NCBI GenBank assembly: GCA_947591315.1
Contig: CANQDD010000004.1
Span: forward strand, 1-64,000
Length of the DNA stretch: 64,000 bases
Direction: 5' to 3'
From: an uncultured Clostridia bacterium
GTDB taxonomy: Bacteria; Bacillota; Clostridia; UBA1381
Each line of letters begins with the position of its first letter. Positions within the stretch are counted from its first letter, which is position 1. The notes beneath the pieces were generated by a model. It did not search any database. It had not been told where the DNA came from and was given only the letters and a program-made list of their open reading frames with translations. Shown one piece after another: positions 1 to 64,000 of this stretch. Made by a program: the position numbers and the translations under genes.

Positions 1-851
1 TTTACCATTTCGGGATCGAGATTTTCAGCCGATACGAGACTGTCGCATATAAGCTTGATTCCAGCCATCGGCGTTTTAAGCTCGTGCGACGCGTCGGACA
101 CGAATTTGCGGCGTTTTTCCTCCAAAAGCTCAAGCTCGTCACACATGTAATTGAGCGTCTCGCCCATCTGCGCTATCTCGCTTCTTCCCTTTATCTTTAT
201 GCGCTTTGAGAAGTCGCCCTTTGAAATGTCGCCCGCGACGCTCCGAAACTGCTGGAGCGGTGAAAGTATTATGTAGCTCATGCCGAGACTGAGCATACCG
301 ATTATGATAACTATAAGTATGCTGAATACCATAAGTCTCGTGCTTGTGGAGCTTGTCGCCGCCTCAATAGCGTTTACGGATTTCGCGAGGTACACGCCGC
401 CGACGATGTTGTTGTTCACATAAACAGGAACGGCTACACTCAAAATCTTCATATCGTTTACGTAATCGGTCGTCGCGTCGGCTTGCTCGCCCTTTAAGGC
501 ACGGTTTAACACGTCGCGCATAAACACCTTGCCCGCGAGCCGCGATTCCGTGTTGGTGTCGTACATCACGTTGTACGAGGTGTTCGTCACAACGCCGCGC
601 ACCTTCGTGCCGGCAAGAGTACCCTCGACAAACGGCTCAAGCTTTTTTGCCGCCGTCGCGCTGTCGTCATTCCCCCACACGCCCGAAGCTGTTTCGGCGA
701 TGATGTTCGCCTGCGCGTACATGTTTACTTTTTCGCTGTCGTAAAGGCTTTCGCTAAGAGACACAACTACGTAAATATTCATCAAAACAAGCGTTATCAC
801 GATGATTACTATATACGTCGAAATCATCGTGAAACGCATGGAGCTGAACAT
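1..851 (-). CDS. Sensor histidine kinase, partial (C-terminus beyond left edge)
   Basis: This gene runs off the left edge, so the ATP-binding domain is not visible. About 283 residues can be read: a membrane segment near residues 7-30, an extracytoplasmic sensor region of about 140 residues, a second membrane segment near 173-194, a HAMP linker near 196-248, and the start of the HisKA domain with the H-box SDASHELKTP (His about 256), the phosphorylation site. It lies directly downstream of the response regulator and is surely its partner. The start is uncertain: ATG 851 follows AGAGGA with no spacer, ATG 839 has a 12-nt spacer, and GTG 902 (overlapping the regulator) would add a basic segment before the membrane helix. 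Family assignment is firm; the stimulus is unknown. Confidence 0.9.
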   Translation of the reverse strand, partial: MFSSMRFTMISTYIVIIVITLVLMNIYVVVSLSESLYDSEKVNMYAQANIIAETASGVWGNDDSATAAKKLEPFVEGTLAGTKVRGVVTNTSYNVMYDTNTESRLAGKVFMRDVLNRALKGEQADATTDYVNDMKILSVAVPVYVNNNIVGGVYLAKSVNAIEAATSSTSTRLMVFSILIVIIIGMLSLGMSYIILSPLQQFRSVAGDISKGDFSKRIKIKGRSEIAQMGETLNYMCDELELLEEKRRKFVSDASHELKTPMAGIKLICDSLVSAENLDPEMV

Positions 852-873
852 TCCTCTGATTTTAGATAAGAGC

Positions 874-1557
874 TTAGTTATTCTTGTAATAATAGCCGAC
901 ACCCCACTTTGTCTTTATATGCTCCGGCTCGGCGGGATTTTTCTCTATCTTTTCGCGGAGCCGTCTTATATGCACGTCAACCGTGCGCACGTCGCCGGGA
1001 TAATCGAAGCCCCATGCGATGTCCAAAAGGTTCTCGCGCGTGTACACCTTGCCGGGGTTGCGCACAAAAAGCTCTAAGAGGTCAAACTCCTTGCCCGTCA
1101 GCTCTATAACCTTGTCGTTCATCATTATGCGTCTGAAATTGTAGTCGAGCGTTATGTCGCCGGAAACTATCGTCTTTTCCTGTCCGCCCTTCGGCTCGGG
1201 GCTTACGCGGCGCAGTATCGCCTTTATGCGCGCCGTCACCTCGCGTATGTTAAACGGCTTTGTTATGTAGTCGTCCGCGCCGTATTCAAGACCGAGTATT
1301 TTATCTATGTCGTCGCTTTTCGCCGTAAGCATAATTATGGGCACGTTTGAAAAGCCGCGTATCGTGCGGCAGGCTGTAAAGCCGTCCACCTTCGGCAGCA
1401 TGAGGTCGAGCAGAATGAGGTCTATCGTATTGTCGTGCGCGATACGTATCGCTTCCTCGCCGTCAAACGCCGTGACGACCGTGTAGCCCTCCTGTTCGAG
1501 ATTGAATTTTGTCGCCTTGACAAGAAGCTTTTCGTCGTCCACAACAAGTATTTTCAT
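874..1557 (-). CDS. OmpR/PhoB-family response regulator, WalR-like
   Basis: A cytoplasmic two-component regulator of about 227 residues. The receiver domain (1-115) has the acidic pair at 7-8, phospho-acceptor Asp51 in LILLDLMLP, Thr78 and Lys100 (ITKPF). The C-terminal winged helix (about 135-225) contains TVDVHIRRLREKIE, the recognition-helix pattern typical of WalR/PhoB relatives. ATG 1557 is chosen because GGGGAG sits about 6 nt upstream; an in-frame start further upstream would lie inside the end of the preceding gene. It is cotranscribed with the lipoprotein upstream and the kinase downstream. Whether it is the true WalR orthologue cannot be said, because walH/I/J-type neighbours are not visible. 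Confidence 0.93.
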   Translation of the reverse strand: MKILVVDDEKLLVKATKFNLEQEGYTVVTAFDGEEAIRIAHDNTIDLILLDLMLPKVDGFTACRTIRGFSNVPIIMLTAKSDDIDKILGLEYGADDYITKPFNIREVTARIKAILRRVSPEPKGGQEKTIVSGDITLDYNFRRIMMNDKVIELTGKEFDLLELFVRNPGKVYTRENLLDIAWGFDYPGDVRTVDVHIRRLREKIEKNPAEPEHIKTKWGVGYYYKNN

Positions 1558-1570
1558 TTTATTCTCCCCT

Positions 1571-1948
1571 TCAGCCGCGCGGCGCGGCGCATATATCATC
1601 CTTTATATCTTCAAACTTGCTCTCGCTTATTCCCGGCACGTTCATGATTTCTTCTATCACGCCGAAGCCGCCGTGCGTCTCTCTGTAATCGCGTATACGC
1701 TCCGCTAAAGCCTCGCCTATGCCGTCGAGCTTTTCGAGCGTTTCGGTGTCGGCGGTGTTTATGTCTATCAGCGCTCCGTCCCCGCCCTTGCTTTCCTCGG
1801 CGTAGTACACGTCCTCCTCGCTGACGACGCTCTCCTCTATGAACGCGTCCTTGTCGAACCGTTCGATAAGGCACCCCGACGCCGTTATCGCCGCGAATAA
1901 CGCGGCGGCGCCCAGCACAGCCGCGGTTTTTCTGCTTGCCTTCGCCAC
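1571..1948 (-). CDS. Helix-hairpin-helix (ComEA-like) lipoprotein
   Basis: A 125-residue protein with an N-terminal hydrophobic segment ending in a weak lipobox (TASGC, Cys about 26), an acidic linker, and a C-terminal ComEA-type tandem helix-hairpin-helix (about 60-122; DINTADTETLEKLDGIGEALA and VPGISESKFEDI). In ComEA this fold binds double-stranded DNA at the cell surface during uptake. The start is GTG 1948 with GGAGG 8 nt upstream. It is the first gene of the operon with the response regulator and kinase, an unexpected partner. No comEB or comEC is nearby. DNA binding is inferred from the fold only; similar short HhH proteins are often left as unknown. Confidence 0.8.
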   Translation of the reverse strand: MAKASRKTAAVLGAAALFAAITASGCLIERFDKDAFIEESVVSEEDVYYAEESKGGDGALIDINTADTETLEKLDGIGEALAERIRDYRETHGGFGVIEEIMNVPGISESKFEDIKDDICAAPRG

Positions 1949-1989
1949 TTTTTATACCTCCGAGCAAATTTTGTCATTCGTATATATAC

Positions 1990-2018
1990 AGTATAGCATT
2001 AAATTTTTGTATTTTCCA
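1990..2018 (-). promoter_or_regulatory. Promoter of the HhH lipoprotein/two-component operon
   Basis: Read on the minus strand: TGGAAA (2013-2018), 17 bp, TATACT (1990-1995), with TG one base upstream of the -10 (TGC TATACT), an extended -10. Confidence 0.6.
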
Positions 2019-2243
2019 TAATTTTTTTCAAATTAACCGAAAAAATTTTCGCGTCCGATCGTGCGCGCGAATAACGCGTTTTGACCGCATATCTGAAAAG
2101 CGGGTGATTTGCGTTATAATTATAATATACTTAACAAATAAAGTCAATCACAAACGCCTCCGGGCTTTTACCGCCGCAGACCGTAATTGAGCCGAATATT
2201 CGATAATAAATTTATGTAAAATCGATTTTATATGAAAAACTGT

Positions 2244-2271
2244 TTGACAGAGAAATTTTAGATGATATAAT
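2244..2271 (+). promoter_or_regulatory. Consensus sigma-A promoter for the AIM24-family gene
   Basis: TTGACA (2244-2249), 16 bp, TATAAT (2266-2271): both hexamers match consensus. The ribosome binding site AGGAGGG follows before ATG 2308. Confidence 0.85.
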
Positions 2272-2307
2272 ATAAATAGACTAAATATACGAATAGGAGG
2301 GAAAAAT

Positions 2308-2991
2308 ATGAAATATGATATTTTCGGAGGAATGCTTCCGGCGGTGGAGATAACGCTAAACAAGGGTGAGAGCATTTACACGCAGTCGGGAGGTATGGCG
2401 TGGATGACGGACGGCTTAACAATGAGCACAAACACACGCGGCGGATTTCTTAAAGGTATCGCGCGTTCATTCGCGGGCGACACGATATTTATGGCGACAT
2501 ACACGGCTAACAATGACAACGAGAAAATAACATTCGCTTCGGCGTCGCCCGGAGAGATAAGACCGCTGACTATCGACGCGTCGCACGAGTACATAGCGCA
2601 GAAAGGCGCGTTTCTGTGCGCCGAGGACGGAGTTAATCTTAAGGCGGTACTGACAAAGTCCTTCGGCGCGGGACTTGTCGGAGGCGAGGGATTTGTGCTA
2701 CAAGAGCTGTCCGGTAACGGAACGGCGTTTTTGGAGCTTGACGGAAGTCTGAAGGAAATAAACCTCGCGCCCGGAGAGCGTATAAATGTGGATTCGGGAA
2801 ATGTCGCGTTCTTTGAAAAATCCGTGGGATATTCCGTTGAAACGGTAAAGGGGCTTAAAAATAAGCTTTTCGGCGGCGAAGGACTGTTCCTCACGGTTCT
2901 TACGGGTCCCGGAAAGGTATGGCTGCAAACGGTAAGCATCAGCGAACTCGCGTCAAAAATAAGAAGATTTATTCCGACGCAGAGTAACTGA
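2308..2991 (+). CDS. AIM24/TIGR00266-family protein (DUF124)
   Basis: A 227-residue soluble protein rich in glycine and beta strands. It has the family pattern of a beta-sandwich core: an early segment ending SGGMAWMTDG, a middle stretch with FLELDGSLKEINLAPGE and VDSGNVAFF, and a C-terminal GEGLFLTVLTGPGKVWLQT. Members are widespread in bacteria and related to mitochondrial AIM24; the biochemical role is unknown, though some have been linked to stress or membrane functions. It is monocistronic, with a consensus promoter before it and a strong terminator after it. The length is normal for the family. Confidence 0.88.
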   Translation: MKYDIFGGMLPAVEITLNKGESIYTQSGGMAWMTDGLTMSTNTRGGFLKGIARSFAGDTIFMATYTANNDNEKITFASASPGEIRPLTIDASHEYIAQKGAFLCAEDGVNLKAVLTKSFGAGLVGGEGFVLQELSGNGTAFLELDGSLKEINLAPGERINVDSGNVAFFEKSVGYSVETVKGLKNKLFGGEGLFLTVLTGPGKVWLQTVSISELASKIRRFIPTQSN

Positions 2992-3042
2992 TAAAACGCG
3001 CGGGCAACCGTGGAACAGTAAAAACAATTTTACACAGACTTT

Positions 3043-3076
3043 AAGGCGGAGGCTTATACAACCTCCGCCTTTTTTA
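3043..3076 (+). terminator. Rho-independent terminator after AIM24 gene
   Basis: The stem AGGCGGAGG/CCTCCGCCT (3044-3052 with 3062-3070) is followed by a T-run. It may also serve weakly for the convergent oxidoreductase gene. Confidence 0.88.
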
Positions 3077-3103
3077 TTGTTATCTCAAACGCAAATTCCG
3101 CGT

Positions 3104-4339
3104 TTACTGGTCGCTTTCCTTCATAAGTCCCTGCATGTATTTGTCCATCGCGTCGGCGACCTGTTTTGAGTACGCCGCGGCTTCGACGACCGTTTTCGCT
3201 CCGCGCACAACGTCGCCGGACGCGAATATGCCGTCGCGCGTCGTTTCGCCGAAGGTGTTCGTCACGAGCAGTCCCTTGTCGTTTACTTCAAGTCCCGACG
3301 TGGTGGAAACTATTCTGTCTTTTGGTCCCTGGCTTATCGCGATTATCGTGCTGTCGGCGGCGTACAGGCTTTCCGTGCCTTTTATCGGCGTTAGCGTGCC
3401 TTTGCCGTCACATTCGAGCTCAACGAATATCGCGCCCTCGTCAACTATCTCCACAGGCTCTACGTGGACGATAAACTCAACGCCGTCAATTTTCGCGTAA
3501 TCGACCTCGCGCTCGCTCGCGGCGAGGTGGTCGCTTCTCGAGAATACGCGCACCGTGCGCGCGCCGTGGCGCAGTGCCGTACGCGCGACGTCCATTGCGC
3601 TGTTGCCCGCGCCGATTATGTTCACCGTCTCGCCGAGGCGGTACACATCGGGATTCGTGAGGTAGTTTATCGCGTAATGCACGTTGCCGAGCGTTTCGCC
3701 CTTTATGTGGAGCGTGTTAGGCCGCCATACGCCCGTGCCGATAAATATCGCGCTGTAGCCGTCGCGGAACATGTCGTCAATGCTTATCGTCGTGCCTATG
3801 GAGGTGTTCGGGCGTATTTTTATGCCCATTTCCCACATTTTGCGCTTGTAGCGCGCAAGTATCGTTTTCGGCAGGCGGAACTCCGGTATACCGTACTGAA
3901 GCACGCCGCCTATCTTTTCCTTTGACTCGAACACCGTTATGTCATAGCCGCGCCGCGCGAGTATCATCGCTATCGTTATACCGGCGGGGCCAGAGCCGAT
4001 TATGCCGACGCGCATTCCGTTTTTCTCTATCTCGGGGAATTTAAGCTTGTCGAAATAGTTGTCGGATATGTAATTTTCGATGCTTGAAATGTGCACCGGC
4101 GCGCCCTTATGGTTCAGCACGCAGTGTCCCTGACACTGTTTCTCGTGGTTGCATATCATCGAGCATATCATCGAGAGCGGGTTGTTATCAAAAAGCATCG
4201 CGCCCGCCTTGTTTATGTCGCCGCCGAGGAAGGTATGTATCATGTCCGGTATGGGCGTGTGTATCGGACAGCCCTCGCGGCACATCGGTTTTTTGCAGTT
4301 CAAACAGCGTTTCGCTTCACTTATAACATTTATTGCCAT
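3104..4339 (-). CDS. GltD-like FAD/NAD(P)-dependent oxidoreductase
   Basis: A 411-residue flavoprotein of the glutamate synthase small-subunit/dihydropyrimidine dehydrogenase N-terminal type. It starts with a cysteine cluster at residues 12, 15, 20 and 24 (CLNCKKPMCREGC) that binds a [4Fe-4S] cluster. A second cysteine group lies near 59-73, an FAD-binding GSGPAG near 114, an NAD(P)-binding GAGNSAMD near 243, and a C-terminal FAD-contacting GDVVRGAKTVVEA. No gltB large subunit is adjacent, so it could transfer electrons to another partner, as many lone clostridial GltD homologues may. It is monocistronic with its own promoter at 4380-4408. Confidence 0.88.
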   Translation of the reverse strand: MAINVISEAKRCLNCKKPMCREGCPIHTPIPDMIHTFLGGDINKAGAMLFDNNPLSMICSMICNHEKQCQGHCVLNHKGAPVHISSIENYISDNYFDKLKFPEIEKNGMRVGIIGSGPAGITIAMILARRGYDITVFESKEKIGGVLQYGIPEFRLPKTILARYKRKMWEMGIKIRPNTSIGTTISIDDMFRDGYSAIFIGTGVWRPNTLHIKGETLGNVHYAINYLTNPDVYRLGETVNIIGAGNSAMDVARTALRHGARTVRVFSRSDHLAASEREVDYAKIDGVEFIVHVEPVEIVDEGAIFVELECDGKGTLTPIKGTESLYAADSTIIAISQGPKDRIVSTTSGLEVNDKGLLVTNTFGETTRDGIFASGDVVRGAKTVVEAAAYSKQVADAMDKYMQGLMKESDQ

Positions 4340-4379
4340 TTTATCGCTTCCCTTTCATCCGAAATTTATCTTAAATTAT

Positions 4380-4408
4380 ATTTTAACATATTCTTTGTAG
4401 AATTTCAA
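4380..4408 (-). promoter_or_regulatory. Promoter of the GltD-like gene
   Basis: Minus strand: TTGAAA (4403-4408), 17 bp, TAAAAT (4380-4385), preceded by TGT (extended -10). Confidence 0.7.
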
Positions 4409-4457
4409 CATTTCTTTTAATAAAATTACGTTACAATTTGTTACTTTTTTCTCATGC

Positions 4458-4486
4458 TTGAAATCGCGGCGTAAAAATGGTACAAT
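4458..4486 (+). promoter_or_regulatory. Promoter of the unknown gene at 4509
   Basis: TTGAAA (4458-4463), 17 bp, TACAAT (4481-4486) with TGG just upstream of the -10. It closely resembles the DtxR-type gene promoter at 24518-24546. Confidence 0.75.
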
Positions 4487-4508
4487 AAAAGGGTAAGAGG
4501 TGATTCAG

Positions 4509-4829
4509 TTGAAAATAACCGATGTAAAGGTTTTTCCCGAAAAGAAAACCGCGGACGTGTGGGACGCGGTTACGGATACGGAGATCGTGAACGTCACAGG
4601 CAGCGATATTGCGGCGCATCTTGTGACGCGCCTTACGGACGCCGGCGATACCGTCGTCGGCAAGACCGAGACGGATTTTACCGTTAAAGCCGGCGGTAAG
4701 GTGCTTGTAAAGCAGAGCGTTTTGACGTACAGTCCCGCGCTTGGCGAAATGTACGTCATGTCGTGCGCGCTTTACGTAAACGGCGCGGAGATAAGCAGGC
4801 AAAGCGCGGCTTTAACGTTCGCGCGTTAA
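4509..4829 (+). CDS. Conserved-looking protein of unknown function
   Basis: A soluble protein of about 106 residues that I do not recognise. It begins MKITDVKVFPEKKTADVWDA and is rich in Thr, Val and Ala with alternating hydrophobic residues that suggest beta strands; it has no signal peptide or membrane segment. TTG 4509 is preferred over GTG 4500 because AGAGGTG lies about 6 nt before the TTG but overlaps the GTG. It has a good promoter of its own. Its last 18 bases overlap, tail to tail, the end of the convergent small gene on the minus strand. Confidence 0.7.
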   Translation: MKITDVKVFPEKKTADVWDAVTDTEIVNVTGSDIAAHLVTRLTDAGDTVVGKTETDFTVKAGGKVLVKQSVLTYSPALGEMYVMSCALYVNGAEISRQSAALTFAR

Positions 4830-5024
4830 GCCGTATTTCGCGTAGTACGCGTCAATGTCCGCTTCGGTTTTTACAAGCTCCGCGTACGAGAGGCGGTTCG
4901 TTTCCTTGTTGTAAAAGCCTATCGTCGTTTCGCCCGTGCATATGCTTGACTCGGTTTTAATGTCGCTTGCCGTGAAGCCGTTGGGTAACGGCAGCGGCGC
5001 GGCTTTTTTCTTTTTGAACATCAT
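4812..5024 (-). CDS. Small protein of unknown function (70 aa)
   Basis: A basic N-terminus (MMFKKKKA) is followed by a short acidic/polar body with conserved-looking GETTIGFYNKETNRLSYAE and a C-terminal helix. I do not recognise the family. Its ATG overlaps the stop of the GNAT gene as ATGATG, so it is translationally coupled as the last gene of the ABC-F/dtd/GNAT operon. The 3' end overlaps the convergent gene by 18 bp. Confidence 0.65.
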   Translation of the reverse strand: MMFKKKKAAPLPLPNGFTASDIKTESSICTGETTIGFYNKETNRLSYAELVKTEADIDAYYAKYGLTRER

Positions 5025-5482
5025 AATATCGTCTCCAGTGTGGTTTTGAGGGGTTTAAGCCCCTGTTTATCGTAAAACGCGCGGGCCAACGGGTTGCACT
5101 CCCAGACGTTTAACGTCACGTTGTAGCAGCCCTCGTCCTTCGCGTATTTTTTTACGTGCTCGTAAAGCGACTTTCCGATATGCTTGCCGCGCGAACGCTC
5201 GTCGACGCACAGGTCGTCTATGTAGAGCGTTTTCATGTCGCAGCGCACGTTGTCGCCCTTCGTTTCCTGCATCACGCAGAACGCGTAGCCCTTCACGCCG
5301 CCGTCGTCGTACACGAATATCGGGCGCGTGTCGTCATCGATTATTTCCGCGAGTTCCCCCTCGGTGTACTTGCGGCAGTTGGGCTTAAAGTAGTCGGGTC
5401 TGCCGTTGTGATGTACCGTGAGTACCTGCAAAAGCAAATTCATTATGCCGTCCGTGTCCTTATGCTCCGCTCGTCTTATCAT
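5021..5482 (-). CDS. GNAT-family N-acetyltransferase
   Basis: A 153-residue single GNAT domain that would move an acetyl group from acetyl-CoA to an unknown amine. The central strand DDLCVDERSRGKHIGKSLYEH carries the acetyl-CoA pyrophosphate loop (R-x-x-G-x-G-like, here RSRGKHIG). The C-terminal NPLARAFYDKQGLKPL is the usual end of the fold. Its start overlaps the dtd stop (ATGA) and its stop overlaps the next gene, so translation is coupled. The substrate cannot be predicted. Confidence 0.9.
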   Translation of the reverse strand: MIRRAEHKDTDGIMNLLLQVLTVHHNGRPDYFKPNCRKYTEGELAEIIDDDTRPIFVYDDGGVKGYAFCVMQETKGDNVRCDMKTLYIDDLCVDERSRGKHIGKSLYEHVKKYAKDEGCYNVTLNVWECNPLARAFYDKQGLKPLKTTLETIL

Positions 5483-5940
5483 TTTTGTTTCCTCCCTTTG
5501 TTTTCGCTTTCAAGTATTATCGTTACGGGCCCGTCATTCGTGAGCGTCACCTTCATGTCCGCGCCGAACTCGCCCGTCTCGGCGTGCACGCCTTGTGAGC
5601 GGACGTACTCCACAAATTTTTCATACATCGCGTTCGCGCCGACCGGTTCCATCGCGTTGCCGAAATACGGCCGTCTGCCGTGCGAGCAGTCGCCGTAGAG
5701 CGTGAACTGCGATATTACGAGCATACTGCCGCCCACATCGGCAAGGCTTAAATTCATTTTGCCGTTTTCGTCGCCGAATACGCGGAGATTTATTATCTTG
5801 TCGGCGATATATACCATGTCGTCGTCCGTGTCGTCCGCGCCGACGCCGAGCAGCACGACAAAGCCGTTGTCGGTTTTGCCCCTGACCGCTCCGTCTATGA
5901 CGACCTCGGAGCGCGTCACTCTCTGCACGACAGCTTTCAT
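5479..5940 (-). CDS. dtd: D-aminoacyl-tRNA deacylase
   Basis: A 153-residue DTD that hydrolyses D-aminoacyl-tRNA (and glycyl-tRNA-Ala) to keep D-residues out of proteins. The two signature motifs are present: SQFTLYGD (about 79-86) and TNDGPVT near residue 135, with its cross-subunit Gly-Pro. Length is normal. It is coupled by ATGA overlaps to the ABC-F gene upstream and the GNAT gene downstream. In many Bacillota dtd sits downstream of relA; here relA is on the other strand a few kb away. Confidence 0.95.
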   Translation of the reverse strand: MKAVVQRVTRSEVVIDGAVRGKTDNGFVVLLGVGADDTDDDMVYIADKIINLRVFGDENGKMNLSLADVGGSMLVISQFTLYGDCSHGRRPYFGNAMEPVGANAMYEKFVEYVRSQGVHAETGEFGADMKVTLTNDGPVTIILESENKGRKQK

Positions 5941-7853
5941 TCCTCATACCCTCTTTCCTCTATCGTCACGCGCAGACTTTCCCATTCCTCCATAAGCGCG
6001 TCCGTTTCGGCGTTTACCGCCGCGATTTTTTCCGTTATCTCTCCCGCCTTTATATAGTCCATGGCGATTTCGGGATCTTCAAGCTCCTTCGTGAGCCGCG
6101 CCGCCTCGTCCTCCTTCGCCGTTATCTCGTCCTCGACGCGCGCGTAACGGCTCAGGATTTTGCGTTTTTCGGCTTCGGCGCGCTTTTGTTCCCTGTAGTC
6201 AGCCGCGCCGCCCGTTTCCTTTTTGACGTTTTTCACAGCCGCGCCGCTCTTTCTCGCGGCAAGGTAATCGTCGTAGCCGCCGATGTAATTATCTATGCCG
6301 TTCGGTGTGAGGTACAGAACGCGATCGGCAAGCTTGTTTATAAAATATCGGTCGTGCGACACCATGAGCAGCGTGCCGTCGTAGTCAGAGAGCGCGTTTT
6401 CAAGCGCTTCGCGGGAGTAGATGTCAAGGTGGTTCGTCGGCTCGTCCATTATAAGCAGGTTGACGCTCTTAAGCATCAGCTTCACAAGCTCTACTCTCGC
6501 CCGTTCGCCGCCCGACAGGGTTTGTATTTCCTTAAACACGTCCTCGCCGCGGAACAGGAACACCGCGAGCGCGTTACGTATCTCGGTCTGCGTCATTTTC
6601 GGGTACTCGTCCCACACCTCGTCTATAACGGTTTTGTCCATGTGCAGGCTTTCCTGCGCCTGGTCGTAGTATCCTATGTGAATGTTCGCGCCGATTTTGC
6701 AGCTTCCCTCGGTCATGTCGTACTCGCCGATAAGGATTTTCAGAAGCGTCGTCTTGCCGCAGCCGTTGGGACCGAGCAAAAACACCTTTTCGCCCTTTTT
6801 GATAAGCATGTCCGCGCCGTGAAAAAGATTTGTATCGCCGAATGCCATACCGAGGTTTTCCGTTTCAATAACGTCCTGTCCGCCGCCGGCGCACGCCTTA
6901 AACGAAAAGCGCGTCCTGTCGGCTTTATGCTGCGGCGCGGTGAGATTTTCCTCAAGCTTTTCTATGACCTTTATTTTGCTTTCGGCGGTTTTTATGTTCT
7001 TTTCCCTGCCCCATCTGCGCTGCTGCTCGACTATGCCCTCAAGTCGGTTTATCTCCTTAACCGTGTTCTCATAGCTGCGCCGCTCCGTCTTACGCTCGAC
7101 CTCGCGCTTCGCGGCGTATTCGCTGTAATTTCCGCTGTGTGAGTAAAACCTGCCGTTCTCTATCTCGAACGTTCTGTTCGTCACGCGGTCGAGGAAGTAG
7201 CGGTCGTGCGATATGATTATGAACGCGCCGGAGTAATTCTTCAAAAAATCCTCGAGCCACTCCACGCTGTCGATGTCGAGATGGTTCGTCGGCTCGTCGA
7301 GCAGGAGAAGGTTCGCGTCCGACAGAAGTATTTTGGCAAGCGATACGCGCGTTTTCTGACCGCCCGACAGCTTGTCGGCGCAAAGGTTTATTTCGTCCTC
7401 GGTAAAGCCCAGACCGGTGAGCGCGGCTTTCGCTTTAGACTTGTAGTAAAAGCCGTCAAGCTCCGCGAACCGCTCCTGGAGATACGTCTGCTTTTTTACA
7501 AGCTCCCCGACGTCGCCGCGTCCGCGCTCTATGTCGAAACGCAAATCGTCAAGCTTTTCCTCTATCTCCATGACCTCGGAAAATACCGTGAGCGTTTCCT
7601 CCCACACGGTTTTCTCGCTGCCCGCGACGCTGTACTGGTCGAGGTAACCTATCTTCAAATCCCTGCTCTTGTATATCTCGCCGCCGTCAATGTCAGTTTC
7701 GCCCGTTATCATCTTTATGAGCGTGGACTTGCCCGCGCCGTTAACGCCGACAAAGCCTATTTTGTCCGCGCTGTCAACGCTGAACGATACGCCGTCAAAA
7801 AGCGTCTCGTCGGCGAATGTCTTTTTTAGATTGCTCGCGTTTATAAGTATCAT
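5937..7853 (-). CDS. ABC-F family ribosome-associated ATPase
   Basis: A 638-residue protein with two ABC cassettes and no membrane segment. Cassette 1 has Walker A GVNGAGKST, signature LSGGQKTRV and Walker B LLLLDEPTNHLD. Cassette 2 has GPNGCGKTT, LSGGERARV and LLIMDEPTNHLD. Between them is the ABC-F interdomain linker (about 240-320), and the C-terminus is a charged coiled coil (about 545-630), as in Uup or YdiF-type members. ABC-F proteins act at the ribosomal E site and several protect against antibiotics; which subgroup this is cannot be read with certainty. It is first gene of its operon, with a promoter at 7883-7911. Confidence 0.92.
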   Translation of the reverse strand: MILINASNLKKTFADETLFDGVSFSVDSADKIGFVGVNGAGKSTLIKMITGETDIDGGEIYKSRDLKIGYLDQYSVAGSEKTVWEETLTVFSEVMEIEEKLDDLRFDIERGRGDVGELVKKQTYLQERFAELDGFYYKSKAKAALTGLGFTEDEINLCADKLSGGQKTRVSLAKILLSDANLLLLDEPTNHLDIDSVEWLEDFLKNYSGAFIIISHDRYFLDRVTNRTFEIENGRFYSHSGNYSEYAAKREVERKTERRSYENTVKEINRLEGIVEQQRRWGREKNIKTAESKIKVIEKLEENLTAPQHKADRTRFSFKACAGGGQDVIETENLGMAFGDTNLFHGADMLIKKGEKVFLLGPNGCGKTTLLKILIGEYDMTEGSCKIGANIHIGYYDQAQESLHMDKTVIDEVWDEYPKMTQTEIRNALAVFLFRGEDVFKEIQTLSGGERARVELVKLMLKSVNLLIMDEPTNHLDIYSREALENALSDYDGTLLMVSHDRYFINKLADRVLYLTPNGIDNYIGGYDDYLAARKSGAAVKNVKKETGGAADYREQKRAEAEKRKILSRYARVEDEITAKEDEAARLTKELEDPEIAMDYIKAGEITEKIAAVNAETDALMEEWESLRVTIEERGYEE

Positions 7854-7882
7854 AAAATCTTTACCTTTCCGTTCTTATACGT

Positions 7883-7911
7883 AGTATACCATATATCGGC
7901 TGAATTTGCAA
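7883..7911 (-). promoter_or_regulatory. Promoter of the ABC-F/dtd/GNAT operon
   Basis: Minus strand: TTGCAA (7906-7911), 17 bp, TATACT (7883-7888), with TGG directly upstream of the -10. Confidence 0.75.
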
Positions 7912-7952
7912 TTTTTTTGTGCGGTAAAAAGGCGGTTTTTTATTGATTTCGC

Positions 7953-7981
7953 TTGCTTTTTTTTCAAAAAAATGGTATAAT
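7953..7981 (+). promoter_or_regulatory. Promoter of the recJ-gyrB operon
   Basis: TTGCTT (7953-7958), 17 bp, TATAAT (7976-7981), with TGG before the -10. No other clear promoter is visible before gyrB. Confidence 0.75.
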
Positions 7982-8054
7982 AAGAGTGTATATGTGTCCG
8001 CCCTTTACGGCAAAACGGCACGGACTTAAATTCGGTGGTTTGGAGCGGGATAGA

Positions 8055-9779
8055 ATGGAAAAAGCATGGATCTTCAGGCATCTGCGTCTGAAAGAAAATG
8101 ACATTACGGATATTGCGAATGAATATCACATACCCAAAATGATCGCGACCATACTTTTGAACCGCGGCGTGAGCAAGGAGGATATTCCGGCGTTTATAAA
8201 AAAGTCAATGGCGAATATCATAGCTCCGTCGCTGATGCTCGACATGGACAAGGCGGTGGAGCGCATAAACACCGCGATCGAAAACGGCGAAAAAATCGTC
8301 GTGTACGGCGACTACGACGTTGACGGCATAACGTCCACGGCTCTTTTGTACGAATTTCTTGAAAAGCTCGGCGCGAACGCCGAATACTATATACCCGACC
8401 GCAAGGGTGAGGGCTACGGCATAAACATAATGGCTGTAAACAAGCTGCTCCGCAGGGGCGTTAAGCTGCTTATTACGGTCGACTGTGGCATTACGGCGAT
8501 AGGCGAGGTCGAGTTCGCGAAGCTGCAGAAGATGGACGTTATAATTACCGATCACCACACCTGCAAGGACAGACTTCCGACCGCCGCTGCCGCGATTTTG
8601 AACCCGAAGCGTCCCGACTGTGAGTACCCGTTTGATTCGCTTGCGGGCGTGGGTGTGGCGTTTAAGCTGATACTCGCTTTAGCGGTAAGCCGCGGCATGA
8701 GCAGCAGAGAGGTATTCGACGAGTATATCGACCTCGCGGCGCTCGGCACGATAGCCGACGTTGTGCCGCTTTTGGGTGAAAACAGGATCATAGTTGACAA
8801 GGGGCTTAGCGCTCTGCAGAACCCGCCGCGCGTCGGTATACGCGCTTTGGAGGAGGTCGCGGGGGTAAGCGATAAGCCCGTAACGGCGTCAACGGTCGCT
8901 TTCGCTATCGCGCCGCGCCTTAACGCGGCGGGCAGGCTCGGTACGGCGACTACGGCTGTTGAGCTTCTGCTTACGCGCGACGAAAACCGCGCGCGTGAAA
9001 TCGCGCTCGCGCTTGACGAGGAAAACAAGGAGCGACAGCAGACCGAAAAGGAAATATTTGACGAGGCTTTGGAGATGATAGCCAAGGACGCGAATTTCTC
9101 CAAAAAGAAGGTTATCGTTCTCGCGCGTGAGGGGTGGCATCAGGGCGTTATCGGAATTGTCGCGTCGCGGCTGTGCGATATGTATTACAAGCCCTGCATA
9201 CTTATCTCGACCGACAACGGCGCGGGCAAGGGCAGCGGTCGGAGTATAAAGACGTTCAACCTGTTCGACGCGCTGTCCGCGTGTGAGAAGCACCTTACCG
9301 ATTTCGGCGGTCACGCGGTCGCGGCGGGGCTTAACGTGAACCAAAGCGAAATTGAAGGCTTTGACAAGGCGATAAACAAGTACGCCGACGAAACGCTCGG
9401 CGAAAAGGATATGATACCGACGGTCGAGATCGACTGTCCGCTGTCGGAGCAGTCGCTGACCATAGAAAACGCGCGTATGCTTTCGCGGCTCGAACCGTTC
9501 GGCATGGGTAACGAAAAGCCCGTGTTCGCGATCTCGTCCGTAGTTGTGGTGTCAGCCGCGGCGGTCGGTACGGACAATAAGCATTTGAGGCTGAGAGCCT
9601 TCAAAAAGGATAGGTTTATAAACTGCATAGGCTTCGGAATGGGCGCGCTCGCAAGGACGCTTCAAGAGGGCGACAGAGTGCATTTAGCCTTTCAGATGGA
9701 TATAAATTCATACCAGCGGACGGAAAGTGTCCAGCTTGTGTTAAAGGATATAAAGAAAACGACAGAGCCGAATACGTAG
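8055..9779 (+). CDS. recJ: Single-stranded-DNA exonuclease RecJ
   Basis: A 574-residue 5'-3' ssDNA exonuclease for repair and recombination. The DHH-phosphoesterase motifs are intact: VVYGDYDVDGITS (motif I), TVDCG, and ITDHHTCKDRLP (motif III). The DHHA1 domain follows with KGSGRSIKTFN and DFGGHAVAAG, then the C-terminal OB-fold (RLEPFGMGNEKPVF). ATG 8055 is chosen, with GGAG 9 nt upstream and the usual MEKAWIFR-type N-terminus; in-frame codons further upstream lie at or before the promoter. Length fits the shorter Bacillota RecJ proteins. It is the first gene of a long operon. Confidence 0.95.
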   Translation: MEKAWIFRHLRLKENDITDIANEYHIPKMIATILLNRGVSKEDIPAFIKKSMANIIAPSLMLDMDKAVERINTAIENGEKIVVYGDYDVDGITSTALLYEFLEKLGANAEYYIPDRKGEGYGINIMAVNKLLRRGVKLLITVDCGITAIGEVEFAKLQKMDVIITDHHTCKDRLPTAAAAILNPKRPDCEYPFDSLAGVGVAFKLILALAVSRGMSSREVFDEYIDLAALGTIADVVPLLGENRIIVDKGLSALQNPPRVGIRALEEVAGVSDKPVTASTVAFAIAPRLNAAGRLGTATTAVELLLTRDENRAREIALALDEENKERQQTEKEIFDEALEMIAKDANFSKKKVIVLAREGWHQGVIGIVASRLCDMYYKPCILISTDNGAGKGSGRSIKTFNLFDALSACEKHLTDFGGHAVAAGLNVNQSEIEGFDKAINKYADETLGEKDMIPTVEIDCPLSEQSLTIENARMLSRLEPFGMGNEKPVFAISSVVVVSAAAVGTDNKHLRLRAFKKDRFINCIGFGMGALARTLQEGDRVHLAFQMDINSYQRTESVQLVLKDIKKTTEPNT

Positions 9780-9795
9780 GAAGGAGGTCATCAAT

Positions 9796-12057
9796 ATGCC
9801 CGATACAACGGAACAGGTAATACTCTCACCCGAAAAAATACCGCAGCACGCCGATGATACCGACGTTCTTGTGGACAAAATAATCGAGTCCGTGAAGGGT
9901 TACAGTCCCAACGCGAACACCGACCTTATTTACGTGGCTTACCGATTGGCGAAATCGGCGCACTCGCACCAGTTCAGGCGCAGCGGCGCGCCGTATATAG
10001 AGCATCCCGTTCAGATAGCGTATATCGCGTCGCAGCTCTCGCTTGACGCGACGGCGATAAGCGCGGCGCTTCTGCACGACGTTGTGGAGGACACGCCGTA
10101 CACCTACGAGGATATCGAGGCACTGTTCGGCAAGAGCGTGGCGGAGCTTGTTGACGGCGTTACGCACCTAAAGCAGATACAGTACAACACGCGCGAGGAG
10201 CAGCAGGTGGAAAATCTGCGTAAGATGTTCCTCGCTATGGCGAAGGATATACGCGTCGTTATAATAAAGCTTATCGACCGCCTTCATAATATGCGCACGC
10301 TCAACTTTATGCCGCGCGCGAAGCAGCTTCTCATATCGAAGGAGACGCTCGACGTTTACGCGCCGCTCGCTCACCGTCTCGGTATGTCGAAGATTAAAAT
10401 AGAGCTTGAGGATCTGGCGCTTAAATATCTCGATCCCGTGGCGTACGAGGAAATCAGACAGAGCATAAATCAGAAAAAAGAAGAGCGCGAAAAATACATA
10501 AGCGATATTATGGATATACTCCGCGCGAAGCTCGAAGAAATGGGTATAAAAGGTCAGGTGACGGGACGCGCGAAGCACTTTTACTCGATTTTCCGCAAGA
10601 TGTACACGCAGAACAAGACGCTCGACGAGCTTTACGACCTGTTCGCGGTGCGCGTCATAGTCGATACGGTCGCGGACTGCTACGCGGTTCTCGGCATGGT
10701 ACACGACCTGTACACGCCCGTGCCGATGCGTTTTAAGGACTATATCGCGATGCCGAAGCCCAATATGTACCAGTCGCTTCACACGACGGTCATAGGTCCG
10801 AACGGCACGCCGTTTGAAATACAGATAAGGACGTGGGAGATGCACCGCATAGCGGAAAACGGTATCGCGGCGCACTGGAAGTACAAGGAGGGCATATCGG
10901 GTTCGACCGATATGGACTCAAAGCTCGAATGGGTAAGGCAGCTTCTTGACACGCAGACGAACCTCATAGACACCGACGACTTCTACAACACGCTTAAATT
11001 TGACCTGTTCGAGGACGAGGTGTTCGTGTTCACGCCGCAGGGCAAGGTCATATCGCTGCCGGCACGCAGTACCGTTATAGATTTCGCGTTCGCGATACAT
11101 TCGCAGGTCGGATATAAAATGAGCGGTGCGAAGGTGAACGGCAAAATCGTGCCGAACAACTATCAGGTGCAGAATGGTGAGATCGTCGAGATACTCACCG
11201 CGAACACGCACGGTCCGAGCCGCGACTGGCTAAAGCTCTGCCGCACGTCAACGGCTAAAAACAAGATAAATCAGTGGTTCAAGCGCGAACGGCGCGACGA
11301 GAATATAGAGCGCGGCAAGGAACTCATAGAGCGTGACCTGCGCCGCATCGGTAACACCCACGAGCAGCTCTTTAAGCCGGAATGGATAAACCTGCTGATC
11401 AAGCGTTACGGCTTCCAGACGCTCGATGACCTTTACGCAAGCGTCGGCTACGGCGGTCTCACGTCGCAGAAGGTCGTCATGAGGCTGCGCGAGGAATGGA
11501 TAAAGCAGAACCGTGAGGCGGAGCAGAAGAAAAAGCTCGAAGCGGTATACAATGAAGAAAGCAAAACCGTTGAGACAGAACCCGCGAAGCGGTACGCGTC
11601 AAGCAAGGGTATCGTCGTTAAGGACATAGACAACTGCCTTGTGCGTCTGGCGCGGTGCTGCAACCCCGTTGCGGGCGATGATATTATCGGCTTCATCACG
11701 AAGGGCAGAGGCGTGAGCGTACACCGCCGCGACTGCCCGAATATGAACCCCGACGTTATGAGCGAAGAGGATCGCGGACGGTTCATAGAGGTAATGTGGG
11801 ACAGCGAACGCTCCACGTCGTACACGGCGAACCTCAAGGTCGAGTGCCATAACCGCGACGGCGTGATGCTTGAGATAACAAACATACTCGCAAACCTCAA
11901 AATACCGTTCAAGTCCGTAAACGCTTATGTGAACAAGGACGAGATAGCGATAATACAGCTCGGAGTTGAAATACGTAACACATCGGATCTTGCGCTTCTG
12001 CGAAAAAAGCTGCTGCAGCTCCAGGGCGTTATAAATGTGACGAGACTGTCGAATTAA
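9796..12057 (+). CDS. relA: Bifunctional (p)ppGpp synthetase/hydrolase (Rel/RSH)
   Basis: A 753-residue long RSH enzyme of the stringent response. The HD hydrolase domain includes SGAPYIEHP (about 63-71) and LLHDVVEDTPYT (His94-Asp95), so the Mn-dependent hydrolase looks intact. The synthetase domain has TGRAKHFYSIFRKM and RFKDYIAMPKPNMYQSLHTT. The TGS domain (about 410-470) has VFTPQGKVISLP, and the zinc-finger/RIS region contains RCCNPVAGDDIIGFITKGRG with HRRDC. A C-terminal ACT domain ends the protein. AAGGAGG precedes ATG 9796, 16 bp after recJ. recJ-(apt)-relA is a common Bacillota neighbourhood. Confidence 0.96.
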   Translation: MPDTTEQVILSPEKIPQHADDTDVLVDKIIESVKGYSPNANTDLIYVAYRLAKSAHSHQFRRSGAPYIEHPVQIAYIASQLSLDATAISAALLHDVVEDTPYTYEDIEALFGKSVAELVDGVTHLKQIQYNTREEQQVENLRKMFLAMAKDIRVVIIKLIDRLHNMRTLNFMPRAKQLLISKETLDVYAPLAHRLGMSKIKIELEDLALKYLDPVAYEEIRQSINQKKEEREKYISDIMDILRAKLEEMGIKGQVTGRAKHFYSIFRKMYTQNKTLDELYDLFAVRVIVDTVADCYAVLGMVHDLYTPVPMRFKDYIAMPKPNMYQSLHTTVIGPNGTPFEIQIRTWEMHRIAENGIAAHWKYKEGISGSTDMDSKLEWVRQLLDTQTNLIDTDDFYNTLKFDLFEDEVFVFTPQGKVISLPARSTVIDFAFAIHSQVGYKMSGAKVNGKIVPNNYQVQNGEIVEILTANTHGPSRDWLKLCRTSTAKNKINQWFKRERRDENIERGKELIERDLRRIGNTHEQLFKPEWINLLIKRYGFQTLDDLYASVGYGGLTSQKVVMRLREEWIKQNREAEQKKKLEAVYNEESKTVETEPAKRYASSKGIVVKDIDNCLVRLARCCNPVAGDDIIGFITKGRGVSVHRRDCPNMNPDVMSEEDRGRFIEVMWDSERSTSYTANLKVECHNRDGVMLEITNILANLKIPFKSVNAYVNKDEIAIIQLGVEIRNTSDLALLRKKLLQLQGVINVTRLSN

Positions 12058-12067
12058 GGTAACAGAT

Positions 12068-12298
12068 ATGGAAAAGATGACGATACCCATTACAACGGAA
12101 TATATAAAGCTCGACCAGCTTCTGAAATTTTCCGCGCTCGCGGAGCATGGGGCTATGGCGAAGGAAATGATACTCGACGGCATCGTTTCCGTAAACGGCG
12201 AAACGTGCACCATGCGCGGAAAAAAGATACGCGCGGGCGACGTTGTGACGGTCGTGTTCGAGGACGGTACGGTAGAAATAACGGTGGAGGACGGATAA
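12068..12298 (+). CDS. yaaA: S4-domain RNA-binding protein YaaA
   Basis: A 76-residue protein that is a single S4 domain (IKLDQLLKFSALAEHGAMAK, then GIVSVNGETCTMRGKKIRAGD). YaaA is normally encoded between dnaN and recF in Bacillota and may act in ribosome assembly. Here it follows relA by 10 bp. Its TAA overlaps the recF ATG by one base. Confidence 0.9.
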   Translation: MEKMTIPITTEYIKLDQLLKFSALAEHGAMAKEMILDGIVSVNGETCTMRGKKIRAGDVVTVVFEDGTVEITVEDG

Positions 12299-13380
12299 TG
12301 TTCATTTCTTCCCTTACGCTTACGAATTTCCGCAATTATCGGAAAGAAAAAATAGAGTTCTCGCCCAACACGAACGTCATATACGGCGACAACGCGCAGG
12401 GTAAGACGAATATCCTCGAAGCCGTGTACATCTTCTCGCAGGGGCGCAGCCACAGGACGAAAACAGACGGCGAGCTTATACGGTTTGGAGAGGATTTCGC
12501 GAAGCTCGGTCTGGAGTTCCATGACGCGGAGCGCGACTATAAGGCTGTTTTGCAGATAATTAAAAACGGCAAAAAGAATATCAGGATAAACGGCGTGCAG
12601 ATAACGCGGCTGTCGATGCTTATGAATTATCTGAACGCGGTCATGTTCTCGCCGGAGGATCTGACGCTCGTAAAGGGTTCGCCGTCATCAAGACGGCGGT
12701 TCACCGACGCGGCGATAAGCCAGCTTTACCCGCGTTACCTCACGAGCCTTATAGATTACCACAAGGCTCTTATGCAGAAAAACAGCCTGCTTAAGACGCT
12801 GAAAACGTCGGACGCGCGCAGCGACACAATGCTGTCGGTGTGGAATGACCGTCTGGCGGCTGAGGCGGAGAATATCATTAAATACCGCCTCGAATTTGTA
12901 AAGCTGATAAATTCGTTCGCGTCGCGCGTGCAGAGCGAGATTTCAAAGGAGAAGCTTGAAATAGAGTATCTTCCGGGCGTCAAGTGCGGCGCGTATGACA
13001 AGGAAACGATATACAATTATTTCGAGCAGAACAGGTACCGCGAGATCAAGCTCGCGTCGGCACAGGTCGGCGTGCAGCGCGACGACCTCGTAATATCGGT
13101 AAACGGTAAGGACGCGCGGCTCTACGGCTCGCAGGGGCAGCAGCGCACCGCCGCGCTTTCGATGAAGATAGCGCAGGCGGATTATATCGAGAATATAAAG
13201 AACGAGTACCCCGTGCTTCTCCTGGACGACATCATGAGCGAGCTTGACGCGCACAGGCGCGGCTATCTCGCCGAAAGAATACGCGGCAGACAGGTGCTTA
13301 TAACCTCGACCGACACGGATTTGAAGTTCAGCACCGACAGGACGAGACTAATTCATATAAAAGGCGGAACGGTGATTTAG
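12298..13380 (+). CDS. recF: DNA replication and repair protein RecF
   Basis: A 360-residue SMC-like ATPase that loads RecA at single-stranded gaps. Walker A is YGDNAQGKTNILEA (about 33-46), the signature region includes RLYGSQGQQRTAALS, and Walker B is YPVLLLDDIMSELD. ATG 12298 gives the standard N-terminus MFISSLTLTNFRNY and overlaps the yaaA stop. An in-frame codon further upstream would only read through yaaA in the wrong frame. Length is normal. Confidence 0.96.
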   Translation: MFISSLTLTNFRNYRKEKIEFSPNTNVIYGDNAQGKTNILEAVYIFSQGRSHRTKTDGELIRFGEDFAKLGLEFHDAERDYKAVLQIIKNGKKNIRINGVQITRLSMLMNYLNAVMFSPEDLTLVKGSPSSRRRFTDAAISQLYPRYLTSLIDYHKALMQKNSLLKTLKTSDARSDTMLSVWNDRLAAEAENIIKYRLEFVKLINSFASRVQSEISKEKLEIEYLPGVKCGAYDKETIYNYFEQNRYREIKLASAQVGVQRDDLVISVNGKDARLYGSQGQQRTAALSMKIAQADYIENIKNEYPVLLLDDIMSELDAHRRGYLAERIRGRQVLITSTDTDLKFSTDRTRLIHIKGGTVI

Positions 13381-13381
13381 A

Positions 13382-13627
13382 ATGTATATAAGAATTGAGG
13401 ACGACGCCGTCGTGCGCGGCAGAGATATAGTGGGAATATTTGACATGGATAACACGACCGTGTCGCGGCTCGGGCGGAATTTTCTGCCGAGCGCGGAAAA
13501 GAACGGTCTTATCATAAATACGACGGACGATTTACCGAAGTCCTTTGTCGTGACGAACGCAAGGGGCGCGACGGAGGTTTTAATTTCCTCCGTATCGTCA
13601 AAAATATTAGCAAACAGAAGTAAATAA
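13382..13627 (+). CDS. remB: DUF370 protein, RemB/YaaB type
   Basis: An 81-residue DUF370 protein (MYIRIEDDAVVRGRDIVGIFD at the start, RSK at the end). In Bacillus the RemA/RemB pair influences extracellular matrix genes, RemA as a DNA-binding activator; the RemB role is less clear. Position between recF and gyrB is the conserved Bacillota location. It begins one base after the recF stop, so coupling is likely. A link to the exopolysaccharide cluster in this window is possible but not shown. Confidence 0.88.
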   Translation: MYIRIEDDAVVRGRDIVGIFDMDNTTVSRLGRNFLPSAEKNGLIINTTDDLPKSFVVTNARGATEVLISSVSSKILANRSK

Positions 13628-13645
13628 TAACAAGGAGATAAAACG

Positions 13646-15577
13646 ATGAGTGAAATGGAAAACAAGATTGAAACGACCTATGACGAAAATCAGATACAGG
13701 TCCTGGAAGGTCTCGAAGCGGTGCGCAAGCGCCCGGGAATGTATATAGGCTCGACCTCCTCGCCCGGTCTGCACCATCTTGTGTATGAAATTGTGGACAA
13801 CTCCATAGACGAGGCTCTCGCGGGCTACTGTACGGAAATAAAGGTCGACATCAACCCCGACAATTCCGTGACGGTAACGGATAACGGACGAGGCATACCC
13901 GTCGGTATTCATCCGCAGCAGGGTATACCGACCGTCGAGGTCGTGCTTACGATACTCCACGCGGGCGGTAAGTTCGGCGGCGGCGGATATAAAGTGTCGG
14001 GCGGTCTGCACGGCGTTGGTTCGTCGGTCGTAAACGCGCTGTCGGAAAAGCTGGAGGTCGAGGTGTCGGACGGTACGCACGTGTACTACCAGAGCTACGA
14101 GCGCGGCAAGCCGACATGTAAGCTCAAGGTCATAGGCGACACCGATAAGACGGGCACGAAGATAACGTTTAAGCCCGATCCGGAGATTTTCGAGGTGCTT
14201 GAATTTGACTACGAAATACTCTTAAAGCGTTTGAGGGAGCAGGCGTTCCTTAACAAGGGCGTTAAAATACTGCTCACCGACTACCGCGTTGAAGAGCCCG
14301 AAACGGTGACGCTCCACGCGGAGGGCGGTATCAAGGAATTTGTCACGTATATAAACCGCGGCAAGGATCCGCTGCACGACGATATTATTTACTTCGAGGC
14401 GTCGCGCGAGGATATGATGGTAGAGGTCGCGATGCAGTACACGACCGCGTATTCGGAAATACTTCTGTCTTTCGCGAACAACATTCACACCGGTGACGGC
14501 GGTACGCACGAGACGGGCTTTAAGGCGGGTCTTACGCGCGTCATAAACGATTACGCGAGAAAGAACAACATACTCAAGGAAAAGGATCAGAACCTTTCGG
14601 GCGAGGACACGCGCGAGGGTCTTACGGCTGTTATAAGCGTTAAGGTGACCGAGCCGCAGTTCGAGGGTCAAACCAAAACAAAGCTCGGCAACAGTGAGGC
14701 GAGAACGCTCGTTGAGTACGCGTTAAATGACAAGCTGTCGGAGTTTTTGGAGGAAAATCCGCGCGTCGCGAGGACGATCGTGGAAAAGACGATCACCGCT
14801 TCACGCGCGAGAGAGGCGGCTAAGCGCGCGCGTGAGCTTACGCGCAAGAACAACAACGCCACAAACTCGTCGCTGCTCGGCAAGCTCGCGAAGTGTACCG
14901 ACGAGGGCGCGGATTACGCGGAGCTGTTCATCGTCGAGGGCGACAGCGCGGGCGGCAGCGCGAAGCAGGGACGTAACAGGCGCTTCCAGGCTATACTTCC
15001 GCTGTGGGGCAAGATGCTCAACGTCGAGAAGTCGCGTATAGACAAGGTGTACTCGAACGAAAAGCTGCTCCCCGTCATACAGGCTCTCGGTACGGGTATC
15101 GGCGAGGACTTTGACATTACAAACCTCAAATACGGCAAGGTCGTTATAATGGCTGATGCCGACGTTGACGGCGCGCATATAAGAACGCTGCTTTTGACGT
15201 TCTTCTTCAGATATATGCGTCCGCTTATCGAGAACGGCAATATCTACATCGCGCAGCCGCCGCTTTACAAGGTGTTCAAGGGTAAGAACAAGACGCTTGT
15301 AGAAAAGTTCGCGTTTGACGAGGACGAGCGCGACAGGCTTATAGAGGAGCTCGGTCCCGGCGCGAAGGTGCAGCGGTACAAGGGTCTCGGTGAGATGGAT
15401 CCCGCGGAGCTTAAGGAGACGACTATGGATCCCGCGAAGCGCACGATGCTTAAGGTAAGTCTCGATGACGCGATCGCGGCAGACAGGACGTTTACAATTC
15501 TTATGGGCGACAAGGTCGAGCCGCGACGCGAGTTTATCGAGGCGAATGCGAAGTATGTTTCAAATCTCGATATTTGA
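13646..15577 (+). CDS. gyrB: DNA gyrase subunit B
   Basis: A 643-residue GyrB, the ATPase and TOPRIM subunit of gyrase. The GHKL ATPase domain shows [14 protein letters not shown] and [10 protein letters not shown], and the G-rich lid [15 protein letters not shown]. The TOPRIM domain has [13 protein letters not shown] and [14 protein letters not shown]. The C-terminus ends [20 protein letters not shown] as in other Bacillota. The ribosome binding site AAGGAG precedes ATG 13646. gyrA, which often follows, is absent; a strong terminator comes next instead. Confidence 0.97.
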
Positions 15578-15590
15578 TAAAAAAGCAGAT

Positions 15591-15624
15591 AAAAAAACAG
15601 GCGTTTTAAACGCCTGTTTTTTGT
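15591..15624. terminator. Bidirectional terminator between gyrB and the transglutaminase-like gene
   Basis: AAAAAACAGGCG/CGCCTGTTTTTT around the loop TTTTAAA (about 15593-15622) gives A-runs and T-runs on both sides, so it can end transcription from either direction. Confidence 0.9.
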
Positions 15625-15629
15625 CTTGA

Positions 15630-17987
15630 TTATTCGCCGGTGTTTTCGCCAGTTTCGCCGCTGCCGGTTTCACCGCCGGTGCCTTCGTTTTCACCGCCGC
15701 CTTCATTTTCGTTGTCACCTTCGTTTTCGGTGCCGCTGCCTTCATTGCCGCTATCACCTTCACCTTCGCCGCCGGCTTCTTCGCCTTCATCTCCGCCGGT
15801 TTCGCCGCCTGTTTCGCCTTCTTCTTCACCTTCGCCGCTGTCTGATGTCTGCGGCGGTATGGTTATCAATTCGCCGTCCAGATACGGCTCGTTATTGCTG
15901 CTCCACGCGTACACCTTAACCGTTGCTGTTTCCGTGTAAGGAATATTGTCATCAGCAGTGAACTCAAATGCGCCCGTGTCGCTCATCTTCACCGCAACAA
16001 GCGTGTTGTTGTCGTATATCGCAAGCATATATGTGGGAGCTTCGCGGTATGTATCGTCAAAATCGGCTATTGACGCGTTAACCGTTCCCGTAAGACAATT
16101 TTCGTATACTTTAAGCTGCGGCTGCATTTTCCAATGCGCTGCTTCCGTGTCGGCGTAAAGCCTTATGCTTTCCGTAAGAGCGGTCTCAAAATCCCACGGC
16201 GTTTTTTCCGTCAAATCCGTTACCCAGCCCTTAAGCACAACGCCGTACTTTTTGTAGGACGGCATATCCAATTTGGTGTTCACGGGGTAGGTCAGAATAT
16301 CCATAAGCTCGGGCTGCTCCGTGCCCTCGTAGAGATAGACGCTGCACGCTATCGTTTTCTGTATTTCTTCCCCGGGGTGAAATTTTATATCATCATCGGG
16401 GGTTAACTCCATACCCACTATCTGATACTTTAATGTGCCGTATGTTGACAAGCCGAATATGCAGTTGTAGTATTCGCCTTCCTCGGGCGTGTATTCGCAT
16501 CCTTCTACCTTCCGCGCTTCCTCCGCGCCAAGCTCCAGTTCGTATACCGCCGTGGGCGAATTGAAGTACAGGCAGGTCTTTTCCGCGTTTTCGCCCGCTG
16601 CTTCATACGTGTATTTGCCCAATCCGCCGAAATAACCGTATACAACAGAATCTTTATCGGCATTCAAGTACCATATTCCGTCGTCTATAACGTAAAATTC
16701 TTCGGGGTCTGTCAAATCCGCGCCGCACTTGTATATAATCGAGTATGTGTTTTCCGGTGTGAGGTCGTCCGTGAAAAAGCCGCAGTAATATCTGTCGTTT
16801 CCGTCAAATATTACTCTTGAGCTTACAACGCTTTCGTACCAATCATACTCCTGTTCGCCTTCTTCGCCTTCCGCGCCTTCTTCGCCTTCTTCGCCGATAG
16901 CGGGTGCCGGCTGCAGATTGCCGTGCCAAAGCTCGCCCTCAAACGCATCACCGAAGGTCATTGTACTCTCGTCAAGCTCCGTTATATATCCGTCATGATG
17001 CGTATATTGCTCTCCCGCGGCATGTTCCTGCCCCTGTACAAGCTCGTCAGCCGTCACAAGGAAGAAGTTGTGATTTATTGTCTTAATGTCATCCGCGTCG
17101 TCCTGCGTAACATCCACGTAGTACCACGCGTCTCCGATGTTGACCGCCGACCATTCGTGCGCTTCAGTGTCGCTGTATACGTTGACGCACTTCATGCCGA
17201 TTTTTTCGAGAATATACTTGTACGCGTTTGAGTAGCCTTCGCATACCGTCAGGCAATCGCCAAGAAGCGCCGCGTCAACCGTGCGTTCCACAAGAGCCTC
17301 CTGCTCCGGGTTGCCCGAATAAGCGCGGGTATCGTATGTAATCGTGTCGGCAAGGTAGTCGTGCAGCCACAGAGCCGCGTCAAACTGAGCCTGCGCTTTT
17401 TCTTCGTCAGCGCCTGTCATTATGGCTTCGAGGTTAATGCCGTCTTTCCACATTTGAGCAATGATTTCGTCCGTTACCGTGTCGAGCTCGCTTTGGATTT
17501 TTTCTATTTCCTCGGCGTTACGGCTGTAAATCACATTCAGAGATGTTACGCGATTGCTTTCCTCTGTATAGCTGTAACCGATACGATCCAAATAAAAGTA
17601 TTCGGGGTTGTCAGCCAGATAATTTCTGACAATTCCCTCCACAGCTTTATATCTCGTGCTGTAATGCTCCTCATCCTCAATGCCGCTGTCGTCGTACAAG
17701 GTGATTTCAATGCCGTCCGGCATCTCTATGGCAATATAAGCGGGTTCTTCATCGCTTATAGCCTCCGGCGGTACGGCGTTCTGAAACGCGGTCAGCATGG
17801 CCTCTGTAAGCGTATCCTTCTCGTCCTTGGTTAACGCATTGTCGCCGATTATGTCCCCCATCGGCACAGCCGTGAGCTGTATATCGTTATCCGCCGCGTT
17901 ATCGTTTACCGCTTCGGTTTCGGCATACACCGCGCATTGTACCGCAAGCATTATAGCGGCAGTAAGCGCGCATAAAATTTTTTTCAT
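15630..17987 (-). CDS. Secreted transglutaminase-like domain protein with Glu/Gly-rich tail
   Basis: A 785-residue secreted protein. A signal peptide (about 1-22, ending VYAE) is followed by a helical N-terminal region and a transglutaminase-like cysteine protease fold with a full triad: Cys249 in TVCEGYS, His277 in AHEWSAV and Asp292 in YYVDVT. Later segments are beta-rich, including a stretch like the Listeria-Bacteroides surface repeat (about 610-650, KKYGVVLKGW). The last 70 or so residues are almost only Glu, Gly, Asn, Ser and Thr. No sorting signal or SLH repeat is seen, so the acidic tail may hold it in the wall or leave it free. A consensus promoter lies upstream (18054-18082). Substrate unknown. 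Confidence 0.85.
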   Translation of the reverse strand: MKKILCALTAAIMLAVQCAVYAETEAVNDNAADNDIQLTAVPMGDIIGDNALTKDEKDTLTEAMLTAFQNAVPPEAISDEEPAYIAIEMPDGIEITLYDDSGIEDEEHYSTRYKAVEGIVRNYLADNPEYFYLDRIGYSYTEESNRVTSLNVIYSRNAEEIEKIQSELDTVTDEIIAQMWKDGINLEAIMTGADEEKAQAQFDAALWLHDYLADTITYDTRAYSGNPEQEALVERTVDAALLGDCLTVCEGYSNAYKYILEKIGMKCVNVYSDTEAHEWSAVNIGDAWYYVDVTQDDADDIKTINHNFFLVTADELVQGQEHAAGEQYTHHDGYITELDESTMTFGDAFEGELWHGNLQPAPAIGEEGEEGAEGEEGEQEYDWYESVVSSRVIFDGNDRYYCGFFTDDLTPENTYSIIYKCGADLTDPEEFYVIDDGIWYLNADKDSVVYGYFGGLGKYTYEAAGENAEKTCLYFNSPTAVYELELGAEEARKVEGCEYTPEEGEYYNCIFGLSTYGTLKYQIVGMELTPDDDIKFHPGEEIQKTIACSVYLYEGTEQPELMDILTYPVNTKLDMPSYKKYGVVLKGWVTDLTEKTPWDFETALTESIRLYADTEAAHWKMQPQLKVYENCLTGTVNASIADFDDTYREAPTYMLAIYDNNTLVAVKMSDTGAFEFTADDNIPYTETATVKVYAWSSNNEPYLDGELITIPPQTSDSGEGEEEGETGGETGGDEGEEAGGEGEGDSGNEGSGTENEGDNENEGGGENEGTGGETGSGETGENTGE

Positions 17988-18053
17988 AAAAGTTCCTCCT
18001 GTTTACTGTAATGCCAGTTAAAATTTGCATATATACGCAGGGTATACGTAATA

Positions 18054-18082
18054 ATTATACATTATTCCCGCCGCGCAGTCAA
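18054..18082 (-). promoter_or_regulatory. Promoter of the transglutaminase-like gene
   Basis: Minus strand: TTGACT (18077-18082), 17 bp, TATAAT (18054-18059) preceded by TG one base off. AGGAGG precedes ATG 17987. Confidence 0.85.
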
Positions 18083-18100
18083 TAGCTTTTTTAAATATAA

Positions 18101-19057
18101 TTATATTCCCTGAACCAAGGCGATAAGCCAGTACACGAGCGGCAGCGTCAAAAGCCCCAGAAGGTGGCTTACAAACACGCCCTCCGCGCAGTATATAACG
18201 TCGCCCTTATGCTCGTTCGCAAGCACGGCGAGTACCGTCGAGGTGGGCATTGCCGCCTGCAGCGCAACGACCGCGGCGGGAACGTTGTCAAAACGCAGCA
18301 GCTTTAGCACGAATATAAGTCCGAGCGGTATCAGTATCATCTTTACCGCGACAAGCACGTAAAGCCACACGCGCCTGTATATGCGGCGGAAATCGACCAT
18401 TGCGAGCGTGCCGCCGATAAAGAACATCGAGAGGTACGTCGTTGTGGAGCCTATGCCGCTTACGACCTCGCCGACGATGCCGGGGATCTTTATCCGGAAC
18501 GCCATCATTATAAACGCAATCACGAACGCAATCGTGCCGGGGTTGGCAAGGCGTTTTAGGTTCGCGCTTATTTTCTGCCTGCCGCCGCCCGCGTCGGCGG
18601 AGCGTATGCTGTAAACGCCGAGCGTCCACAAAAAGCCGTCGTTCGCAATCTCGTACACGGCGGCGTACAGAAGTCCCTCCGTGCCGTAGAGCGCCTGTAT
18701 CAGCGGGAACGCCATAAATACGACGTTTCCGAAGCACATCATGCAGCGGAGCATGACCGCCTTCGGTTTTTCGAGGCGGCTCGCCTTCATCATGACCGTG
18801 CCGACCGCGTACAGAAGCGTCTCGGTGCAAAGAGCGGCTATGAGTACCTTCGCCGACGTGATGAGCGTTTTGTAGTCGAAGTCCATGCTTGTGAGCGACG
18901 ATATAATGAGAAGCGGCAGCGTCACGCGCACGACTATGCGCGACATGCCGTCGTTCTGCTCCTTCGTTATGTATTTTGTTTTAATGCATATAAAACCGAT
19001 AAGCATCGCAACGGCGAGCTTTGCGATGCTTAAAAGTATAGTTTCAAATCCTGCCAT
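18101..19057 (-). CDS. AEC-family membrane transporter
   Basis: A 318-residue integral membrane protein with about ten hydrophobic helices in two halves, of the auxin efflux carrier/malate permease superfamily. Family-like segments include the N-terminal GFICIKTKYIT, the central GNVVFMAFPLIQALYG and the C-terminal QAAMPTSTVLAVLANEHKGD. Members export or exchange organic acids and related anions; the substrate here is not predictable. It starts 3 bp after the hpt stop, so the two are cotranscribed. Confidence 0.9.
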   Translation of the reverse strand: MAGFETILLSIAKLAVAMLIGFICIKTKYITKEQNDGMSRIVVRVTLPLLIISSLTSMDFDYKTLITSAKVLIAALCTETLLYAVGTVMMKASRLEKPKAVMLRCMMCFGNVVFMAFPLIQALYGTEGLLYAAVYEIANDGFLWTLGVYSIRSADAGGGRQKISANLKRLANPGTIAFVIAFIMMAFRIKIPGIVGEVVSGIGSTTTYLSMFFIGGTLAMVDFRRIYRRVWLYVLVAVKMILIPLGLIFVLKLLRFDNVPAAVVALQAAMPTSTVLAVLANEHKGDVIYCAEGVFVSHLLGLLTLPLVYWLIALVQGI

Positions 19058-19060
19058 GGT

Positions 19061-19594
19061 TTACTTTTCGTAGACCTCCCTCTTTAAAATTCCCACGTAC
19101 GGGAGGTTTCTGTACCTTTCGGCGTAGTCGAGACCGTAGCCCACAACAAATTCGTCGGGTATCTCCATGCCTATGTACTTCGCGCTTACCTCCGTTTCGC
19201 GTCTGTCGGGCTTTGACAGAAGCGCGCATATCTCGACGTTCGCGCCGCGTTCCTCCAAAACCGAGCGCAGCGCGGCAAGCGTGTTGCCGCTGTCGATTAT
19301 ATCCTCGATAATCAGCACGTCCTTGCCATTTACGTCGTTTTCGCAGTCCTTTGTTATGACAAGCTCGCCCGACACCGATCCCATGCCGTAGCTTGACACC
19401 TGCATAAAGTCAATCATAACGTTCATGTCGAGCATACGCATGAGGTCGGTCGAAAATACCGCGCTGCCCTTTAAAATAATCATGAGTATGAGCGTTTTGC
19501 CCGCGTAATCCGCGTTTATGCGCTTCGCGAGAGCGCTTACCGTTTCGCGGATTTTGTCCTCCGTTATGAGTATTTCGCGTAAATCCTTGTTCAT
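19061..19594 (-). CDS. hpt: Hypoxanthine phosphoribosyltransferase
   Basis: A 177-residue purine salvage enzyme making IMP or GMP from hypoxanthine or guanine and PRPP. The PRPP-binding loop is VLIIEDIIDSGNTLAAL (about 94-110), the base-binding region is PDEFVVGYGLDYAERYRNLPYVG, and the flexible catalytic loop holds SSYGMGSVSG. Length and motifs are typical. The promoter is at 19625-19653; the gene heads a two-gene operon with the AEC transporter. Confidence 0.95.
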   Translation of the reverse strand: MNKDLREILITEDKIRETVSALAKRINADYAGKTLILMIILKGSAVFSTDLMRMLDMNVMIDFMQVSSYGMGSVSGELVITKDCENDVNGKDVLIIEDIIDSGNTLAALRSVLEERGANVEICALLSKPDRRETEVSAKYIGMEIPDEFVVGYGLDYAERYRNLPYVGILKREVYEK

Positions 19595-19624
19595 TGCCTT
19601 TCATCTCCTTAAATTGTCCGTTAC

Positions 19625-19653
19625 ATTCTACCACACTTATGCGCAAAGGTTAA
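19625..19653 (-). promoter_or_regulatory. Promoter of hpt
   Basis: Minus strand: TTAACC (19648-19653), 17 bp, TAGAAT (19625-19630), with TGG before the -10. AAGGAGA lies before ATG 19594. Confidence 0.65.
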
Positions 19654-19770
19654 TATTTTTTACAGAAATTTTATCTTATTGTAAAAATAACTTCACACGC
19701 GATAATTTGACAGACAATCATTTGCCGTTTTCGGGAAACATAAAATCATTGAACCGACGGAGGGAACAAG

Positions 19771-20529
19771 ATGAAAAAGATAATTTTGGCAGCGATATAT
19801 CTCGCGCTTGCCGTGCCGACCGCTTACGCCGATAACGCCGAGCCACGCGATATTGCGGCTGTCAGGGCGACAGTCGCGGCTTGCGCCGATATTGCGGAGT
19901 TTGATATAAAAAATTACGATTACGATAAAATTTTTCGTTACGCGCTGTATACGCACGAAAATTTCCGCATACTCACCGATATCGATCCGAAGGAGGGTGA
20001 GAGCAGTACGCTTGGGTACAACAAAATTTCGCTCGTGAGCGGTGAGTTTATGGATTTCGTTATGGAAAATGTGCTCGGTATTACCCCCGAAAAGCCGCCG
20101 ATAAGCAGTCTCACGGAGCGCGGGTTCTGCTTTAATAACGGCTATTACCTCTACACGGGCGGCTTTAATACGTATTTTTCCACCGAGATAACGGGTATAG
20201 ACGGCGCGGAGCAGCTCGGCGGCGGTGTGTTTCTCGTGAATTTCAGCGACGTTTACACCGAGGGAAATACGCGCACAGCCGAAAAAAGCTATGCCGTACT
20301 GCTCGAACGCGAGGACGGTACGTACACGCTTTTAAGGCTCGGTATGGGGCAAAGCCCGCCTGACAGGGAAACGCTCATGTCGTATGTGCCGTCGTCCGAC
20401 ACGGGTGAAGCCGCGCCCGATGAGCAAACGGAAAAGCGCGAGGGCGCGCTGCTGCCATTGCTGCTTCTTACGTGCGGCGCGGGCGCGGTCGGGGTTATTT
20501 TGTGTGTGGCGGTTATGGTGAGGAGGTAG
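19771..20529 (+). CDS. Secreted, membrane-anchored protein of unknown function
   Basis: A 252-residue protein with a signal peptide (about 1-20, ending AYA), an extracellular domain of about 190 residues, and a C-terminal membrane helix (about 227-248) followed by RR, so it is anchored with the domain outside. The body has a mixed alpha/beta look with conserved-looking GFCFNNGYYLYTGG and YAVLLEREDGTYTLLRLG. I do not recognise the family. GGAGGG precedes ATG 19771. No convincing promoter is visible, although TTGACA at 19707-19712 could be a -35 with a poor -10. Confidence 0.7.
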   Translation: MKKIILAAIYLALAVPTAYADNAEPRDIAAVRATVAACADIAEFDIKNYDYDKIFRYALYTHENFRILTDIDPKEGESSTLGYNKISLVSGEFMDFVMENVLGITPEKPPISSLTERGFCFNNGYYLYTGGFNTYFSTEITGIDGAEQLGGGVFLVNFSDVYTEGNTRTAEKSYAVLLEREDGTYTLLRLGMGQSPPDRETLMSYVPSSDTGEAAPDEQTEKREGALLPLLLLTCGAGAVGVILCVAVMVRR

Positions 20530-20542
20530 GGAGCATTACGAC

Positions 20543-20677
20543 GGGCGGCCGCCCAAGAGACCCCCTCTCCGAGGGGGTCTAAACTTGCGGAGCAAGTTTA
20601 GGGGGGTGTTTTTCGAGAGAACCATGCACCCCCCAAAACTCACAAGTGAGTTTTGACCCCCTCATAGAGGGGGTCAT
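20543..20677. repeat. Hairpin-rich intergenic element (type C)
   Basis: Four nested or adjacent palindromes: GACCCCCTC/GAGGGGGTC at the left (20558-20580), TAAACTTGC/GCAAGTTTA (20580-20600), a central GGGGGGTG...GCACCCCCC pair (20601-20634), AAAACTCAC/GTGAGTTTT (20635-20654), and GACCCCCTC/GAGGGGGTC at the right (20655-20675). The two ends repeat the same motif, giving terminal inverted repeats. No coding content. It looks like a small non-autonomous element or a structured-DNA repeat between two genes that converge here, and it may terminate both. Confidence 0.75.
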
Positions 20678-20685
20678 ACGGGTAT

Positions 20686-22812
20686 TTATTTCACCTTTAA
20701 CACCGCTTTCAAATATGTATGTGTGTTTGCGCCGACCATGATCTCAAAATCGCCGCTTTCGACCTCGCGGATGCAGTCGCTTTTTACAATCGCAAGGTCG
20801 TCAATGCTGAGCTTCATTGTCACGCGCTTCGTTTCGCCCGTCTTTATGAACACCTTGCGGAAGCCTTTAAGCTCAATTACGGGCGTAAGCACGGAGCTTA
20901 CGACGTCGTTTACAAACAGCATGACCGTTTCCTTGCCGTCCATGCCGCCCTTGTTTTTAACGTCGACCGACACCTCTATAACATCGTCCTTGTGCGCTGT
21001 CTTTTTGCTTAATTTCAGGTTGGAGTACGCGTATTCGGTGTAGGATAAGCCGTCGCCGAAGGTGTAGACGTTTTCCTTTTTTAAGTCCACGTACTGACCG
21101 CCGTGCCAGCCGTGGTAGTGGTTGTAGTAGCACGGGGTCTGCGCGCTCGTCTGCGGGAACGATATGCTTAATTTGCCGCTCGGATTAAACCGTCCGGCGA
21201 TAAGCTCCGCCGCCGCGAGTCCGCCCATCGCGCCGCCGTTAAACGTCTCGACGACCGCCGCACACCGTTCCTTTAGCATACCGATACACAAGGGCTTACA
21301 GTTTACAAGCACGGCGATTACCTTCTTACCCGTGCCGCAAAGACGGTCTACAAGCTCGGTCTGCGGCTCGGTGAGGTCTATGTTCGCCCTGTCGCGGTAT
21401 TCGCCGTTCTGCGCAAGGCAGTCGCCTATTACGCATACAACCACATCGGCTTGCTTAGCCGCGTCAACGGCTTTTTCTATACCGCCGCCGCGACCGAATA
21501 TGTCGCAGCCTTTTTCAAATATAATTCTGTCGCTTCCGAAAACCTCTCTCATGCCGTCCAAAACGGTGCGGTACTCGCGGCGCGGCTTCGCTATCGCGCT
21601 CGGCAGCGGGTGTGAGAAAAACGTCCAGTCACCGAACTGCGCGCGTATGCTGTCGGCGTTCGGTCCGACAACGGCTATTTTTTTCACGTTATTTTTAAGC
21701 GGCAGCACGCCGTCATTTTTCAACAGCACCATGCTTTCGCGAGCGATTTCAAGGTTTAAATCTCTGTGTCTTTCGCAGCCTATTACGCTTTTGTCGGGAC
21801 GCTCCTTGTTGTCGAACAGTCCTATGCGGAATTTCGCCTTTAATATGCGTCTTACGGAGTCGTCGATGCGCTCCCTCGATATTTTGCCCTCGCGCACAAG
21901 CTCCGGAACATATTTGTAAAAACTGTGCGTGTTCATGCTCATGTCGTTGCCCGCCTCTACCGCGAGGTACGACGCTTCCTTTATATCCTTCGCGGCGCGC
22001 TGCTTGTGCACAAGGCTCTTTACGTTCTCCCAGTCGGTCACGACAAAGCCGTCAAAACCGAGCTCATCCTTCAGAATTTCCGTGAGCATACGCTTGTTCG
22101 TCGTGAGCGGCAGCGCGTCGATAGAGCCGTAAGCCGTCATAACCGAGCCGCAGCCGGCTTCGACCGCCTTCTTAAACGGCGGCAGGAATACCTCGCGTAT
22201 CTTACGCTCCGTCACGGGGCTGTCGTACGCGTCGCGTCCGCCGGTCGCCTCTCCGTAGGCTATGTAGTGCTTCGCGCACGCTATAATGTTGCCGTCGTAC
22301 TGGTAGCCCGTTATGACAGCCTTGCCGAGCTCGCCGACAAGGTAGCTGTCCTCGCCGAACGTCTCGTTCACGCGTCCCCAGCGCAGGTCGCGCGCAATGC
22401 AGAGCACCGGCGAAAACGTCCAGTCGAGGCCGTCCGCCGCGACTTCGAGAGCCGTCGCGCGCGCCATTTCAAACAGCAGAGCGCGGTTAAAGCTGCACGA
22501 CATCGCAAGCTGCGACGGGAACACCGTCGCGCCGTTTAAGAGCGCGTGACCGTGTATCGCGTCTATGCCGAGCAGCGGCGGTATGCCGAGACGCGTTTTC
22601 TCGGATTTTTTACGTATATCGTCCCTCTCCTTGCCGAGCGCGTGCAAAAACGAGCCTATGCCGCGCTTTTTGTACCGCTCGTAATCGACGGGATTTAGGG
22701 CGTTGTAGCTTACCTGAAGCATCTGCCCCACCTTTTCCTCAAGCGTCATGCGCTTTAACAAATCCTCCGCGCGTTCCGACGGAGACAGCGTTTTATCCAT
22801 ATATTTTTTCAT
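20686..22812 (-). CDS. Glycoside hydrolase family 3 beta-glucosidase
   Basis: A 708-residue GH3 enzyme that removes terminal beta-glucose or a similar sugar from oligosaccharides. The (beta/alpha)8 domain has PPLLGIDAIHGHALL, the KHYIAYG substrate-binding Lys181-His182, and the catalytic nucleophile Asp260 in FVVTDWENVK. The alpha/beta sandwich domain (about 375-560) carries VVVCIGDCLAQNGEYRDR, and a fibronectin-III-like domain (about 610-700) ends the protein. No signal peptide, so it acts inside the cell on imported oligosaccharides. No transporter gene is adjacent. Its promoter is fully consensus and overlaps that of the divergent gene. Confidence 0.95.
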   Translation of the reverse strand: MKKYMDKTLSPSERAEDLLKRMTLEEKVGQMLQVSYNALNPVDYERYKKRGIGSFLHALGKERDDIRKKSEKTRLGIPPLLGIDAIHGHALLNGATVFPSQLAMSCSFNRALLFEMARATALEVAADGLDWTFSPVLCIARDLRWGRVNETFGEDSYLVGELGKAVITGYQYDGNIIACAKHYIAYGEATGGRDAYDSPVTERKIREVFLPPFKKAVEAGCGSVMTAYGSIDALPLTTNKRMLTEILKDELGFDGFVVTDWENVKSLVHKQRAAKDIKEASYLAVEAGNDMSMNTHSFYKYVPELVREGKISRERIDDSVRRILKAKFRIGLFDNKERPDKSVIGCERHRDLNLEIARESMVLLKNDGVLPLKNNVKKIAVVGPNADSIRAQFGDWTFFSHPLPSAIAKPRREYRTVLDGMREVFGSDRIIFEKGCDIFGRGGGIEKAVDAAKQADVVVCVIGDCLAQNGEYRDRANIDLTEPQTELVDRLCGTGKKVIAVLVNCKPLCIGMLKERCAAVVETFNGGAMGGLAAAELIAGRFNPSGKLSISFPQTSAQTPCYYNHYHGWHGGQYVDLKKENVYTFGDGLSYTEYAYSNLKLSKKTAHKDDVIEVSVDVKNKGGMDGKETVMLFVNDVVSSVLTPVIELKGFRKVFIKTGETKRVTMKLSIDDLAIVKSDCIREVESGDFEIMVGANTHTYLKAVLKVK

Positions 22813-22851
22813 TTCCGTTCCACACCTTTATATAAATTACGTTCCGATAAA

Positions 22852-22880
22852 ATTATACTGAACAAATTACGGCTTGTCAA
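22852..22880 (-). promoter_or_regulatory. Consensus promoter of the GH3 gene
   Basis: Minus strand: TTGACA (22875-22880), 17 bp, TATAAT (22852-22857). The -35 overlaps that of the opposite promoter at 22874-22879. Confidence 0.88.
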
Positions 22881-22902
22881 TCATTTGTTTTTGTGGTAAA
22901 AT
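22874..22902 (+). promoter_or_regulatory. Promoter of the nucleoid-associated protein gene
   Basis: TTGTCA (22874-22879), 17 bp, TAAAAT (22897-22902), with TGG before the -10. Confidence 0.75.
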
Positions 22903-22925
22903 AGTCGGGAAAGAGAGGTATTGAA

Positions 22926-23933
22926 ATGATAGCATCATTAAGTAAGGCGATTTTACATATACTCGACGCGGCGGGCGGCGTGTGTGTTTTGAGCGACGAG
23001 GAGCTTGACGTGTCGGACGGAAGCATAAACAGCTTTATATCGAAGCATATAGAGAAGGTTTTTGACGACGCGTCGCTCCGCAAGGGTGAGTTTACCGAAA
23101 GCAGCGGCTTCAAATACGAGGTTACGGAGTATCTCAAAACGCGCGATATTATACCGTTTTCGCAGTTCGCGGCGAAGCGGCTCTATGACGGCGCGGTATC
23201 GTCCGACGCGCCCGACGCGGCTGACGTTATCGTGTGCGAGTTCTCGGCGGACGAGCGTGAAATGCTCGGTATTCTGCGGTTTGAAAATAAACAGGGTTAC
23301 ACGCATCAGGTCACGCAGGACGAGGGCAAGGTAAAAAATCTTATCATAAACCACTACGCCATACTCCCAACCACGACGCAGAAAATAAGCGAGTGCGCGT
23401 TTATCGATCTTGCGGATATGACGGTGCGGTACAAGGGCAGAAACCGCAATATCGACGGCGAGAAAACCGACCTTATAGCCGACGTGCTGTTGGAATGCGT
23501 GTATGATATTTCGCCGCGCGAGTCGGTGAACGCGGTGCGGAAAATCGCGAAAAAGGTCACGGAGGAAAACGGCGGCGACTCGCTCGAAACGATGTCGCGC
23601 ATGAAGGAGTATATAACAGAGAGCGTCGAGGAGGGTGAAAGCAAGTATATCGAGACCGACAAGGTAGCCGAAAAAATATTCGACGGTCTGCCGGGTATGC
23701 GCGAGGAGTTTAAGGAAAAGCTCGAAAAGGCGCAGGTGCCGGAAAAGGTAGAGGTGAACCGCTACGTCACAAAACGGCTGTCGAAGGACGTTAAAATCGT
23801 CACCGATATAGGCGTGGAGATAACGTTTCCGGCGGAGTATTACAGCAACAAGGATTACATCGAGTTTATAAACAACGACGACGGCACTATCTCGATTCAG
23901 ATAAACAACATAGGCGAGGTCGTGAATAAGTAA
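22926..23933 (+). CDS. Nucleoid-associated protein, NdpA/YejK family
   Basis: A 335-residue protein of the 37-kDa nucleoid-associated family. It starts with the typical segment ILHILDAAGG and ends in a domain with YVTKRLSKDVKIVTDIGVEI and DDGTISIQI. The Escherichia coli member YejK binds the nucleoid and interacts with topoisomerases; the Bacillota members are less studied. It is monocistronic with its own promoter and a shared terminator. Family assignment rests on overall pattern and length. Confidence 0.82.
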   Translation: MIASLSKAILHILDAAGGVCVLSDEELDVSDGSINSFISKHIEKVFDDASLRKGEFTESSGFKYEVTEYLKTRDIIPFSQFAAKRLYDGAVSSDAPDAADVIVCEFSADEREMLGILRFENKQGYTHQVTQDEGKVKNLIINHYAILPTTTQKISECAFIDLADMTVRYKGRNRNIDGEKTDLIADVLLECVYDISPRESVNAVRKIAKKVTEENGGDSLETMSRMKEYITESVEEGESKYIETDKVAEKIFDGLPGMREEFKEKLEKAQVPEKVEVNRYVTKRLSKDVKIVTDIGVEITFPAEYYSNKDYIEFINNDDGTISIQINNIGEVVNK

Positions 23934-23935
23934 AA

Positions 23936-23962
23936 AAAGCTGTGTTTTACACAGCCTTTTTC
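23936..23962. terminator. Bidirectional terminator between ndpA-like and Rrf2 genes
   Basis: AAAAAGCTGTGT/ACACAGCCTTTTT hairpin with an A-run before and a T-run after. It sits between two convergent genes whose ends are about 27 bp apart. Confidence 0.88.
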
Positions 23963-24401
23963 ATATGCAGAAATCCAATGAGCCGCTCTCCTGAAGTCCC
24001 TTGTTTACGAGATCCTCGAGCGTTATGTTGTCGAGATAATCGTTGATAACCTTGTATAAGCCCTTCCACAGTCCAATCGTCGGGCAGGCTGTTTCGCGCG
24101 GGCACTCGTTCACCTCGTCGTCAAGGCACGCCACGGGCGCAAGCGAGCCTTCCGTTATGCGCAGTATGTCGCCGACGGTGTACTCCGACGTTTTTTTCGC
24201 CAGTCTGTAACCGCCCTGCGCGCCGCGCACGCTCCGCAGATACCCGACGCGCACGAGCATACTCACTATCTGCTCGAGGTATTTTACCGAAATGTCCTCA
24301 CGCACGGCTATGTCGCGTATCGACACGTTTCCGTCAGCTCCGTGCAGCGCTATGTCGAGCATCAGCCGCAGCGCGTACCTTCCCTTTGTGGATATTTTCA
24401 T
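23961..24401 (-). CDS. Rrf2-family transcriptional regulator, IscR-like cysteines
   Basis: A 146-residue winged-helix regulator starting MKISTKGRYALRLMLDIA, the family signature, with the wing RSVRGAQGGYRLAK. Three cysteines (ACLDDEVNECPRETAC; spacing C-x7-C-x5-C) lie where IscR carries its [2Fe-2S] ligands, so iron-sulphur or redox sensing is likely. No iscS, iscU or cysteine genes are next to it, so its targets lie elsewhere. It is monocistronic, with a consensus promoter that it may control itself. Confidence 0.92.
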   Translation of the reverse strand: MKISTKGRYALRLMLDIALHGADGNVSIRDIAVREDISVKYLEQIVSMLVRVGYLRSVRGAQGGYRLAKKTSEYTVGDILRITEGSLAPVACLDDEVNECPRETACPTIGLWKGLYKVINDYLDNITLEDLVNKGLQESGSLDFCI

Positions 24402-24446
24402 GCTTCCTCATCCCTTTTTCACTATTATCCCACTTGTATACTATGA

Positions 24447-24475
24447 ATTATATCACGTCTCTGCCGGTTTGTCAA
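24447..24475 (-). promoter_or_regulatory. Consensus promoter of the Rrf2 gene
   Basis: Minus strand: TTGACA (24470-24475), 17 bp, TATAAT (24447-24452) with TGA before the -10. Confidence 0.88.
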
Positions 24476-24517
24476 TATGAATTACAAGCCGCGTTTCCCG
24501 ACGTGTTCAAATAAGAC

Positions 24518-24546
24518 TTGAAAATAGTTTTGTTTTATGGTACAAT
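24518..24546 (+). promoter_or_regulatory. Promoter of the DtxR/MntR-type gene
   Basis: TTGAAA (24518-24523), 17 bp, TACAAT (24541-24546), with TGG before the -10. Confidence 0.8.
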
Positions 24547-24579
24547 ATTGTAAATAATGTTAGCAAAGGGGCTGTTTGT

Positions 24580-24948
24580 ATGGAATTGCATGAGTCGGGC
24601 GAAATGTATCTCGAAACTATATTGATTTTGAAAAACAAGTTCGGATACGTGCGCTCAATAGATATTGCAAACGAAATGGGCGTTTCCAAGCCGAGCGTAA
24701 GCCGTGCCGTCGCGCTGCTCAAGGACAACGGCTACATCTCATTCGATCCCAACGGCATGATTTTGCTCACAGACACGGGTAAGGCGGTGGCGGAAAAGAT
24801 ATACGACAGGCACACAGTCCTCACAAAATATTTTATCGCGATAGGCGTAAGCGAGGACGTCGCGTCAAAGGACGCTTGTAAAATCGAGCATATTATAAGC
24901 GACGAAACATTTAATATTTTGAAAAAACGTCTTAAGGATATGAAATAG
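24580..24948 (+). CDS. DtxR/MntR-family metal-dependent repressor
   Basis: A 122-residue regulator with an N-terminal winged helix (ESGEMYLETILIL, then SIDIANEMGVSKPSVSRAV as the recognition helix) and a C-terminal dimerisation domain. The likely metal ligands are visible: early Glu residues, the His in YDRHTVL, and the Cys-Glu-His of DACKIEHII. It lacks the SH3-like third domain, as in MntR. It would sense Mn(II) or Fe(II). No metal transporter is adjacent. Downstream is a strong terminator. Confidence 0.9.
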   Translation: MELHESGEMYLETILILKNKFGYVRSIDIANEMGVSKPSVSRAVALLKDNGYISFDPNGMILLTDTGKAVAEKIYDRHTVLTKYFIAIGVSEDVASKDACKIEHIISDETFNILKKRLKDMK

Positions 24949-24950
24949 GG

Positions 24951-24978
24951 AAAACGTTCCGCGGTGCGGAACGTTTTT
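24951..24978. terminator. Terminator after the DtxR-type gene
   Basis: AAAACGTTCCGC/GCGGAACGTTTTTT hairpin with a T-run; the A-run upstream means it can also end the leftward exopolysaccharide operon, whose stop is at 24978. Confidence 0.9.
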
Positions 24979-25637
24979 TAATATGCGCCGCGTGTGAAAA
25001 GAACGGCGAAAACAGTTTTTATTATCAGCCACGCGTCGAGGCGCAAAGAGCGGCGCTGTATGTACTTCATATCCATATCCATCCAGTCCTCGAAGGAGAG
25101 CTGACTTCTGCCGTACGCCTGCCAGAAGCAGGTAAGTCCCGGCTTTATGAGAAGCCGCTGCATTTGGTACTCGCTGTACTGCTCCACTTCCTCCGGAAGC
25201 GGCGGGCGGGGTCCGACGATGCTCATATCGCCCTTCAGGATATTTATAAGCTGCGGAAGCTCGTCTATGCTGTACTTTCTTATGAATTTGCCCACCTTGG
25301 TGATACGCGGATCGTCCTTTATCTTGAACACGGGCCCGTCCATTTCGTTGAGGTGCATGAGCTCCGACTTTATTTTATCCGCGCCGGGACACATGCTCCT
25401 GAATTTGTACATCTTAAACGGCTTGTTGTTTTTACCCTGCCGCGTCTGCGCGTAAAACACGCTGCCGCCGTCGGTTTTGACGGCTATCGCGGTAACGAGA
25501 AAAAGCGGCGACAACACAATCAGCGCGACAAACGCGAAAAACACATCCAAAATACGCTTCACACACTCGTACATCGGCTTGTGAAGATCCTCGTCCGTTA
25601 TTCTTATCTTGATTTCTTCAGCCGCTTCTTTTATCAT
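24978..25637 (-). CDS. Initiating undecaprenyl-phosphate sugar-phosphate transferase
   Basis: A 219-residue monotopic phosphoglycosyl transferase (bacterial sugar transferase family, as WcaJ or EpsL). It has one N-terminal membrane segment (about 30-52), then KMYKFRSM, DEMDGP-like and DDPRITKVGKFIRKYSIDELPQL, and the catalytic NILKGDMSIVGPRPPLP. It moves a sugar phosphate from a nucleotide sugar to undecaprenyl phosphate to start the repeat unit. It is the last gene of the leftward wzz operon. The sugar cannot be predicted. Confidence 0.93.
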   Translation of the reverse strand: MIKEAAEEIKIRITDEDLHKPMYECVKRILDVFFAFVALIVLSPLFLVTAIAVKTDGGSVFYAQTRQGKNNKPFKMYKFRSMCPGADKIKSELMHLNEMDGPVFKIKDDPRITKVGKFIRKYSIDELPQLINILKGDMSIVGPRPPLPEEVEQYSEYQMQRLLIKPGLTCFWQAYGRSQLSFEDWMDMDMKYIQRRSLRLDAWLIIKTVFAVLFTRGAY

Positions 25638-25671
25638 ATTGCTATTTCCTTATATCTGCCGCAGCGCCGAA

Positions 25672-26739
25672 TTAGTACCAACCTATGTCAACAACCATAA
25701 TTTCGGGTTTGTTGAATATTCTCGGACAAAGCCCCGATTTGCCCAGACCTCTCGTGATTAACAGACGGCTGTTGCCAATCTCGTGGTAGCCGTCGCAGAG
25801 CTTCGGGAAAAATCCCTGGTCGGCGGCGTACATTCCGCCTATCCACGGCAGCCTTACCTGTCCGCCGTGCGCGTGTCCCGCGAGCGCAAGGTCTATGTTG
25901 TAGTCGTCGAGCGTGCCGAAAAACTGCTCGGGATAGTGATTAAGCACAAGCTTAAAGTTATCCGTCGCGCTCATCGCCTTGTCGAAAAACGCCTTGCCGT
26001 ACTCCTCAAACTCCGTCGGATTCTGCGTAAGTCCGATTATGTCAATATCCGTGCCGCCTATGGTAACGGTCTCCGTCTCGTTGTTCATTATCTTTATGCC
26101 GGCTTTTTTTACGTCCTTGTAAATATTCGAGCCGCGGAACAGCATCGCGTCTATTTCGTGGTTGCCGAGCGAATAGTATACGGGCGCGATTTCGTTGAGC
26201 TTTACGCAGAGATTTATAACCGCGTCGTACTTATCGGGCTTGTTTTCCATGTTCATATCGCCGACAAGCGCGATTAGGTCGGGACTTAATTTGTCAACCT
26301 CATGTATGAGATTTTCGTTGTCCTTGCCGAATTCCTTAAGGTGCATATCCGAAAGGCATACTATACGTATGTTGTCCGTCACCTTGTTCGATTTCACCTG
26401 ATAGAACGTCTTTTCAAGCCGGTTGCTGTCTATAATCGCGGAAATCCCTACCGCACCCAAAAGCACGGCGACCGCAAGCAGTACAGCGGTGAATACTTTC
26501 GCTTTTTTGCTTTTTTTGCCGTCCTTGCCTTTGCTTCTGCCTCTAAGAGCAAACCTACGGCGGCGGCGCGCAGTCTCAACGTCCGCGGCGCTTTCCGCCT
26601 CGGCGGGTACGGCTTCGGCTTCCGCGGTTACTCCGGTTTCGGCAGCGTCGGCTGCGGTGTCGGTATTTACGCCGCCGTCCGTCGGCGCGGCATCATTTGT
26701 GTCCGCGCCGATATTCAGCTTTTCTTCTTTGTCAGACAT
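25672..26739 (-). CDS. Membrane-anchored metallophosphoesterase with charged N-terminal tail
   Basis: A 355-residue protein. An Ala/Glu/Asp-rich tail (about 1-60) and a basic patch (RRRRRFALRGRSKG, KKSKK) are followed by one membrane helix (about 82-104) and a calcineurin-like phosphoesterase domain that would lie outside. Metal-binding motifs are complete: CLSDMHL, GDMNMENK, GNHEID, NHYPE and GHAHGGQ. It resembles YkuE/YaeI-type enzymes. It lies inside the exopolysaccharide operon, 24 bp after the Wzz-GGDEF gene, where a phosphatase could act on an undecaprenyl pyrophosphate or on a lipid-linked product; that is inference only. Confidence 0.9.
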   Translation of the reverse strand: MSDKEEKLNIGADTNDAAPTDGGVNTDTAADAAETGVTAEAEAVPAEAESAADVETARRRRRFALRGRSKGKDGKKSKKAKVFTAVLLAVAVLLGAVGISAIIDSNRLEKTFYQVKSNKVTDNIRIVCLSDMHLKEFGKDNENLIHEVDKLSPDLIALVGDMNMENKPDKYDAVINLCVKLNEIAPVYYSLGNHEIDAMLFRGSNIYKDVKKAGIKIMNNETETVTIGGTDIDIIGLTQNPTEFEEYGKAFFDKAMSATDNFKLVLNHYPEQFFGTLDDYNIDLALAGHAHGGQVRLPWIGGMYAADQGFFPKLCDGYHEIGNSRLLITRGLGKSGLCPRIFNKPEIMVVDIGWY

Positions 26740-26763
26740 ATCTGTTTCCTCCGGTTACTCGCT

Positions 26764-28884
26764 TTACTTCTTTCCGAAAAATTTTCCGATACCTTTAGAG
26801 CCTTTTTTGCCGTTAGCAGGCGTTTGCGGAGCGTCGTCCTCCAAGCTTACCTCAAAGGTCGTCGGCTTTCTTATGCCGCTGTGAGGCTCTTCGGTCTGCG
26901 GCTTTTCCTCCGCCTTCGGCTCGGTATTGCCGGCGCTGTTTATTTCCGGCTTCGCTTCCGGTTTTGCTTCGGCGGGCTTTGCTTCGACCGCGGGCTTAAC
27001 GTCCGGCTTTTCGTTTGTTTTGCCGCCGCTCTTCTGCGCCGCCTCGGACTTTGCTATCTTCGCCGCGTTGTCGCGTCTGTCCTCGGCTGCCGCCTTACGG
27101 AACGTTGCGCCCATGAGCTTTCTTATATCGTAAACCTGCTCGTCGTTCGTCTCGGCGACGGTTACGCTCATTTCTATGGTGCTGTTCGGCGTCTGAACGT
27201 TGTGGTAACGCACAAGCTCTTCGAGATACTGCTTAAAGTCGTTCGCTCTTTCAAGCGTGCAGTCCTCGAACATACAGATAAACTGCTCGCTGCCGTTATA
27301 TCCCGCGAAGCCGTAGCTCGACGCGGCACGCTTCATAACCTTACCGAACGCCTTAAGCAGCGCGTCTCCGGCCTCACGTCCGCCCTTCTCGTTTACGTAT
27401 TTCAGGTTGTTAATCTTGACAAGCGCGAATACGAAGTTATCCTTAAGCTTTTCAGCCGCGTATTTCTCAATTTCAATATCGCACATAGCACGGTTCGGAA
27501 GTCCGGTCTTTCTGTCCGTATACATGATATAGTCGAGAAATTCCTTGCTTCGTCCGAGGATAATCGCGCCGATACAGCCGCCGAAGAAGAAGATTATTAT
27601 CGCGAGGAAGATATACATTTTTACGTTTATCTTTTCCTCGGTGGTTATGCTCGCAAGCGTCGATACGTTGTACGCGCCGACGAACTGGTTGTACTCGTCA
27701 ACGGTGTCGGACACGGTCTGGTACATGTCGTTAAGCTCCTGTGACAGCTCGTCGAGGCTCTCCTCGATAAGAGACTTGTTGCTCATATCGCCGTTTGCCG
27801 CGCCGTCGGTGAATACCGCGAGAAGCTTGCGCTTGTGTTCGAGATCGACTTCAAGCTTTTCCTTTTCCGTTTCAAGCTCCACATATTCGTTTATAAGTCC
27901 GTCGTACGTCGTCTGGCTGTCAATCACGTCCTCCTCGCGGTGCTCGTCGTAAACGTCCTTCAATATGTAGTCGCTCGAATTGTTGCCCTCGTCAGCCTGT
28001 GTGCCGAAGTGGTACTCCGTGCCCTCCTTGTTCTTCGCGCTGTACTTGTTTATAAGATCCTGCAGGTCATTTATCTTTGTCTGCATGTTCTGCAGGTCAA
28101 GCTCGCACGTGCCTATATCGCTCTGGTACTTCTTTATGAGCGTGTCCTTGTCCTCCGTTACCTCCTGCTCCAATATAAGCGAATATATTTCGGGCAGGTC
28201 GTAGTCGAGGTAGCTCTGGTAAATTTCGTAAAGGTCGGTGAAGGAGTAGCCGGTCGCCGCGCTGCGGTAATTCGGCTGCGTCTCCTTCTTCGCAGCGAGG
28301 TAGTCGGATATGTTCATCGTCCACGAGTCGAGTATCTCGGCGCGCTCTATGTAATCGTACTGACCGTCGCTGCCGCGGACGCTGTTATTCGGGAGCGTCT
28401 GCTGGTTGATGTACTTTTCACCGTATGTCGCGAAGTAATTCTTTATTATCGAGTCGAGCACGGTACGGGCAAAGCTCTGGCTGTACTCGCTGCCGACGGA
28501 GAACGATACGATGTAATCCGTCGCGAAAAACTCGTATTCCTCGCCCTGCTCCAACAGAGCCTGCTTTCTTATCTCCTCGTCTGGCGGCGTTACCTCCTCG
28601 ACGCGGCACTTTGAACGGATCGTGTCCGCGCCCGTCGTTATGTTGAGATCCTCCAGCACGTTCGTTATAACGGTCGCGCTGTAAATTTCCGTAACGTCAA
28701 TGTCGTCGCCGGACGGCGTTTTGCCTCTCGACGCGTCATTATTCGTGTAGCGTATAACGGTGCTTGCCGTGTACTCCTGATTTGACATCGCGTATCTGTA
28801 CACGAGCAGCGCGCCCAAAACGCAGACGATAAATATAAGGTATTTCCACTTACTTAGGTATCTGAGAAGATTGAACTTATTCAC
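26764..28884 (-). CDS. Wzz-like chain-length protein fused to a degenerate GGDEF domain
   Basis: About 706 residues counted from GTG 28884, which has GGGAGG 9 nt upstream; ATG 28893 touches that site, and TTG 28920 is also in frame. Order: TM1 (about 15-32), an extracytoplasmic Wzz-like region with long coiled coil (about 240-410), TM2 (about 421-444), then a cytoplasmic GGDEF-like domain. The domain begins TDRKTGLPNR, the usual diguanylate cyclase opening, but the active-site motif is GSEQF (about 531-535), with the catalytic Glu changed to Gln and no RxxD inhibitory site. A Lys/Pro/Glu/Ala tail and a basic GKKGSKGIGKFFGKK end follow. It overlaps the upstream Wzz gene and is probably coupled to it. 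Likely role: c-di-GMP or protein-protein control of polysaccharide chain length. Confidence 0.85.
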   Translation of the reverse strand: MNKFNLLRYLSKWKYLIFIVCVLGALLVYRYAMSNQEYTASTVIRYTNNDASRGKTPSGDDIDVTEIYSATVITNVLEDLNITTGADTIRSKCRVEEVTPPDEEIRKQALLEQGEEYEFFATDYIVSFSVGSEYSQSFARTVLDSIIKNYFATYGEKYINQQTLPNNSVRGSDGQYDYIERAEILDSWTMNISDYLAAKKETQPNYRSAATGYSFTDLYEIYQSYLDYDLPEIYSLILEQEVTEDKDTLIKKYQSDIGTCELDLQNMQTKINDLQDLINKYSAKNKEGTEYHFGTQADEGNNSSDYILKDVYDEHREEDVIDSQTTYDGLINEYVELETEKEKLEVDLEHKRKLLAVFTDGAANGDMSNKSLIEESLDELSQELNDMYQTVSDTVDEYNQFVGAYNVSTLASITTEEKINVKMYIFLAIIIFFFGGCIGAIILGRSKEFLDYIMYTDRKTGLPNRAMCDIEIEKYAAEKLKDNFVFALVKINNLKYVNEKGGREAGDALLKAFGKVMKRAASSYGFAGYNGSEQFICMFEDCTLERANDFKQYLEELVRYHNVQTPNSTIEMSVTVAETNDEQVYDIRKLMGATFRKAAAEDRRDNAAKIAKSEAAQKSGGKTNEKPDVKPAVEAKPAEAKPEAKPEINSAGNTEPKAEEKPQTEEPHSGIRKPTTFEVSLEDDAPQTPANGKKGSKGIGKFFGKK

Positions 28885-30274
28885 CGAGCGCATCCTCCCT
28901 TCTTCTGATATATCCGTCAAGGAAGTAGTACGCTATACACAGCAGCGCGAAGAACACAAGCGCGCTGCCGATGAGTGAACGCAGCACAAACAGTCCGTCG
29001 CCGCTGCCTTCCATGGCCGCGAACGTCAGATAATCCTTTGTCGTATGCTTTATGTATTCCTTATCCGTGGTGTCGGCTAAGAGCGCGACGTCCTTAAGCT
29101 CCTTGTCGACGCTCGCTATAAGCTCCTCCGCCTTCGCGTAGTCGGCGTCCGTCGCTCCCGACGCGGAAACCTTGGAGATAATATCGTTGTTCTCAATCAT
29201 GTTACGCTCCACTTCGCTGCCCTGCGACAGGCTGTAGTCCGCGTCCTTTGTGAGATAGTCCGTTCCTATGTTTGTACGCGACATGTAATACTCGCGCTGC
29301 TCGTTTACGGACGGTACCATTACCGTGCCTATCATCGCGCTGTCGTAATTCTCAACGCCCTGCTTTCTTACGTTGTAGTCTATCATAAACTTGCGGTACT
29401 GAATATCGAGCATATCATTTTTGTAAGTAAGAGTACGTATATAATGGTCTCTGTTACGCGCCATGCCCGATTCGAGCACGAACGCGTAGTATTTCTTTAT
29501 GCTGTACGACTGGACGTTCTGGATCATGCGCCGTATCGTCTGGAAGCTCTGTCCCGTAACGTCCGAGCGGTAGGTCGCGTTCTGCTCTATTCTCTGCTGA
29601 ATGTAACGCAGCATCTGATCCGATTTCTTTGTGAAAAGTCTCGCTATTTCTATGTACTCCAAGCCGTCTATGTCGCCCAGATCGTACTGGAGCACCGATT
29701 TTGTGCCGACGTACTTCTCGTGGAAAATGTCGTTGTACGCCTTGCATATAAGCTCTACCATGTCATCTGTGGAAATGTTGTGTATTTTCTTGTCCTTTGT
29801 GTATGTGACGGTATAGCTTGTGGATATGTAGTATGTATTTGTGTCGAGCGGATCTATGGTCTTTCCGCTGTCGGTTTCCGCTATATCCACATGGTCGGCA
29901 AGCTCCTCCGCCGTAACGTCGTCCTGAAGTCCGGCGTACTCTATGACGCGCTCCATAACCTCGTCCGACTTAAGCTCATACACGTTGCATCGCGTCAGGT
30001 TCGGATTCTGTCCCTTGGACGCTTCCTCGTAGTTCAATGACAGTATGACGGTCTTTCTGCCGAAGCTGCCAACGTACGCAATAATCGTCCATACAACCGC
30101 AAACACGCAAACAAACACCAATATGCTCTTTATGTTGCTCAGAACAATAAAGAAAATCTTTTTGAAGATATTGGCGTCCTGCAGGTTGACTTCCTGATAC
30201 TTTTCTTCGCTTTTCCTGAAAAAGCCAAGAAGTCTGCTCGGTTCCTTTCTTTTTTTATTCCTCTTCCACTTCAT
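28877..30274 (-). CDS. Wzz-like polysaccharide co-polymerase
   Basis: A 465-residue protein with a basic cytoplasmic N-terminus, TM1 (about 48-68), a large extracytoplasmic domain rich in helices, TM2 (about 431-450) and a short basic tail. This layout is that of chain-length determinant (Wzz/CapA-like) proteins of exopolysaccharide systems; sequence motifs are weak, so the call rests on topology and context. It has no tyrosine-kinase domain and no BY-kinase gene is adjacent. It heads the wzz-wzz/GGDEF-phosphoesterase-sugar transferase operon, with its own promoter at 30342-30370. Confidence 0.8.
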   Translation of the reverse strand: MKWKRNKKRKEPSRLLGFFRKSEEKYQEVNLQDANIFKKIFFIVLSNIKSILVFVCVFAVVWTIIAYVGSFGRKTVILSLNYEEASKGQNPNLTRCNVYELKSDEVMERVIEYAGLQDDVTAEELADHVDIAETDSGKTIDPLDTNTYYISTSYTVTYTKDKKIHNISTDDMVELICKAYNDIFHEKYVGTKSVLQYDLGDIDGLEYIEIARLFTKKSDQMLRYIQQRIEQNATYRSDVTGQSFQTIRRMIQNVQSYSIKKYYAFVLESGMARNRDHYIRTLTYKNDMLDIQYRKFMIDYNVRKQGVENYDSAMIGTVMVPSVNEQREYYMSRTNIGTDYLTKDADYSLSQGSEVERNMIENNDIISKVSASGATDADYAKAEELIASVDKELKDVALLADTTDKEYIKHTTKDYLTFAAMEGSGDGLFVLRSLIGSALVFFALLCIAYYFLDGYIRRREDALGE

Positions 30275-30322
30275 TTGAAACAGCGCTCCTTCACGATGTT
30301 TACAATCTTATGTTAAGCCTAT

Positions 30323-30338
30323 GTAACGGCATTGTTAC
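30323..30338. promoter_or_regulatory. Inverted repeat near the wzz start site
   Basis: GTAAC-N6-GTTAC (30323-30327 and 30334-30338) lies about 4-19 bases downstream of the -10 box of the wzz operon, around the expected start of transcription. It is a possible operator; the pattern alone is short. Confidence 0.4.
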
Positions 30339-30341
30339 AAT

Positions 30342-30370
30342 ATTATAACATAAAAGTGCATAAATTGCAA
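30342..30370 (-). promoter_or_regulatory. Promoter of the wzz operon
   Basis: Minus strand: TTGCAA (30365-30370), 17 bp, TATAAT (30342-30347) with TGT before the -10. Confidence 0.8.
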
Positions 30371-30392
30371 TACCTATCTCGCTTTTTTTTGG

Positions 30393-31703
30393 TCATGTTG
30401 TCAGATATTTATACAATCGGCTCGGTTTTTGCTCCTTTACCCAGGGCCACAGCTTGACCTCTTTGTCGTCCGCTATGTGGAACGCGTACGCCATGGGCAT
30501 AAGCCGGAGCGACATACTTGTATAATAGTAATAAAGCGTGTTGTCCGTCATGTAGGTTATAAATATATACATTTCGCTCAGAAAGAACAGCATCGCCACT
30601 TTTTCTCCCCAGTGCGTGAGCATCCACCGAAGCTGGAACACCCACGTATAAAGAAGCCATGCCCAGAAGCCTATAAAGCCGAGCTCAATATATACGGTAA
30701 GAATGTTGTTGTGCAGCGCGACAACGCCTATCTTCGCTTCGGGGTTGTCGAGCATTACCTGCTGCAGAATTACGGTCGTGTATTCAAAGCCGTAGCCGAT
30801 AAAGCCGAGACTTATATCGTAATATTTTTCTATGTAGTCGTAAACCTCGTTTCGTCCCATTGTGTTGATGCCGAGCGTTTCCGTTACGGCGTCGAAAACG
30901 CCGGTACGCGTCGCGACGACGTACAAAAACGAGAATATTACAAAGCCCCACGCGATTATCTGCATAAATCTCTTACGTGATCTCGGGCGCATCCAACCCA
31001 TCATGACAGCCGCCGCTATTGCCGCGGGCAGCGCCGCGAGCGCGATTCGTTTCCAGCCGAGTATGAAGAAGAACGCCGCAGCCATAATATCTATGACACG
31101 TTCGCGGTCGTGCTTCGCGAAAAAGACAAAATATATTATGTAAAAGCCGAACGCGAAGGTTATGTCGTGTATCTCCATGGCGCGCGCAAAGCCCTCCTGC
31201 GCCTCCGCGCCGCGGAACATCGCCATCATGGACTCAACGCTCGGGCCTATGCCGTACGTTCCGAGGTTTATTACCAGCATTATCGAATTCGCGAGCACAA
31301 GTCCGTAAAAGGTCGCGTGTATCGCCCTTTCGCCGAACATGTATACGCCGGCGAAGATTATGAGCAGCACAAGGAACTGGTACATGAATTTCGACGCTCC
31401 GCGTATGATAAACTCAATCGTTTCGAGGTTGATTATCCAAAGGAATATCGACCAGACTATTATGCCGATAAGCACGAACGCGTACACTCCGACAAAGCTC
31501 GACGTTTTCTGTATCCTGTTCAGGTTCCCCGATATGAGCAGCACAGCCGCGCCGATAACGACTATGATAAGGCTTACCGCCTTCATCATTCTCGTCATGC
31601 TGACGGAGAAAATCGACATGTCGCCCACCGCGGACACGGCAAGCACGATGATGTAGACCGCCATAAGAAACTTACTGTATTTACCTGTCTCTTCGTCAAA
31701 CAA
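30393..31703 (-). CDS. Wzy-like polysaccharide polymerase / O-antigen ligase family
   Basis: A 436-residue membrane protein with about ten to twelve helices and one larger extracytoplasmic loop near residues 280-340 that includes MGRNEVYDYIEKYYDISLGFIGYGFEYTT-type sequence, the family's conserved loop region, then ALHNNILTVYIELGFIGF. Wzy/WaaL-type proteins link repeat units on the outer face of the membrane. It overlaps the acyltransferase gene upstream by 8 bp. Polymerase rather than ligase is inferred from the Bacillota context and from the nearby Wzz proteins. Confidence 0.85.
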   Translation of the reverse strand: MFDEETGKYSKFLMAVYIIVLAVSAVGDMSIFSVSMTRMMKAVSLIIVVIGAAVLLISGNLNRIQKTSSFVGVYAFVLIGIIVWSIFLWIINLETIEFIIRGASKFMYQFLVLLIIFAGVYMFGERAIHATFYGLVLANSIMLVINLGTYGIGPSVESMMAMFRGAEAQEGFARAMEIHDITFAFGFYIIYFVFFAKHDRERVIDIMAAAFFFILGWKRIALAALPAAIAAAVMMGWMRPRSRKRFMQIIAWGFVIFSFLYVVATRTGVFDAVTETLGINTMGRNEVYDYIEKYYDISLGFIGYGFEYTTVILQQVMLDNPEAKIGVVALHNNILTVYIELGFIGFWAWLLYTWVFQLRWMLTHWGEKVAMLFFLSEMYIFITYMTDNTLYYYYTSMSLRLMPMAYAFHIADDKEVKLWPWVKEQKPSRLYKYLTT

Positions 31704-32268
31704 GCCTGTCCGCCTCCTTTTGCTTTTTTCGTATTTCCTCGCTTCGCTTCTGTATCACAACGCTGCCGCTTTCGTAATTTCCCTTTATGACGCTGCCCGC
31801 GCCTATAACGCAGTCGTCGCCGATAACCGTGCCGCGCAGTATGACGCTGTTCGCGCCTATCCACACGTTCGAGCCTATCGTAACGGGGGCGGTCTTGTAG
31901 CCGCTGTCGTGAAGGATCTGCCCCGCTGCCGCGGCGTGGTCGTGGTCGTATATTAGGACGTTCGGTCCGAAGCAGCTGTACGCGCCTATCGTGATGTTCT
32001 CGTGCGACACAGCCATGCAGCCGTTGTTGAAGAAGCAGCCCTCTCCGATTTTGAGAACGCCGCCGTCGGCTTCAAGCACCGTGTTCCTGTTCGCGTGAAT
32101 GTGTCTGCCGAGCAAGATTTTACCGCCGTCATGCGGACAGAGCTTTACCGACAGAGCGAAATCCTGCACGGCGGAGCCTTTGAGCGCGCCCATATTCATG
32201 ATTTTCACGAAAGCTATATGTATAAGCGAAAGGAATGCGCGTACACACAGCGACAGCTTCTTTTTCAT
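31696..32268 (-). CDS. Hexapeptide-repeat (LbetaH) acyltransferase
   Basis: A left-handed beta-helix acyltransferase of 190 residues. Hexapeptide repeats run from about residue 55 to 170 (for example GRHIHANRNTVLEADGG, SHENITIGAYS, APVTIGSNVWIGANSVI, GTVIGDDCVIGAGSVI). The loop DHDH after VLIY holds the catalytic His. It resembles WbbJ/CapG-type O-acetyltransferases that modify polysaccharide sugars. ATG 32268 is chosen, since GGGGGAAAG lies just upstream; an in-frame TTG at 32292 would overlap the previous gene. It starts one base after the GT4 stop. Confidence 0.92.
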   Translation of the reverse strand: MKKKLSLCVRAFLSLIHIAFVKIMNMGALKGSAVQDFALSVKLCPHDGGKILLGRHIHANRNTVLEADGGVLKIGEGCFFNNGCMAVSHENITIGAYSCFGPNVLIYDHDHAAAAGQILHDSGYKTAPVTIGSNVWIGANSVILRGTVIGDDCVIGAGSVIKGNYESGSVVIQKRSEEIRKKQKEADRLV

Positions 32269-32269
32269 T

Positions 32270-33373
32270 TTACTTTCCCCCGTATATTTCAAGCGTTTTG
32301 CGGGTAACCGTGTCCCAGCCGTAATTTTCCTTTATATATTTCACCTGCTCCGCCGTACCGCGCTTCGGTTCGGCAAGCGCTTCGGTGAGCTTTTGCCTCA
32401 AGTCGTCCGTGTTTCCCTTTTTAAACGTCATGCCGTAACCGTTTACGACCGTTTTTGTTTCGGGAATGTCGCTCACGAGGCACCGGGCTCCGCAGCCCAT
32501 AGCCTCCAGAAGCGTCAGCGGCATACCCTCGACATCGCTCGGAAGCACGTAGAGGAATGTGTTCGAGAACAGTTCCCAAAGCGCATCGCCCTCGACGAAG
32601 CCGGTAAAAATTATGCGTCCGTCGCCTTCGGCGAGATGTTTTACCTTCTCCGCGTACGCCGACGAGTGGCTCACACCGCCCGCTATCACGAGCTTTTTGT
32701 CGGTGTCGGTGTTCTTAAACGCCTCTATGAGGTAGTGAAGTCCCTTTTCCGGCACTATGCGCGCTAGAAACAATATGTAACCGTCTTTTTCAAGACCGTA
32801 TTTTTCCTTTATTATCGCCGCGCTATCCGTTTTACGCGCGTCAACGCCGTTTTGCAGAAATATAGTGTCGCGGCTGTACGTTTTTTTAAAATAGTCCCGT
32901 ACGTTCTCCGACAGGACGATTATTTCGTCGGCGTACTTCGCGGCTGTCTTTTCGCCGAATTTGAGAAATTTCGTCGCGAAGCCGCCCCACTTCGCCCGCT
33001 GCCAGTCGAGACCGTGTATCGTCGCGACGGTGCGTATGCCGAAAAGGTGCGGCAGCCATATCATCGAGCAAGGGCCTTCCGCGTGGTAGTGTATCACGTC
33101 GTATCTGCCGAAAAGCGCAAGGAATGACGCTATAACGGAGTACACAATCGCGTTTAATTTGCCGTTTTCAAACGTCGGCACGTTCTTTATCCTGACGCCC
33201 TCGTACTCCTTCACGTTCGCCGTCTCGCCGCCCGAAACGTGCTTGCCGCGCCGGTTGTACGCCGTCACGTCATGCCCCGCCGCAGCCATGCGCCGCGACA
33301 GCTCGCCGACGACTATCTCAACGCCGCCCTCGCGCGACGGTATGCGCTTGTGACCTATCATTGCAATTTTCAT
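32270..33373 (-). CDS. GT4-family glycosyltransferase
   Basis: A 367-residue GT-B enzyme adding a sugar to the growing repeat unit. The N-terminal domain begins MKIAMIGHKRIPSREGGVE, typical of rhamnosyl- or related transferases of exopolysaccharide clusters. The C-terminal GT4 domain has LFLARIVPEKGLHYLIEAF, and the donor-binding region SDVEGMPLTLLEAMGCG (E-x7-E type). No membrane segment. Donor and acceptor unknown. Confidence 0.93.
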   Translation of the reverse strand: MKIAMIGHKRIPSREGGVEIVVGELSRRMAAAGHDVTAYNRRGKHVSGGETANVKEYEGVRIKNVPTFENGKLNAIVYSVIASFLALFGRYDVIHYHAEGPCSMIWLPHLFGIRTVATIHGLDWQRAKWGGFATKFLKFGEKTAAKYADEIIVLSENVRDYFKKTYSRDTIFLQNGVDARKTDSAAIIKEKYGLEKDGYILFLARIVPEKGLHYLIEAFKNTDTDKKLVIAGGVSHSSAYAEKVKHLAEGDGRIIFTGFVEGDALWELFSNTFLYVLPSDVEGMPLTLLEAMGCGARCLVSDIPETKTVVNGYGMTFKKGNTDDLRQKLTEALAEPKRGTAEQVKYIKENYGWDTVTRKTLEIYGGK

Positions 33374-33386
33374 GACGTTATCTCCG

Positions 33387-34586
33387 TTACTTGTCCCTGC
33401 CGATTAAATCCTCATATATGGCAATCATTTTCTCCGTGTATTCCTTAACGGTGTCGTAGCTTATATCGGCGCAGTTTTTGCTCATCTCATGGCATACGTC
33501 GGGGTTTTTCCACAAGTAGTCTATCTTTGCCGCAAGCTCATCGGCGTTTCCGCTCTCGAAAAGCATACCCGTCCTGCCCTCGTCGATAAGCTCCGGTATA
33601 CCGCCGATATTCGCGCCCAGAACGGGTGTGCGGAGCGTCTGCGACTCCATTACCGAAAACGGGCAGTTTTCCGACCATTCCGACGCTATAACGCTCAGGC
33701 GCGCCTGTTCTATCACGGCGTTGAGCTTCGCTCCGCCGAGGAAACCGAGATTTTTTATATTGCTTACGCCGTTTATCTCGTCCTCCAGTTCGCCCCTGCC
33801 GCAGAACGCGAATTTTACGTGCGGCAGCGCGCGCGCGGCTTTGAGCAGCGTTTTTATGCCCTTTTCCTCGCTATAACGCCCGAAGTACACGACGTAGTTT
33901 TTCTTTTTGGCGTTCGAGGGTTTTATATCCTCGATAAAATTATACAACACTTCCGTCCGTCCCGCAATGTCCGGATTTTGGCAAAGCTCGTTTTCCATAA
34001 ATTTTGACGGGCAGATTATTTTGTCGATGCTTTGGTAAGTGTGCAGCCTTCGGTACAAATATCCCTCCGCCGCGCCGAGCATACTGCGCATACGTGAATT
34101 ATGCACGCAGCGGTGCTTTACGCAATTCATATACTTTCCGCCGTAGCACTCGCGGCACAGTCCCGCCGTATCGCCGTTTGTGAGCTTGTGGCACGGGCAG
34201 ACAAGCTGCACGTCGTGCGCCGTGTAAACCATCGGTATGCCGCGCTTTTTAAGCTCGTATACGATTGACGGCGTAAGCTGGAAGTTGAAGTTGTTTAGAT
34301 GCGCGACGTCGGGCTTAAAGTCGTCAAGCACCTTTTTAAGCTGCTTTCTCGCGCCGCGCGAGTATATTATTTTGAACGGATAGGTGAGATAGCTCACGCT
34401 TTTTTTGTGGAAGTCGATACCCTGCGCGTACGCGTTCGCATCGTTGCCCGTTTCGTTGCGGCTGTCAGCCATACCGAAAAACTGTACCTCGCAGCCCGCC
34501 TCCCACAGCGCTTTGCCGAGCTTGAACACGTACGTTTCCGCTCCGCCCTTGGGGTACAGGTATTTATTTATAAGCAGTATTTTCAT
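33387..34586 (-). CDS. GT4-family glycosyltransferase
   Basis: A 399-residue GT-B enzyme. The N-terminus reads MKILLINKYLYPKGGAETYV, with a Gly-Gly-Ala-Glu loop common in GT4 enzymes. A cysteine-rich stretch (about 140-175, CPCHKLTN, CRECYGGKYMNC) may bind metal. The GT4 domain has YFGRYSEEKGIKTLLKAAR, and SEWSENCPFSVMESQTL with the conserved E-x7-E region. ATG 34586 is used; GGGGGAGG is 11 nt upstream. It is the first gene of the leftward polysaccharide operon; the promoter is at 34623-34651. Confidence 0.92.
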   Translation of the reverse strand: MKILLINKYLYPKGGAETYVFKLGKALWEAGCEVQFFGMADSRNETGNDANAYAQGIDFHKKSVSYLTYPFKIIYSRGARKQLKKVLDDFKPDVAHLNNFNFQLTPSIVYELKKRGIPMVYTAHDVQLVCPCHKLTNGDTAGLCRECYGGKYMNCVKHRCVHNSRMRSMLGAAEGYLYRRLHTYQSIDKIICPSKFMENELCQNPDIAGRTEVLYNFIEDIKPSNAKKKNYVVYFGRYSEEKGIKTLLKAARALPHVKFAFCGRGELEDEINGVSNIKNLGFLGGAKLNAVIEQARLSVIASEWSENCPFSVMESQTLRTPVLGANIGGIPELIDEGRTGMLFESGNADELAAKIDYLWKNPDVCHEMSKNCADISYDTVKEYTEKMIAIYEDLIGRDK

Positions 34587-34622
34587 AAGAAGCGATACCT
34601 CCCCCATTACATCATATGTACT

Positions 34623-34651
34623 ATTATATATTATCATATTCTTTATTGCAA
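34623..34651 (-). promoter_or_regulatory. Promoter of the glycosyltransferase/wzy operon
   Basis: Minus strand: TTGCAA (34646-34651), 17 bp, TATAAT (34623-34628). Confidence 0.75.
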
Positions 34652-34666
34652 ATCAAATATAAGCTA

Positions 34667-34696
34667 TTGACAATAGCGTGACACCGATTATATAAT
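34667..34696 (+). promoter_or_regulatory. Promoter of the divergent acyltransferase gene
   Basis: TTGACA (34667-34672), 18 bp, TATAAT (34691-34696). The gap to the leftward promoter is about 15 bp, so the two RNA polymerase sites are adjacent. Confidence 0.82.
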
Positions 34697-34728
34697 TGTT
34701 TCAAAGGTTTTAAGGGGGTGTTACCGTC

Positions 34729-35769
34729 ATGGATAAAAGACTTGACTGGGCGGATATCGCGCGGGGAATAGGTATAATTCTCGTCGTTTTCGCGCATACG
34801 CTCGTGCCGAAGCTGCGCGAAGCGCATACGGGTGTGGAATTTGTTTGGATTTTTATATACAATTTCCACATGCCGCTGTTTTTCTTTGTGTCGGGGTGGC
34901 TGTTTGAAAAGGGGATTAAACGCTATGCCGACAAGGGAAGGTTTATCGCGGGCAAGGCGCGGCTTTTAATGCTGCCGTACCTTGTGTTTTCGCTGTTCGC
35001 GTACGCCGTTATATTCGTTTCGATGAAGATACCCGCGCTCGCGTCGGTGCTGTCCGGCGGCGGGTACGGCTCGCCGACAATCAGGGATATGGCGCTCGGC
35101 ATACTGTTTTATCTCGGTCACGTCGATCAGCACCTTTGGTTCGTGTATTCGCTCTTTATAGTGTTTGCGGTAAATATACTGCTCGGACGCGTGATGAAAT
35201 CGAAAATAACGCTAATAGTGCTTCTCGCGCTGTACGTGTCGAAGGCGTTCGTTACATACCCCGCGATACTCGACTACACCGCGGCTGATTTGGTATTTTT
35301 CTCGCTTGCGCGCGTGATGTGCGCGGACGGTATGAGCGCCGTTTTGAAAAAGCCGCTGCACATTATTGCGGCGGCGGTCGTGTTTGTGACGGCTAACGTA
35401 ATATACAGCCGCTTTTACGTGTTCGGTATGCCGCGGGGCGCGGTTAAGGCGGCGCTTTACGTGACGCGCGCCGTGTGCAGCGCGGCGGGGATCGTGACGG
35501 TTTGCTCCGTCTCGGATATGATAGCGAAAACAAAAATAAAGCCGTTTTTCACGGCTCTCGGCTCGTACTCGTACGATATATACCTCATGCACGCGCCGTT
35601 TCTCGTGTCGGGGCTTATGGGAATACTGCTTGCATATTCGCCGCTGCCGCCGGCGTTGTGCGTGTGTGTTGTGACGGTGTTGGGGCTTGCGATCCCTTAC
35701 GCGCTGTCACGGTTCGTGATACGAAAAATCCCGCCGCTGTCGTTTGTGCTTCTCGGTGGGAAAAGATAG
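34729..35769 (+). CDS. Acyltransferase-3 family membrane protein
   Basis: A 346-residue integral membrane protein with about ten helices. The N-terminus has LDWADIARGIGIILVVFAHT, with the catalytic-type His in the first helix, and NFHMPLFFFVSGWLF, both typical of acyltransferase-3 proteins. Members move acetyl or other acyl groups to sugars on exopolysaccharides. It is divergent from the polysaccharide operon and probably modifies its product. GGGGGTG lies upstream of ATG 34729. Confidence 0.93.
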   Translation: MDKRLDWADIARGIGIILVVFAHTLVPKLREAHTGVEFVWIFIYNFHMPLFFFVSGWLFEKGIKRYADKGRFIAGKARLLMLPYLVFSLFAYAVIFVSMKIPALASVLSGGGYGSPTIRDMALGILFYLGHVDQHLWFVYSLFIVFAVNILLGRVMKSKITLIVLLALYVSKAFVTYPAILDYTAADLVFFSLARVMCADGMSAVLKKPLHIIAAAVVFVTANVIYSRFYVFGMPRGAVKAALYVTRAVCSAAGIVTVCSVSDMIAKTKIKPFFTALGSYSYDIYLMHAPFLVSGLMGILLAYSPLPPALCVCVVTVLGLAIPYALSRFVIRKIPPLSFVLLGGKR

Positions 35770-35968
35770 GGGCGATGGGCGACCGCCCGTATGGCTCCCT
35801 TGTCAAAGGGGGCTGGCGCGCGCAGCGCGGCTGGGGGATTCTTTTTTTGATTTTTATGATGAATCCCTCCACCGCCTTCGGCGGTCCCCCTCCCTTTAAC
35901 AAGGGAGGCAGACGATGTATGGCGCACAATAAAACATGGTCGTAGGGGCGAACCGTGTTCGCCCGTAT
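35768..35968. repeat. Hairpin-rich intergenic element (copy A) with flanking short repeats
   Basis: The core runs from CTCCCTTGTCAAAGGGGG (about 35795-35812) to CCTCCCTTTAACAAGGGAGG (35889-35908), giving related terminal palindromes. Inside are a GC-rich hairpin around GCGCGCGCAGCGCGG, an inverted pair GGGGGATTC/GAATCCC, and ACCGCCTTCGGCGGT (35871-35885). Two copies of a hairpin of the form GGGGCGA...TCGCCCGTAT flank it at about 35769-35793 and 35945-35968. Copy B at 47807-47986 is clearly related. No coding content; non-autonomous mobile or structured element. It fills the space between the end of the acyltransferase gene and the end of fbp. Confidence 0.82.
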
Positions 35969-35973
35969 AAATT

Positions 35974-37929
35974 TTACCTTTTCTCGGCGACAACACCCTG
36001 TCTGTACGCCTTAATAAGTTCCTTCAAATCGTCTATTCTCTCTTTGAGCCGCTTGCCGTTATCAGTGTCGCCGACGAGTATTCTGTTCGCCGAATGTCTG
36101 ACGGCGACCTGGTTCGACACAATATCCCTGTTATTGTAAATAACGTCCTCCGCGCCGCTGAACGGCTCGTGCGCCGTGAGCGTCAGACCGTAGGAATTAT
36201 ACGTGAGCGTGTAGCCGGCTATTCCCGTCACGGTCTGGTACGCCTTTGAAAAGCCGCCGTCTATCATTATCACCTTGCCGCCGCATTTCAGCGGATTTTC
36301 ACCCTCGCCCTGATGCACGGGGACGTGACCGTTTATTATGTGCCCCGTTTCGGCAAGCCCGAACTCCGCAAGGATCTTGTCGGCTGTTTCCACGTTGTTT
36401 ATAAGCGTGTAATACGCGTTTTTATGCTCCTTGTGCGTTTCCTTGTCCTCTATAAAATACCGCTCGAACGTCGTCATCTTGTCACGCCCGAAAAGCGGCG
36501 ACGTGGGACCGTTCCACAGATACCACATCAAATCCGCACCGCGCACGCGCTCCTTTATGTCGGGCGACAGCAGCGAGCGCCTTATTGCCGCCTCGAACGC
36601 GTCGTAAAGCGCCTTGCCGCCGTAACGCCTGCCGCCGAGCGTCATTTCCTTTAATGTGCCGTCGCTGTTCATCGGCACGCAGCCGTGGAACAGGAGATTG
36701 CCGTTGTATACCTTGTACAGGCTGCCCTTCTGCATAAGCAGGCGCGTGTGGCGCTGCAGCTTCTGACAGCGCACGAACGCCGAACGCAGCTTTTCCATTA
36801 CCTCGCTTTCCTTTTCGGTGAGCGCGTACGGATCTTCGGGATCTATCGTCGGGAAATTCGTGTCAAGCATCGGGTACGTTTTGCCCTCTATCTCCACCGT
36901 TCCGTTTTTGAAATCTATGCGGTGCAGGAGTCTGCGCGAATCCATCTCAAATTCGGGGTACTTCGCGATAAGCTGACCTTCAAGCTTAAACTGTATTACC
37001 GCTATCGCCTTGTGCAGCTTCATCTCGATGTCGTTGTCGGCGACGTCTGTAACTCGCCTGCCGAGACGCTTTATCTTAAATCTCTCGCACTTGTCGTCCT
37101 CGTAGGCAGCCATTGCGAACGTCGCGAGCGGCAGCATGTTTATTCCGTAGCCGTCCTCCAGAACGTCCATATTGCCGTAGCGCACGCTGTTGCGGATAAT
37201 ATTCGCGATACAGGTCGTGTTGCCCGCCGCCGCGCCCATCCACATAACGTCATGGTTGCCCCACTGTATGTCGAGCGAATGGTAGTCGCACAGCTTGTCC
37301 ATTATGTCGTGCGGCGCTCTGCCACGGTCAAAGATGTCGCCGAGGACGTGCAGATGGTCTACGACAAGGCGGTGCACAAGCTCCGCCATTGCTATAATAA
37401 ATTTTTCCGCTATGCCGACCTCCAAAATAGTGTCGACTATGCCGTCAAAGTACGCGCCGCGGTTCAGTACCTCCGGCTTTTCTGTGATAAGCTCCTCTAT
37501 GACGTACGCGTACGCCTTCGGCAGAGCCTTTCTCACCTTCGAGCGCGTGTATTTCGACGATACGACGCGGCATATGTCGATAAGGCGGTAAAGCATTATT
37601 TTGTACCAGTTTTCAGTGTCCTTGCCCTGATGCTTTATGTAGCTTATTTTCTGCGTCGGGTAGTAGACGAGCGACGCGAGCTCGCGCTTGTCCTGTATGC
37701 TCAGCGTGTGACCGAAAACGTCGTCAATCTTTTTGCTGACCGCGCCCGAGCCGTTGCGCAGAACGTGCGAAAACGCGGCGTACTCGCCGTGTATGTCGCT
37801 TAAAAAATGCTCCGTTCCCTTCGGGAGATTGAGTATCGCCTGCATGTTTATAATCTCCGTCGCGGCGCTGTCCACCGTCGGATAAAGCTCCGACAGCCGT
37901 TCGAGATATTTTATTTCGCTCTTGTTCAT
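35974..37929 (-). CDS. fbp: Fructose-1,6-bisphosphatase, class III
   Basis: A 651-residue class III FBPase that makes fructose 6-phosphate in gluconeogenesis, the form found in Bacillota. Metallophosphatase motifs are HFLSDIHGEY (about 40-49), GDIFDRGRAPHDIM, WGNHDVMWMGAA and INGHVPVHQG. ATG 37929 gives the usual N-terminus MNKSEIKYLERLSELYP and overlaps the hslO stop (ATGA). The much longer upstream in-frame extension would only read hslO out of frame. Last gene of the acyltransferase-mnmA-cdaA-cdaR-hslO-fbp operon. Confidence 0.95.
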   Translation of the reverse strand: MNKSEIKYLERLSELYPTVDSAATEIINMQAILNLPKGTEHFLSDIHGEYAAFSHVLRNGSGAVSKKIDDVFGHTLSIQDKRELASLVYYPTQKISYIKHQGKDTENWYKIMLYRLIDICRVVSSKYTRSKVRKALPKAYAYVIEELITEKPEVLNRGAYFDGIVDTILEVGIAEKFIIAMAELVHRLVVDHLHVLGDIFDRGRAPHDIMDKLCDYHSLDIQWGNHDVMWMGAAAGNTTCIANIIRNSVRYGNMDVLEDGYGINMLPLATFAMAAYEDDKCERFKIKRLGRRVTDVADNDIEMKLHKAIAVIQFKLEGQLIAKYPEFEMDSRRLLHRIDFKNGTVEIEGKTYPMLDTNFPTIDPEDPYALTEKESEVMEKLRSAFVRCQKLQRHTRLLMQKGSLYKVYNGNLLFHGCVPMNSDGTLKEMTLGGRRYGGKALYDAFEAAIRRSLLSPDIKERVRGADLMWYLWNGPTSPLFGRDKMTTFERYFIEDKETHKEHKNAYYTLINNVETADKILAEFGLAETGHIINGHVPVHQGEGENPLKCGGKVIMIDGGFSKAYQTVTGIAGYTLTYNSYGLTLTAHEPFSGAEDVIYNNRDIVSNQVAVRHSANRILVGDTDNGKRLKERIDDLKELIKAYRQGVVAEKR

Positions 37930-38846
37930 CGTTTGCCCTCCGCTTGTTTTAAAAGCTCCGTCAGTTCCTCTTTTGTGAAATTGTATTTGTTGTCGCAGAA
38001 GCGGCACATCATTTCCGCGCCGCCCTGCTCGTCTATCAGCGAACGGATCTCGTCCGCGCCTATCGTGACGAGCGCGCGCTCCATGCGTTCGCGCGAGCAC
38101 TTGCACTTGTATTCCGGCACGATGTACTTGTTTTCGCATATCATCGAAAAGCCCTCCGTCATGCGGAAAAGTATATCCTCCGCGCCGCTGCCGCCGTGTA
38201 TTAAATCGGTTATCGGCGGCGCTTCCTTTATTATTTCCTCAAGCCTTACAGCCGTTTCGTCGGTCGCCTCGGGCATGAGCTGTATCATGTAACCGCCCGC
38301 CGCGAGAGCCTTGTCGTCGGTGTTCACAAGCACGCCGAGCGCGATTGCGGTCGGTATCTGCTCGCTTTTCGCGTAGTAGTACGTCAAGTCCTCCGCGATT
38401 TCTCCCGACACGAGCGGTACGCGTCCGATATACGGCTCTTTCATGCCGAGGTCGCGTATCACGCTCAAATATCCGCCGTCATGCGATGTGCCGCCCGTGA
38501 CGCCCGTTACCGCGCCGCCGACGTCGAGCTTGCCCTTAGAGTTAAGCGGACGGTCGATGTATGGGTTTGAAATGTACCCTCTCACGCGGCTCTTATTGTC
38601 CGTCACGGCTACCATGTCGCGTATGTCTCCGTTACCCTTTATCTGAAGCGTCATACTGTCCGTGTCGCTTTTAAGTCCCGCCGCTCCCATTATCGCCGCC
38701 GCTGTGAGCAGTCTGCCGAGCGCGGCTGTCGCCACGGGGAAAGTACCGTGTATTCTCTGCGCCTCGTTCACAAGGTCGGTCGTGACCGCCGCGTACACGC
38801 GTATCGTGCCGTCGGCGCTGTTTCCTCTTACAAGTCTGTCAGCCAT
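37926..38846 (-). CDS. hslO: Redox-regulated chaperone Hsp33
   Basis: A 306-residue holdase activated by oxidation. The C-terminal zinc motif CKC...CRFC (C-x-C about 251-253 and C-x2-C near 284) is intact, so redox switching is likely. The body matches the family, e.g. GTFPVATAALGRLLTAAAIMG and GYLSVIRDLG. It starts 4 bp after the cdaR stop and its stop overlaps the fbp ATG. Confidence 0.95.
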   Translation of the reverse strand: MADRLVRGNSADGTIRVYAAVTTDLVNEAQRIHGTFPVATAALGRLLTAAAIMGAAGLKSDTDSMTLQIKGNGDIRDMVAVTDNKSRVRGYISNPYIDRPLNSKGKLDVGGAVTGVTGGTSHDGGYLSVIRDLGMKEPYIGRVPLVSGEIAEDLTYYYAKSEQIPTAIALGVLVNTDDKALAAGGYMIQLMPEATDETAVRLEEIIKEAPPITDLIHGGSGAEDILFRMTEGFSMICENKYIVPEYKCKCSRERMERALVTIGADEIRSLIDEQGGAEMMCRFCDNKYNFTKEELTELLKQAEGKR

Positions 38847-38850
38847 TTAC

Positions 38851-39825
38851 TTAGTCTCCGTTTTGTTCTTCGTTATTCTCGTCAACCGGCTTTTCGTGCG
38901 CGCTGACGTTCACCTTTACCGCCGCGCTGTCAGCCGGTATGTATATGCCCTCGACCGCGTCTATTTTGAACTCCTTTTCTCCGCTCTCTATCGTCGGTAT
39001 CGTCACGGTCAGACGCTCCGGCGCGGCCGCTCCGTCCTCAACGCCGACCTTCACTCTGTCCGGCTCCGGATCGGGGTTGTCAAGCTCGTAGCCCTCGCTG
39101 AAGCTGTCCGACAGCTTTACGTCAATCGGCAGCGTCACCGCGTCGTATATCCTGTTTACAACGTCTATCTCGCTGCGCGGACTTTCTATCGTCTCGTTTT
39201 CCGTTATCGGCGCGCCCGAAGAATTTATGAGCGCATATTCGAGCTTTGATTCGCCTTCCTTTACGTCCTGCCAGTTTATTACCGCCTGCGCGCCGTCCAC
39301 CTCGTTTATCTCGCTTTCCGCGCCGCTTATTTCAACGACGGGGTTTTTAATGTCGGTGCGCACGAGCTTATCGGTCGGAACGCCCGTATACGTCACCTTT
39401 ACCTCTGTCTCCTTTGAAACGATTTTCTCCGCGTTCACCGTGATATTTCCGTAATTTTCCTTCTCAACGCCTATGCGCGTCGTCGGTATCACCGGCTTAC
39501 CCGTAAGGCTGTACGTTCCCGCATCGGTTATGTTGCTCAAATCCACCTGAATGTAAACGTCGTCCATATAATTCATAAGGTCGCCGCGGCTGCCTCTGAC
39601 CGTCACGGACAGCGGCGGTATGTTCTCGCGTCCCGTCACCGTCAGATTTCTGTCGCGCAGCGTCGCCTCGCCGACGAACCGCACCTTAAGATTTGTGAGA
39701 GTGACGGTTATTGTCGGGTTCGTGAGCGACATTACCATGAACCATACAATCACGGCAAGAAGTATGGAAAGCGCCATTGTACGGATTTTTTTCTTTTGAG
39801 GTTTTGTTTCGTTGCTATCAGCCAT
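38851..39825 (-). CDS. cdaR: YbbR-domain regulator of diadenylate cyclase (CdaR)
   Basis: A 324-residue membrane protein with a short basic cytoplasmic N-terminus, one membrane helix (about 17-36) and four YbbR-type beta domains outside. Each contains the repeating pattern of V-T-V/I strands (for example PPLSVTVRGSRGDLMNYMDDV and KLVRTDIKNPVVEISG). CdaR binds and modulates CdaA. It lies 26 bp after cdaA. In most Bacillota glmM follows this pair; it does not here. Confidence 0.93.
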   Translation of the reverse strand: MADSNETKPQKKKIRTMALSILLAVIVWFMVMSLTNPTITVTLTNLKVRFVGEATLRDRNLTVTGRENIPPLSVTVRGSRGDLMNYMDDVYIQVDLSNITDAGTYSLTGKPVIPTTRIGVEKENYGNITVNAEKIVSKETEVKVTYTGVPTDKLVRTDIKNPVVEISGAESEINEVDGAQAVINWQDVKEGESKLEYALINSSGAPITENETIESPRSEIDVVNRIYDAVTLPIDVKLSDSFSEGYELDNPDPEPDRVKVGVEDGAAAPERLTVTIPTIESGEKEFKIDAVEGIYIPADSAAVKVNVSAHEKPVDENNEEQNGD

Positions 39826-39851
39826 TTTACCTAACTCCCTTCAATCCGTTT

Positions 39852-40700
39852 TTACTGCGCCTTTGTTTTCCAGAATTTTATCTTGTCTATTTTCTGCTGC
39901 GTTTCCGGCTTCTGTATTATGAGCTTTTTAAGCGCTTTGCCGAGCGAGTCGCGCGTCAGGTTGCGCGTCAGCGAGCCGTTTAATGCTATTGAAATTTTAC
40001 CCGTTTCCTCACTTACCACGACTATTACCGCGTCCGTTACCTCGCTCAGTCCTATCGCCGCTCTGTGGCGCGTGCCGAGGTCGCGGGAAAGGTTGTTGTT
40101 CGCGGTGAGCGGCAAAAGGCAGCCCGCCGTTATTATCTTGTTGCCGCGTATGATTACCGCGCCGTCATGGAGCGGCGTGTTCGGCACGAATATGTTTTCC
40201 AAAAGTCCGCTCGTCACATTCGCCTCAAGCATTGTGCCGGTGCTTATAAACTCGCCCAGACGCGTGCTGCGCTCTATGACTATGAGCGCGCCCGTTTTTG
40301 TGAGCGACAGATTTTCCGCCGCAAGCGATACGGATTCTATAGTTTTCGCAAGTTCCTCCTCACTGTTGTCAACGGCGAAGTCGATTATCCTGCCCACCTT
40401 GAACCGTCCCATACGTTCGAGCAGGCTCCTAAGCTCCGGCTGGAACAGCACGATTATCGCGAACGCGCCTATCTGCATCGCGCCGCCGAGTATGTAATTG
40501 AGCGCGTTCAGGTTGAGCCGCTGGCTCAGGAAAAACACGGCGAACAGGAATATTATTCCCTTTACAAGCTGCATCGCACGCGTTTCGCGTATAAGATTTA
40601 TAAGGTAATAGAAAATTACCGCCACTATGATAACGTCGATAAAATCCGTTATGCGCAGAAGCTGTATATACTTTATTACCCTGTCCATAAATGCGTCCAT
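39852..40700 (-). CDS. cdaA: Diadenylate cyclase CdaA
   Basis: A 282-residue membrane enzyme making c-di-AMP, the second messenger controlling potassium and osmolyte uptake and wall homeostasis. It has three N-terminal helices (to about 85) and the DAC domain with the catalytic motifs LHDGAVII and GTRHRAAIG intact. It follows mnmA by 13 bp and precedes cdaR. Confidence 0.96.
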   Translation of the reverse strand: MDAFMDRVIKYIQLLRITDFIDVIIVAVIFYYLINLIRETRAMQLVKGIIFLFAVFFLSQRLNLNALNYILGGAMQIGAFAIIVLFQPELRSLLERMGRFKVGRIIDFAVDNSEEELAKTIESVSLAAENLSLTKTGALIVIERSTRLGEFISTGTMLEANVTSGLLENIFVPNTPLHDGAVIIRGNKIITAGCLLPLTANNNLSRDLGTRHRAAIGLSEVTDAVIVVVSEETGKISIALNGSLTRNLTRDSLGKALKKLIIQKPETQQKIDKIKFWKTKAQ

Positions 40701-40713
40701 AGCGTCCTCCTTT

Positions 40714-41784
40714 TCATATTACCGTTCCGCCGCCGAGAACAATGTCGCCGTCGTAAAACACGACCGCCTGCCCCGGCGTCACGGCGCGTACCGGCTCCTT
40801 AAACGCGAGCCGCACCCTGCCGCCCGTGAGCGGCGTTAAAACCGCGTCACGCGGCGGAGCCTGATAGCGTATGCGCGCGGTCACGTTTATTTCGCCTTTG
40901 GGCGTTTCGCCCGATATAAAATTTACGTCCTCCGCGGTAAGCTCCGACGAAAATTCCATACCCTTTTCGCCGAGCGTTATCGTGTTGTTTTCCGCGTCTA
41001 TCTTCATTACGAACATCGGTCTGCCGTAAGCGCCTATGCCCTTGCGCTGACCTATCGTGTAGTATATAAGCCCTCGGTGTCTGCCTATGACGTTCCCGTT
41101 TACGTCGAGTATATCGCCCTCGCGCGGCGTGTAATCGGAATATTCGGTGATGAATTTCGCGTAATCGTCGTCCTCAACGAAGCATATTTCCTGACTGTCG
41201 CGCTTGTGCGCCACACCAAGTCCCAGCTCCTCCGCCTTCGCGCGCACCCAATCCTTGTCATAGCCGCCGAGCGGCATAAGCGTGTGCGCGAGCTGTTCCT
41301 GCGTGAAGTTATATAGTACGTAGCTCTGGTCCTTCTTTGCCGCCTCCGAAGCGCGGAGTATATATTTGCCGTCCGCGCCGCGCTCTATCTTCGCGTAATG
41401 CCCTGTCGCGACATAATCTATCCCCATCGCGAGAGCCTTTTTCATAAACGCGTCGAATTTCAGATATTTGTTGCACGCGATACACGGGTTCGGCGTTCTG
41501 CCGCGCGTGTACTCGCGCACAAAGTAATCGACCACCTTGTCGCGGAACATATCCTTGAAATTCATAACGTAAAAGTCTATGCCGAGCTTGTCGCACACGC
41601 GCCTTGCGTCCTCGACCGCGCTTTCGGCGCAGCAGCCCTCGTGCTTTGAGTTCGCCGCGTCCGTGTACGTCCAAAGCCGCATTGTCGCGCCTATCACACG
41701 GTAGCCCCGCTCCTTTAACAGCGCAGCTGCGACGGACGAGTCAACTCCGCCCGACATGCCTATTAAAACGCTCTTTTCAGCCAT
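40714..41784 (-). CDS. mnmA: tRNA-specific 2-thiouridylase MnmA
   Basis: A 356-residue enzyme that thiolates U34 of tRNA Lys, Glu and Gln. The PP-loop is GMSGGVDSSVAAALL (about 9-23). The catalytic cysteines are in NPCIACN and in SQEICFVEDDDY. The C-terminal beta-barrel domain has RIRYQAPPRDAVL. The start overlaps or abuts no other gene; the acyltransferase gene ends 20 bp upstream. Confidence 0.96.
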   Translation of the reverse strand: MAEKSVLIGMSGGVDSSVAAALLKERGYRVIGATMRLWTYTDAANSKHEGCCAESAVEDARRVCDKLGIDFYVMNFKDMFRDKVVDYFVREYTRGRTPNPCIACNKYLKFDAFMKKALAMGIDYVATGHYAKIERGADGKYILRASEAAKKDQSYVLYNFTQEQLAHTLMPLGGYDKDWVRAKAEELGLGVAHKRDSQEICFVEDDDYAKFITEYSDYTPREGDILDVNGNVIGRHRGLIYYTIGQRKGIGAYGRPMFVMKIDAENNTITLGEKGMEFSSELTAEDVNFISGETPKGEINVTARIRYQAPPRDAVLTPLTGGRVRLAFKEPVRAVTPGQAVVFYDGDIVLGGGTVI

Positions 41785-41803
41785 TATTTCCTCCGATTAT
41801 AAG

Positions 41804-42931
41804 TCAAAAATCACTTTCGCCGCTTTTCACTTCAACGCTTACCGGCTCGGGTGTCGGCGGCGCGGGCGGCGGTATAACCGTTTGTGCGCGCGGTCTGCTC
41901 CTGAACAGCCGCGCTACGGTGTCGTCCACAAGATAATACGATATAAACGCCAAAACCGCCGAAACAGCGTAAGCCGCGATTACGTAACCAATATTGCCGG
42001 TAAGTCCGAGGTGTACGAACACGTCAACGACAATCATGTGGTACAGATACAGTCCGTACGACAAATCAATACTGAATCTGAGTTTGCCGAAGCTGTAGCC
42101 GATTCCTATCGTGAGCATGATAAGCAGAAGCACTATTACCATATCCTGGTATTCGCCCACGCGCGGCGCGCCGTTCATGAGCCATATTCCGCGCCCGATT
42201 ATGAGCAGCGCAAGCAGTACCTTCGCGCGGCACAGCATGGGTACGATCGTTTCACGCCAGCGGTATATGAACCAGCCCGCGAAGTAAATGTAGAAAAACG
42301 GCAGGCATGTGTGTGAAATCACGTTCTTTACCGCCACCGGCACGCTTGCCTGCACATACGGCGTGACGATATTAAGCGCCATCGAGAACACCAGCACGCC
42401 TATCCACACGCCTATCCTGCGGTTTTTAAGCGCCTTGTACACGAGCGCGGTGATAAGGTAAAACTGCACCGTGTAAATCATCGTCCACAAATTGCCCTGA
42501 AAGTTACCCGTTCCGAACGCGGATATAAAATCGGGCTGCGGGAAATCGCGTATAAAGCAGAGCTGACCGATAAACCATGTCGTAAACGTGCCGTTCCAGA
42601 TAAAGCCGCAGAACGCGGCGGCGACGAGTACGCCGATTATTATACATATCCACAGCGACGGTATTATGCGCAGCACTCTCTTTTTGAGAAATTCGCCCAC
42701 TCCCCTGCTCCGCTCCATTGACGCGGGTATCAGAAAGCCGCTTATGCAGAAAAGCACGACAACTCCGCTCCACCAGTTAAAAAAGGGCGGTGTTTCAACG
42801 TGAAGAATATGGCGCAGTATGTGCTGCGTCATGACGTGCAGCGCGCTCAAAAGGCGCAGCAGATCAAAGCAATTCGATCCGAAATCGAAATTTTCCCCCG
42901 ATATTTTTCGCACTTCCTTCACCGCCCCCAT
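41804..42931 (-). CDS. Acyltransferase-3 family membrane protein
   Basis: A membrane acyltransferase of about 375 residues with some ten helices. NCFDLLRLLSALHVMTQH carries the first-helix His, followed by VVLFCISGFLIPASM and RVLRIIPSLWICI (conserved R-x10-S/R region). The C-terminus is short and Pro-rich. It is the first gene of the operon with mnmA, cdaA, cdaR, hslO and fbp. The -10 box lies only about 15 bases before ATG 42931, so either the message has a very short leader or translation starts at GTG 42922 or GTG 42913, which have GGGGG or AAGGA upstream. Confidence 0.9.
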   Translation of the reverse strand: MGAVKEVRKISGENFDFGSNCFDLLRLLSALHVMTQHILRHILHVETPPFFNWWSGVVVLFCISGFLIPASMERSRGVGEFLKKRVLRIIPSLWICIIIGVLVAAAFCGFIWNGTFTTWFIGQLCFIRDFPQPDFISAFGTGNFQGNLWTMIYTVQFYLITALVYKALKNRRIGVWIGVLVFSMALNIVTPYVQASVPVAVKNVISHTCLPFFYIYFAGWFIYRWRETIVPMLCRAKVLLALLIIGRGIWLMNGAPRVGEYQDMVIVLLLIMLTIGIGYSFGKLRFSIDLSYGLYLYHMIVVDVFVHLGLTGNIGYVIAAYAVSAVLAFISYYLVDDTVARLFRSRPRAQTVIPPPAPPTPEPVSVEVKSGESDF

Positions 42932-42946
42932 ACTTTCCTATAATAT

Positions 42947-42975
42947 ATTGTACCCCATAAGCGCTCATAAGTCAA
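42947..42975 (-). promoter_or_regulatory. Promoter of the acyltransferase-mnmA-cdaAR-hslO-fbp operon
   Basis: Minus strand: TTGACT (42970-42975), 17 bp, TACAAT (42947-42952). The start of transcription would be near 42940, leaving a leader of about ten bases for ATG 42931. Confidence 0.75.
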
Positions 42976-43080
42976 GCCGCGCAAAAATAAAATGAAGTGT
43001 GAGAATACGAGAGTATAAATGAGAATAAAGGCGATTTTCAAAGATTTACATAAAAATTTTTATTTTGAGCAAAAAAAGTG

Positions 43081-43109
43081 TTGACAACGGAGGGTAAAGA
43101 TAGTAAAAT
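43081..43109 (+). promoter_or_regulatory. Promoter of rplM-rpsI
   Basis: TTGACA (43081-43086), 17 bp, TAAAAT (43104-43109). The leader of about 50 bases contains a small hairpin GTTGAG/CTTAAC (about 43121-43137), a possible L13 autoregulatory leader; that part is speculative. Confidence 0.8.
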
Positions 43110-43165
43110 AGCCGTTGTGAGTTGAGAAAATCTTAACATATTGATTAAAACAGGAGGAAACAACA

Positions 43166-43606
43166 ATGAATTCAAGCTATTTGCAGAAGCCGGCTGACGT
43201 TGAGCGCAAGTGGTACGTGGTTGACGCCGCGGACAAGCCGCTCGGACGCGTTGCAGCGACAGTCGCAAGTATTTTAAGAGGAAAGCACCTCCCCACATTC
43301 ACTCCGAACGTGGATTGCGGGGATCACGTTATCGTCATTAACGCCGATAAGATCATCCTCACGGGCAACAAGCTCAATCAGAAAATTCGCTACTATCACA
43401 CGGGCTGGGTAGGCGGTATCAAGGAGATACACTACGACAAGCTGATGGCTGAGCAGCCCGAAAAGGCTGTTATGTACGCCGTAAACGGTATGCTGCCGAA
43501 CAACACAATCGGCAGAAAAGCTCTCACGAGACTTCGCGTTTACAAGGGCGCGGAGCATGAGCACGCGGCGCAGAAGCCTATCGAATGGACAGGCGAAATA
43601 AAGTAA
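43166..43606 (+). CDS. rplM: Ribosomal protein L13
   Basis: A 146-residue large-subunit protein, with [18 protein letters not shown], the family signature near the N-terminus, and [20 protein letters not shown] towards the end. AGGAGG precedes ATG 43166. It forms the conserved operon with rpsI. Confidence 0.97.
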
Positions 43607-43619
43607 GGAGGATATGAAA

Positions 43620-44015
43620 ATGGCAAAAGAACAGTATTACGGCACAGGCAGAAGAAAGTCGTCCGTTGCGAGAGTTCGTCTTGTTCCCGGCAGCGGCGCT
43701 ATTACAATAAACGGCAGATCGATCGATGATTATTTCGGTCTTGAAACATTGAAGCTTATCGTTCGTCAGCCGCTTGAGCTTACAAAGACAGGCGATAAGT
43801 TCGACGTTATAGCTAAGGTTGAGGGCGGCGGCTTCACCGGTCAGGCGGGCGCTATCCGTCACGGCATTTCAAGAGCGCTTCTTGAGGTTGACAGCGAGAC
43901 GTACAGACCTGACCTTAAGGCTGCGGGCTTCCTGACGAGAGATTCGAGAATGAAGGAAAGAAAGAAGTACGGTCTCAAAGCCGCACGTCGCGCACCGCAG
44001 TTCTCGAAGAGATAA
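43620..44015 (+). CDS. rpsI: Ribosomal protein S9
   Basis: A 131-residue small-subunit protein, with [16 protein letters not shown] at the start, and [19 protein letters not shown] and the basic tail [16 protein letters not shown], which reaches the decoding site. ATG 43620 is preferred over ATG 43614, because AAGGAGG (43605-43611) is 8 nt before the former and only 2 nt before the latter. Confidence 0.97.
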
Positions 44016-44029
44016 ATTTTACACAAAAA

Positions 44030-44063
44030 ACAAATCCGGAAAACAAATGCTTTCCGGATTTTT
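44030..44063 (+). terminator. Terminator of rplM-rpsI
   Basis: AATCCGGAAA/TTTCCGGATTTTTT hairpin with T-run. A second small inverted repeat GCCGGAA/TTCCGGC follows at once. Confidence 0.88.
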
Positions 44064-44169
44064 TATTGCCGGAACTTCCGGCTGTTTTGTATGTCAATTC
44101 AAATAAATTGTGTCTGCTGCGGACATATTTTTGAGTCTCCCCGATGCCGCGGCGAATCCGTTACGACCA

Positions 44170-45282
44170 TCATCCCCTTCCTCCGGTCAATACGGAGTGA
44201 ACGCGCGGAGCGGCTTTGCGGAGCAGACCTCCCGCCGCTGAGCCGAACGCGGCAAAAATGAGCGGCAGCCCGAAGAACAGCGCCATATGTACAAAATCCG
44301 AGTCGGTAAACTCAAGCACGCGCTGAAATATCATATGCTGCAAAGGCTCGTGGCACGCGTAAATGAAGAACGTGCACGAAGAAAGAGCGGCGAGCGCGCG
44401 GCTTTTTTCGATTCGTCCGGAAGCTGCGTCGTATATGATAAAAACCGACATAAACCCAAAAGCGCAGCATGCTTTATACGCAAAAAGCAGTGCCCGCTCG
44501 GGAGCGGCGGCAGCGCTCATTGCCGTATACGCGGCGCATACGGCGATCCATATAACGGGTACGGCAATCGTCAAAGCAGTCTTTTTTACCGGACGCTCCT
44601 TACCGGGAAAGCGTATGCAATTTACCGCGAGATACGCACCGAGCACGAAAAACAATATTCCGTCGCAGTTCGGCATATACGGGACGGAATAATCGAATAT
44701 CCACGGGACCGCCGCAAGAATTACGGCAAATATTTTCAGCTTTTTGACAAGCAAATACACGATGGGTGACAAAATTGCAAGCTTAAACAGATCCGCGATA
44801 TACCAAAACTGGAACGGGAGCGGCGTTGAGAAAAACGCCTTGAGCGCGTTATCGCGGAGCAGTCCGATTTTTGCGTCGATAACCGGAAATGATATTTTGC
44901 AGTAATTCACGATAAGTATGCCTGCCGCGCTCCACGCAAACACCCATATGCAGTACGGTAACATCAGCGTGACAAGCCTCTTTTTCAGCTTTTTCGCGTA
45001 AACAGATGCGTTAAAACGGCGCGCTCCCGCAAAAAAGAGGTACCCAGAAATGAAAAAATACAGCGGATTGGCAAACCTCGTCATCGCGTTGCAGATGAAA
45101 AACTGTATCATGGGGCAAATTTGTTTTCCCTCTTGAATCGCGGTCGTCGGCAGCAGATATGTGTCATGATAATTGTACGCATGGATGAAAACCACGCATA
45201 TAATAGTAAAAAATGACAAAAACCGTATTTTTCTACTCAGATAAGGCGGTATACTCTCTCTTGTATTTGTTGTCTCATTCAT
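44170..45282 (-). CDS. Acyltransferase-3 family membrane protein
   Basis: A 370-residue membrane protein with about ten helices. The first helix has FLSFFTIICVVFIHAYNYHD with its His, then FANPLYFFISGYLFF, and the basic loop KKLKKRLVTLMLPYC. Length and topology match acyltransferase-3 proteins that acylate envelope sugars. ATG 45282 is chosen (GGAG 8 nt upstream) over GTG 45291. It stands alone between rpsI and the ABC transporter genes. Third such gene in this window. Confidence 0.9.
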   Translation of the reverse strand: MNETTNTRESIPPYLSRKIRFLSFFTIICVVFIHAYNYHDTYLLPTTAIQEGKQICPMIQFFICNAMTRFANPLYFFISGYLFFAGARRFNASVYAKKLKKRLVTLMLPYCIWVFAWSAAGILIVNYCKISFPVIDAKIGLLRDNALKAFFSTPLPFQFWYIADLFKLAILSPIVYLLVKKLKIFAVILAAVPWIFDYSVPYMPNCDGILFFVLGAYLAVNCIRFPGKERPVKKTALTIAVPVIWIAVCAAYTAMSAAAAPERALLFAYKACCAFGFMSVFIIYDAASGRIEKSRALAALSSCTFFIYACHEPLQHMIFQRVLEFTDSDFVHMALFFGLPLIFAAFGSAAGGLLRKAAPRVHSVLTGGRG

Positions 45283-45418
45283 TAAAATCACTCCGGCGCT
45301 TTTATTATATTACGTATAAATTATATAATTTATAATTCAATAATTCAATATTTTAGCGCAAAAAGTCGTTATTTTGGCATAAATCACCGTGTTCCGCCCT
45401 CTCGTTCCAATATACCGT

Positions 45419-46147
45419 TTATATATCTCTCCTCGCAGCCGTAACCGCCCCAATTACAGTGAAAACCGCAATATACACTACGCACACAACGGCAAACCGC
45501 GCGTATCCTCCGCTTTCGGCGATTTTCTGCGGCGCGTTCGAGTTCATGCCGTAGGATATAAGCGAGTAGGGCCATATGTGTCCCATATTTTTAGCAAGAA
45601 ATCCAAGTCCCGAAAGTCCGCCGACGAACGATATTCCTATCGGCAGCGCGAAGCTTTTTATATTCATCGAGATAAAAATCTGTATCGCGACCATAACCAT
45701 TCCCCCGAGCGTGCCGAACACGCACCACTGCGCAATCGTGAGCCACGGCGGATCTGTAAGCCCCGCCATGTATCCCGAAATTACGAACAGCGCGCATATC
45801 CATATCATGCTGAAAAGCAGCATCATCGCGGCGGTCAGAAGCTTTGCGAGAAACACCGACGAGCGCCCGGCGGGCATGGTGAAAACCTTGTTCCAGTTGT
45901 TGTTCGCATTTTCCAGCCGCATTATATACGCGCAGTAAATACCAAGCATTATCGGCAGGAAGAAGTAATCGGTAAACAGCGTGTGCTGCGTCCACAGGCT
46001 CAGCCATTCGCGCGTTAAAACCTCCTTCTGATACAGATAATTCGCCGTTCCCAAAGCCGCCGGAATTACCGGCATCAGTAAAAACGCGAGCCATACGGGC
46101 GAGCGCTTCAGCTTCATTCGCTCCGCCTTCAATAATTTCAGTAACAT
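45419..46147 (-). CDS. ABC-2 permease, antimicrobial-peptide immunity type (LanG/CprC-like)
   Basis: A 242-residue permease with six hydrophobic helices. It starts MLLKLLKAERMKLKRSPVWL, the usual opening of this group. With the ATPase and second permease it would form a LanFEG/CprABC-type exporter that removes lantibiotics or host peptides from the membrane. It starts 3 bp after the previous gene. Substrate unknown. Confidence 0.88.
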   Translation of the reverse strand: MLLKLLKAERMKLKRSPVWLAFLLMPVIPAALGTANYLYQKEVLTREWLSLWTQHTLFTDYFFLPIMLGIYCAYIMRLENANNNWNKVFTMPAGRSSVFLAKLLTAAMMLLFSMIWICALFVISGYMAGLTDPPWLTIAQWCVFGTLGGMVMVAIQIFISMNIKSFALPIGISFVGGLSGLGFLAKNMGHIWPYSLISYGMNSNAPQKIAESGGYARFAVVCVVYIAVFTVIGAVTAARRDI

Positions 46148-46150
46148 AAT

Positions 46151-46912
46151 TTACAGCTCCTTTCTCTTGAATATTTCGCGCCCTATCATATACAGCGCGG
46201 CGCATATAAAAAGCAGTACGATAAAGAATTTCCAATCAATCCCCATAACGTCAAAATGCGCGTACTTATAGCGGTCATCTTTCGACCAGTCGAACAGCCC
46301 GACAAACATCAGCACGGCGTAATATCCCCAAATGAGCGACCTGCGGAGCCACGAAAGCTGCGGCAGAAACATTGAAAACGTCCCGAAAAACGTGCCTATC
46401 GCGCCCGAAAAGAACGTGACCGCCTGATTTTTAAAGCAGAGCGACAGCGTGTGCTGAAAAATGTACACCGCTATCGTCGGCGCGGCGGTAAACAGCAGAT
46501 ACAAAAGATACAGCTTTATCGGCAAATCGCCGTAGAAACCCGCGATATAGCCGAACGCGATCGTCGCTACCCAGCTTAAAACCACGCAGAACATCATGAT
46601 CGCAAGCCCGTATAAGAGCTTCGCGTCGTAGATTTGCCCGCGTCTTTTTGTGACCGCTAATTGCTTTAACATTGCTCCCTTATGCTCGATGTCGCACAAT
46701 CGCGACGACACGATTATCGAGAGCAGCGGCATAAAGATCGAGTTTATAAGCGGCAGCTCGTATAAATTCGCCATCCAGCCGAGCCGCAGCAAATCGGCGC
46801 TTTGGTGACGCGGATAGATCCACACGAGCATCGCCGCCGTCACGACGAGCGCGGTCACGAACACATAGCGGCGGCGCGTTTTCATAAACTCGCATTTGAG
46901 TAACTTTATCAT
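46151..46912 (-). CDS. ABC-2 permease, antimicrobial-peptide immunity type (LanE/CprB-like)
   Basis: A 253-residue permease with six helices. It opens MIKLLKCEFMKTRRRYVFVTA, parallel to its neighbour and consistent with an old duplication. Its ATG overlaps the stop of the ATPase gene (ATGA), so the two are translationally coupled. Confidence 0.88.
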   Translation of the reverse strand: MIKLLKCEFMKTRRRYVFVTALVVTAAMLVWIYPRHQSADLLRLGWMANLYELPLINSIFMPLLSIIVSSRLCDIEHKGAMLKQLAVTKRRGQIYDAKLLYGLAIMMFCVVLSWVATIAFGYIAGFYGDLPIKLYLLYLLFTAAPTIAVYIFQHTLSLCFKNQAVTFFSGAIGTFFGTFSMFLPQLSWLRRSLIWGYYAVLMFVGLFDWSKDDRYKYAHFDVMGIDWKFFIVLLFICAALYMIGREIFKRKEL

Positions 46913-47640
46913 AAACTCCGCTCCTTTCCCGTAAGGTCGAGGAAGATTTCCTCGAGCGATTTAGACTTGTCGATATTATGCAAATTGTCAAGCGCGCCCT
47001 GATACTTCATTTTACCGTTCGCGATGATCCCCACGTCCTCCGCCATTTGGTCTATCTCCGAGAGCAGATGACTTGACACGATCACCGTCATGCCGTACTG
47101 ATGCGGCAGCGACTTGATAAGCTCGCGCATTTCCTGTATGCCCGACGGGTCAAGCCCGTTTGTCGGCTCGTCGAGTATCAAGAGCTTCGGAAACGACAGC
47201 AGCGCGCCCGCGAGCCCGAGCCGCTGCTTCATGCCGAGCGAGTACGCCGACGCTTTCTTGCCGCGCTGATTGTCAAGCCTGACGATTTGCAGCACCTTGT
47301 CGATATTTCTTTTCGGCACGTCAAGAAGCGTTTGCAGAATACGCAGATTCTCCGCGCCCGTGAGATGCCCGTAAAACGACGGCGACTCGATAAGCGAGCC
47401 AACAGAGCGCAGAATTTCAATGCGGTTTTTCGCGTCCATATGCCGCCCCATGATCTCGATCTCGCCCTCCGTCGGACGGATAAGGCTCAGGAGCATTTTA
47501 AGCGTAGTCGTTTTTCCCGCGCCGTTCGGACCTAAGAATCCGTATATGCGCCCCTCGTTCACGCGCATATTCAGACCGCTGACCGCAGCGGCGCTTTTGT
47601 AGAGTTTGGTGAGGTTTGTTGTTTTTACAATTTCGTTCAT
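46909..47640 (-). CDS. ABC transporter ATPase (BcrA/LanF/CprA-like)
   Basis: A 243-residue ATPase. Walker A is GPNGAGKTT, the signature is YSLGMKQRLGLAGALL, and Walker B is LLILDEPTNGLDPSG. The Q-loop and H-loop (SSHLLSEIDQMAED) are present. The sequence is of the bacitracin/lantibiotic self-protection group. First gene of the leftward operon; phased AACCTT repeats upstream suggest control by the divergent response regulator. Confidence 0.94.
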   Translation of the reverse strand: MNEIVKTTNLTKLYKSAAAVSGLNMRVNEGRIYGFLGPNGAGKTTTLKMLLSLIRPTEGEIEIMGRHMDAKNRIEILRSVGSLIESPSFYGHLTGAENLRILQTLLDVPKRNIDKVLQIVRLDNQRGKKASAYSLGMKQRLGLAGALLSFPKLLILDEPTNGLDPSGIQEMRELIKSLPHQYGMTVIVSSHLLSEIDQMAEDVGIIANGKMKYQGALDNLHNIDKSKSLEEIFLDLTGKERSL

Positions 47641-47684
47641 AATAGTTCCCCTTTCGTTTTGGAATGATTTAATGTTAACATATA

Positions 47685-47723
47685 AACCTTTCGGGAAAAT
47701 AAACTAAACCTTACGTGAACCTT
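47685..47723. promoter_or_regulatory. Phased AACCTT direct repeats, candidate response-regulator operator
   Basis: AACCTT starts at 47685, 47707 and 47718, so copies are 22 and 11 bp apart, i.e. on one face of the helix. The last two form a tight pair, the pattern bound by OmpR-family dimers. On the minus strand the pair would sit just upstream of the poor -35 region of the ABC operon, as for an activator. Confidence 0.55.
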
Positions 47724-47741
47724 AAATATTTATAAAGTTAG

Positions 47742-47770
47742 TTTCAATATGAAATGAATTATGATACAAT
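47742..47770 (+). promoter_or_regulatory. Promoter of the response regulator/kinase genes
   Basis: TTTCAA (47742-47747, weak), 17 bp, TACAAT (47765-47770), with TGA before the -10 (extended). The repeat element 47807-47986 lies between this promoter and the coding start. Confidence 0.6.
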
Positions 47771-47806
47771 ATTTAATAAAAGAGCACGACGATTTAACGT
47801 CGTAGG

Positions 47807-47986
47807 CGTGTGGCCCCTTGTCAAAGTGAACAACACGCATAGCGTGTTGTAGGCGTGTTGCGAAGCAACAAACGCCGTAGCAAAGGGGGCTGTCACGCGC
47901 AGCGTGACTGGGGGATTCCTTTTCGGTTTCTAAACAGAATCCCTCCACCGGCTTCGCCGGTCCCCCTCCCTTTAACAAGGGAGGCT
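47807..47986. repeat. Hairpin-rich intergenic element (copy B) with nested palindromic insertion
   Basis: Related to the element at 35794-35909: shared left motif CCCTTGTCAAAG, shared GGGGGATTC, GAATCCCTCCACCGGC-type segment, and shared right palindrome CCTCCCTTTAACAAGGGAGG (about 47964-47984). The inner hairpins differ by paired changes: GTCACGC/GCGTGAC here, and ACCGGCTTCGCCGGT here against ACCGCCTTCGGCGGT in copy A. The left palindrome is split by about 55 bases carrying their own hairpins (ACAACACGC/GCGTGTTGT and GTTGC/GCAAC), flanked by CAAAG on both sides. No coding content. The palindrome ACGACG/CGTCGT (47786-47803) lies just to the left. Confidence 0.8.
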
Positions 47987-48008
47987 AATAATAAAATCGG
48001 TGATAAAC

Positions 48009-48713
48009 ATGAACGAATTAAAAAACAAAAAAATCCTGATCGTTGACGACGAAACGGAGCTGTTGAAAATTTTGTCGGGAATTTTATACAACAACGGATT
48101 TTACAATATCTACACCGCGCCCGACTGTGAAGCGGCGCTTAGAATTGCGAAAGAACAGTCAATCGCGCTGTATCTGCTCGACGTGAACCTGCCCGACGGC
48201 GACGGATTTTCGCTGTTTGAAAAGCTCCGCGAAAACTCGTCCGCTCCCGCTATTTTCCTAACCGCGCGCGGCGAGGGAAACGACAGGATAAAAGGACTCG
48301 GCTTGGGCGCGGACGATTATATAGTTAAGCCCTTTCTGGCGGACGAGCTGATTTTGCGTATAAACGCCGTTTTAAAGCGCGTTTACGGGATCGCAGAAAC
48401 GAAATCGGCGTTTGGTCTGTCGGGCGTTACAGTCAATTTTGAAACAGCGTCGGTGAATAAAAACGGCAAAGAAATTCCGCTCACAGCTAAGGAGTATATT
48501 CTGCTCAAAAAGCTGTGGGAAAACAGGAATAAAATCGTCACATCCGACGCGCTTTGTATGGCGGCGTGGGGCGAGGAATATTACGGATACGAAAACACGC
48601 TGATGGTGCATATACGGCGGCTGCGTCAGAAAATCGAAGCCGAGCCGTCGAAGCCGAAGCATTTGCTGACGGTCAAGGGATTGGGATACAAGCTGGTGAT
48701 TGAAAATGAATAG
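48009..48713 (+). CDS. OmpR-family response regulator (CprR/NisR-like)
   Basis: A 234-residue regulator. The receiver domain has the acidic pair in IVDDE, phospho-acceptor Asp58 (LYLLDVNLP), Thr85 and Lys107 (IVKPF). The C-terminal winged helix ends VHIRRLRQKIEAEP and LLTVKGLGYKL. ATG 48009 has GGTGA about 5 nt upstream; GTG 48000 is less likely. The 3' end overlaps the kinase gene. It probably controls the divergent ABC transporter. Confidence 0.94.
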   Translation: MNELKNKKILIVDDETELLKILSGILYNNGFYNIYTAPDCEAALRIAKEQSIALYLLDVNLPDGDGFSLFEKLRENSSAPAIFLTARGEGNDRIKGLGLGADDYIVKPFLADELILRINAVLKRVYGIAETKSAFGLSGVTVNFETASVNKNGKEIPLTAKEYILLKKLWENRNKIVTSDALCMAAWGEEYYGYENTLMVHIRRLRQKIEAEPSKPKHLLTVKGLGYKLVIENE

Positions 48714-50034
48714 AACGAGCCTGAAAATTTTTATATGCTTTACGCTTACCTCGGCGGTGATCGCGGTCATTCTGCTGTGCGTAAATTTTCTGGGATACGC
48801 GTATATCGCGAGCGACCCCGGCGAAGAAGGCAGACCGAGAAAAACGCTTGCGCTGATAAGCGAAAATTTGACGCGGATGGAGCGCGGCTTTGACCTTGCG
48901 GAAAACGTGATCCCCGACAATTACTGGTGCATTTTGCTTGACGAAAACGGCGACATGATATGGTCGCAGAACAAGCCCGACGATATTCCTTCGCACTATT
49001 CCATAAACGACGTCGCAAGAATGACGCATTGGTTTTTGAACGACTACCCCGTCTACGTCCGCACGGAGGACTACGGGCTGCTTGTGCTCGGCATACCGAA
49101 AAACGCGGTCGCCAAATACGAAATGATTTATTCGATGAGCTGGTTCGACACGCTGCCGCAAAGGATCTTGACGATACTTCTTATAAATCTGTGCTTCGCC
49201 GCGCTGCTGGCGTGTATTTTCGGCTCCCGTCTTTACCGCCGCCTGCGCGCGCTCACTGACGGAATAGCCGATTTGCGTAACGAAAAGCCGGTCAGTTTAC
49301 CGGAGCGCGGAATTTTCAAAGAAATATCCATGAACATAAACCGCGCGTCGGATTCGATCGAGCGCAAAAACGCCGCTCTCGCCGCCCGCGACAGCGCACG
49401 GTCAAACTGGATCTCAGGTATCTCTCACGATATCCGCACGCCGCTTTCGGTAATAGTCGGCTACTCGGACGAGCTCGCGAGCTCGGAAAATCTCACAAAA
49501 ACGGAACGCGTAAAAGCCGAAGCGATAACGGCGCAGGGCGTGAAAATAAAGAAGCTTATCGAGGACTTGAATTTGATATCGTCGCTTGAATACGATATGC
49601 AGCCGTCGAAGAAAACAGCGGTAAAAATCTGCCCGCTTTTGCGCCGCGTCGTGTCGGACATATTGAACAGCGGTATCGCGGACAAATGCGAAATCGAGCT
49701 TGATTTGCGGAACGAGAAATCAATTATATCCGCTGACGAAAGCCTTATCGAGCGCGCAATTTACAATTTAATAAACAACAGCGTCACGCACAACAAAAAC
49801 GGCTGTAAAATCACGATAACGCAGTATGAGGAAAAGGGGCGTGTTATCGTTGAAATCGCCGACAACGGCAAGGGTGTGCCGCAGGAGGTTTTGGGCAACA
49901 TCGCCGAAATCCCCAAATCCGCGCATGGGCTGGGACTGCCTATGGCGTACCGTATCATAAAAGCCCATGGCGGGGAATTTTCTATAGAGAACGACGGCGG
50001 GGTGAGGATTCAAATAGAACTGCCGTCGGCATAA
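48706..50034 (+). CDS. Sensor histidine kinase (CprK-like)
   Basis: A 442-residue kinase: TM1 (about 6-30), an extracytoplasmic sensor of about 120 residues, TM2 (about 153-173), a HAMP-like linker, HisKA with SGISHDIRTPLSVI (His about 241) and a HATPase domain with NNSVTHN, IADNGKGVP and GLGLPMAY. The sensor region is the size seen in CprK-type antimicrobial-peptide kinases, larger than in BceS-type ones. ATG 48706 overlaps the regulator stop by 8 bp; translation is coupled. Confidence 0.93.
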   Translation: MNRTSLKIFICFTLTSAVIAVILLCVNFLGYAYIASDPGEEGRPRKTLALISENLTRMERGFDLAENVIPDNYWCILLDENGDMIWSQNKPDDIPSHYSINDVARMTHWFLNDYPVYVRTEDYGLLVLGIPKNAVAKYEMIYSMSWFDTLPQRILTILLINLCFAALLACIFGSRLYRRLRALTDGIADLRNEKPVSLPERGIFKEISMNINRASDSIERKNAALAARDSARSNWISGISHDIRTPLSVIVGYSDELASSENLTKTERVKAEAITAQGVKIKKLIEDLNLISSLEYDMQPSKKTAVKICPLLRRVVSDILNSGIADKCEIELDLRNEKSIISADESLIERAIYNLINNSVTHNKNGCKITITQYEEKGRVIVEIADNGKGVPQEVLGNIAEIPKSAHGLGLPMAYRIIKAHGGEFSIENDGGVRIQIELPSA

Positions 50035-50069
50035 CGGAAGCATAACACTTTGAAAGCAAATTCCTAATA

Positions 50070-50105
50070 AAATCACCTCTCCCGTTTTCCCGAGAGAGGT
50101 GATTT
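50070..50105. terminator. Bidirectional terminator after the kinase gene
   Basis: AAATCACCTCTC/GAGAGGTGATTT around CCGTTTTCCCGA. It separates the kinase gene from the convergent GH127 gene. Confidence 0.85.
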
Positions 50106-50119
50106 CAGCGATACGTTCT

Positions 50120-53116
50120 TTATAATGTTATCGTATACGTTTTAGACGTTTCGTGATCCTCGGCGTAAACCGTAATCGTGATTTTTCCGGAAGCGGGCAC
50201 GGTTTTCGGCACGGTGTCGTTTATCAGCGTGCCGTTTACGTACACAAGACCGTATTTGTCGGCGGGAGTTGCGTTTAGCGTGACGTTCTCCGCGCCCGAC
50301 GGAAGCGTGAGCGTGTACTCGGTCGTGTCCGCGTCAAACGCCGGTGAAAGAGTGCCGTCCTCAAATGTCAGTTCCGAAAGCGTCGCGTCCGTGCCGTAGT
50401 CGGTTACAATTTTTACCATGCCGCATATTTTCGGCGCGTCCGTGTCCTTGTCGGCGCGGAATACTATATGGAGCGCGTCGCGTCCCTCTATCGTTCCCGA
50501 CGCCGCCGGCTCCGCCGCGTTTACGGACGCTTCGGGGATTTCGTAAAGTACCGTTTCGTCCTTGCCGGAAGCCGTCACGTCGGCGAGTTTAGTGTCCCCG
50601 ACATAGATCGTCATTTTAGTGTCCCTGTCGCTCGAATGATACGTCACCGACAGATAATTCTTAACGCCTTTTTTAACCGCCATCGGGTAATCGACATAGC
50701 CACCGCTCGAAATTACGCGGTAGTTGGGCATATCGCCCGTGCCCTCAACGCCGGTGGATTTGTCCTGCGTGTAGCCGTGACCGTTCTCCTGCTGGTCGTG
50801 CGACGGCTCAATCGAATCAATAATTATATTCTCGTCGCGTCCTTTTTGCTTGTCGGCGAGTATCTGCGCCTGCTGCTCCTCCGCGGTCATGCCCGATATG
50901 TACCAGTAAATGCCGTAGCGCTCGTCATAGCGCTTGTAGTGCGGCGTGAACACGAGTTGTTGGTCGGTATTTTTCATTGTGAATTCGAGCTTGCCTTCGG
51001 CCTTTTCCATGTTTTCGCCGAGATTATTCAGCCAGTCCTCGCGCGTGCCGTAATCGGAATCGATTATAACGTACTCGTTTACATTCACCTTTGAAGCGGG
51101 CTTTCTTACCGCTATGCCGTGGCTTTTTTCGGTCATATTTTCCTTGCCCAAGCCCACGCTCAGCAGCGTGGGACCGTATTTGAACGCCGTTACGGTGTCG
51201 TTATCCGCAAGCCCGTACGCGCGCATTTCCATCGGAAGCGTGATTTCAATTTTGTCGCCCGCTTTCCAATCGCGTGTAATCGTCACGTAGCCCGCCGACT
51301 GCGTGTATTCATAATCTTCGCCGTTTATCTTTATCGTCGGAGCCGCCGCGCACCACTCGGGAACGCGCAGCGCCACCGACGCGCTCTGCGTATCGCCCGT
51401 AAGCGGCTCGACTGTGAGAATTGACGTTTCGCCGTCGGGAAGCGACGAGCTTTGCGTGAGCTTTATATTGTTGTCCTTATCCGTCAGAACGGAGCTTATA
51501 TATTGATTTACAACTATTGTGCTGTCTTTCTTATAATAAATGCTGTCCGTAAGCTTCGTGAAGCTTTCCATGCCCGAGCCGGTGCAGCACCAGAAATCCG
51601 TCCATGGCTTCGAGAATACCTTGAAATACCCCGTCGCCATCGGCTGGAAGTACATAGTCATGCCCGTTTCGGGGTTTTGGCTCGACACGATAGCGTTGAG
51701 GAACGTGCCCTCGTAATAGTCCTTATATTTCTTTTCGCCCGTCAGCTTATACAGCTCGCGCGAGAGCTTGAGCATATTGTAGGTGTTGCACGTTTCGCAG
51801 TTTACCTCGTCGCGGAACGCGTTTTTGGTGTGTGCCGCGCGGAAATGCTCGTTTTCACTGTTGCCGCCCGTGATATACGAGTGATCGTTTACAACTATAT
51901 CCCAGAAATTCTCCGCGACCTTTAAGTAATATTCCCTGTTACGCGCCGCGTCGGGAGCGTCCGTTTCAAGCTTACTGTCCGTCGCGTCGATAGCTCTTAC
52001 GCGGTTAAGCGCGCCGATAATTTTCGGTATTGTCGTGTTGGCGTGCTTGTTCGCGAGCACGTCGTTATGATTGTAAATGCTGTCGAACAGGCTCACCTCG
52101 TCGAACATATGCGCCGCCTTCGCGTGATTGGGATTTTTCGTAATTTTGTAAAGCTCGTAAAGCGCGTCGTTCATGCCGCCGTACTCGACGTTTAGCACGC
52201 GCGTCTGCGTGGTCGAGTTATAGCTTCCGACCCTGTTGTAAACCCACGTTCCGAGCGCGTCAGCCATTTCGAGCGCCTTATCGTTGCCGGTGAGCTTATA
52301 CGTATCAACAAGCCCCGCGAGTATCTTGTGCATTGTGTACCACGGCACCCACGTATCGGCTGTCGTTCCCCTCTCTATGCTGTTAAACTGATTTTCGCCG
52401 CTTACTACCTTGCCGCTGCCGTTAAGCGGGTCTGTTGTCGCGAACAGATAGCCCTTCTTTACGGGATTGCCGTTTATAGTCGTATCCTCCTTGATCTGCG
52501 CCTCGTACAGCGCGTCGATCAGGTCGTTCGACATTTTAAGAAGCCCCTCGTCGCCGGTATTGTTGTAGCCCTGCGCGACAGCCGTCATATAATGACCTAC
52601 CGCGTGACCCGCGATAAGGCTCGTTTCCCAGCCGCCGTACGTGTCGGACGTATCGGACAGTCCCGCCGTGCGCCTGAAGCCCGACGCGAGCTTGTTTACG
52701 TCGAAATCGTTCAGATATGCCGCCATTTTTTCCGTGCCGTTTATAAGGTAAGCATCCTTCATTTCAACGTCCGTCATGCTGTAATCGGAAAGCCCCGTAA
52801 TTGACGGCGCGGCGAGAATTGTCACGTTAAACGTCTTTGTGTAAACAGCGCCGCCGTTTTTGACTGTCGCCGTAAGCGTCACGCGCTTGTCAGCCTCGCC
52901 CGACGCGGGAGCGGTTATTGTCATATCCGCGCCGATCACGGACGCGTCGGAGCACGTCCATGTTATGTCGCTGCCGTTAGCGCCCTTTACGGGAAGCGCC
53001 GTAGTTCCGGTAAGCTCGGTCGTGCCGAAACCGAGGTCGGCGCAGTCCTTGTAAGCCGCGGAATTGCTGAGTTCCGCCGCATATTCGTCGTATGCCGCTG
53101 TTTTTCTCATTTTCAT
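50120..53116 (-). CDS. GH127-family beta-L-arabinofuranosidase-like protein with Ig-like and cadherin-like domains
   Basis: A 998-residue protein. The N-terminal ~100 residues form an Ig-like beta domain (GSDITWTCSDASVI, TLTATVKNGG). Residues about 110-650 are the GH127 (alpha/alpha)6 barrel, with WVPWYTMHKILAGLVD, DEVNCETCNTYNM (Cys440, Glu441, Cys443) and FWCCTGSGMESF (Cys510-Cys511), the zinc and catalytic cysteine set of HypBA1-type enzymes. A beta-rich region follows, and the last ~90 residues (ATLSELTFEDGTLSPAF) match cadherin-like beta-sandwich repeats. The N-terminus MKMRKTAAYDEYAAEL has no signal peptide, odd for a protein with extracellular-type domains. Target: probably plant arabinan or arabinogalactan side chains. 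Confidence 0.88.
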   Translation of the reverse strand: MKMRKTAAYDEYAAELSNSAAYKDCADLGFGTTELTGTTALPVKGANGSDITWTCSDASVIGADMTITAPASGEADKRVTLTATVKNGGAVYTKTFNVTILAAPSITGLSDYSMTDVEMKDAYLINGTEKMAAYLNDFDVNKLASGFRRTAGLSDTSDTYGGWETSLIAGHAVGHYMTAVAQGYNNTGDEGLLKMSNDLIDALYEAQIKEDTTINGNPVKKGYLFATTDPLNGSGKVVSGENQFNSIERGTTADTWVPWYTMHKILAGLVDTYKLTGNDKALEMADALGTWVYNRVGSYNSTTQTRVLNVEYGGMNDALYELYKITKNPNHAKAAHMFDEVSLFDSIYNHNDVLANKHANTTIPKIIGALNRVRAIDATDSKLETDAPDAARNREYYLKVAENFWDIVVNDHSYITGGNSENEHFRAAHTKNAFRDEVNCETCNTYNMLKLSRELYKLTGEKKYKDYYEGTFLNAIVSSQNPETGMTMYFQPMATGYFKVFSKPWTDFWCCTGSGMESFTKLTDSIYYKKDSTIVVNQYISSVLTDKDNNIKLTQSSSLPDGETSILTVEPLTGDTQSASVALRVPEWCAAAPTIKINGEDYEYTQSAGYVTITRDWKAGDKIEITLPMEMRAYGLADNDTVTAFKYGPTLLSVGLGKENMTEKSHGIAVRKPASKVNVNEYVIIDSDYGTREDWLNNLGENMEKAEGKLEFTMKNTDQQLVFTPHYKRYDERYGIYWYISGMTAEEQQAQILADKQKGRDENIIIDSIEPSHDQQENGHGYTQDKSTGVEGTGDMPNYRVISSGGYVDYPMAVKKGVKNYLSVTYHSSDRDTKMTIYVGDTKLADVTASGKDETVLYEIPEASVNAAEPAASGTIEGRDALHIVFRADKDTDAPKICGMVKIVTDYGTDATLSELTFEDGTLSPAFDADTTEYTLTLPSGAENVTLNATPADKYGLVYVNGTLINDTVPKTVPASGKITITVYAEDHETSKTYTITL

Positions 53117-53216
53117 AGTCCTTTCTCCCTTCTCCCCGATATTGACATTTTCTCTTATATGTATTATAATCTTAATATCAAGCGAAAAAAAGAAGTGAAC
53201 CGCTTTTTATGTATTC

Positions 53217-54833
53217 TCATGATCCGTTAAAAATGGCTTTATGATACTTAAAGGTATATATATTGGTTTCGGTATCAAAATTCGTTCCGAATGAGTTTTT
53301 AATCTGAGATCCGGTATTATAATCGTATATCGGAATCATGGGTTCACCATATAGCTTTCTGACAGGATAATCAAGTTGAGTTAAATGCGGTATATATGCC
53401 CCTCCGGATCCTTGATTAGAACGCATTTCAACGTAAGCGTTAATCCCGGGGAAAACATTGTATACTATACCCCAATCGCCCATAAACAAATAATGATTAT
53501 TAAAAATACAAGTATAATAATCTCCTGCAGTAACTTCAAGTTTACTTTCTTTGGATGCATTAGGCTTTAAAGCATCGGCGTAGGGGTTGTATTCAAAATG
53601 TTCACGATATGTTTTATTAAAAATTGAATACATCGGAACATATAAAATGCCATCAACCGTTTGTGCGGGTGAAGTCAGAGTATGAACCATATTAGAATCT
53701 TCTTTAAAATCACCATAATCACTGTCTACTACAAAACCGATTTCTTTATCTGTCATACCTTCTTCCATATATTGCAGCATTAAAGTTATCAGCTTATTCT
53801 CATTGTCTTTCGTTAAAAAGTCATTTGGTTTTATATAATTATTATCATCAAAAGCCAATATATTTATATCCAATAAATGTGCAAAATACGGTTTTGACCA
53901 TTCCTGAATTTTATATGCGTCATAAGCGGGAATGTCATAGTTTGCATAATCAGGTATTGTTTCTTTGTATTCTTCAAAGCTTGGTTCTTTATAATTATAG
54001 CTGCCATATGTACTTATATAGTAATCAAAAGCTTCTATAGAGTCATACGGGCATCCCAGAAGTCTCGAAATCAAAAACGCCGCATCGGTGCGGGTGACGC
54101 CTCTGTATGGGTGCAGCTTACTTCCGTCCTCATAACCGTACGCGTCTATAAGATCTGCCTTAACAAGCAAATCTATGTATTTTTCTATCTTTGTATTTTT
54201 TATATCGCTGAATTTTTCAAGATAAGCAAGATTTGTATTTTCTTCATCATCGGTTTTTACATAGTGGTTATAGAAATTACTGTTAAAATCCATGTGAGCC
54301 GCTTTGATGAGGTCTATCATAAAGTCCTGATATGAAACTCTGTCATCGGAAATATCAAGCGACAGTGTTTTGTCAGGCTCACACCATATATAATTCAGAC
54401 TGAAATCCGAAATTTCATTATCCTTATTTGCTTCCAGATATGTTTCACAGGTACGCTCAATGGGTATAGCCATTGAACCGTCAATATTAAATGACGGAAC
54501 CTCTATCCCGTTTATTTTAACCTTAATATCCGTATACAGAACATTTATATTGGATTTTGTCGGCGCCGGAACAGGCGTTTTTTCTTTTTGCCCATTATAA
54601 TCCGCATACGCAATGCCGTCCTCAAATTTTACATCAAAACCGTAGTTTGACAGAGTTGACACCAATACTGCTGTTTCGCCGCCTATGTTGTACGCGGGTA
54701 TTTCATATCCGCATATATCCGTTCTTATATCTGTCGGATACACTTCGCCTATAACATCGCCGACATTTTCCGCAGCGGCGGTAATGCCGAATAACATCAA
54801 TAATGCGGTTAAAATCAATAGCTTTACTTTCAT
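53217..54833 (-). CDS. Secreted protein with copper-amine-oxidase-like N-terminal domains
   Basis: A 538-residue protein with a signal peptide (about 1-21). Two copies of the copper-amine-oxidase N-terminal-like fold follow: DICGYEIPAYNIGGETAVLV with NYGFDV (about 37-70) and VKINGIEVPSFNIDGSMAIPIE (about 105-127). Such domains are common wall-associated modules in Clostridia and do not imply oxidase activity. A middle region (about 215-350) resembles degenerate SLH repeats (YIDLLVKADLIDAYGYEDGSKLHPYRGVTRTDAAFLISRLLG). The rest is unrecognised. Its codons are much richer in A and T than those of its neighbours (many ATA, TTA, AAT), suggesting a different history. Confidence 0.8.
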   Translation of the reverse strand: MKVKLLILTALLMLFGITAAAENVGDVIGEVYPTDIRTDICGYEIPAYNIGGETAVLVSTLSNYGFDVKFEDGIAYADYNGQKEKTPVPAPTKSNINVLYTDIKVKINGIEVPSFNIDGSMAIPIERTCETYLEANKDNEISDFSLNYIWCEPDKTLSLDISDDRVSYQDFMIDLIKAAHMDFNSNFYNHYVKTDDEENTNLAYLEKFSDIKNTKIEKYIDLLVKADLIDAYGYEDGSKLHPYRGVTRTDAAFLISRLLGCPYDSIEAFDYYISTYGSYNYKEPSFEEYKETIPDYANYDIPAYDAYKIQEWSKPYFAHLLDINILAFDDNNYIKPNDFLTKDNENKLITLMLQYMEEGMTDKEIGFVVDSDYGDFKEDSNMVHTLTSPAQTVDGILYVPMYSIFNKTYREHFEYNPYADALKPNASKESKLEVTAGDYYTCIFNNHYLFMGDWGIVYNVFPGINAYVEMRSNQGSGGAYIPHLTQLDYPVRKLYGEPMIPIYDYNTGSQIKNSFGTNFDTETNIYTFKYHKAIFNGS

Positions 54834-54863
54834 TTTATCACAGCTCCTTCTTAAATATTAAAG

Positions 54864-54893
54864 CGGAAAGGGATTGCGTAAGCAATCCCTTTC
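54864..54893 (-). terminator. Hairpin after the RNase J gene
   Basis: AAAGGGATTGC/GCAATCCCTTT stem; the T-run on the minus strand is broken (CCGCTTT), so it may be a leaky terminator that lets some RNase J transcript reach the next gene, which has no clear promoter of its own. Confidence 0.65.
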
Positions 54894-54896
54894 GCG

Positions 54897-56564
54897 TTAA
54901 ATTTCTTCGATTATGGGCAGTATCATAGGTGAGCGCATGGTTTGCTCGTAGATGTAGTGCGACACCGCGGAACGCATACTACTCTTGAGCAGCGACCAGT
55001 CCATGCCGCGTTTGCCGAGATTCGCGTTCACACATTCGGCGGCGACTGCGCGCACGCCGTCCATAAGACTTTCCGCCTCGCGCACGTAAACAAAGCCGCG
55101 CGATATAACGTCGGGACGCGAAATCATCTGCTTGCCGTCGCGCGACAGCGTCACAACGACGATAATAAGTCCGTCCTCGCTCAAATGCTTTCTGTCGCGC
55201 AGGACGATGTTGCCGACATCGCCGACGCCCAAGCCGTCCACAAGGATTTTGCCCGCCTGCACCGTGCCGTTCATCTTCGCGCTTCGCGAATCAAGCTCCA
55301 GCACGCGTCCGTTCGCGAGTATGAAGCTGTTTTTGGACGGTATGCCGACGCTCTCCGCAAGTTCCTTGTGCAGCACGAGATGGCGGCGTTCGCCGTGTAC
55401 GGGTATAAAGAATTTCGGCTTTAACAGCGCGAGTATAAGCTTTAGCTCCTCCTGGCACGCGTGTCCCGACACGTGCACGTCGGTAAGCGCGCTGTACACG
55501 ACCTCACAGCCTATCTTGAACAGCTCGTTTATGACGTTCGATATGGAGCGCTCGTTGCCCGGAATGGGCGTGGCGCTGATTATGATGAGGTCGTCCTTCG
55601 TGATTTCAACCTTTCTGTGGTCCGAATACGCCATACGCGTAAGCGCGCTCATTGGCTCACCCTGCGAGCCGGTTGTAATAATAACTACTTGATTCGGTCT
55701 GTATTTTTTTATGTTGTCAATGTCTATAAGCGTGCCTTCGGGTACGTTCATATAACCCAAAAGTATTGAAATTTCAACGATATTTTCCATGCTCCTGCCA
55801 GAAACGGCGACCTTTCTGCCGTTTTTGACAGCCGCGTCGATAATCTGCTGTACGCGGTGCACGTTAGAGGCGAAGGTCGCGACTATAATGCGCTTTTTGC
55901 TGTTCTGGAATATGTTGTCAAACTTTTCCCCGACTGTGCGCTCACTCATCGTGTAGCCCTTGCGCTCCACGTTAGTGCTGTCCGACATGAGCGCGAGCAC
56001 GCCCTCGTTGCCGAGCTCGCCCAGACGCGCAAGGTCTATCATCTCGCCGACGATCGGCGTTGTGTCGATTTTAAAATCACCCATGTGCACAACCATGCCG
56101 ACCGGCGTTTTAATCGCGAGCGCCGCGCTGTCGGCAATGGAGTGGTTTGTGCGTACAAACTCGACCGTGAAGCACTGTCCCGCCTTCACGACCGTTCCGT
56201 ACTTTACGCGCACCAGCTTTACGCGCGAGAGCAGATTGTGTTCCTTCAGCTTGTGTTCGACAAGTCCTATCGTAAGCCGCGTGCCGTATACAGGCACGTT
56301 TATCGACTTCAGGAAATACGGCAATCCTCCGATGTGATCCTCGTGTCCGTGCGTCAAAAAAACGCCCTTTATCTTCTGATAGTTCTTCTCAAGATACGTT
56401 ATGTCGTTTATAACCATATCTATACCGGGCATATCGTCATCGGGGAAAGCCATACCGCAATCTACCATTATAATCTCGTTTCCGTACTCAATGGCGGTCA
56501 GATTTTTTCCGATCTCGTCAAGACCGCCCAATGGTATGATTTTCAGTTTTTTAGCTTTTGCCAC
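54897..56564 (-). CDS. rnj: Ribonuclease J
   Basis: A 555-residue metallo-beta-lactamase/beta-CASP nuclease acting in mRNA decay and RNA 5' maturation. Zinc motifs: LTHGHEDHIGGLPY (H-x-H-x-D-H), NHSIADSAAL and the beta-CASP region ending HVSGHACQEEL and FIPVHGERRHL. The C-terminal domain has FVYVREAESLMDG. Start is GTG 56564; AGGAGG lies 12 nt upstream. Length matches RNase J1. It has its own promoter. Confidence 0.96.
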   Translation of the reverse strand: MAKAKKLKIIPLGGLDEIGKNLTAIEYGNEIIMVDCGMAFPDDDMPGIDMVINDITYLEKNYQKIKGVFLTHGHEDHIGGLPYFLKSINVPVYGTRLTIGLVEHKLKEHNLLSRVKLVRVKYGTVVKAGQCFTVEFVRTNHSIADSAALAIKTPVGMVVHMGDFKIDTTPIVGEMIDLARLGELGNEGVLALMSDSTNVERKGYTMSERTVGEKFDNIFQNSKKRIIVATFASNVHRVQQIIDAAVKNGRKVAVSGRSMENIVEISILLGYMNVPEGTLIDIDNIKKYRPNQVVIITTGSQGEPMSALTRMAYSDHRKVEITKDDLIIISATPIPGNERSISNVINELFKIGCEVVYSALTDVHVSGHACQEELKLILALLKPKFFIPVHGERRHLVLHKELAESVGIPSKNSFILANGRVLELDSRSAKMNGTVQAGKILVDGLGVGDVGNIVLRDRKHLSEDGLIIVVVTLSRDGKQMISRPDVISRGFVYVREAESLMDGVRAVAAECVNANLGKRGMDWSLLKSSMRSAVSHYIYEQTMRSPMILPIIEEI

Positions 56565-56622
56565 TATTAAATTAAACCTCCTGTTTTCATTGTATTTTTC
56601 CGAACATTATTACAACAATACT

Positions 56623-56652
56623 ATTATATCACAAAATATGGGAATTAGTCAA
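56623..56652 (-). promoter_or_regulatory. Promoter of the RNase J gene
   Basis: Minus strand: TTGACT (56647-56652), 18 bp, TATAAT (56623-56628), with TGA before the -10. Confidence 0.78.
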
Positions 56653-56661
56653 TATAAATAT

Positions 56662-56706
56662 AAAAAACGGCGGCGCGTCCGTTTTTTGCGGGAGCGCGCC
56701 GCCGTA
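56662..56706 (-). terminator. Terminator of the MATE gene
   Basis: Minus strand: CGGCGGCGCG/CGCGCCGCCG stem (56668-56677 with 56695-56704) followed by a T-run. Confidence 0.9.
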
Positions 56707-56718
56707 AAATACCGCCGT

Positions 56719-58098
56719 TTAGCCTTGCTCGACAGGCAGGTCGAGCGGCTTAATGATTTTGTTGTACAGGTAGCGGAAGCATATAAGGCTCATCGTAAGC
56801 GAGAAAATCTCCGCTATCGGGTACGACCACCATACCGCGTTTATACCGCCGAGCCACGCGAGAATGAACGCCGACGGCAGCAGCACGACGAGCTGACGCA
56901 CGATCGACACGAACATACTGAGGAAGCCGTGACCGAGCGCCTGGAACGTCGATGAGAATATGATACACACGCCCGCGAACGCGAAGCTCAGGCTTATTAC
57001 GCGCAGCGCCCACGTGCCTATGCCGAGCATTTCGGGCGACGCGTTAAACAGTCCGAGCAGCTTGTCCGGTATGAGCCAGAACAGCGCGATACCTATAAGC
57101 ATCATCGATACCGCGTATATCGCGGAGTAGCGTATTGTTTTTATGATACGGTCTTTTTTGCGCGCGCCGTAGTTGTAGGAAACGATAGGCACCATGCCGT
57201 TATTAAGACCGAATATCGGCATAAAGATGAAGCTGTTGAGCTTGAAGTACACGCCGAATACCGCGACCGCGGTCGAGGACGCGAGGTACATGCCGAGTAT
57301 TATGTTCATGCCGAACGTCATTACCGAGCCGACGGACGCCATAATTATCGACGGCACGCCGACGGCGAGGATTGTTTTTATGTACGATATTTCGGGACGG
57401 AAGCCCTTAAATTCGAGCTTTACGTCGGGGTTGCGCTTGATGTTCATTATACACGCGAGTATGCCCGCGCCTATTTGTCCCGTGACCGTCGCGACAGCCG
57501 CGCCCGCAACGCCCATTTTCGGCATACCGAGCAGACCGAAAATCATGATTGGGTCGAGGATTATGTTTATGACCGCGCCCGTAATCTGCGTTATCATCGT
57601 GTACAGCGTGCGTCCCGTGCTCTGCAGCATTCGCTCGAAGGTGAACTGTCCGAATATTCCGACCGAAAGTATGAGACATATCTGCGTGTACGAAACGCCG
57701 AGGCTTGCTATTTCCGCGTCGTTAGTCTGCGCCGCGAAAAACGGCTTCACGAAGAATATTCCTATAAGTATAAACAGTATGCAGCCGATTGCCTCGAGGA
57801 ATAAACCGTTCATCGCGACCTTGTTTGCCGCCTTGTAGTTTTTCTGTCCGAGCGAGCGCGACAGAAGCGCGTTCATACCTACGCCCAAACCGGAACCTAC
57901 CGAAATCATTAGGTTCTGCATCGGGAACGCCATCGACACGGCTGTGAGTGCGTTCTCCGACAGCCGCGACACGAAAACGCTGTCCACTATATTGTAAAGC
58001 GACTGCACGAGCATTGATATTACCATCGGCAGCGCCATTGTGATGAGCAGCTTGTTTATCGGCATCGTGCCCATCTTGTTTTCTCTTGCTTGTTCCAT
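56719..58098 (-). CDS. MATE-family efflux transporter
   Basis: A 459-residue protein with twelve membrane helices in two related halves, of the MATE/NorM superfamily. It begins with a short cytosolic segment and PINKLLITMALPMVISMLVQ, then NIVDSVFVSRLSENALTAVSMAFP, a typical first-half motif. MATE proteins export cationic drugs or metabolites in exchange for Na+ or H+. ATG 58098 follows GGAG; a TTG three bases upstream is not needed. Substrate unknown. Confidence 0.94.
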   Translation of the reverse strand: MEQARENKMGTMPINKLLITMALPMVISMLVQSLYNIVDSVFVSRLSENALTAVSMAFPMQNLMISVGSGLGVGMNALLSRSLGQKNYKAANKVAMNGLFLEAIGCILFILIGIFFVKPFFAAQTNDAEIASLGVSYTQICLILSVGIFGQFTFERMLQSTGRTLYTMITQITGAVINIILDPIMIFGLLGMPKMGVAGAAVATVTGQIGAGILACIMNIKRNPDVKLEFKGFRPEISYIKTILAVGVPSIIMASVGSVMTFGMNIILGMYLASSTAVAVFGVYFKLNSFIFMPIFGLNNGMVPIVSYNYGARKKDRIIKTIRYSAIYAVSMMLIGIALFWLIPDKLLGLFNASPEMLGIGTWALRVISLSFAFAGVCIIFSSTFQALGHGFLSMFVSIVRQLVVLLPSAFILAWLGGINAVWWSYPIAEIFSLTMSLICFRYLYNKIIKPLDLPVEQG

Positions 58099-58130
58099 CA
58101 ATATCTCTCCTTTTGCATATAACCTGTATA

Positions 58131-58159
58131 ATTATATAATAAAACTGCGCACATTGCAA
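58131..58159 (-). promoter_or_regulatory. Promoter of the MATE gene
   Basis: Minus strand: TTGCAA (58154-58159), 17 bp, TATAAT (58131-58136). Confidence 0.8.
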
Positions 58160-58220
58160 TAGGGTACGCGGTATTTTTTGACGCGTGGCATAAAATGTAG
58201 ACTATTTGACGTGAAAAGAA

Positions 58221-58249
58221 GTGAGAGGCGTTCGTAAATGTGGTATAAT
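58221..58249 (+). promoter_or_regulatory. Promoter of the SLH/VanX-type gene
   Basis: GTGAGA (58221-58226, weak), 17 bp, TATAAT (58244-58249), with TGG before the -10. The leader of about 93 bases has no clear structure that I can assign. Confidence 0.62.
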
Positions 58250-58348
58250 TATATCGGGTGTGGCGAAATGCACATCAAGGCACGACGGAGGTTTACATAA
58301 TTTCCGTTATCCGTACAAAATAAGTCATGCGAACGGAGGACAGCTACA

Positions 58349-61300
58349 ATGAAGAAAATAAGAAGAGTTATATCGTACATATTGACCGCAGCAATCGCCT
58401 GCGCGCTCATGCCCGCAGCGGTACTCGCCGATAACGGGCAGTCCGCAGCGGTTGATTACGGAATTTACTATGACGCGGAAAAAGGCTTTTGCAAATACAC
58501 GCCCGAGAGTGAGCCGCTTACCGAGCTTCCCGAGGGAATGAGCGCGGACGGCAATACGCTTACGCTCAGTAATGTAACGTTTGAAACGACCTTCTCCGTC
58601 GCGCTCGCAGTCGGAGACGGTGTGACGGTGTACGTTCCCGAAAACACCTCCTCCACGCTTACGGCTGTAAACGGCGACCCCGAGGAAAAGTATGTTTACG
58701 GACTGGAATTCGCGGGAAAGGGCGTTATACGTTCGGACGGCTAGCTGCATGTCTCGGCAGAGAAGGCGGACGTGGCGGTAGGCATAGGCGCGTGGAATGA
58801 TTTGACCATAACGGGTAAAGGAGAGGTATGCGCGGAGGAAAAAGGTCTCTCCAAACACTCCTACGCGATGCTGTGCACGGATAATCTCACGGTTAAGGAC
58901 ACCGCGCAGTTACGCGCGAACGCGTACGCGCCCGACGACACCCCTGAGCAGGTCGTCGGCGTAATTTGCCGTCAGCTCGATGTAAAGGACAGCGCGTCCG
59001 TTGACACAAGCGGCGGCAAAGACGCTTTGAGTATATGGATATGGGACGGCTATGATATAGTAACAAAGGATAACGCGAAAATAAACGCTTACGGCGGTAT
59101 TATTATGGAGGGCGATAAGGGTATAAATCCCGGAGCGATCCGCGCGGCGGACAACAGTACCGTAATAGTGACAAGCAACCGTGAAGGCGACGGCAACAGC
59201 GTGCTGTATTGGGGCGTCTGCGGCGTGACGCGTGAAGAAGAAGGCGAAGGGGATCCGTACGCCACGGATAACGACGCGCGTATCTACGTCACCGGCGGCG
59301 CGAGAGTAACGGCGTATTCGATTGAAGAAAACGGCGGAGCCGTACACGAGGTTAAGGCTGTTGACGGCGTAAGCGTGACCGGCGGCAATTCCTCCGACGA
59401 CAGCGGCGCTCTCGAGTACAAGGACGACACATACGTAATCGCGGGCACGGAGGACACAGCGAATTACATTCTGTTTAAGAGCGCCGAAAAAGAAATCGCG
59501 GATTACCCGCTCTATTTCGACGGTGAAACGGCTAAGCTCTACAAGAAATTCAGTCACAGCTTTCCGAGCGGAGAGGCAACATTTTCGGATCCCGTGGAGG
59601 TACCCGGCGCGGTATGCGAGAAAAATAAGCTGACGCTCACGTCGGATTTCCAATTCTACACGACCGGCGAGGACGGCCTGGCTCTCGGCGAGGGCACGAC
59701 GCTCTATGTTCCCGAAGGCGCAAGTCCGTCGGTTCACAGCGCAGTTTCCGGTATTGTGCTTAACGAAAATATCGGCGGTACTTCGGGCATATACTGCTGC
59801 GGAAACAATACGATAAATGTAGACGGCTCTCTCACCGTCACCGCCGGCGACGGCGTGAATATAGACAGCTGGGGCATCACCGACGCGGGAGTCGGCAAGG
59901 CTATAGATATAACCGGCAAGGGCAGTCTTACCGTTTACGGCGGAAATATCGCGTACGACGAGACTGTCACGGAGGACAGACAAAGAGGAACCTCCTGCGC
60001 TATAGGCGCTTACGACGACATTGACATATCTATCGCCGAGTTAAACGCCATAGGCGGCAACGCTTACTACGGAAGCTTCGGCATAGTCGCTGACTATCCC
60101 GGTACAGAGCCTCATACACTCACCGTCAGCGGCGGCTCGCGCGTCGCCGCGAAAGGCGGCAGATGTGATAACGCGGAGGAAAGCATAAGCTGCGGCGGCG
60201 CGGCAAATCATCTTATAATCAAGGATAATTCGAGCGTGACCATGTATGTTCCCGGCACGGGAGAAAAATACTACGCCGCCGGACTTATGGTTTACAACGG
60301 CGAAAATTACGGCAGCGGAAAAATAGAGCTTTCAAACGGCGGCTCGTTTACGGCAAAGGTGGGCGACACCGCAACAAGCTCCGGCGTCGCTCCCACCTAC
60401 GTTGGGCAGATAGACGCAAGTATTGACGGAAGCAGCACATTTACGGCGGAGGGCGCGACATTCGCGTCATTGGCGGAGCTTATGGGCATTTCGGTTGTGT
60501 CGGACGGCAAGACCGTGACATACGACAGCGAAAAATACGGCTACGTTGACGCGGACGGAAATCTCGTAAAGAAAATATCTGTTGAACCGGCTGACGCTCC
60601 CGAGGTCGGCGGATTCCCGTTCACCGACGTAAAAGCAGCCGATTGGTTCTATAACGTGATTAAGGCGGTGTATAACGAAGGACTTATGAGAGGCGTAACG
60701 GAAACGGAATTCGCGCCGAAGGCGGCGCTTACGCGCGGCATGGTCACGACGATAATAGGTCGCATGGGTGCGGCTGAAGCGGCTGACGGCCCGACGGCAT
60801 TTACAGACGTTGACGCGGACGCGTACTACGCTCCGTATGTCGCGTGGGCAGCCGAAAACGGTATAGTATCGGGATTTACGGACGGCACGTTCCGTCCCGA
60901 CGAAAACGTGACGCGCGAGCAGACCGCGGCGATACTGTACAGATATATGCAATACATCGGCGCTGATGTATCTGTCGGTGAGGATACGAATATTTTAAGC
61001 TTTACCGACGCTGGCGAAATAAGCGAATACGCGTTTCCCGCTTTGCAGTGGGCGTGCGGCGCGGGCGTTATACACGGCTACGGCGACGGCACGCTCGCGC
61101 CGAAGGCGGGCATAACGCGCGCGGAATTTGCCGCGATGATAAGCGGCGTCGCGCTCACCTCGGACACGGGCGCGGACCGGACGGCGGCAACGGACGCGTC
61201 CGGCTTCGTTTCACTCGCGGAAGCCGTTCCCGACGCGATAATGGAAATACGGTACTATTCCACATATAACTTTGTCGGCGACAGAATTGACGGCTATGAA

Positions 61301-61825
61301 GAGCCGTGCGCGCTTTTGACAAAGGAAGCGGCAGCAGCGCTCAAAAACGCGTCGGACGACGCTGTGGCAAATGGTTACAGGCTCAAAATCTACGACGCGT
61401 ACCGTCCGCAGACAGCCGTTCAAAACTTTGTCGATTGGGCGGAGGATACGGACGACACGCGCATGAAGGCATATTTCTATCCCGAGCTTGACAAATCGGT
61501 GCTGTTCGATCAGGGCTACATCGCCGAAAAATCGGGTCACAGCAGGGGCAGCACGGTTGACCTCACGCTGTTTGACATGAGTACGGGCAAGGAGCTTGAC
61601 ATGGGCGGCACGTTCGACTATTTCGGCGAGCTTTCCCACCCCGATTACACGGGCGAACTGACAGAGGAACAGATACAGAACAGAAACATTCTGCGCGATA
61701 TAATGCTTGAAAACGGCTTTAAGCCGCTCGACACGGAATGGTGGCACTTCACGCTCGCGAATGAGCCGTACCCCGACACGTATTTTGACTTTCCCGTAAG
61801 CGGAAGGTCGGTCGGTATTGAGTGA
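58349..61825 (+). pseudogene. Surface D,D-dipeptidase (VanX-type) with beta-helix and SLH repeats, interrupted by an in-frame TAG
   Basis: One reading frame of 1159 codons broken by TAG at 58742-58744; no frame change. Domains: signal peptide (58349-58432, ending VLA), two homologous beta-helix-like carbohydrate-binding-type modules (about 58450-59480 and 59500-60590), three SLH repeats (about 60610-61160; FTDVKAADWFYNVI, FTDVDADAYYAPYV, FTDAGEISEYAFPAL) that bind wall polymers, and a VanX/DdpX-type D-Ala-D-Ala dipeptidase (about 61195-61800). The dipeptidase has intact zinc motifs SGHSRGSTVDLTL and EWWHF. The stop falls where the second module has Ser (DGSL against DG-stop-L), so a TCG-to-TAG change fits. 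GTG 58772, with AAGG upstream, could restart translation but would lack the signal peptide. Confidence 0.85.
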
Positions 61826-61884
61826 TTACACGTCCGAGCGCAAAGCGTTTCGCGCCGCAAAGGGCGGCGTTCACGCACAAAGTA

Positions 61885-61913
61885 TTGATTTTTTGATTAA
61901 AATGTGGTATAAT
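61885..61913 (+). promoter_or_regulatory. Promoter of the NlpC/P60 gene
   Basis: TTGATT (61885-61890), 17 bp, TATAAT (61908-61913) with TGG before the -10. Confidence 0.8.
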
Positions 61914-61958
61914 TGTTGTGTATTGACTGTGACACGACAAAAGACGGATATAAATTTT

Positions 61959-61980
61959 TTTGCCGCCGACGGGCGGCAAA
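61959..61980 (+). promoter_or_regulatory. Leader hairpin just upstream of the ribosome binding site
   Basis: TTTGCCGCC/GGCGGCAAA stem with loop GACG, directly followed by GGGAGAG and ATG 61994. It has no T-run, so it is not a terminator; it may affect translation or mRNA stability. Confidence 0.45.
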
Positions 61981-61993
61981 GGGAGAGAATAAA

Positions 61994-63565
61994 ATGAAAC
62001 TTAAAGCCATTGCCGCCGCGCTGATCGCGGCAGCCGTCATTGCGCCCGTATCGCACGCGGCAGATGACGTTATGTATATATGCGCGTACTACAACGACGG
62101 CGGCGCGCTCATAGACGCGAAAAAATTTGATGAGAACGAGCTTAAAAACATGCTCGACACTCTCGCTCCCGACGGCGCGGCAAAAGCCAAGCTGTTCCAA
62201 TGGAGTGACGACCTTCGTCCCGTGGGCGAGGTCATTATGTCGGACTACACGCGCGGAGCGGGCGACGTGCTTAATAATATGGACAGCACCGTTAAGGCTC
62301 CGAATGTTAAGAGCGAGATGTGCGTCGCGTCGTTCTGGCACGAAAAGGAAAGCTGCTCGGACGAGATCGTTATGACGGCGGAGGAAATCGCGGCGTTTAA
62401 CCGCGCGGTACTCGAAACTCCCAAAACGTACACAAACGACCTTGCCAAGGTGGAAGGTACATACAACGGAACGGAACTCGCGGAGCTTAACGCGAATTTC
62501 CCGTCACCCTCGGGACTTTACTTAAACGGCGAACCCGTTCCCGAAAGCTACTACGAGGCGATACGCGAAAATATACGCAATTCGCCCGTAACGGAGGAAA
62601 TGCCGTACAGATTCGGCTTCGCGGTAAACAGGACTGTCATGAAGGCGTACCCGTACGAGGACTATCTGTCCGATGATCCGTCCGATCCCGAATGGGATAA
62701 CCTCGTTTCGAGCGGTGTGGCGGTGAACGAGCCGCTCGTGCTGCTGTTCACGACCGGTGACGGCAAATTCACAATGGCGAGAAGCCAATGCTGCTCCGGC
62801 TGGGTCCCGACCGAGGATATAGGGGTTTGTGCGAATAAGGCGGAATGGGAGAATTACAGAAATCCGGAAAATATTCTCGTTGTGACCGGCGAAAAGGTGT
62901 ATCTCGAGCCGAGCGCGGACGCGGATCTGAACGAGAAAATGCTTACGATGGGAACGGTTCTGCCGCTCGTTACGGACGAGACCGGCACGGTATCATACAG
63001 GCTGCCGTGGAACAATTACGTCGTTAAAATGCCCGCGCGGAACGGGGACGGAAGCTTTTACCAAAAGGACGCTCTCATTCCCGCGAACCGCGACGTGAAT
63101 GTCGGCTACCTCCCCTACTCGACCGCGAACGTTGTCACGCAGGCTTTTAAGTCGCTCGGCAACCGCTACGGCTGGGGCGGTATGATGAATTCGCAGGACT
63201 GCTCGTCTTACGCGCGTGAGGTATACCGCTGCTTCGGTCTCGAAATTCCGAGAAATACGACGTGGCAGTCGGCGATGCCGGCTGACGTGACGGTTATGTC
63301 CGATATGACGGACGACGAGAAAAAAGCCGTCCTCGACACGCTTCCGGCGGGCGCGATACTGATATTCCCGGGACACGAGATGCTCTACCTCGGCAAGGAC
63401 AACGGGCTGTATTACACGATAAACGATGTAAGCTCGCTCGTACCGCCCGATCAACCGGGCGTGATTGTAAAGCCGAGAAGCGTTATAGTAAACGACCTTT
63501 CGACGCTTCGCGCAAACGGCTCGACGTGGCTCGGAAATTTAAGCCATGCCGTGGTTATAAAATAA
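61994..63565 (+). CDS. Secreted NlpC/P60 (C40) peptidoglycan hydrolase with SH3-like domains
   Basis: A 523-residue secreted cysteine peptidase that cuts D-Glu-diamino-acid links in wall peptides. A signal peptide (about 1-22) leads into an N-terminal region, SH3-like domains (about 205-365; SGWVPTEDIGVC, VTGEKVYLEP) and the NlpC/P60 domain (about 375-523). Catalytic Cys403 is in SQDCSSYAREV, His461 in FPGHEMLYLG, with the third polar residue nearby. ATG 61994 has GGGAGAG upstream; the longer in-frame reading starts within the -10 region. It stands beside the wall-bound dipeptidase gene and may act on the same wall peptides. Confidence 0.92.
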   Translation: MKLKAIAAALIAAAVIAPVSHAADDVMYICAYYNDGGALIDAKKFDENELKNMLDTLAPDGAAKAKLFQWSDDLRPVGEVIMSDYTRGAGDVLNNMDSTVKAPNVKSEMCVASFWHEKESCSDEIVMTAEEIAAFNRAVLETPKTYTNDLAKVEGTYNGTELAELNANFPSPSGLYLNGEPVPESYYEAIRENIRNSPVTEEMPYRFGFAVNRTVMKAYPYEDYLSDDPSDPEWDNLVSSGVAVNEPLVLLFTTGDGKFTMARSQCCSGWVPTEDIGVCANKAEWENYRNPENILVVTGEKVYLEPSADADLNEKMLTMGTVLPLVTDETGTVSYRLPWNNYVVKMPARNGDGSFYQKDALIPANRDVNVGYLPYSTANVVTQAFKSLGNRYGWGGMMNSQDCSSYAREVYRCFGLEIPRNTTWQSAMPADVTVMSDMTDDEKKAVLDTLPAGAILIFPGHEMLYLGKDNGLYYTINDVSSLVPPDQPGVIVKPRSVIVNDLSTLRANGSTWLGNLSHAVVIK

Positions 63566-63585
63566 TATGGAGGTAATGGACACGT

Positions 63586-64000
63586 ATGGAACACTCTTAC
63601 AGTGACGGAATTTTGACAGTTAAATTATTGAAAAGAATCGACTCGAACAACGCGTCCGACGTCGATAAGGAATTGTTCGCGGCGATCGGGGAGTGCGGCG
63701 CAGAAAGCGTCGTTCTCGACGCGGCTGACACCGAATATATTTCAAGCGCGGGACTGAGAGTTGTATTAAAGCTCAAAAAGACCGTTGCGGATTCTAAAAT
63801 AATAAACGCGTCGCCCGAGGTATACGATATTTTCAGTATAACCGGCTTTATCGACATTATCGACGTGAAAAAGGCGTTCCGAGAGATTTCGGTCGAGGGC
63901 TGCGAGATAATCGGCAAGGGCGGTCACGGCACGGTTTACCGTCTTAACGGCGACACGATATTAAAGATGTACGCCGAAACGGAGCCGCTTACGGAGATAG
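63586..64000 (+). CDS. STAS domain fused to a protein-kinase-like domain, partial
   Basis: The gene runs off the right edge; 138 residues are visible. The first ~105 form a STAS (anti-sigma-factor antagonist-like) domain with DAADTEYISSAGLRVVLKL, in which the Ser pair is where SpoIIAA/RsbV proteins are phosphorylated. From about 110 a kinase-like fold begins: glycine-rich loop IGKGGHGTVYRL and the Lys of TILKMY. This suits a Ser/Thr or aminoglycoside-phosphotransferase-like kinase. GGAGG precedes ATG 63586, 20 bp after the NlpC/P60 gene, so the two are probably one operon. The kinase class cannot be settled without the missing part. Confidence 0.82.
   Translation, partial: MEHSYSDGILTVKLLKRIDSNNASDVDKELFAAIGECGAESVVLDAADTEYISSAGLRVVLKLKKTVADSKIINASPEVYDIFSITGFIDIIDVKKAFREISVEGCEIIGKGGHGTVYRLNGDTILKMYAETEPLTEI

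Follow-up and report, generated by a model that had tools for sequence, protein, structure and literature searches.

The locus and its genes

The window analysed here is a stretch of 64,000 nt from an uncultured Clostridia bacterium (UBA1381; assembly GCA_947591315.1, contig CANQDD010000004.1, positions 1 to 64,000 of the forward strand). The gene under study, on the minus strand of the window, is a single open frame without internal stop and has its stop codon at 26764–26766. An earlier note on this DNA had chosen the GTG at 28884 as start codon. This choice is likely right, as an AGGGAGG (28900–28894) lies nine bases upstream and as the upstream gene, with its stop at 28877, runs 8 bases into this frame. 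The sequence analysed here, P0001, begins three codons earlier at an ATG. A frameshift artificially joining two genes, which would have spoken against the earlier reading, was not found; the gene is one and intact.

The protein comprises a short N-terminus, a first membrane helix (TM1), an extracytoplasmic region of ∼385 residues, a second membrane helix (TM2), a GGDEF-type domain and a tail rich in Lys, Pro, and Glu (Table 1). Two membrane helices had been noticed before, and the hydropathy peaks at windows starting 12–20 and 421–432 fit them and bracket the ectodomain. The tail, likewise noticed before, is present, but in this form it is restricted to close relatives, and many members stop just past the domain. 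The setting also proved to be the proposed Wzy-type polysaccharide cluster, with a Wzy-like gene, glycosyltransferases, and an initiating transferase beside the gene.

Table 1. Features of the locus (positions in the window)
Feature	Position	Strand	Remark
Short initiating sugar-phosphate transferase (Bac_transf)	24978..25637	-	
Calcineurin-like metallophosphoesterase (YaeI-like), conserved neighbour	25672..26739	-	
Wzz2-GGDEF, second of the two co-polymerase-like proteins in tandem; bears the degenerate GGDEF domain at its C-terminal end	26764..28884	-	706 aa from GTG
Lys/Pro/Glu-rich tail	26764..27090	-	about residue 602 to the end; conservation confined to close relatives
Degenerate GGDEF domain	27112..27522	-	P0001 residues 458–594; GSEQF for GGDEF; keeps N501 and D510; metal Asp replaced by K493
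Wzz1, paralogue in tandem, lacking a C-terminal domain	28877..30274	-	465 aa; profile match to the Wzz2 family
Wzy-like polymerase/O-antigen ligase family	30393..31703	-	Pfam Wzy_C
Hexapeptide-repeat acyltransferase-like protein	31696..32292	-	
Glycosyltransferase, family 4-type	32270..33373	-	
Glycosyltransferase, family 4-type	33387..34637	-	

Relationship to Wzz proteins

The designation as Wzz-like holds for the N-terminal ∼100 residues, whose profile aligned by hhalign over residues 2–103 with that of six Pfam-positive Wzz/CpsC-type proteins (96.5%, E 8.2e-10). Pfam itself did not return the family: PF02706 scored 18.8 bits, below the cut-off of 25.5, and was below the cut-off or unlisted in the scanned relatives. 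The architecture of a Wzz-like protein joined to a degenerate GGDEF domain is confirmed, the Wzz part being a remote homology seen by profile comparison. A GxxxG motif in TM2 and a proline-rich segment just before TM2 are described as features of Wzz/PCP co-polymerases (PMC7809406). The GGCIG in TM2 fits the former feature; the latter is absent, as there is no Pro between F361 and P466 of P0001. Searching the ectodomain against PDB profiles gave chance-level matches at most (best E 0.065). The family profiles of Wzz1 and Wzz2 aligned over 377 columns (hhalign E 9.5e-46) and thus share the ectodomain. The match of Wzz1 to the CpsC-type profile was weak (hhalign, 55% over 39 columns), so that Wzz1 is tied to Wzz mainly via Wzz2. 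In this gut bacterium, the membrane protein probably determines how long a sugar polymer of the cell surface becomes.

The GGDEF domain is degenerate and under purifying selection

The domain was identified by three methods: Pfam (PF00990, E 3.7e-16, 59.8 bits with a cut-off of 23.8, residues 458–594 on profile positions 2–144 of 161), PDB profile search, and hhalign (99.7% to 17 canonical GGDEF domains). At the level of sequence profiles, the other objection named in the earlier note, lack of a GGDEF fold after residue ∼450, is not borne out. As had been read from the sequence before, GSEQF replaces GG(D/E)EF and the preceding residues contain no RxxD; a canonical RxxD I-site was not found in the motif columns of the GGDEF-type alignment either. 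There are 83 distinct GGDEF-type members, one of which is cut before the motif, leaving 82 that can be assessed. The catalytic Glu is kept in 0/82, both metal ligands are kept in 0/82, and the full signature of diguanylate cyclases, a GG(D/E)EF motif including the catalytic Glu plus both metal-binding acids, is absent from all of them. The C-terminal Lys/Arg element that grips the phosphate is absent from members that stop at residue ∼600 and is not conserved in the others. Residues 501 and 510, corresponding to N335 and D344 of PleD, are presumably guanine contacts; the former is Asn in 65/83 members and Ser in 13/83, which form a subclade, and the latter is Asp in 81/82. In addition, there is a newly conserved set of residues: R506 (76/83), Y532 (76/82), N533 (81/82), G534 (74/82), and R591 (30 of 31 representatives). 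The domain is under purifying selection, with a dN/dS of 0.01–0.15 in 9 of 11 pairs (those with unsaturated dS), which is of the same order as in the ectodomain, and it is retained in 32/32 cluster representatives of its clade.

Distribution and an EAL-bearing sister clade

In a survey of relatives for this architecture, the GGDEF fusion recurred in 26 of 61 genomes (own genome included; in one the gene is broken into two frames, in another it is truncated by a contig end) and in at least 79 loci from named genomes. Of these loci, L057 and L124 are truncated by the end of a contig, L126 is without its start, and L086 is split. Carriers include a Monoglobus pectinilyticus record and Pseudoflavonifractor phocaeensis An507. 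In L024 and L086 (G003) the fusion gene lies in two overlapping frames. An artificial or chance fusion is ruled out by the presence of the same fusion in many separate assemblies. The scaffold without any C-terminal domain accounts for 18 of the 50 strong carriers in the class survey, among them G010 of the window's own genus; this tally leaves out G182, whose match lies at a contig end.

In other relatives, this position of the scaffold is taken by an EAL domain. Among the 13 distinct members of this type, 10 are degenerate. The Gln, the Glu of EAL, the Arg, Asn, Glu, the first Asp, the Lys, the second Glu of AEGVE, and the Gln of QGY are kept in 13/13, whereas in 10/13 the first Glu of AEGVE has become Cys, and Arg, Lys, or Gln stands in for the second Asp of DDFG. 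We take the kept residues to be contacts to c-di-GMP and the lost ones to be catalytic positions. With the residue roles assigned in this way, the pattern is the one predicted for an EAL domain that is competent for binding and non-catalytic.

In the tree, the GGDEF and the EAL types each make up a clade of their own; the tree omits L124 (cut at a contig end), and no single branch separates its outgroup from the rest. Forcing both types into one clade was rejected (p-AU 0.010), the groups having been named after the tree was seen and L124, L173 (long branch), and four outgroup rows being omitted. A member carrying both domains was not found among 117 distinct sequences. Both types may still descend from one ancestor, such as a GGDEF–EAL tandem that underwent losses, as the AU test rejects only one joint clade.

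Conserved neighbourhood and c-di-GMP enzymes of the carriers

Wzz1 is found within 200 bp upstream in 73 of the 78 GGDEF-type loci that could be checked and in 13/13 EAL-type loci, and a metallophosphoesterase gene is usually close by. A Wzy-like gene is present in all 60 GGDEF-type loci with 4 kb flanks. Close relatives of the window's Wzy were found in 0/9 EAL-type and 0/14 domainless loci; the domainless rows of the member set and of these neighbourhood counts include L124, and row L161 (4249–5604) is the upstream paralogue instead of a second subunit. The EAL-type locus L041 encodes a Wzy_C-positive protein (Pfam E 3.5e-10) with relatives in 11 of 13 EAL-type clusters (a count that includes L041), and a Wzy_C-positive protein is also encoded in L042, the one domainless locus that was rechecked. 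No BY-kinase or other tyrosine kinase was found in the flanking DNA at the loci of the 117 distinct members, and TIGR01007 scored over its cut-off in 0/16 genomes of the genus.

Further GGDEF and EAL proteins are present in the window's genome; PilZ gave no match in this genome, and a second GGDEF match was not found on the window's contig. At least two GGDEF matches (E 1e-3) occur in 33/33 GGDEF-type genomes, and at least one (E 1e-12) in 17/18 domainless and 13/13 EAL-type genomes. Given the count for the domainless carriers and a base rate of at least one match in 221 of 291 genomes of the class, other GGDEF genes in the carriers do not discriminate. A linked GGDEF gene was not significantly commoner in GGDEF-type (13/33) than in domainless genomes (2/16; Fisher p 0.097; with G010 added 3/17, p 0.20), and EAL-type loci had one in 3/12, the counts being made on whole contigs for the GGDEF type and by motif pattern in 1.8–15 kb upstream only for the other two. 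The linkage is suggestive at most. In 12 of the 19 genomes of one lineage, a second GGDEF gene lies about 9–12 kb off on the same strand of the contig, and its motif is intact in all six of these 12 in which it was read. The linked clusters encode a sensor cyclase of 766 aa. A cyclase-like gene is found 1.4 kb downstream in L063, and the Monoglobus pectinilyticus cluster contains a receiver–HD-GYP gene.

Discussion

The protein resembles the Wzz/CpsC-type co-polymerases (PCP-1 and PCP-2; PF02706) in the two helices around a large extracytoplasmic part, in its homologous N-terminus, and in being encoded together with Wzy, an initiating transferase, and glycosyltransferases. On the contrary, its ectodomain has no significant PDB profile match, the proline-rich segment before TM2 is lacking, the cytoplasmic side carries a GGDEF domain where these proteins have a BY-kinase or nothing, and two paralogues stand in tandem. 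With the BY-kinase co-polymerases (Wzc; CpsC–CpsD) it shares a C-terminal cytoplasmic control module, as proposed here, and a phosphoesterase in the neighbourhood. However, there is no kinase, and the phosphoesterase is calcineurin-like instead of being of the CpsB/CapC type (PF19567), which stands beside the kinase in all four related loci tested (L194, L196, L198, and L199).

LapD and FimX are degenerate EAL receptors. So is YkuI, as described in PMC9800504. The EAL-type relatives are like these three in keeping the putative ligand contacts and, in 10/13, in lacking catalytic residues, and unlike them in that a co-polymerase-like protein bears the domain at its C-terminal end. Alg44, which is not known to be related to Wzz, is also a co-polymerase with an attached domain of c-di-GMP signalling, but this domain is PilZ and the pathway is that of alginate. 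It is described as the alginate co-polymerase bearing a c-di-GMP receptor domain (PMC8461298).

Dead GGDEF domains are also part of polysaccharide machines in PelD, YdaK, and BcsE. PelD of Bacillus cereus is described to bind c-di-GMP through an intact RxxD I-site (PMC7112168) and YdaK to bind it via its I-site (PMC9800504). Unlike in PelD and YdaK, there is no I-site here, and the domain is borne by a Wzz-like protein encoded next to Wzy. The comparison with YdaK made in the earlier note is therefore a poor mechanistic fit, as YdaK uses the I-site, and here the canonical I-site and the GTP site are apparently both lost, so that direct binding of c-di-GMP or GTP would need a new site. The better indication of c-di-GMP is the EAL-bearing sister clade, which the earlier note had not seen. 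In a full-text search that covered few subscription papers, neither a Wzz-type protein with GGDEF or EAL nor c-di-GMP control of co-polymerases was reported in the titles and abstract starts of the matches listed.

We suggest that the locus encodes a co-polymerase pair of the Wzy pathway whose second subunit carries a dead c-di-GMP enzyme as cytoplasmic control module, and we give this explanation as a whole a probability of about 0.5. The gene product would be the second of two tandem Wzz-related subunits of a machine for Wzy-dependent exopolysaccharide, and Wzz1 and Wzz2 would probably form a mixed membrane ring around or beside Wzy. The catalytically dead GGDEF domain would project into the cytoplasm, in the position of the tyrosine kinase of classical systems, and act as a receiver or docking module for the state of the cell's c-di-GMP signalling, the input being either c-di-GMP itself or a diguanylate cyclase or phosphodiesterase that touches the domain. 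In response, the ring might alter its conformation or oligomerisation and so change the length or amount of the polymer. That the fused domain has a regulatory role of some kind is quite likely. c-di-GMP as the signal is, taken by itself, a plausible proposal with slightly less than even chances. The idea of the earlier note that one polypeptide controls chain length directly, with c-di-GMP, another nucleotide, or a contacting protein as input, may apply.

The strongest competitor is a module for protein contact only, in which the dead domain binds no nucleotide and dimerises the ring or docks Wzy, the initiating transferase, or a partner GGDEF protein. The loss of the catalytic Glu and of a complete metal site in all 82 members, while a new set of residues became conserved, would suit such a module, and the GGDEF domain of PdeB is reported to act through protein contact (PMC9061725). 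Nevertheless, this reading leaves unexplained why a second clade carries an EAL domain with the c-di-GMP contact residues kept throughout, and we consider it rather unlikely. A GTP sensor that uses the retained guanine contacts and turns polymer synthesis down or up with the nutrient state would account for the Asn at residue 501 and the Asp at residue 510. The degenerate GGDEF domain of CC3396 of Caulobacter is known to bind GTP. In our proteins, however, the metal ligands are incomplete in 82/82, the C-terminal phosphate-binding element is absent or unconserved, and the Asn has become Ser in one subclade, which makes this reading improbable.

The domain could also be a relic, brought in by the fusion and without any function itself, and the sister lineages of the scaffold without C-terminal domain, G010 included, might be adduced for this. 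A relic is already disfavoured and very improbable, as the low dN/dS and the retention of the domain in every cluster representative argue against it. That the domain is an unorthodox yet active diguanylate cyclase, or a nucleotidyl cyclase of another kind, is the least probable reading and hardly credible. In fact, VCA0965 (AGDEF) is reported to be active with one altered motif residue (PMC3974145), but here more than one residue is altered, the catalytic Glu and the complete metal site being absent from every assessable member.

Returning to the proposed control module in the second subunit, a wider proposal can be made, which we hold only tentatively and at less than even odds. GGDEF and EAL domains, enzymes with opposing actions on c-di-GMP, would have been recruited separately on one co-polymerase scaffold, would have gone dead, and would have replaced the tyrosine kinase as the control of the tandem pair, so that c-di-GMP signalling would set the length or output of exopolysaccharide after translation in gut Clostridia.

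Chain length in the Wzy pathway is described as tuned by tyrosine kinases and c-di-GMP control is described for synthase-dependent pathways (PMC12220298, PMC8461298). If our explanation is true, a dead GGDEF or EAL domain built into a co-polymerase would link the Wzy pathway and c-di-GMP control. As named strains carry the fusion (P. phocaeensis An507 and the M. pectinilyticus record), deletion of the domain or a binding assay looks feasible, and the explanation would offer a testable answer to how surface polymers are regulated in gut Clostridia such as this PilZ-negative one. The alternation of GGDEF and EAL on one scaffold is a natural experiment in enzymes turning into receptors, and the relatives bearing these domains suggest an unstudied route by which a cell signal may act directly on the polymer.

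Architecture of the fusion protein

The gene under study (Wzz2-GGDEF, here the fusion gene) encodes a membrane protein with a cytoplasmic GGDEF domain and directly follows Wzz1, a paralogue from which the C-terminal domain is absent. The earlier note had read, in one polypeptide, two membrane helices around an extracytoplasmic region, a C-terminal GGDEF domain and a Lys/Pro/Glu tail; the open frame, hydropathy, Pfam and the nearest relatives bear out this layout (see the table). In a PDB search with a profile of 22 relatives the top matches were GGDEF proteins (E 3.8e-13). Of the distinct PDB sequences, 47 reached E ≤ 0.001, and all of these aligned best within this domain, with no best stretch starting before profile position 446. 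The basic end of the tail is perhaps a membrane-touching helix. Two members in or near Monoglobus carry an extra low-complexity tail without Pfam match, and in one genome (G003; L024/L086) the fusion gene is broken into two overlapping frames.

Coordinates of the fusion gene, its protein and related features (L, loci; G, genomes)
Feature	Location	Remarks
Fusion gene	26764-28884 (-)	706 aa; single open frame, no internal stops
Start of fusion gene	GTG, 28884	AGGGAGG well spaced ahead; overlaps stop of Wzz1
Short N-terminus	before TM1	
TM1	residues ~17-36	hydropathy
Extracytoplasmic region	between TM1 and TM2	~385 residues
TM2	residues ~427-447	hydropathy
GGDEF domain	residues 458-594	Pfam E 3.7e-16
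Lys/Pro/Glu tail	after GGDEF domain	common to nearest relatives
KGIGKFFGKK, basic end of tail	26764-26800	kept in L009-L012, the four closest relatives listed
Wzz1	28877-30274 (-)	465 aa
Metallophosphoesterase	25672-26739	calcineurin-like, YaeI-like; probable membrane anchor
Members with extra tail	L061:11182-13713; L145:1504-4143 (G207)	~240-280 residues after GGDEF
Family-2 glycosyltransferase followed by Wzz1 paralogue	L042:6139-8541	window's genus (G010); single 801-aa frame; Pfam E 4.5e-38
Wzz plus BY-kinase-like domain	L199:2006-3424	window's family (G016); 473 aa; CpsB/CapC-type phosphatase adjoins
Linked cyclases, upstream in exopolysaccharide cluster	L229:14608-16914; L230:14050-16347; L231:2-2086 (cut); L232:328-2625	766-769-aa membrane sensor-like protein
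Receiver-HD-GYP gene	L233:960-2495	Monoglobus pectinilyticus, NZ_OY725743.1; HHE..DG.GYP motif; Hpt gene adjoins

Kinship to Wzz

The kinship to Wzz that had been claimed for the protein stands in part. A profile of CpsC-type proteins matches the N-terminal profile of the fusion family with 96.5% probability (E 8.2e-10, residues 2-103), but the Pfam Wzz model gives 18.8 bits, below its cut-off of 25.5, which the small CpsC-type proteins of related genomes exceed in six of six cases. Moreover, WzzB is described with a proline-rich segment ahead of TM2 (PMC7809406), whereas the fusion protein has none. By these formal tests it is best regarded as a remote relative of Wzz and not as a full member. 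Wzz1 is 24% identical to it over 259 residues and aligns with the family profile over 377 columns, nearly the entire ectodomain (hhalign, 100%, E 9.5e-46). Judged by homology and position, the two appear to be a Wzy-pathway co-polymerase pair.

Gram-positive systems usually keep Wzz and BY-kinase as two proteins; L199 combines both types of domain, and L042 joins a Wzz1 paralogue to a glycosyltransferase. MT839082.1 and MT836392.1 (unannotated "Bacteriophage sp.", human faeces), possibly bacterial contigs filed as phage, also contain relatives that share 33-34% identity with the query across 85% of its length. A GGDEF-type member in a record titled Bacteroidales bacterium Bact_11 (L074, LUZC01000088.1) is nested among Clostridia sequences and is a case of mis-binning or transfer.

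The degenerate GGDEF domain and its EAL counterpart

Among 83 distinct GGDEF-type members no GG(D/E)EF motif was found. In the 82 assessable for the motif (one is truncated ahead of it) the catalytic Glu is never present, nor are both metal ligands together; the first metal Asp is retained in 33/83 and an acid stands at the second metal position in 17/82. The guanine-contact positions (PleD numbering) are Asn in 65/83 and Asp in 81/82. A new YNG motif occupies the usual RxG place in 71/83, the I-site is absent from the motif columns, and the C-terminal element with the phosphate-binding residues is missing or unconserved. The degeneracy read in the earlier note is confirmed and extends to the family. 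Against 11 relatives dN/dS of the domain was 0.01-0.15 in nine pairs (saturated in two), of the same order as in the ectodomain. The domain therefore appears, on its residues, to be dead yet conserved.

When 391 genomes from the class were searched with the N-terminal profile, 69 gave matches, of which 50 were strong (E < 1e-50): 20 with GGDEF, 11 with EAL, 18 without domain, and G182, whose match lies at a contig end and is left out of these classes. Pfam confirmed the EAL domain in the eight members scanned (6e-29 to 5e-60). Residues that we take to be ligand contacts are kept in all 13 distinct EAL-type members and two catalytic positions are substituted in ten; L163 appears intact, L160 and L041 nearly so. 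The N-terminal tree unites all 32 GGDEF representatives in one group and all 12 EAL representatives in another (SH-aLRT 98 for both; 100 and 98 without the outgroup and one long row), and a joint group, named after the tree was seen, is rejected (p-AU 0.010). All three states, GGDEF, EAL and no domain, occur among members in the window's own family, so the distribution of the clusters departs from the species tree.

Gene neighbourhood

The rest of the window's cluster encodes a Wzy-type polymerase, two glycosyltransferases, an acyltransferase-like protein, the metallophosphoesterase and an initiating sugar-phosphate transferase. Wzz1 lies within 200 bp of the fusion in 73 of the 78 GGDEF-type loci (80 in total) with sufficient upstream sequence, and a metallophosphoesterase within 4 kb in 75/80, placed either immediately downstream or else immediately ahead of Wzz1. 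In the loci with 4 kb flanks, a relative of the window's Wzy is present in 60/60 and a sugar transferase in 50/60. EAL-type loci have Wzz1 and a directly downstream metallophosphoesterase in 13/13 each; domainless rows (n = 19) have Wzz1 in 12/18 and a metallophosphoesterase in 6/19. Close relatives of the window's Wzy occur in 0/9 EAL-type and 0/14 domainless loci; a Wzy_C-positive protein or a relative thereof is found in 11/13 EAL-type clusters, which favours the proposed mechanism a little. No BY-kinase was found in the loci of the three types. Among genomes that are incomplete, TIGR01007 exceeded its cut-off in 0/16 of the window's genus, and such a kinase is present in 16/41 searched. 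The calcineurin-like phosphoesterase may correspond to CpsB, the phosphatase in CpsBCD systems.

The window's genome has intact-looking GGDEF proteins (L001, L002 and, judged by motif only, L004) and three EAL matches; it gave no PilZ or HD_5 (HD-GYP) match, and its own contig no further GGDEF match. In the lineage with mostly YNGNGSF as motif, 12/19 genomes carry a second GGDEF gene that shares contig and strand with the fusion and lies 8.8-11.6 kb away from it (nine upstream, three downstream). In four loci, read in part beyond the linked cyclase, it lies upstream with an unbroken co-directional gene run down to the fusion, and its motif is an intact YRMGGDEF in 4/4, likewise in L225 and L228. 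The run in L229 matches GtrII, YdjC, a capsular-synthesis type transferase, sugar transferase, metallophosphoesterase, the fusion and Wzy_C; a 501-aa protein without Pfam match is flippase-like by eye. Six genomes (G028, G043, G047, G060, G111, G236) have two GGDEF matches each, the fusion and one sensor-like cyclase gene. In L063 (G372) a 295-aa gene with intact GGDEF motif lies 1.4 kb downstream. NZ_OY725743.1, called plasmid 19, has the receiver-HD-GYP gene within its cluster; its annotation names the fusion "GGDEF domain-containing protein" and Wzz1 "hypothetical protein". Linked GGDEF genes also occur near 2/16 domainless relatives (3/17 with G010) and 3/12 EAL-type ones; the contrast between fusion loci and domainless relatives is not significant, and this weaker contrast counts slightly against the proposed mechanism.

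Proposed mechanism

Co-polymerase, degenerate GGDEF and EAL are each already known; what appears undescribed in the literature searched is their combination, together with the tandem partner and the alternation between GGDEF and EAL on a common scaffold. No report of a fusion between a Wzz-type protein and GGDEF or EAL was found among the full-text matches listed, and a 2021 review on c-di-GMP control of exopolysaccharides never mentions Wzz or Wzy (PMC8461298).

We infer an oligomer acting on chain length, in which a bare co-polymerase-like subunit and a second such subunit that bears a cytoplasmic module would assemble with Wzy. Wzc-type proteins carry a kinase on the cytoplasmic side, whereas this family has the GGDEF or EAL module there, which would occupy the kinase position. 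As to the ligand, GTP binding by the GGDEF type seems less likely, as the site has lost its phosphate and metal parts. The GGDEF type, including the fusion protein, might instead bind c-di-GMP at a new site, contact a cyclase or phosphodiesterase, or serve as a purely protein-contact module. The EAL type would most naturally be read as binding c-di-GMP but not hydrolysing it.
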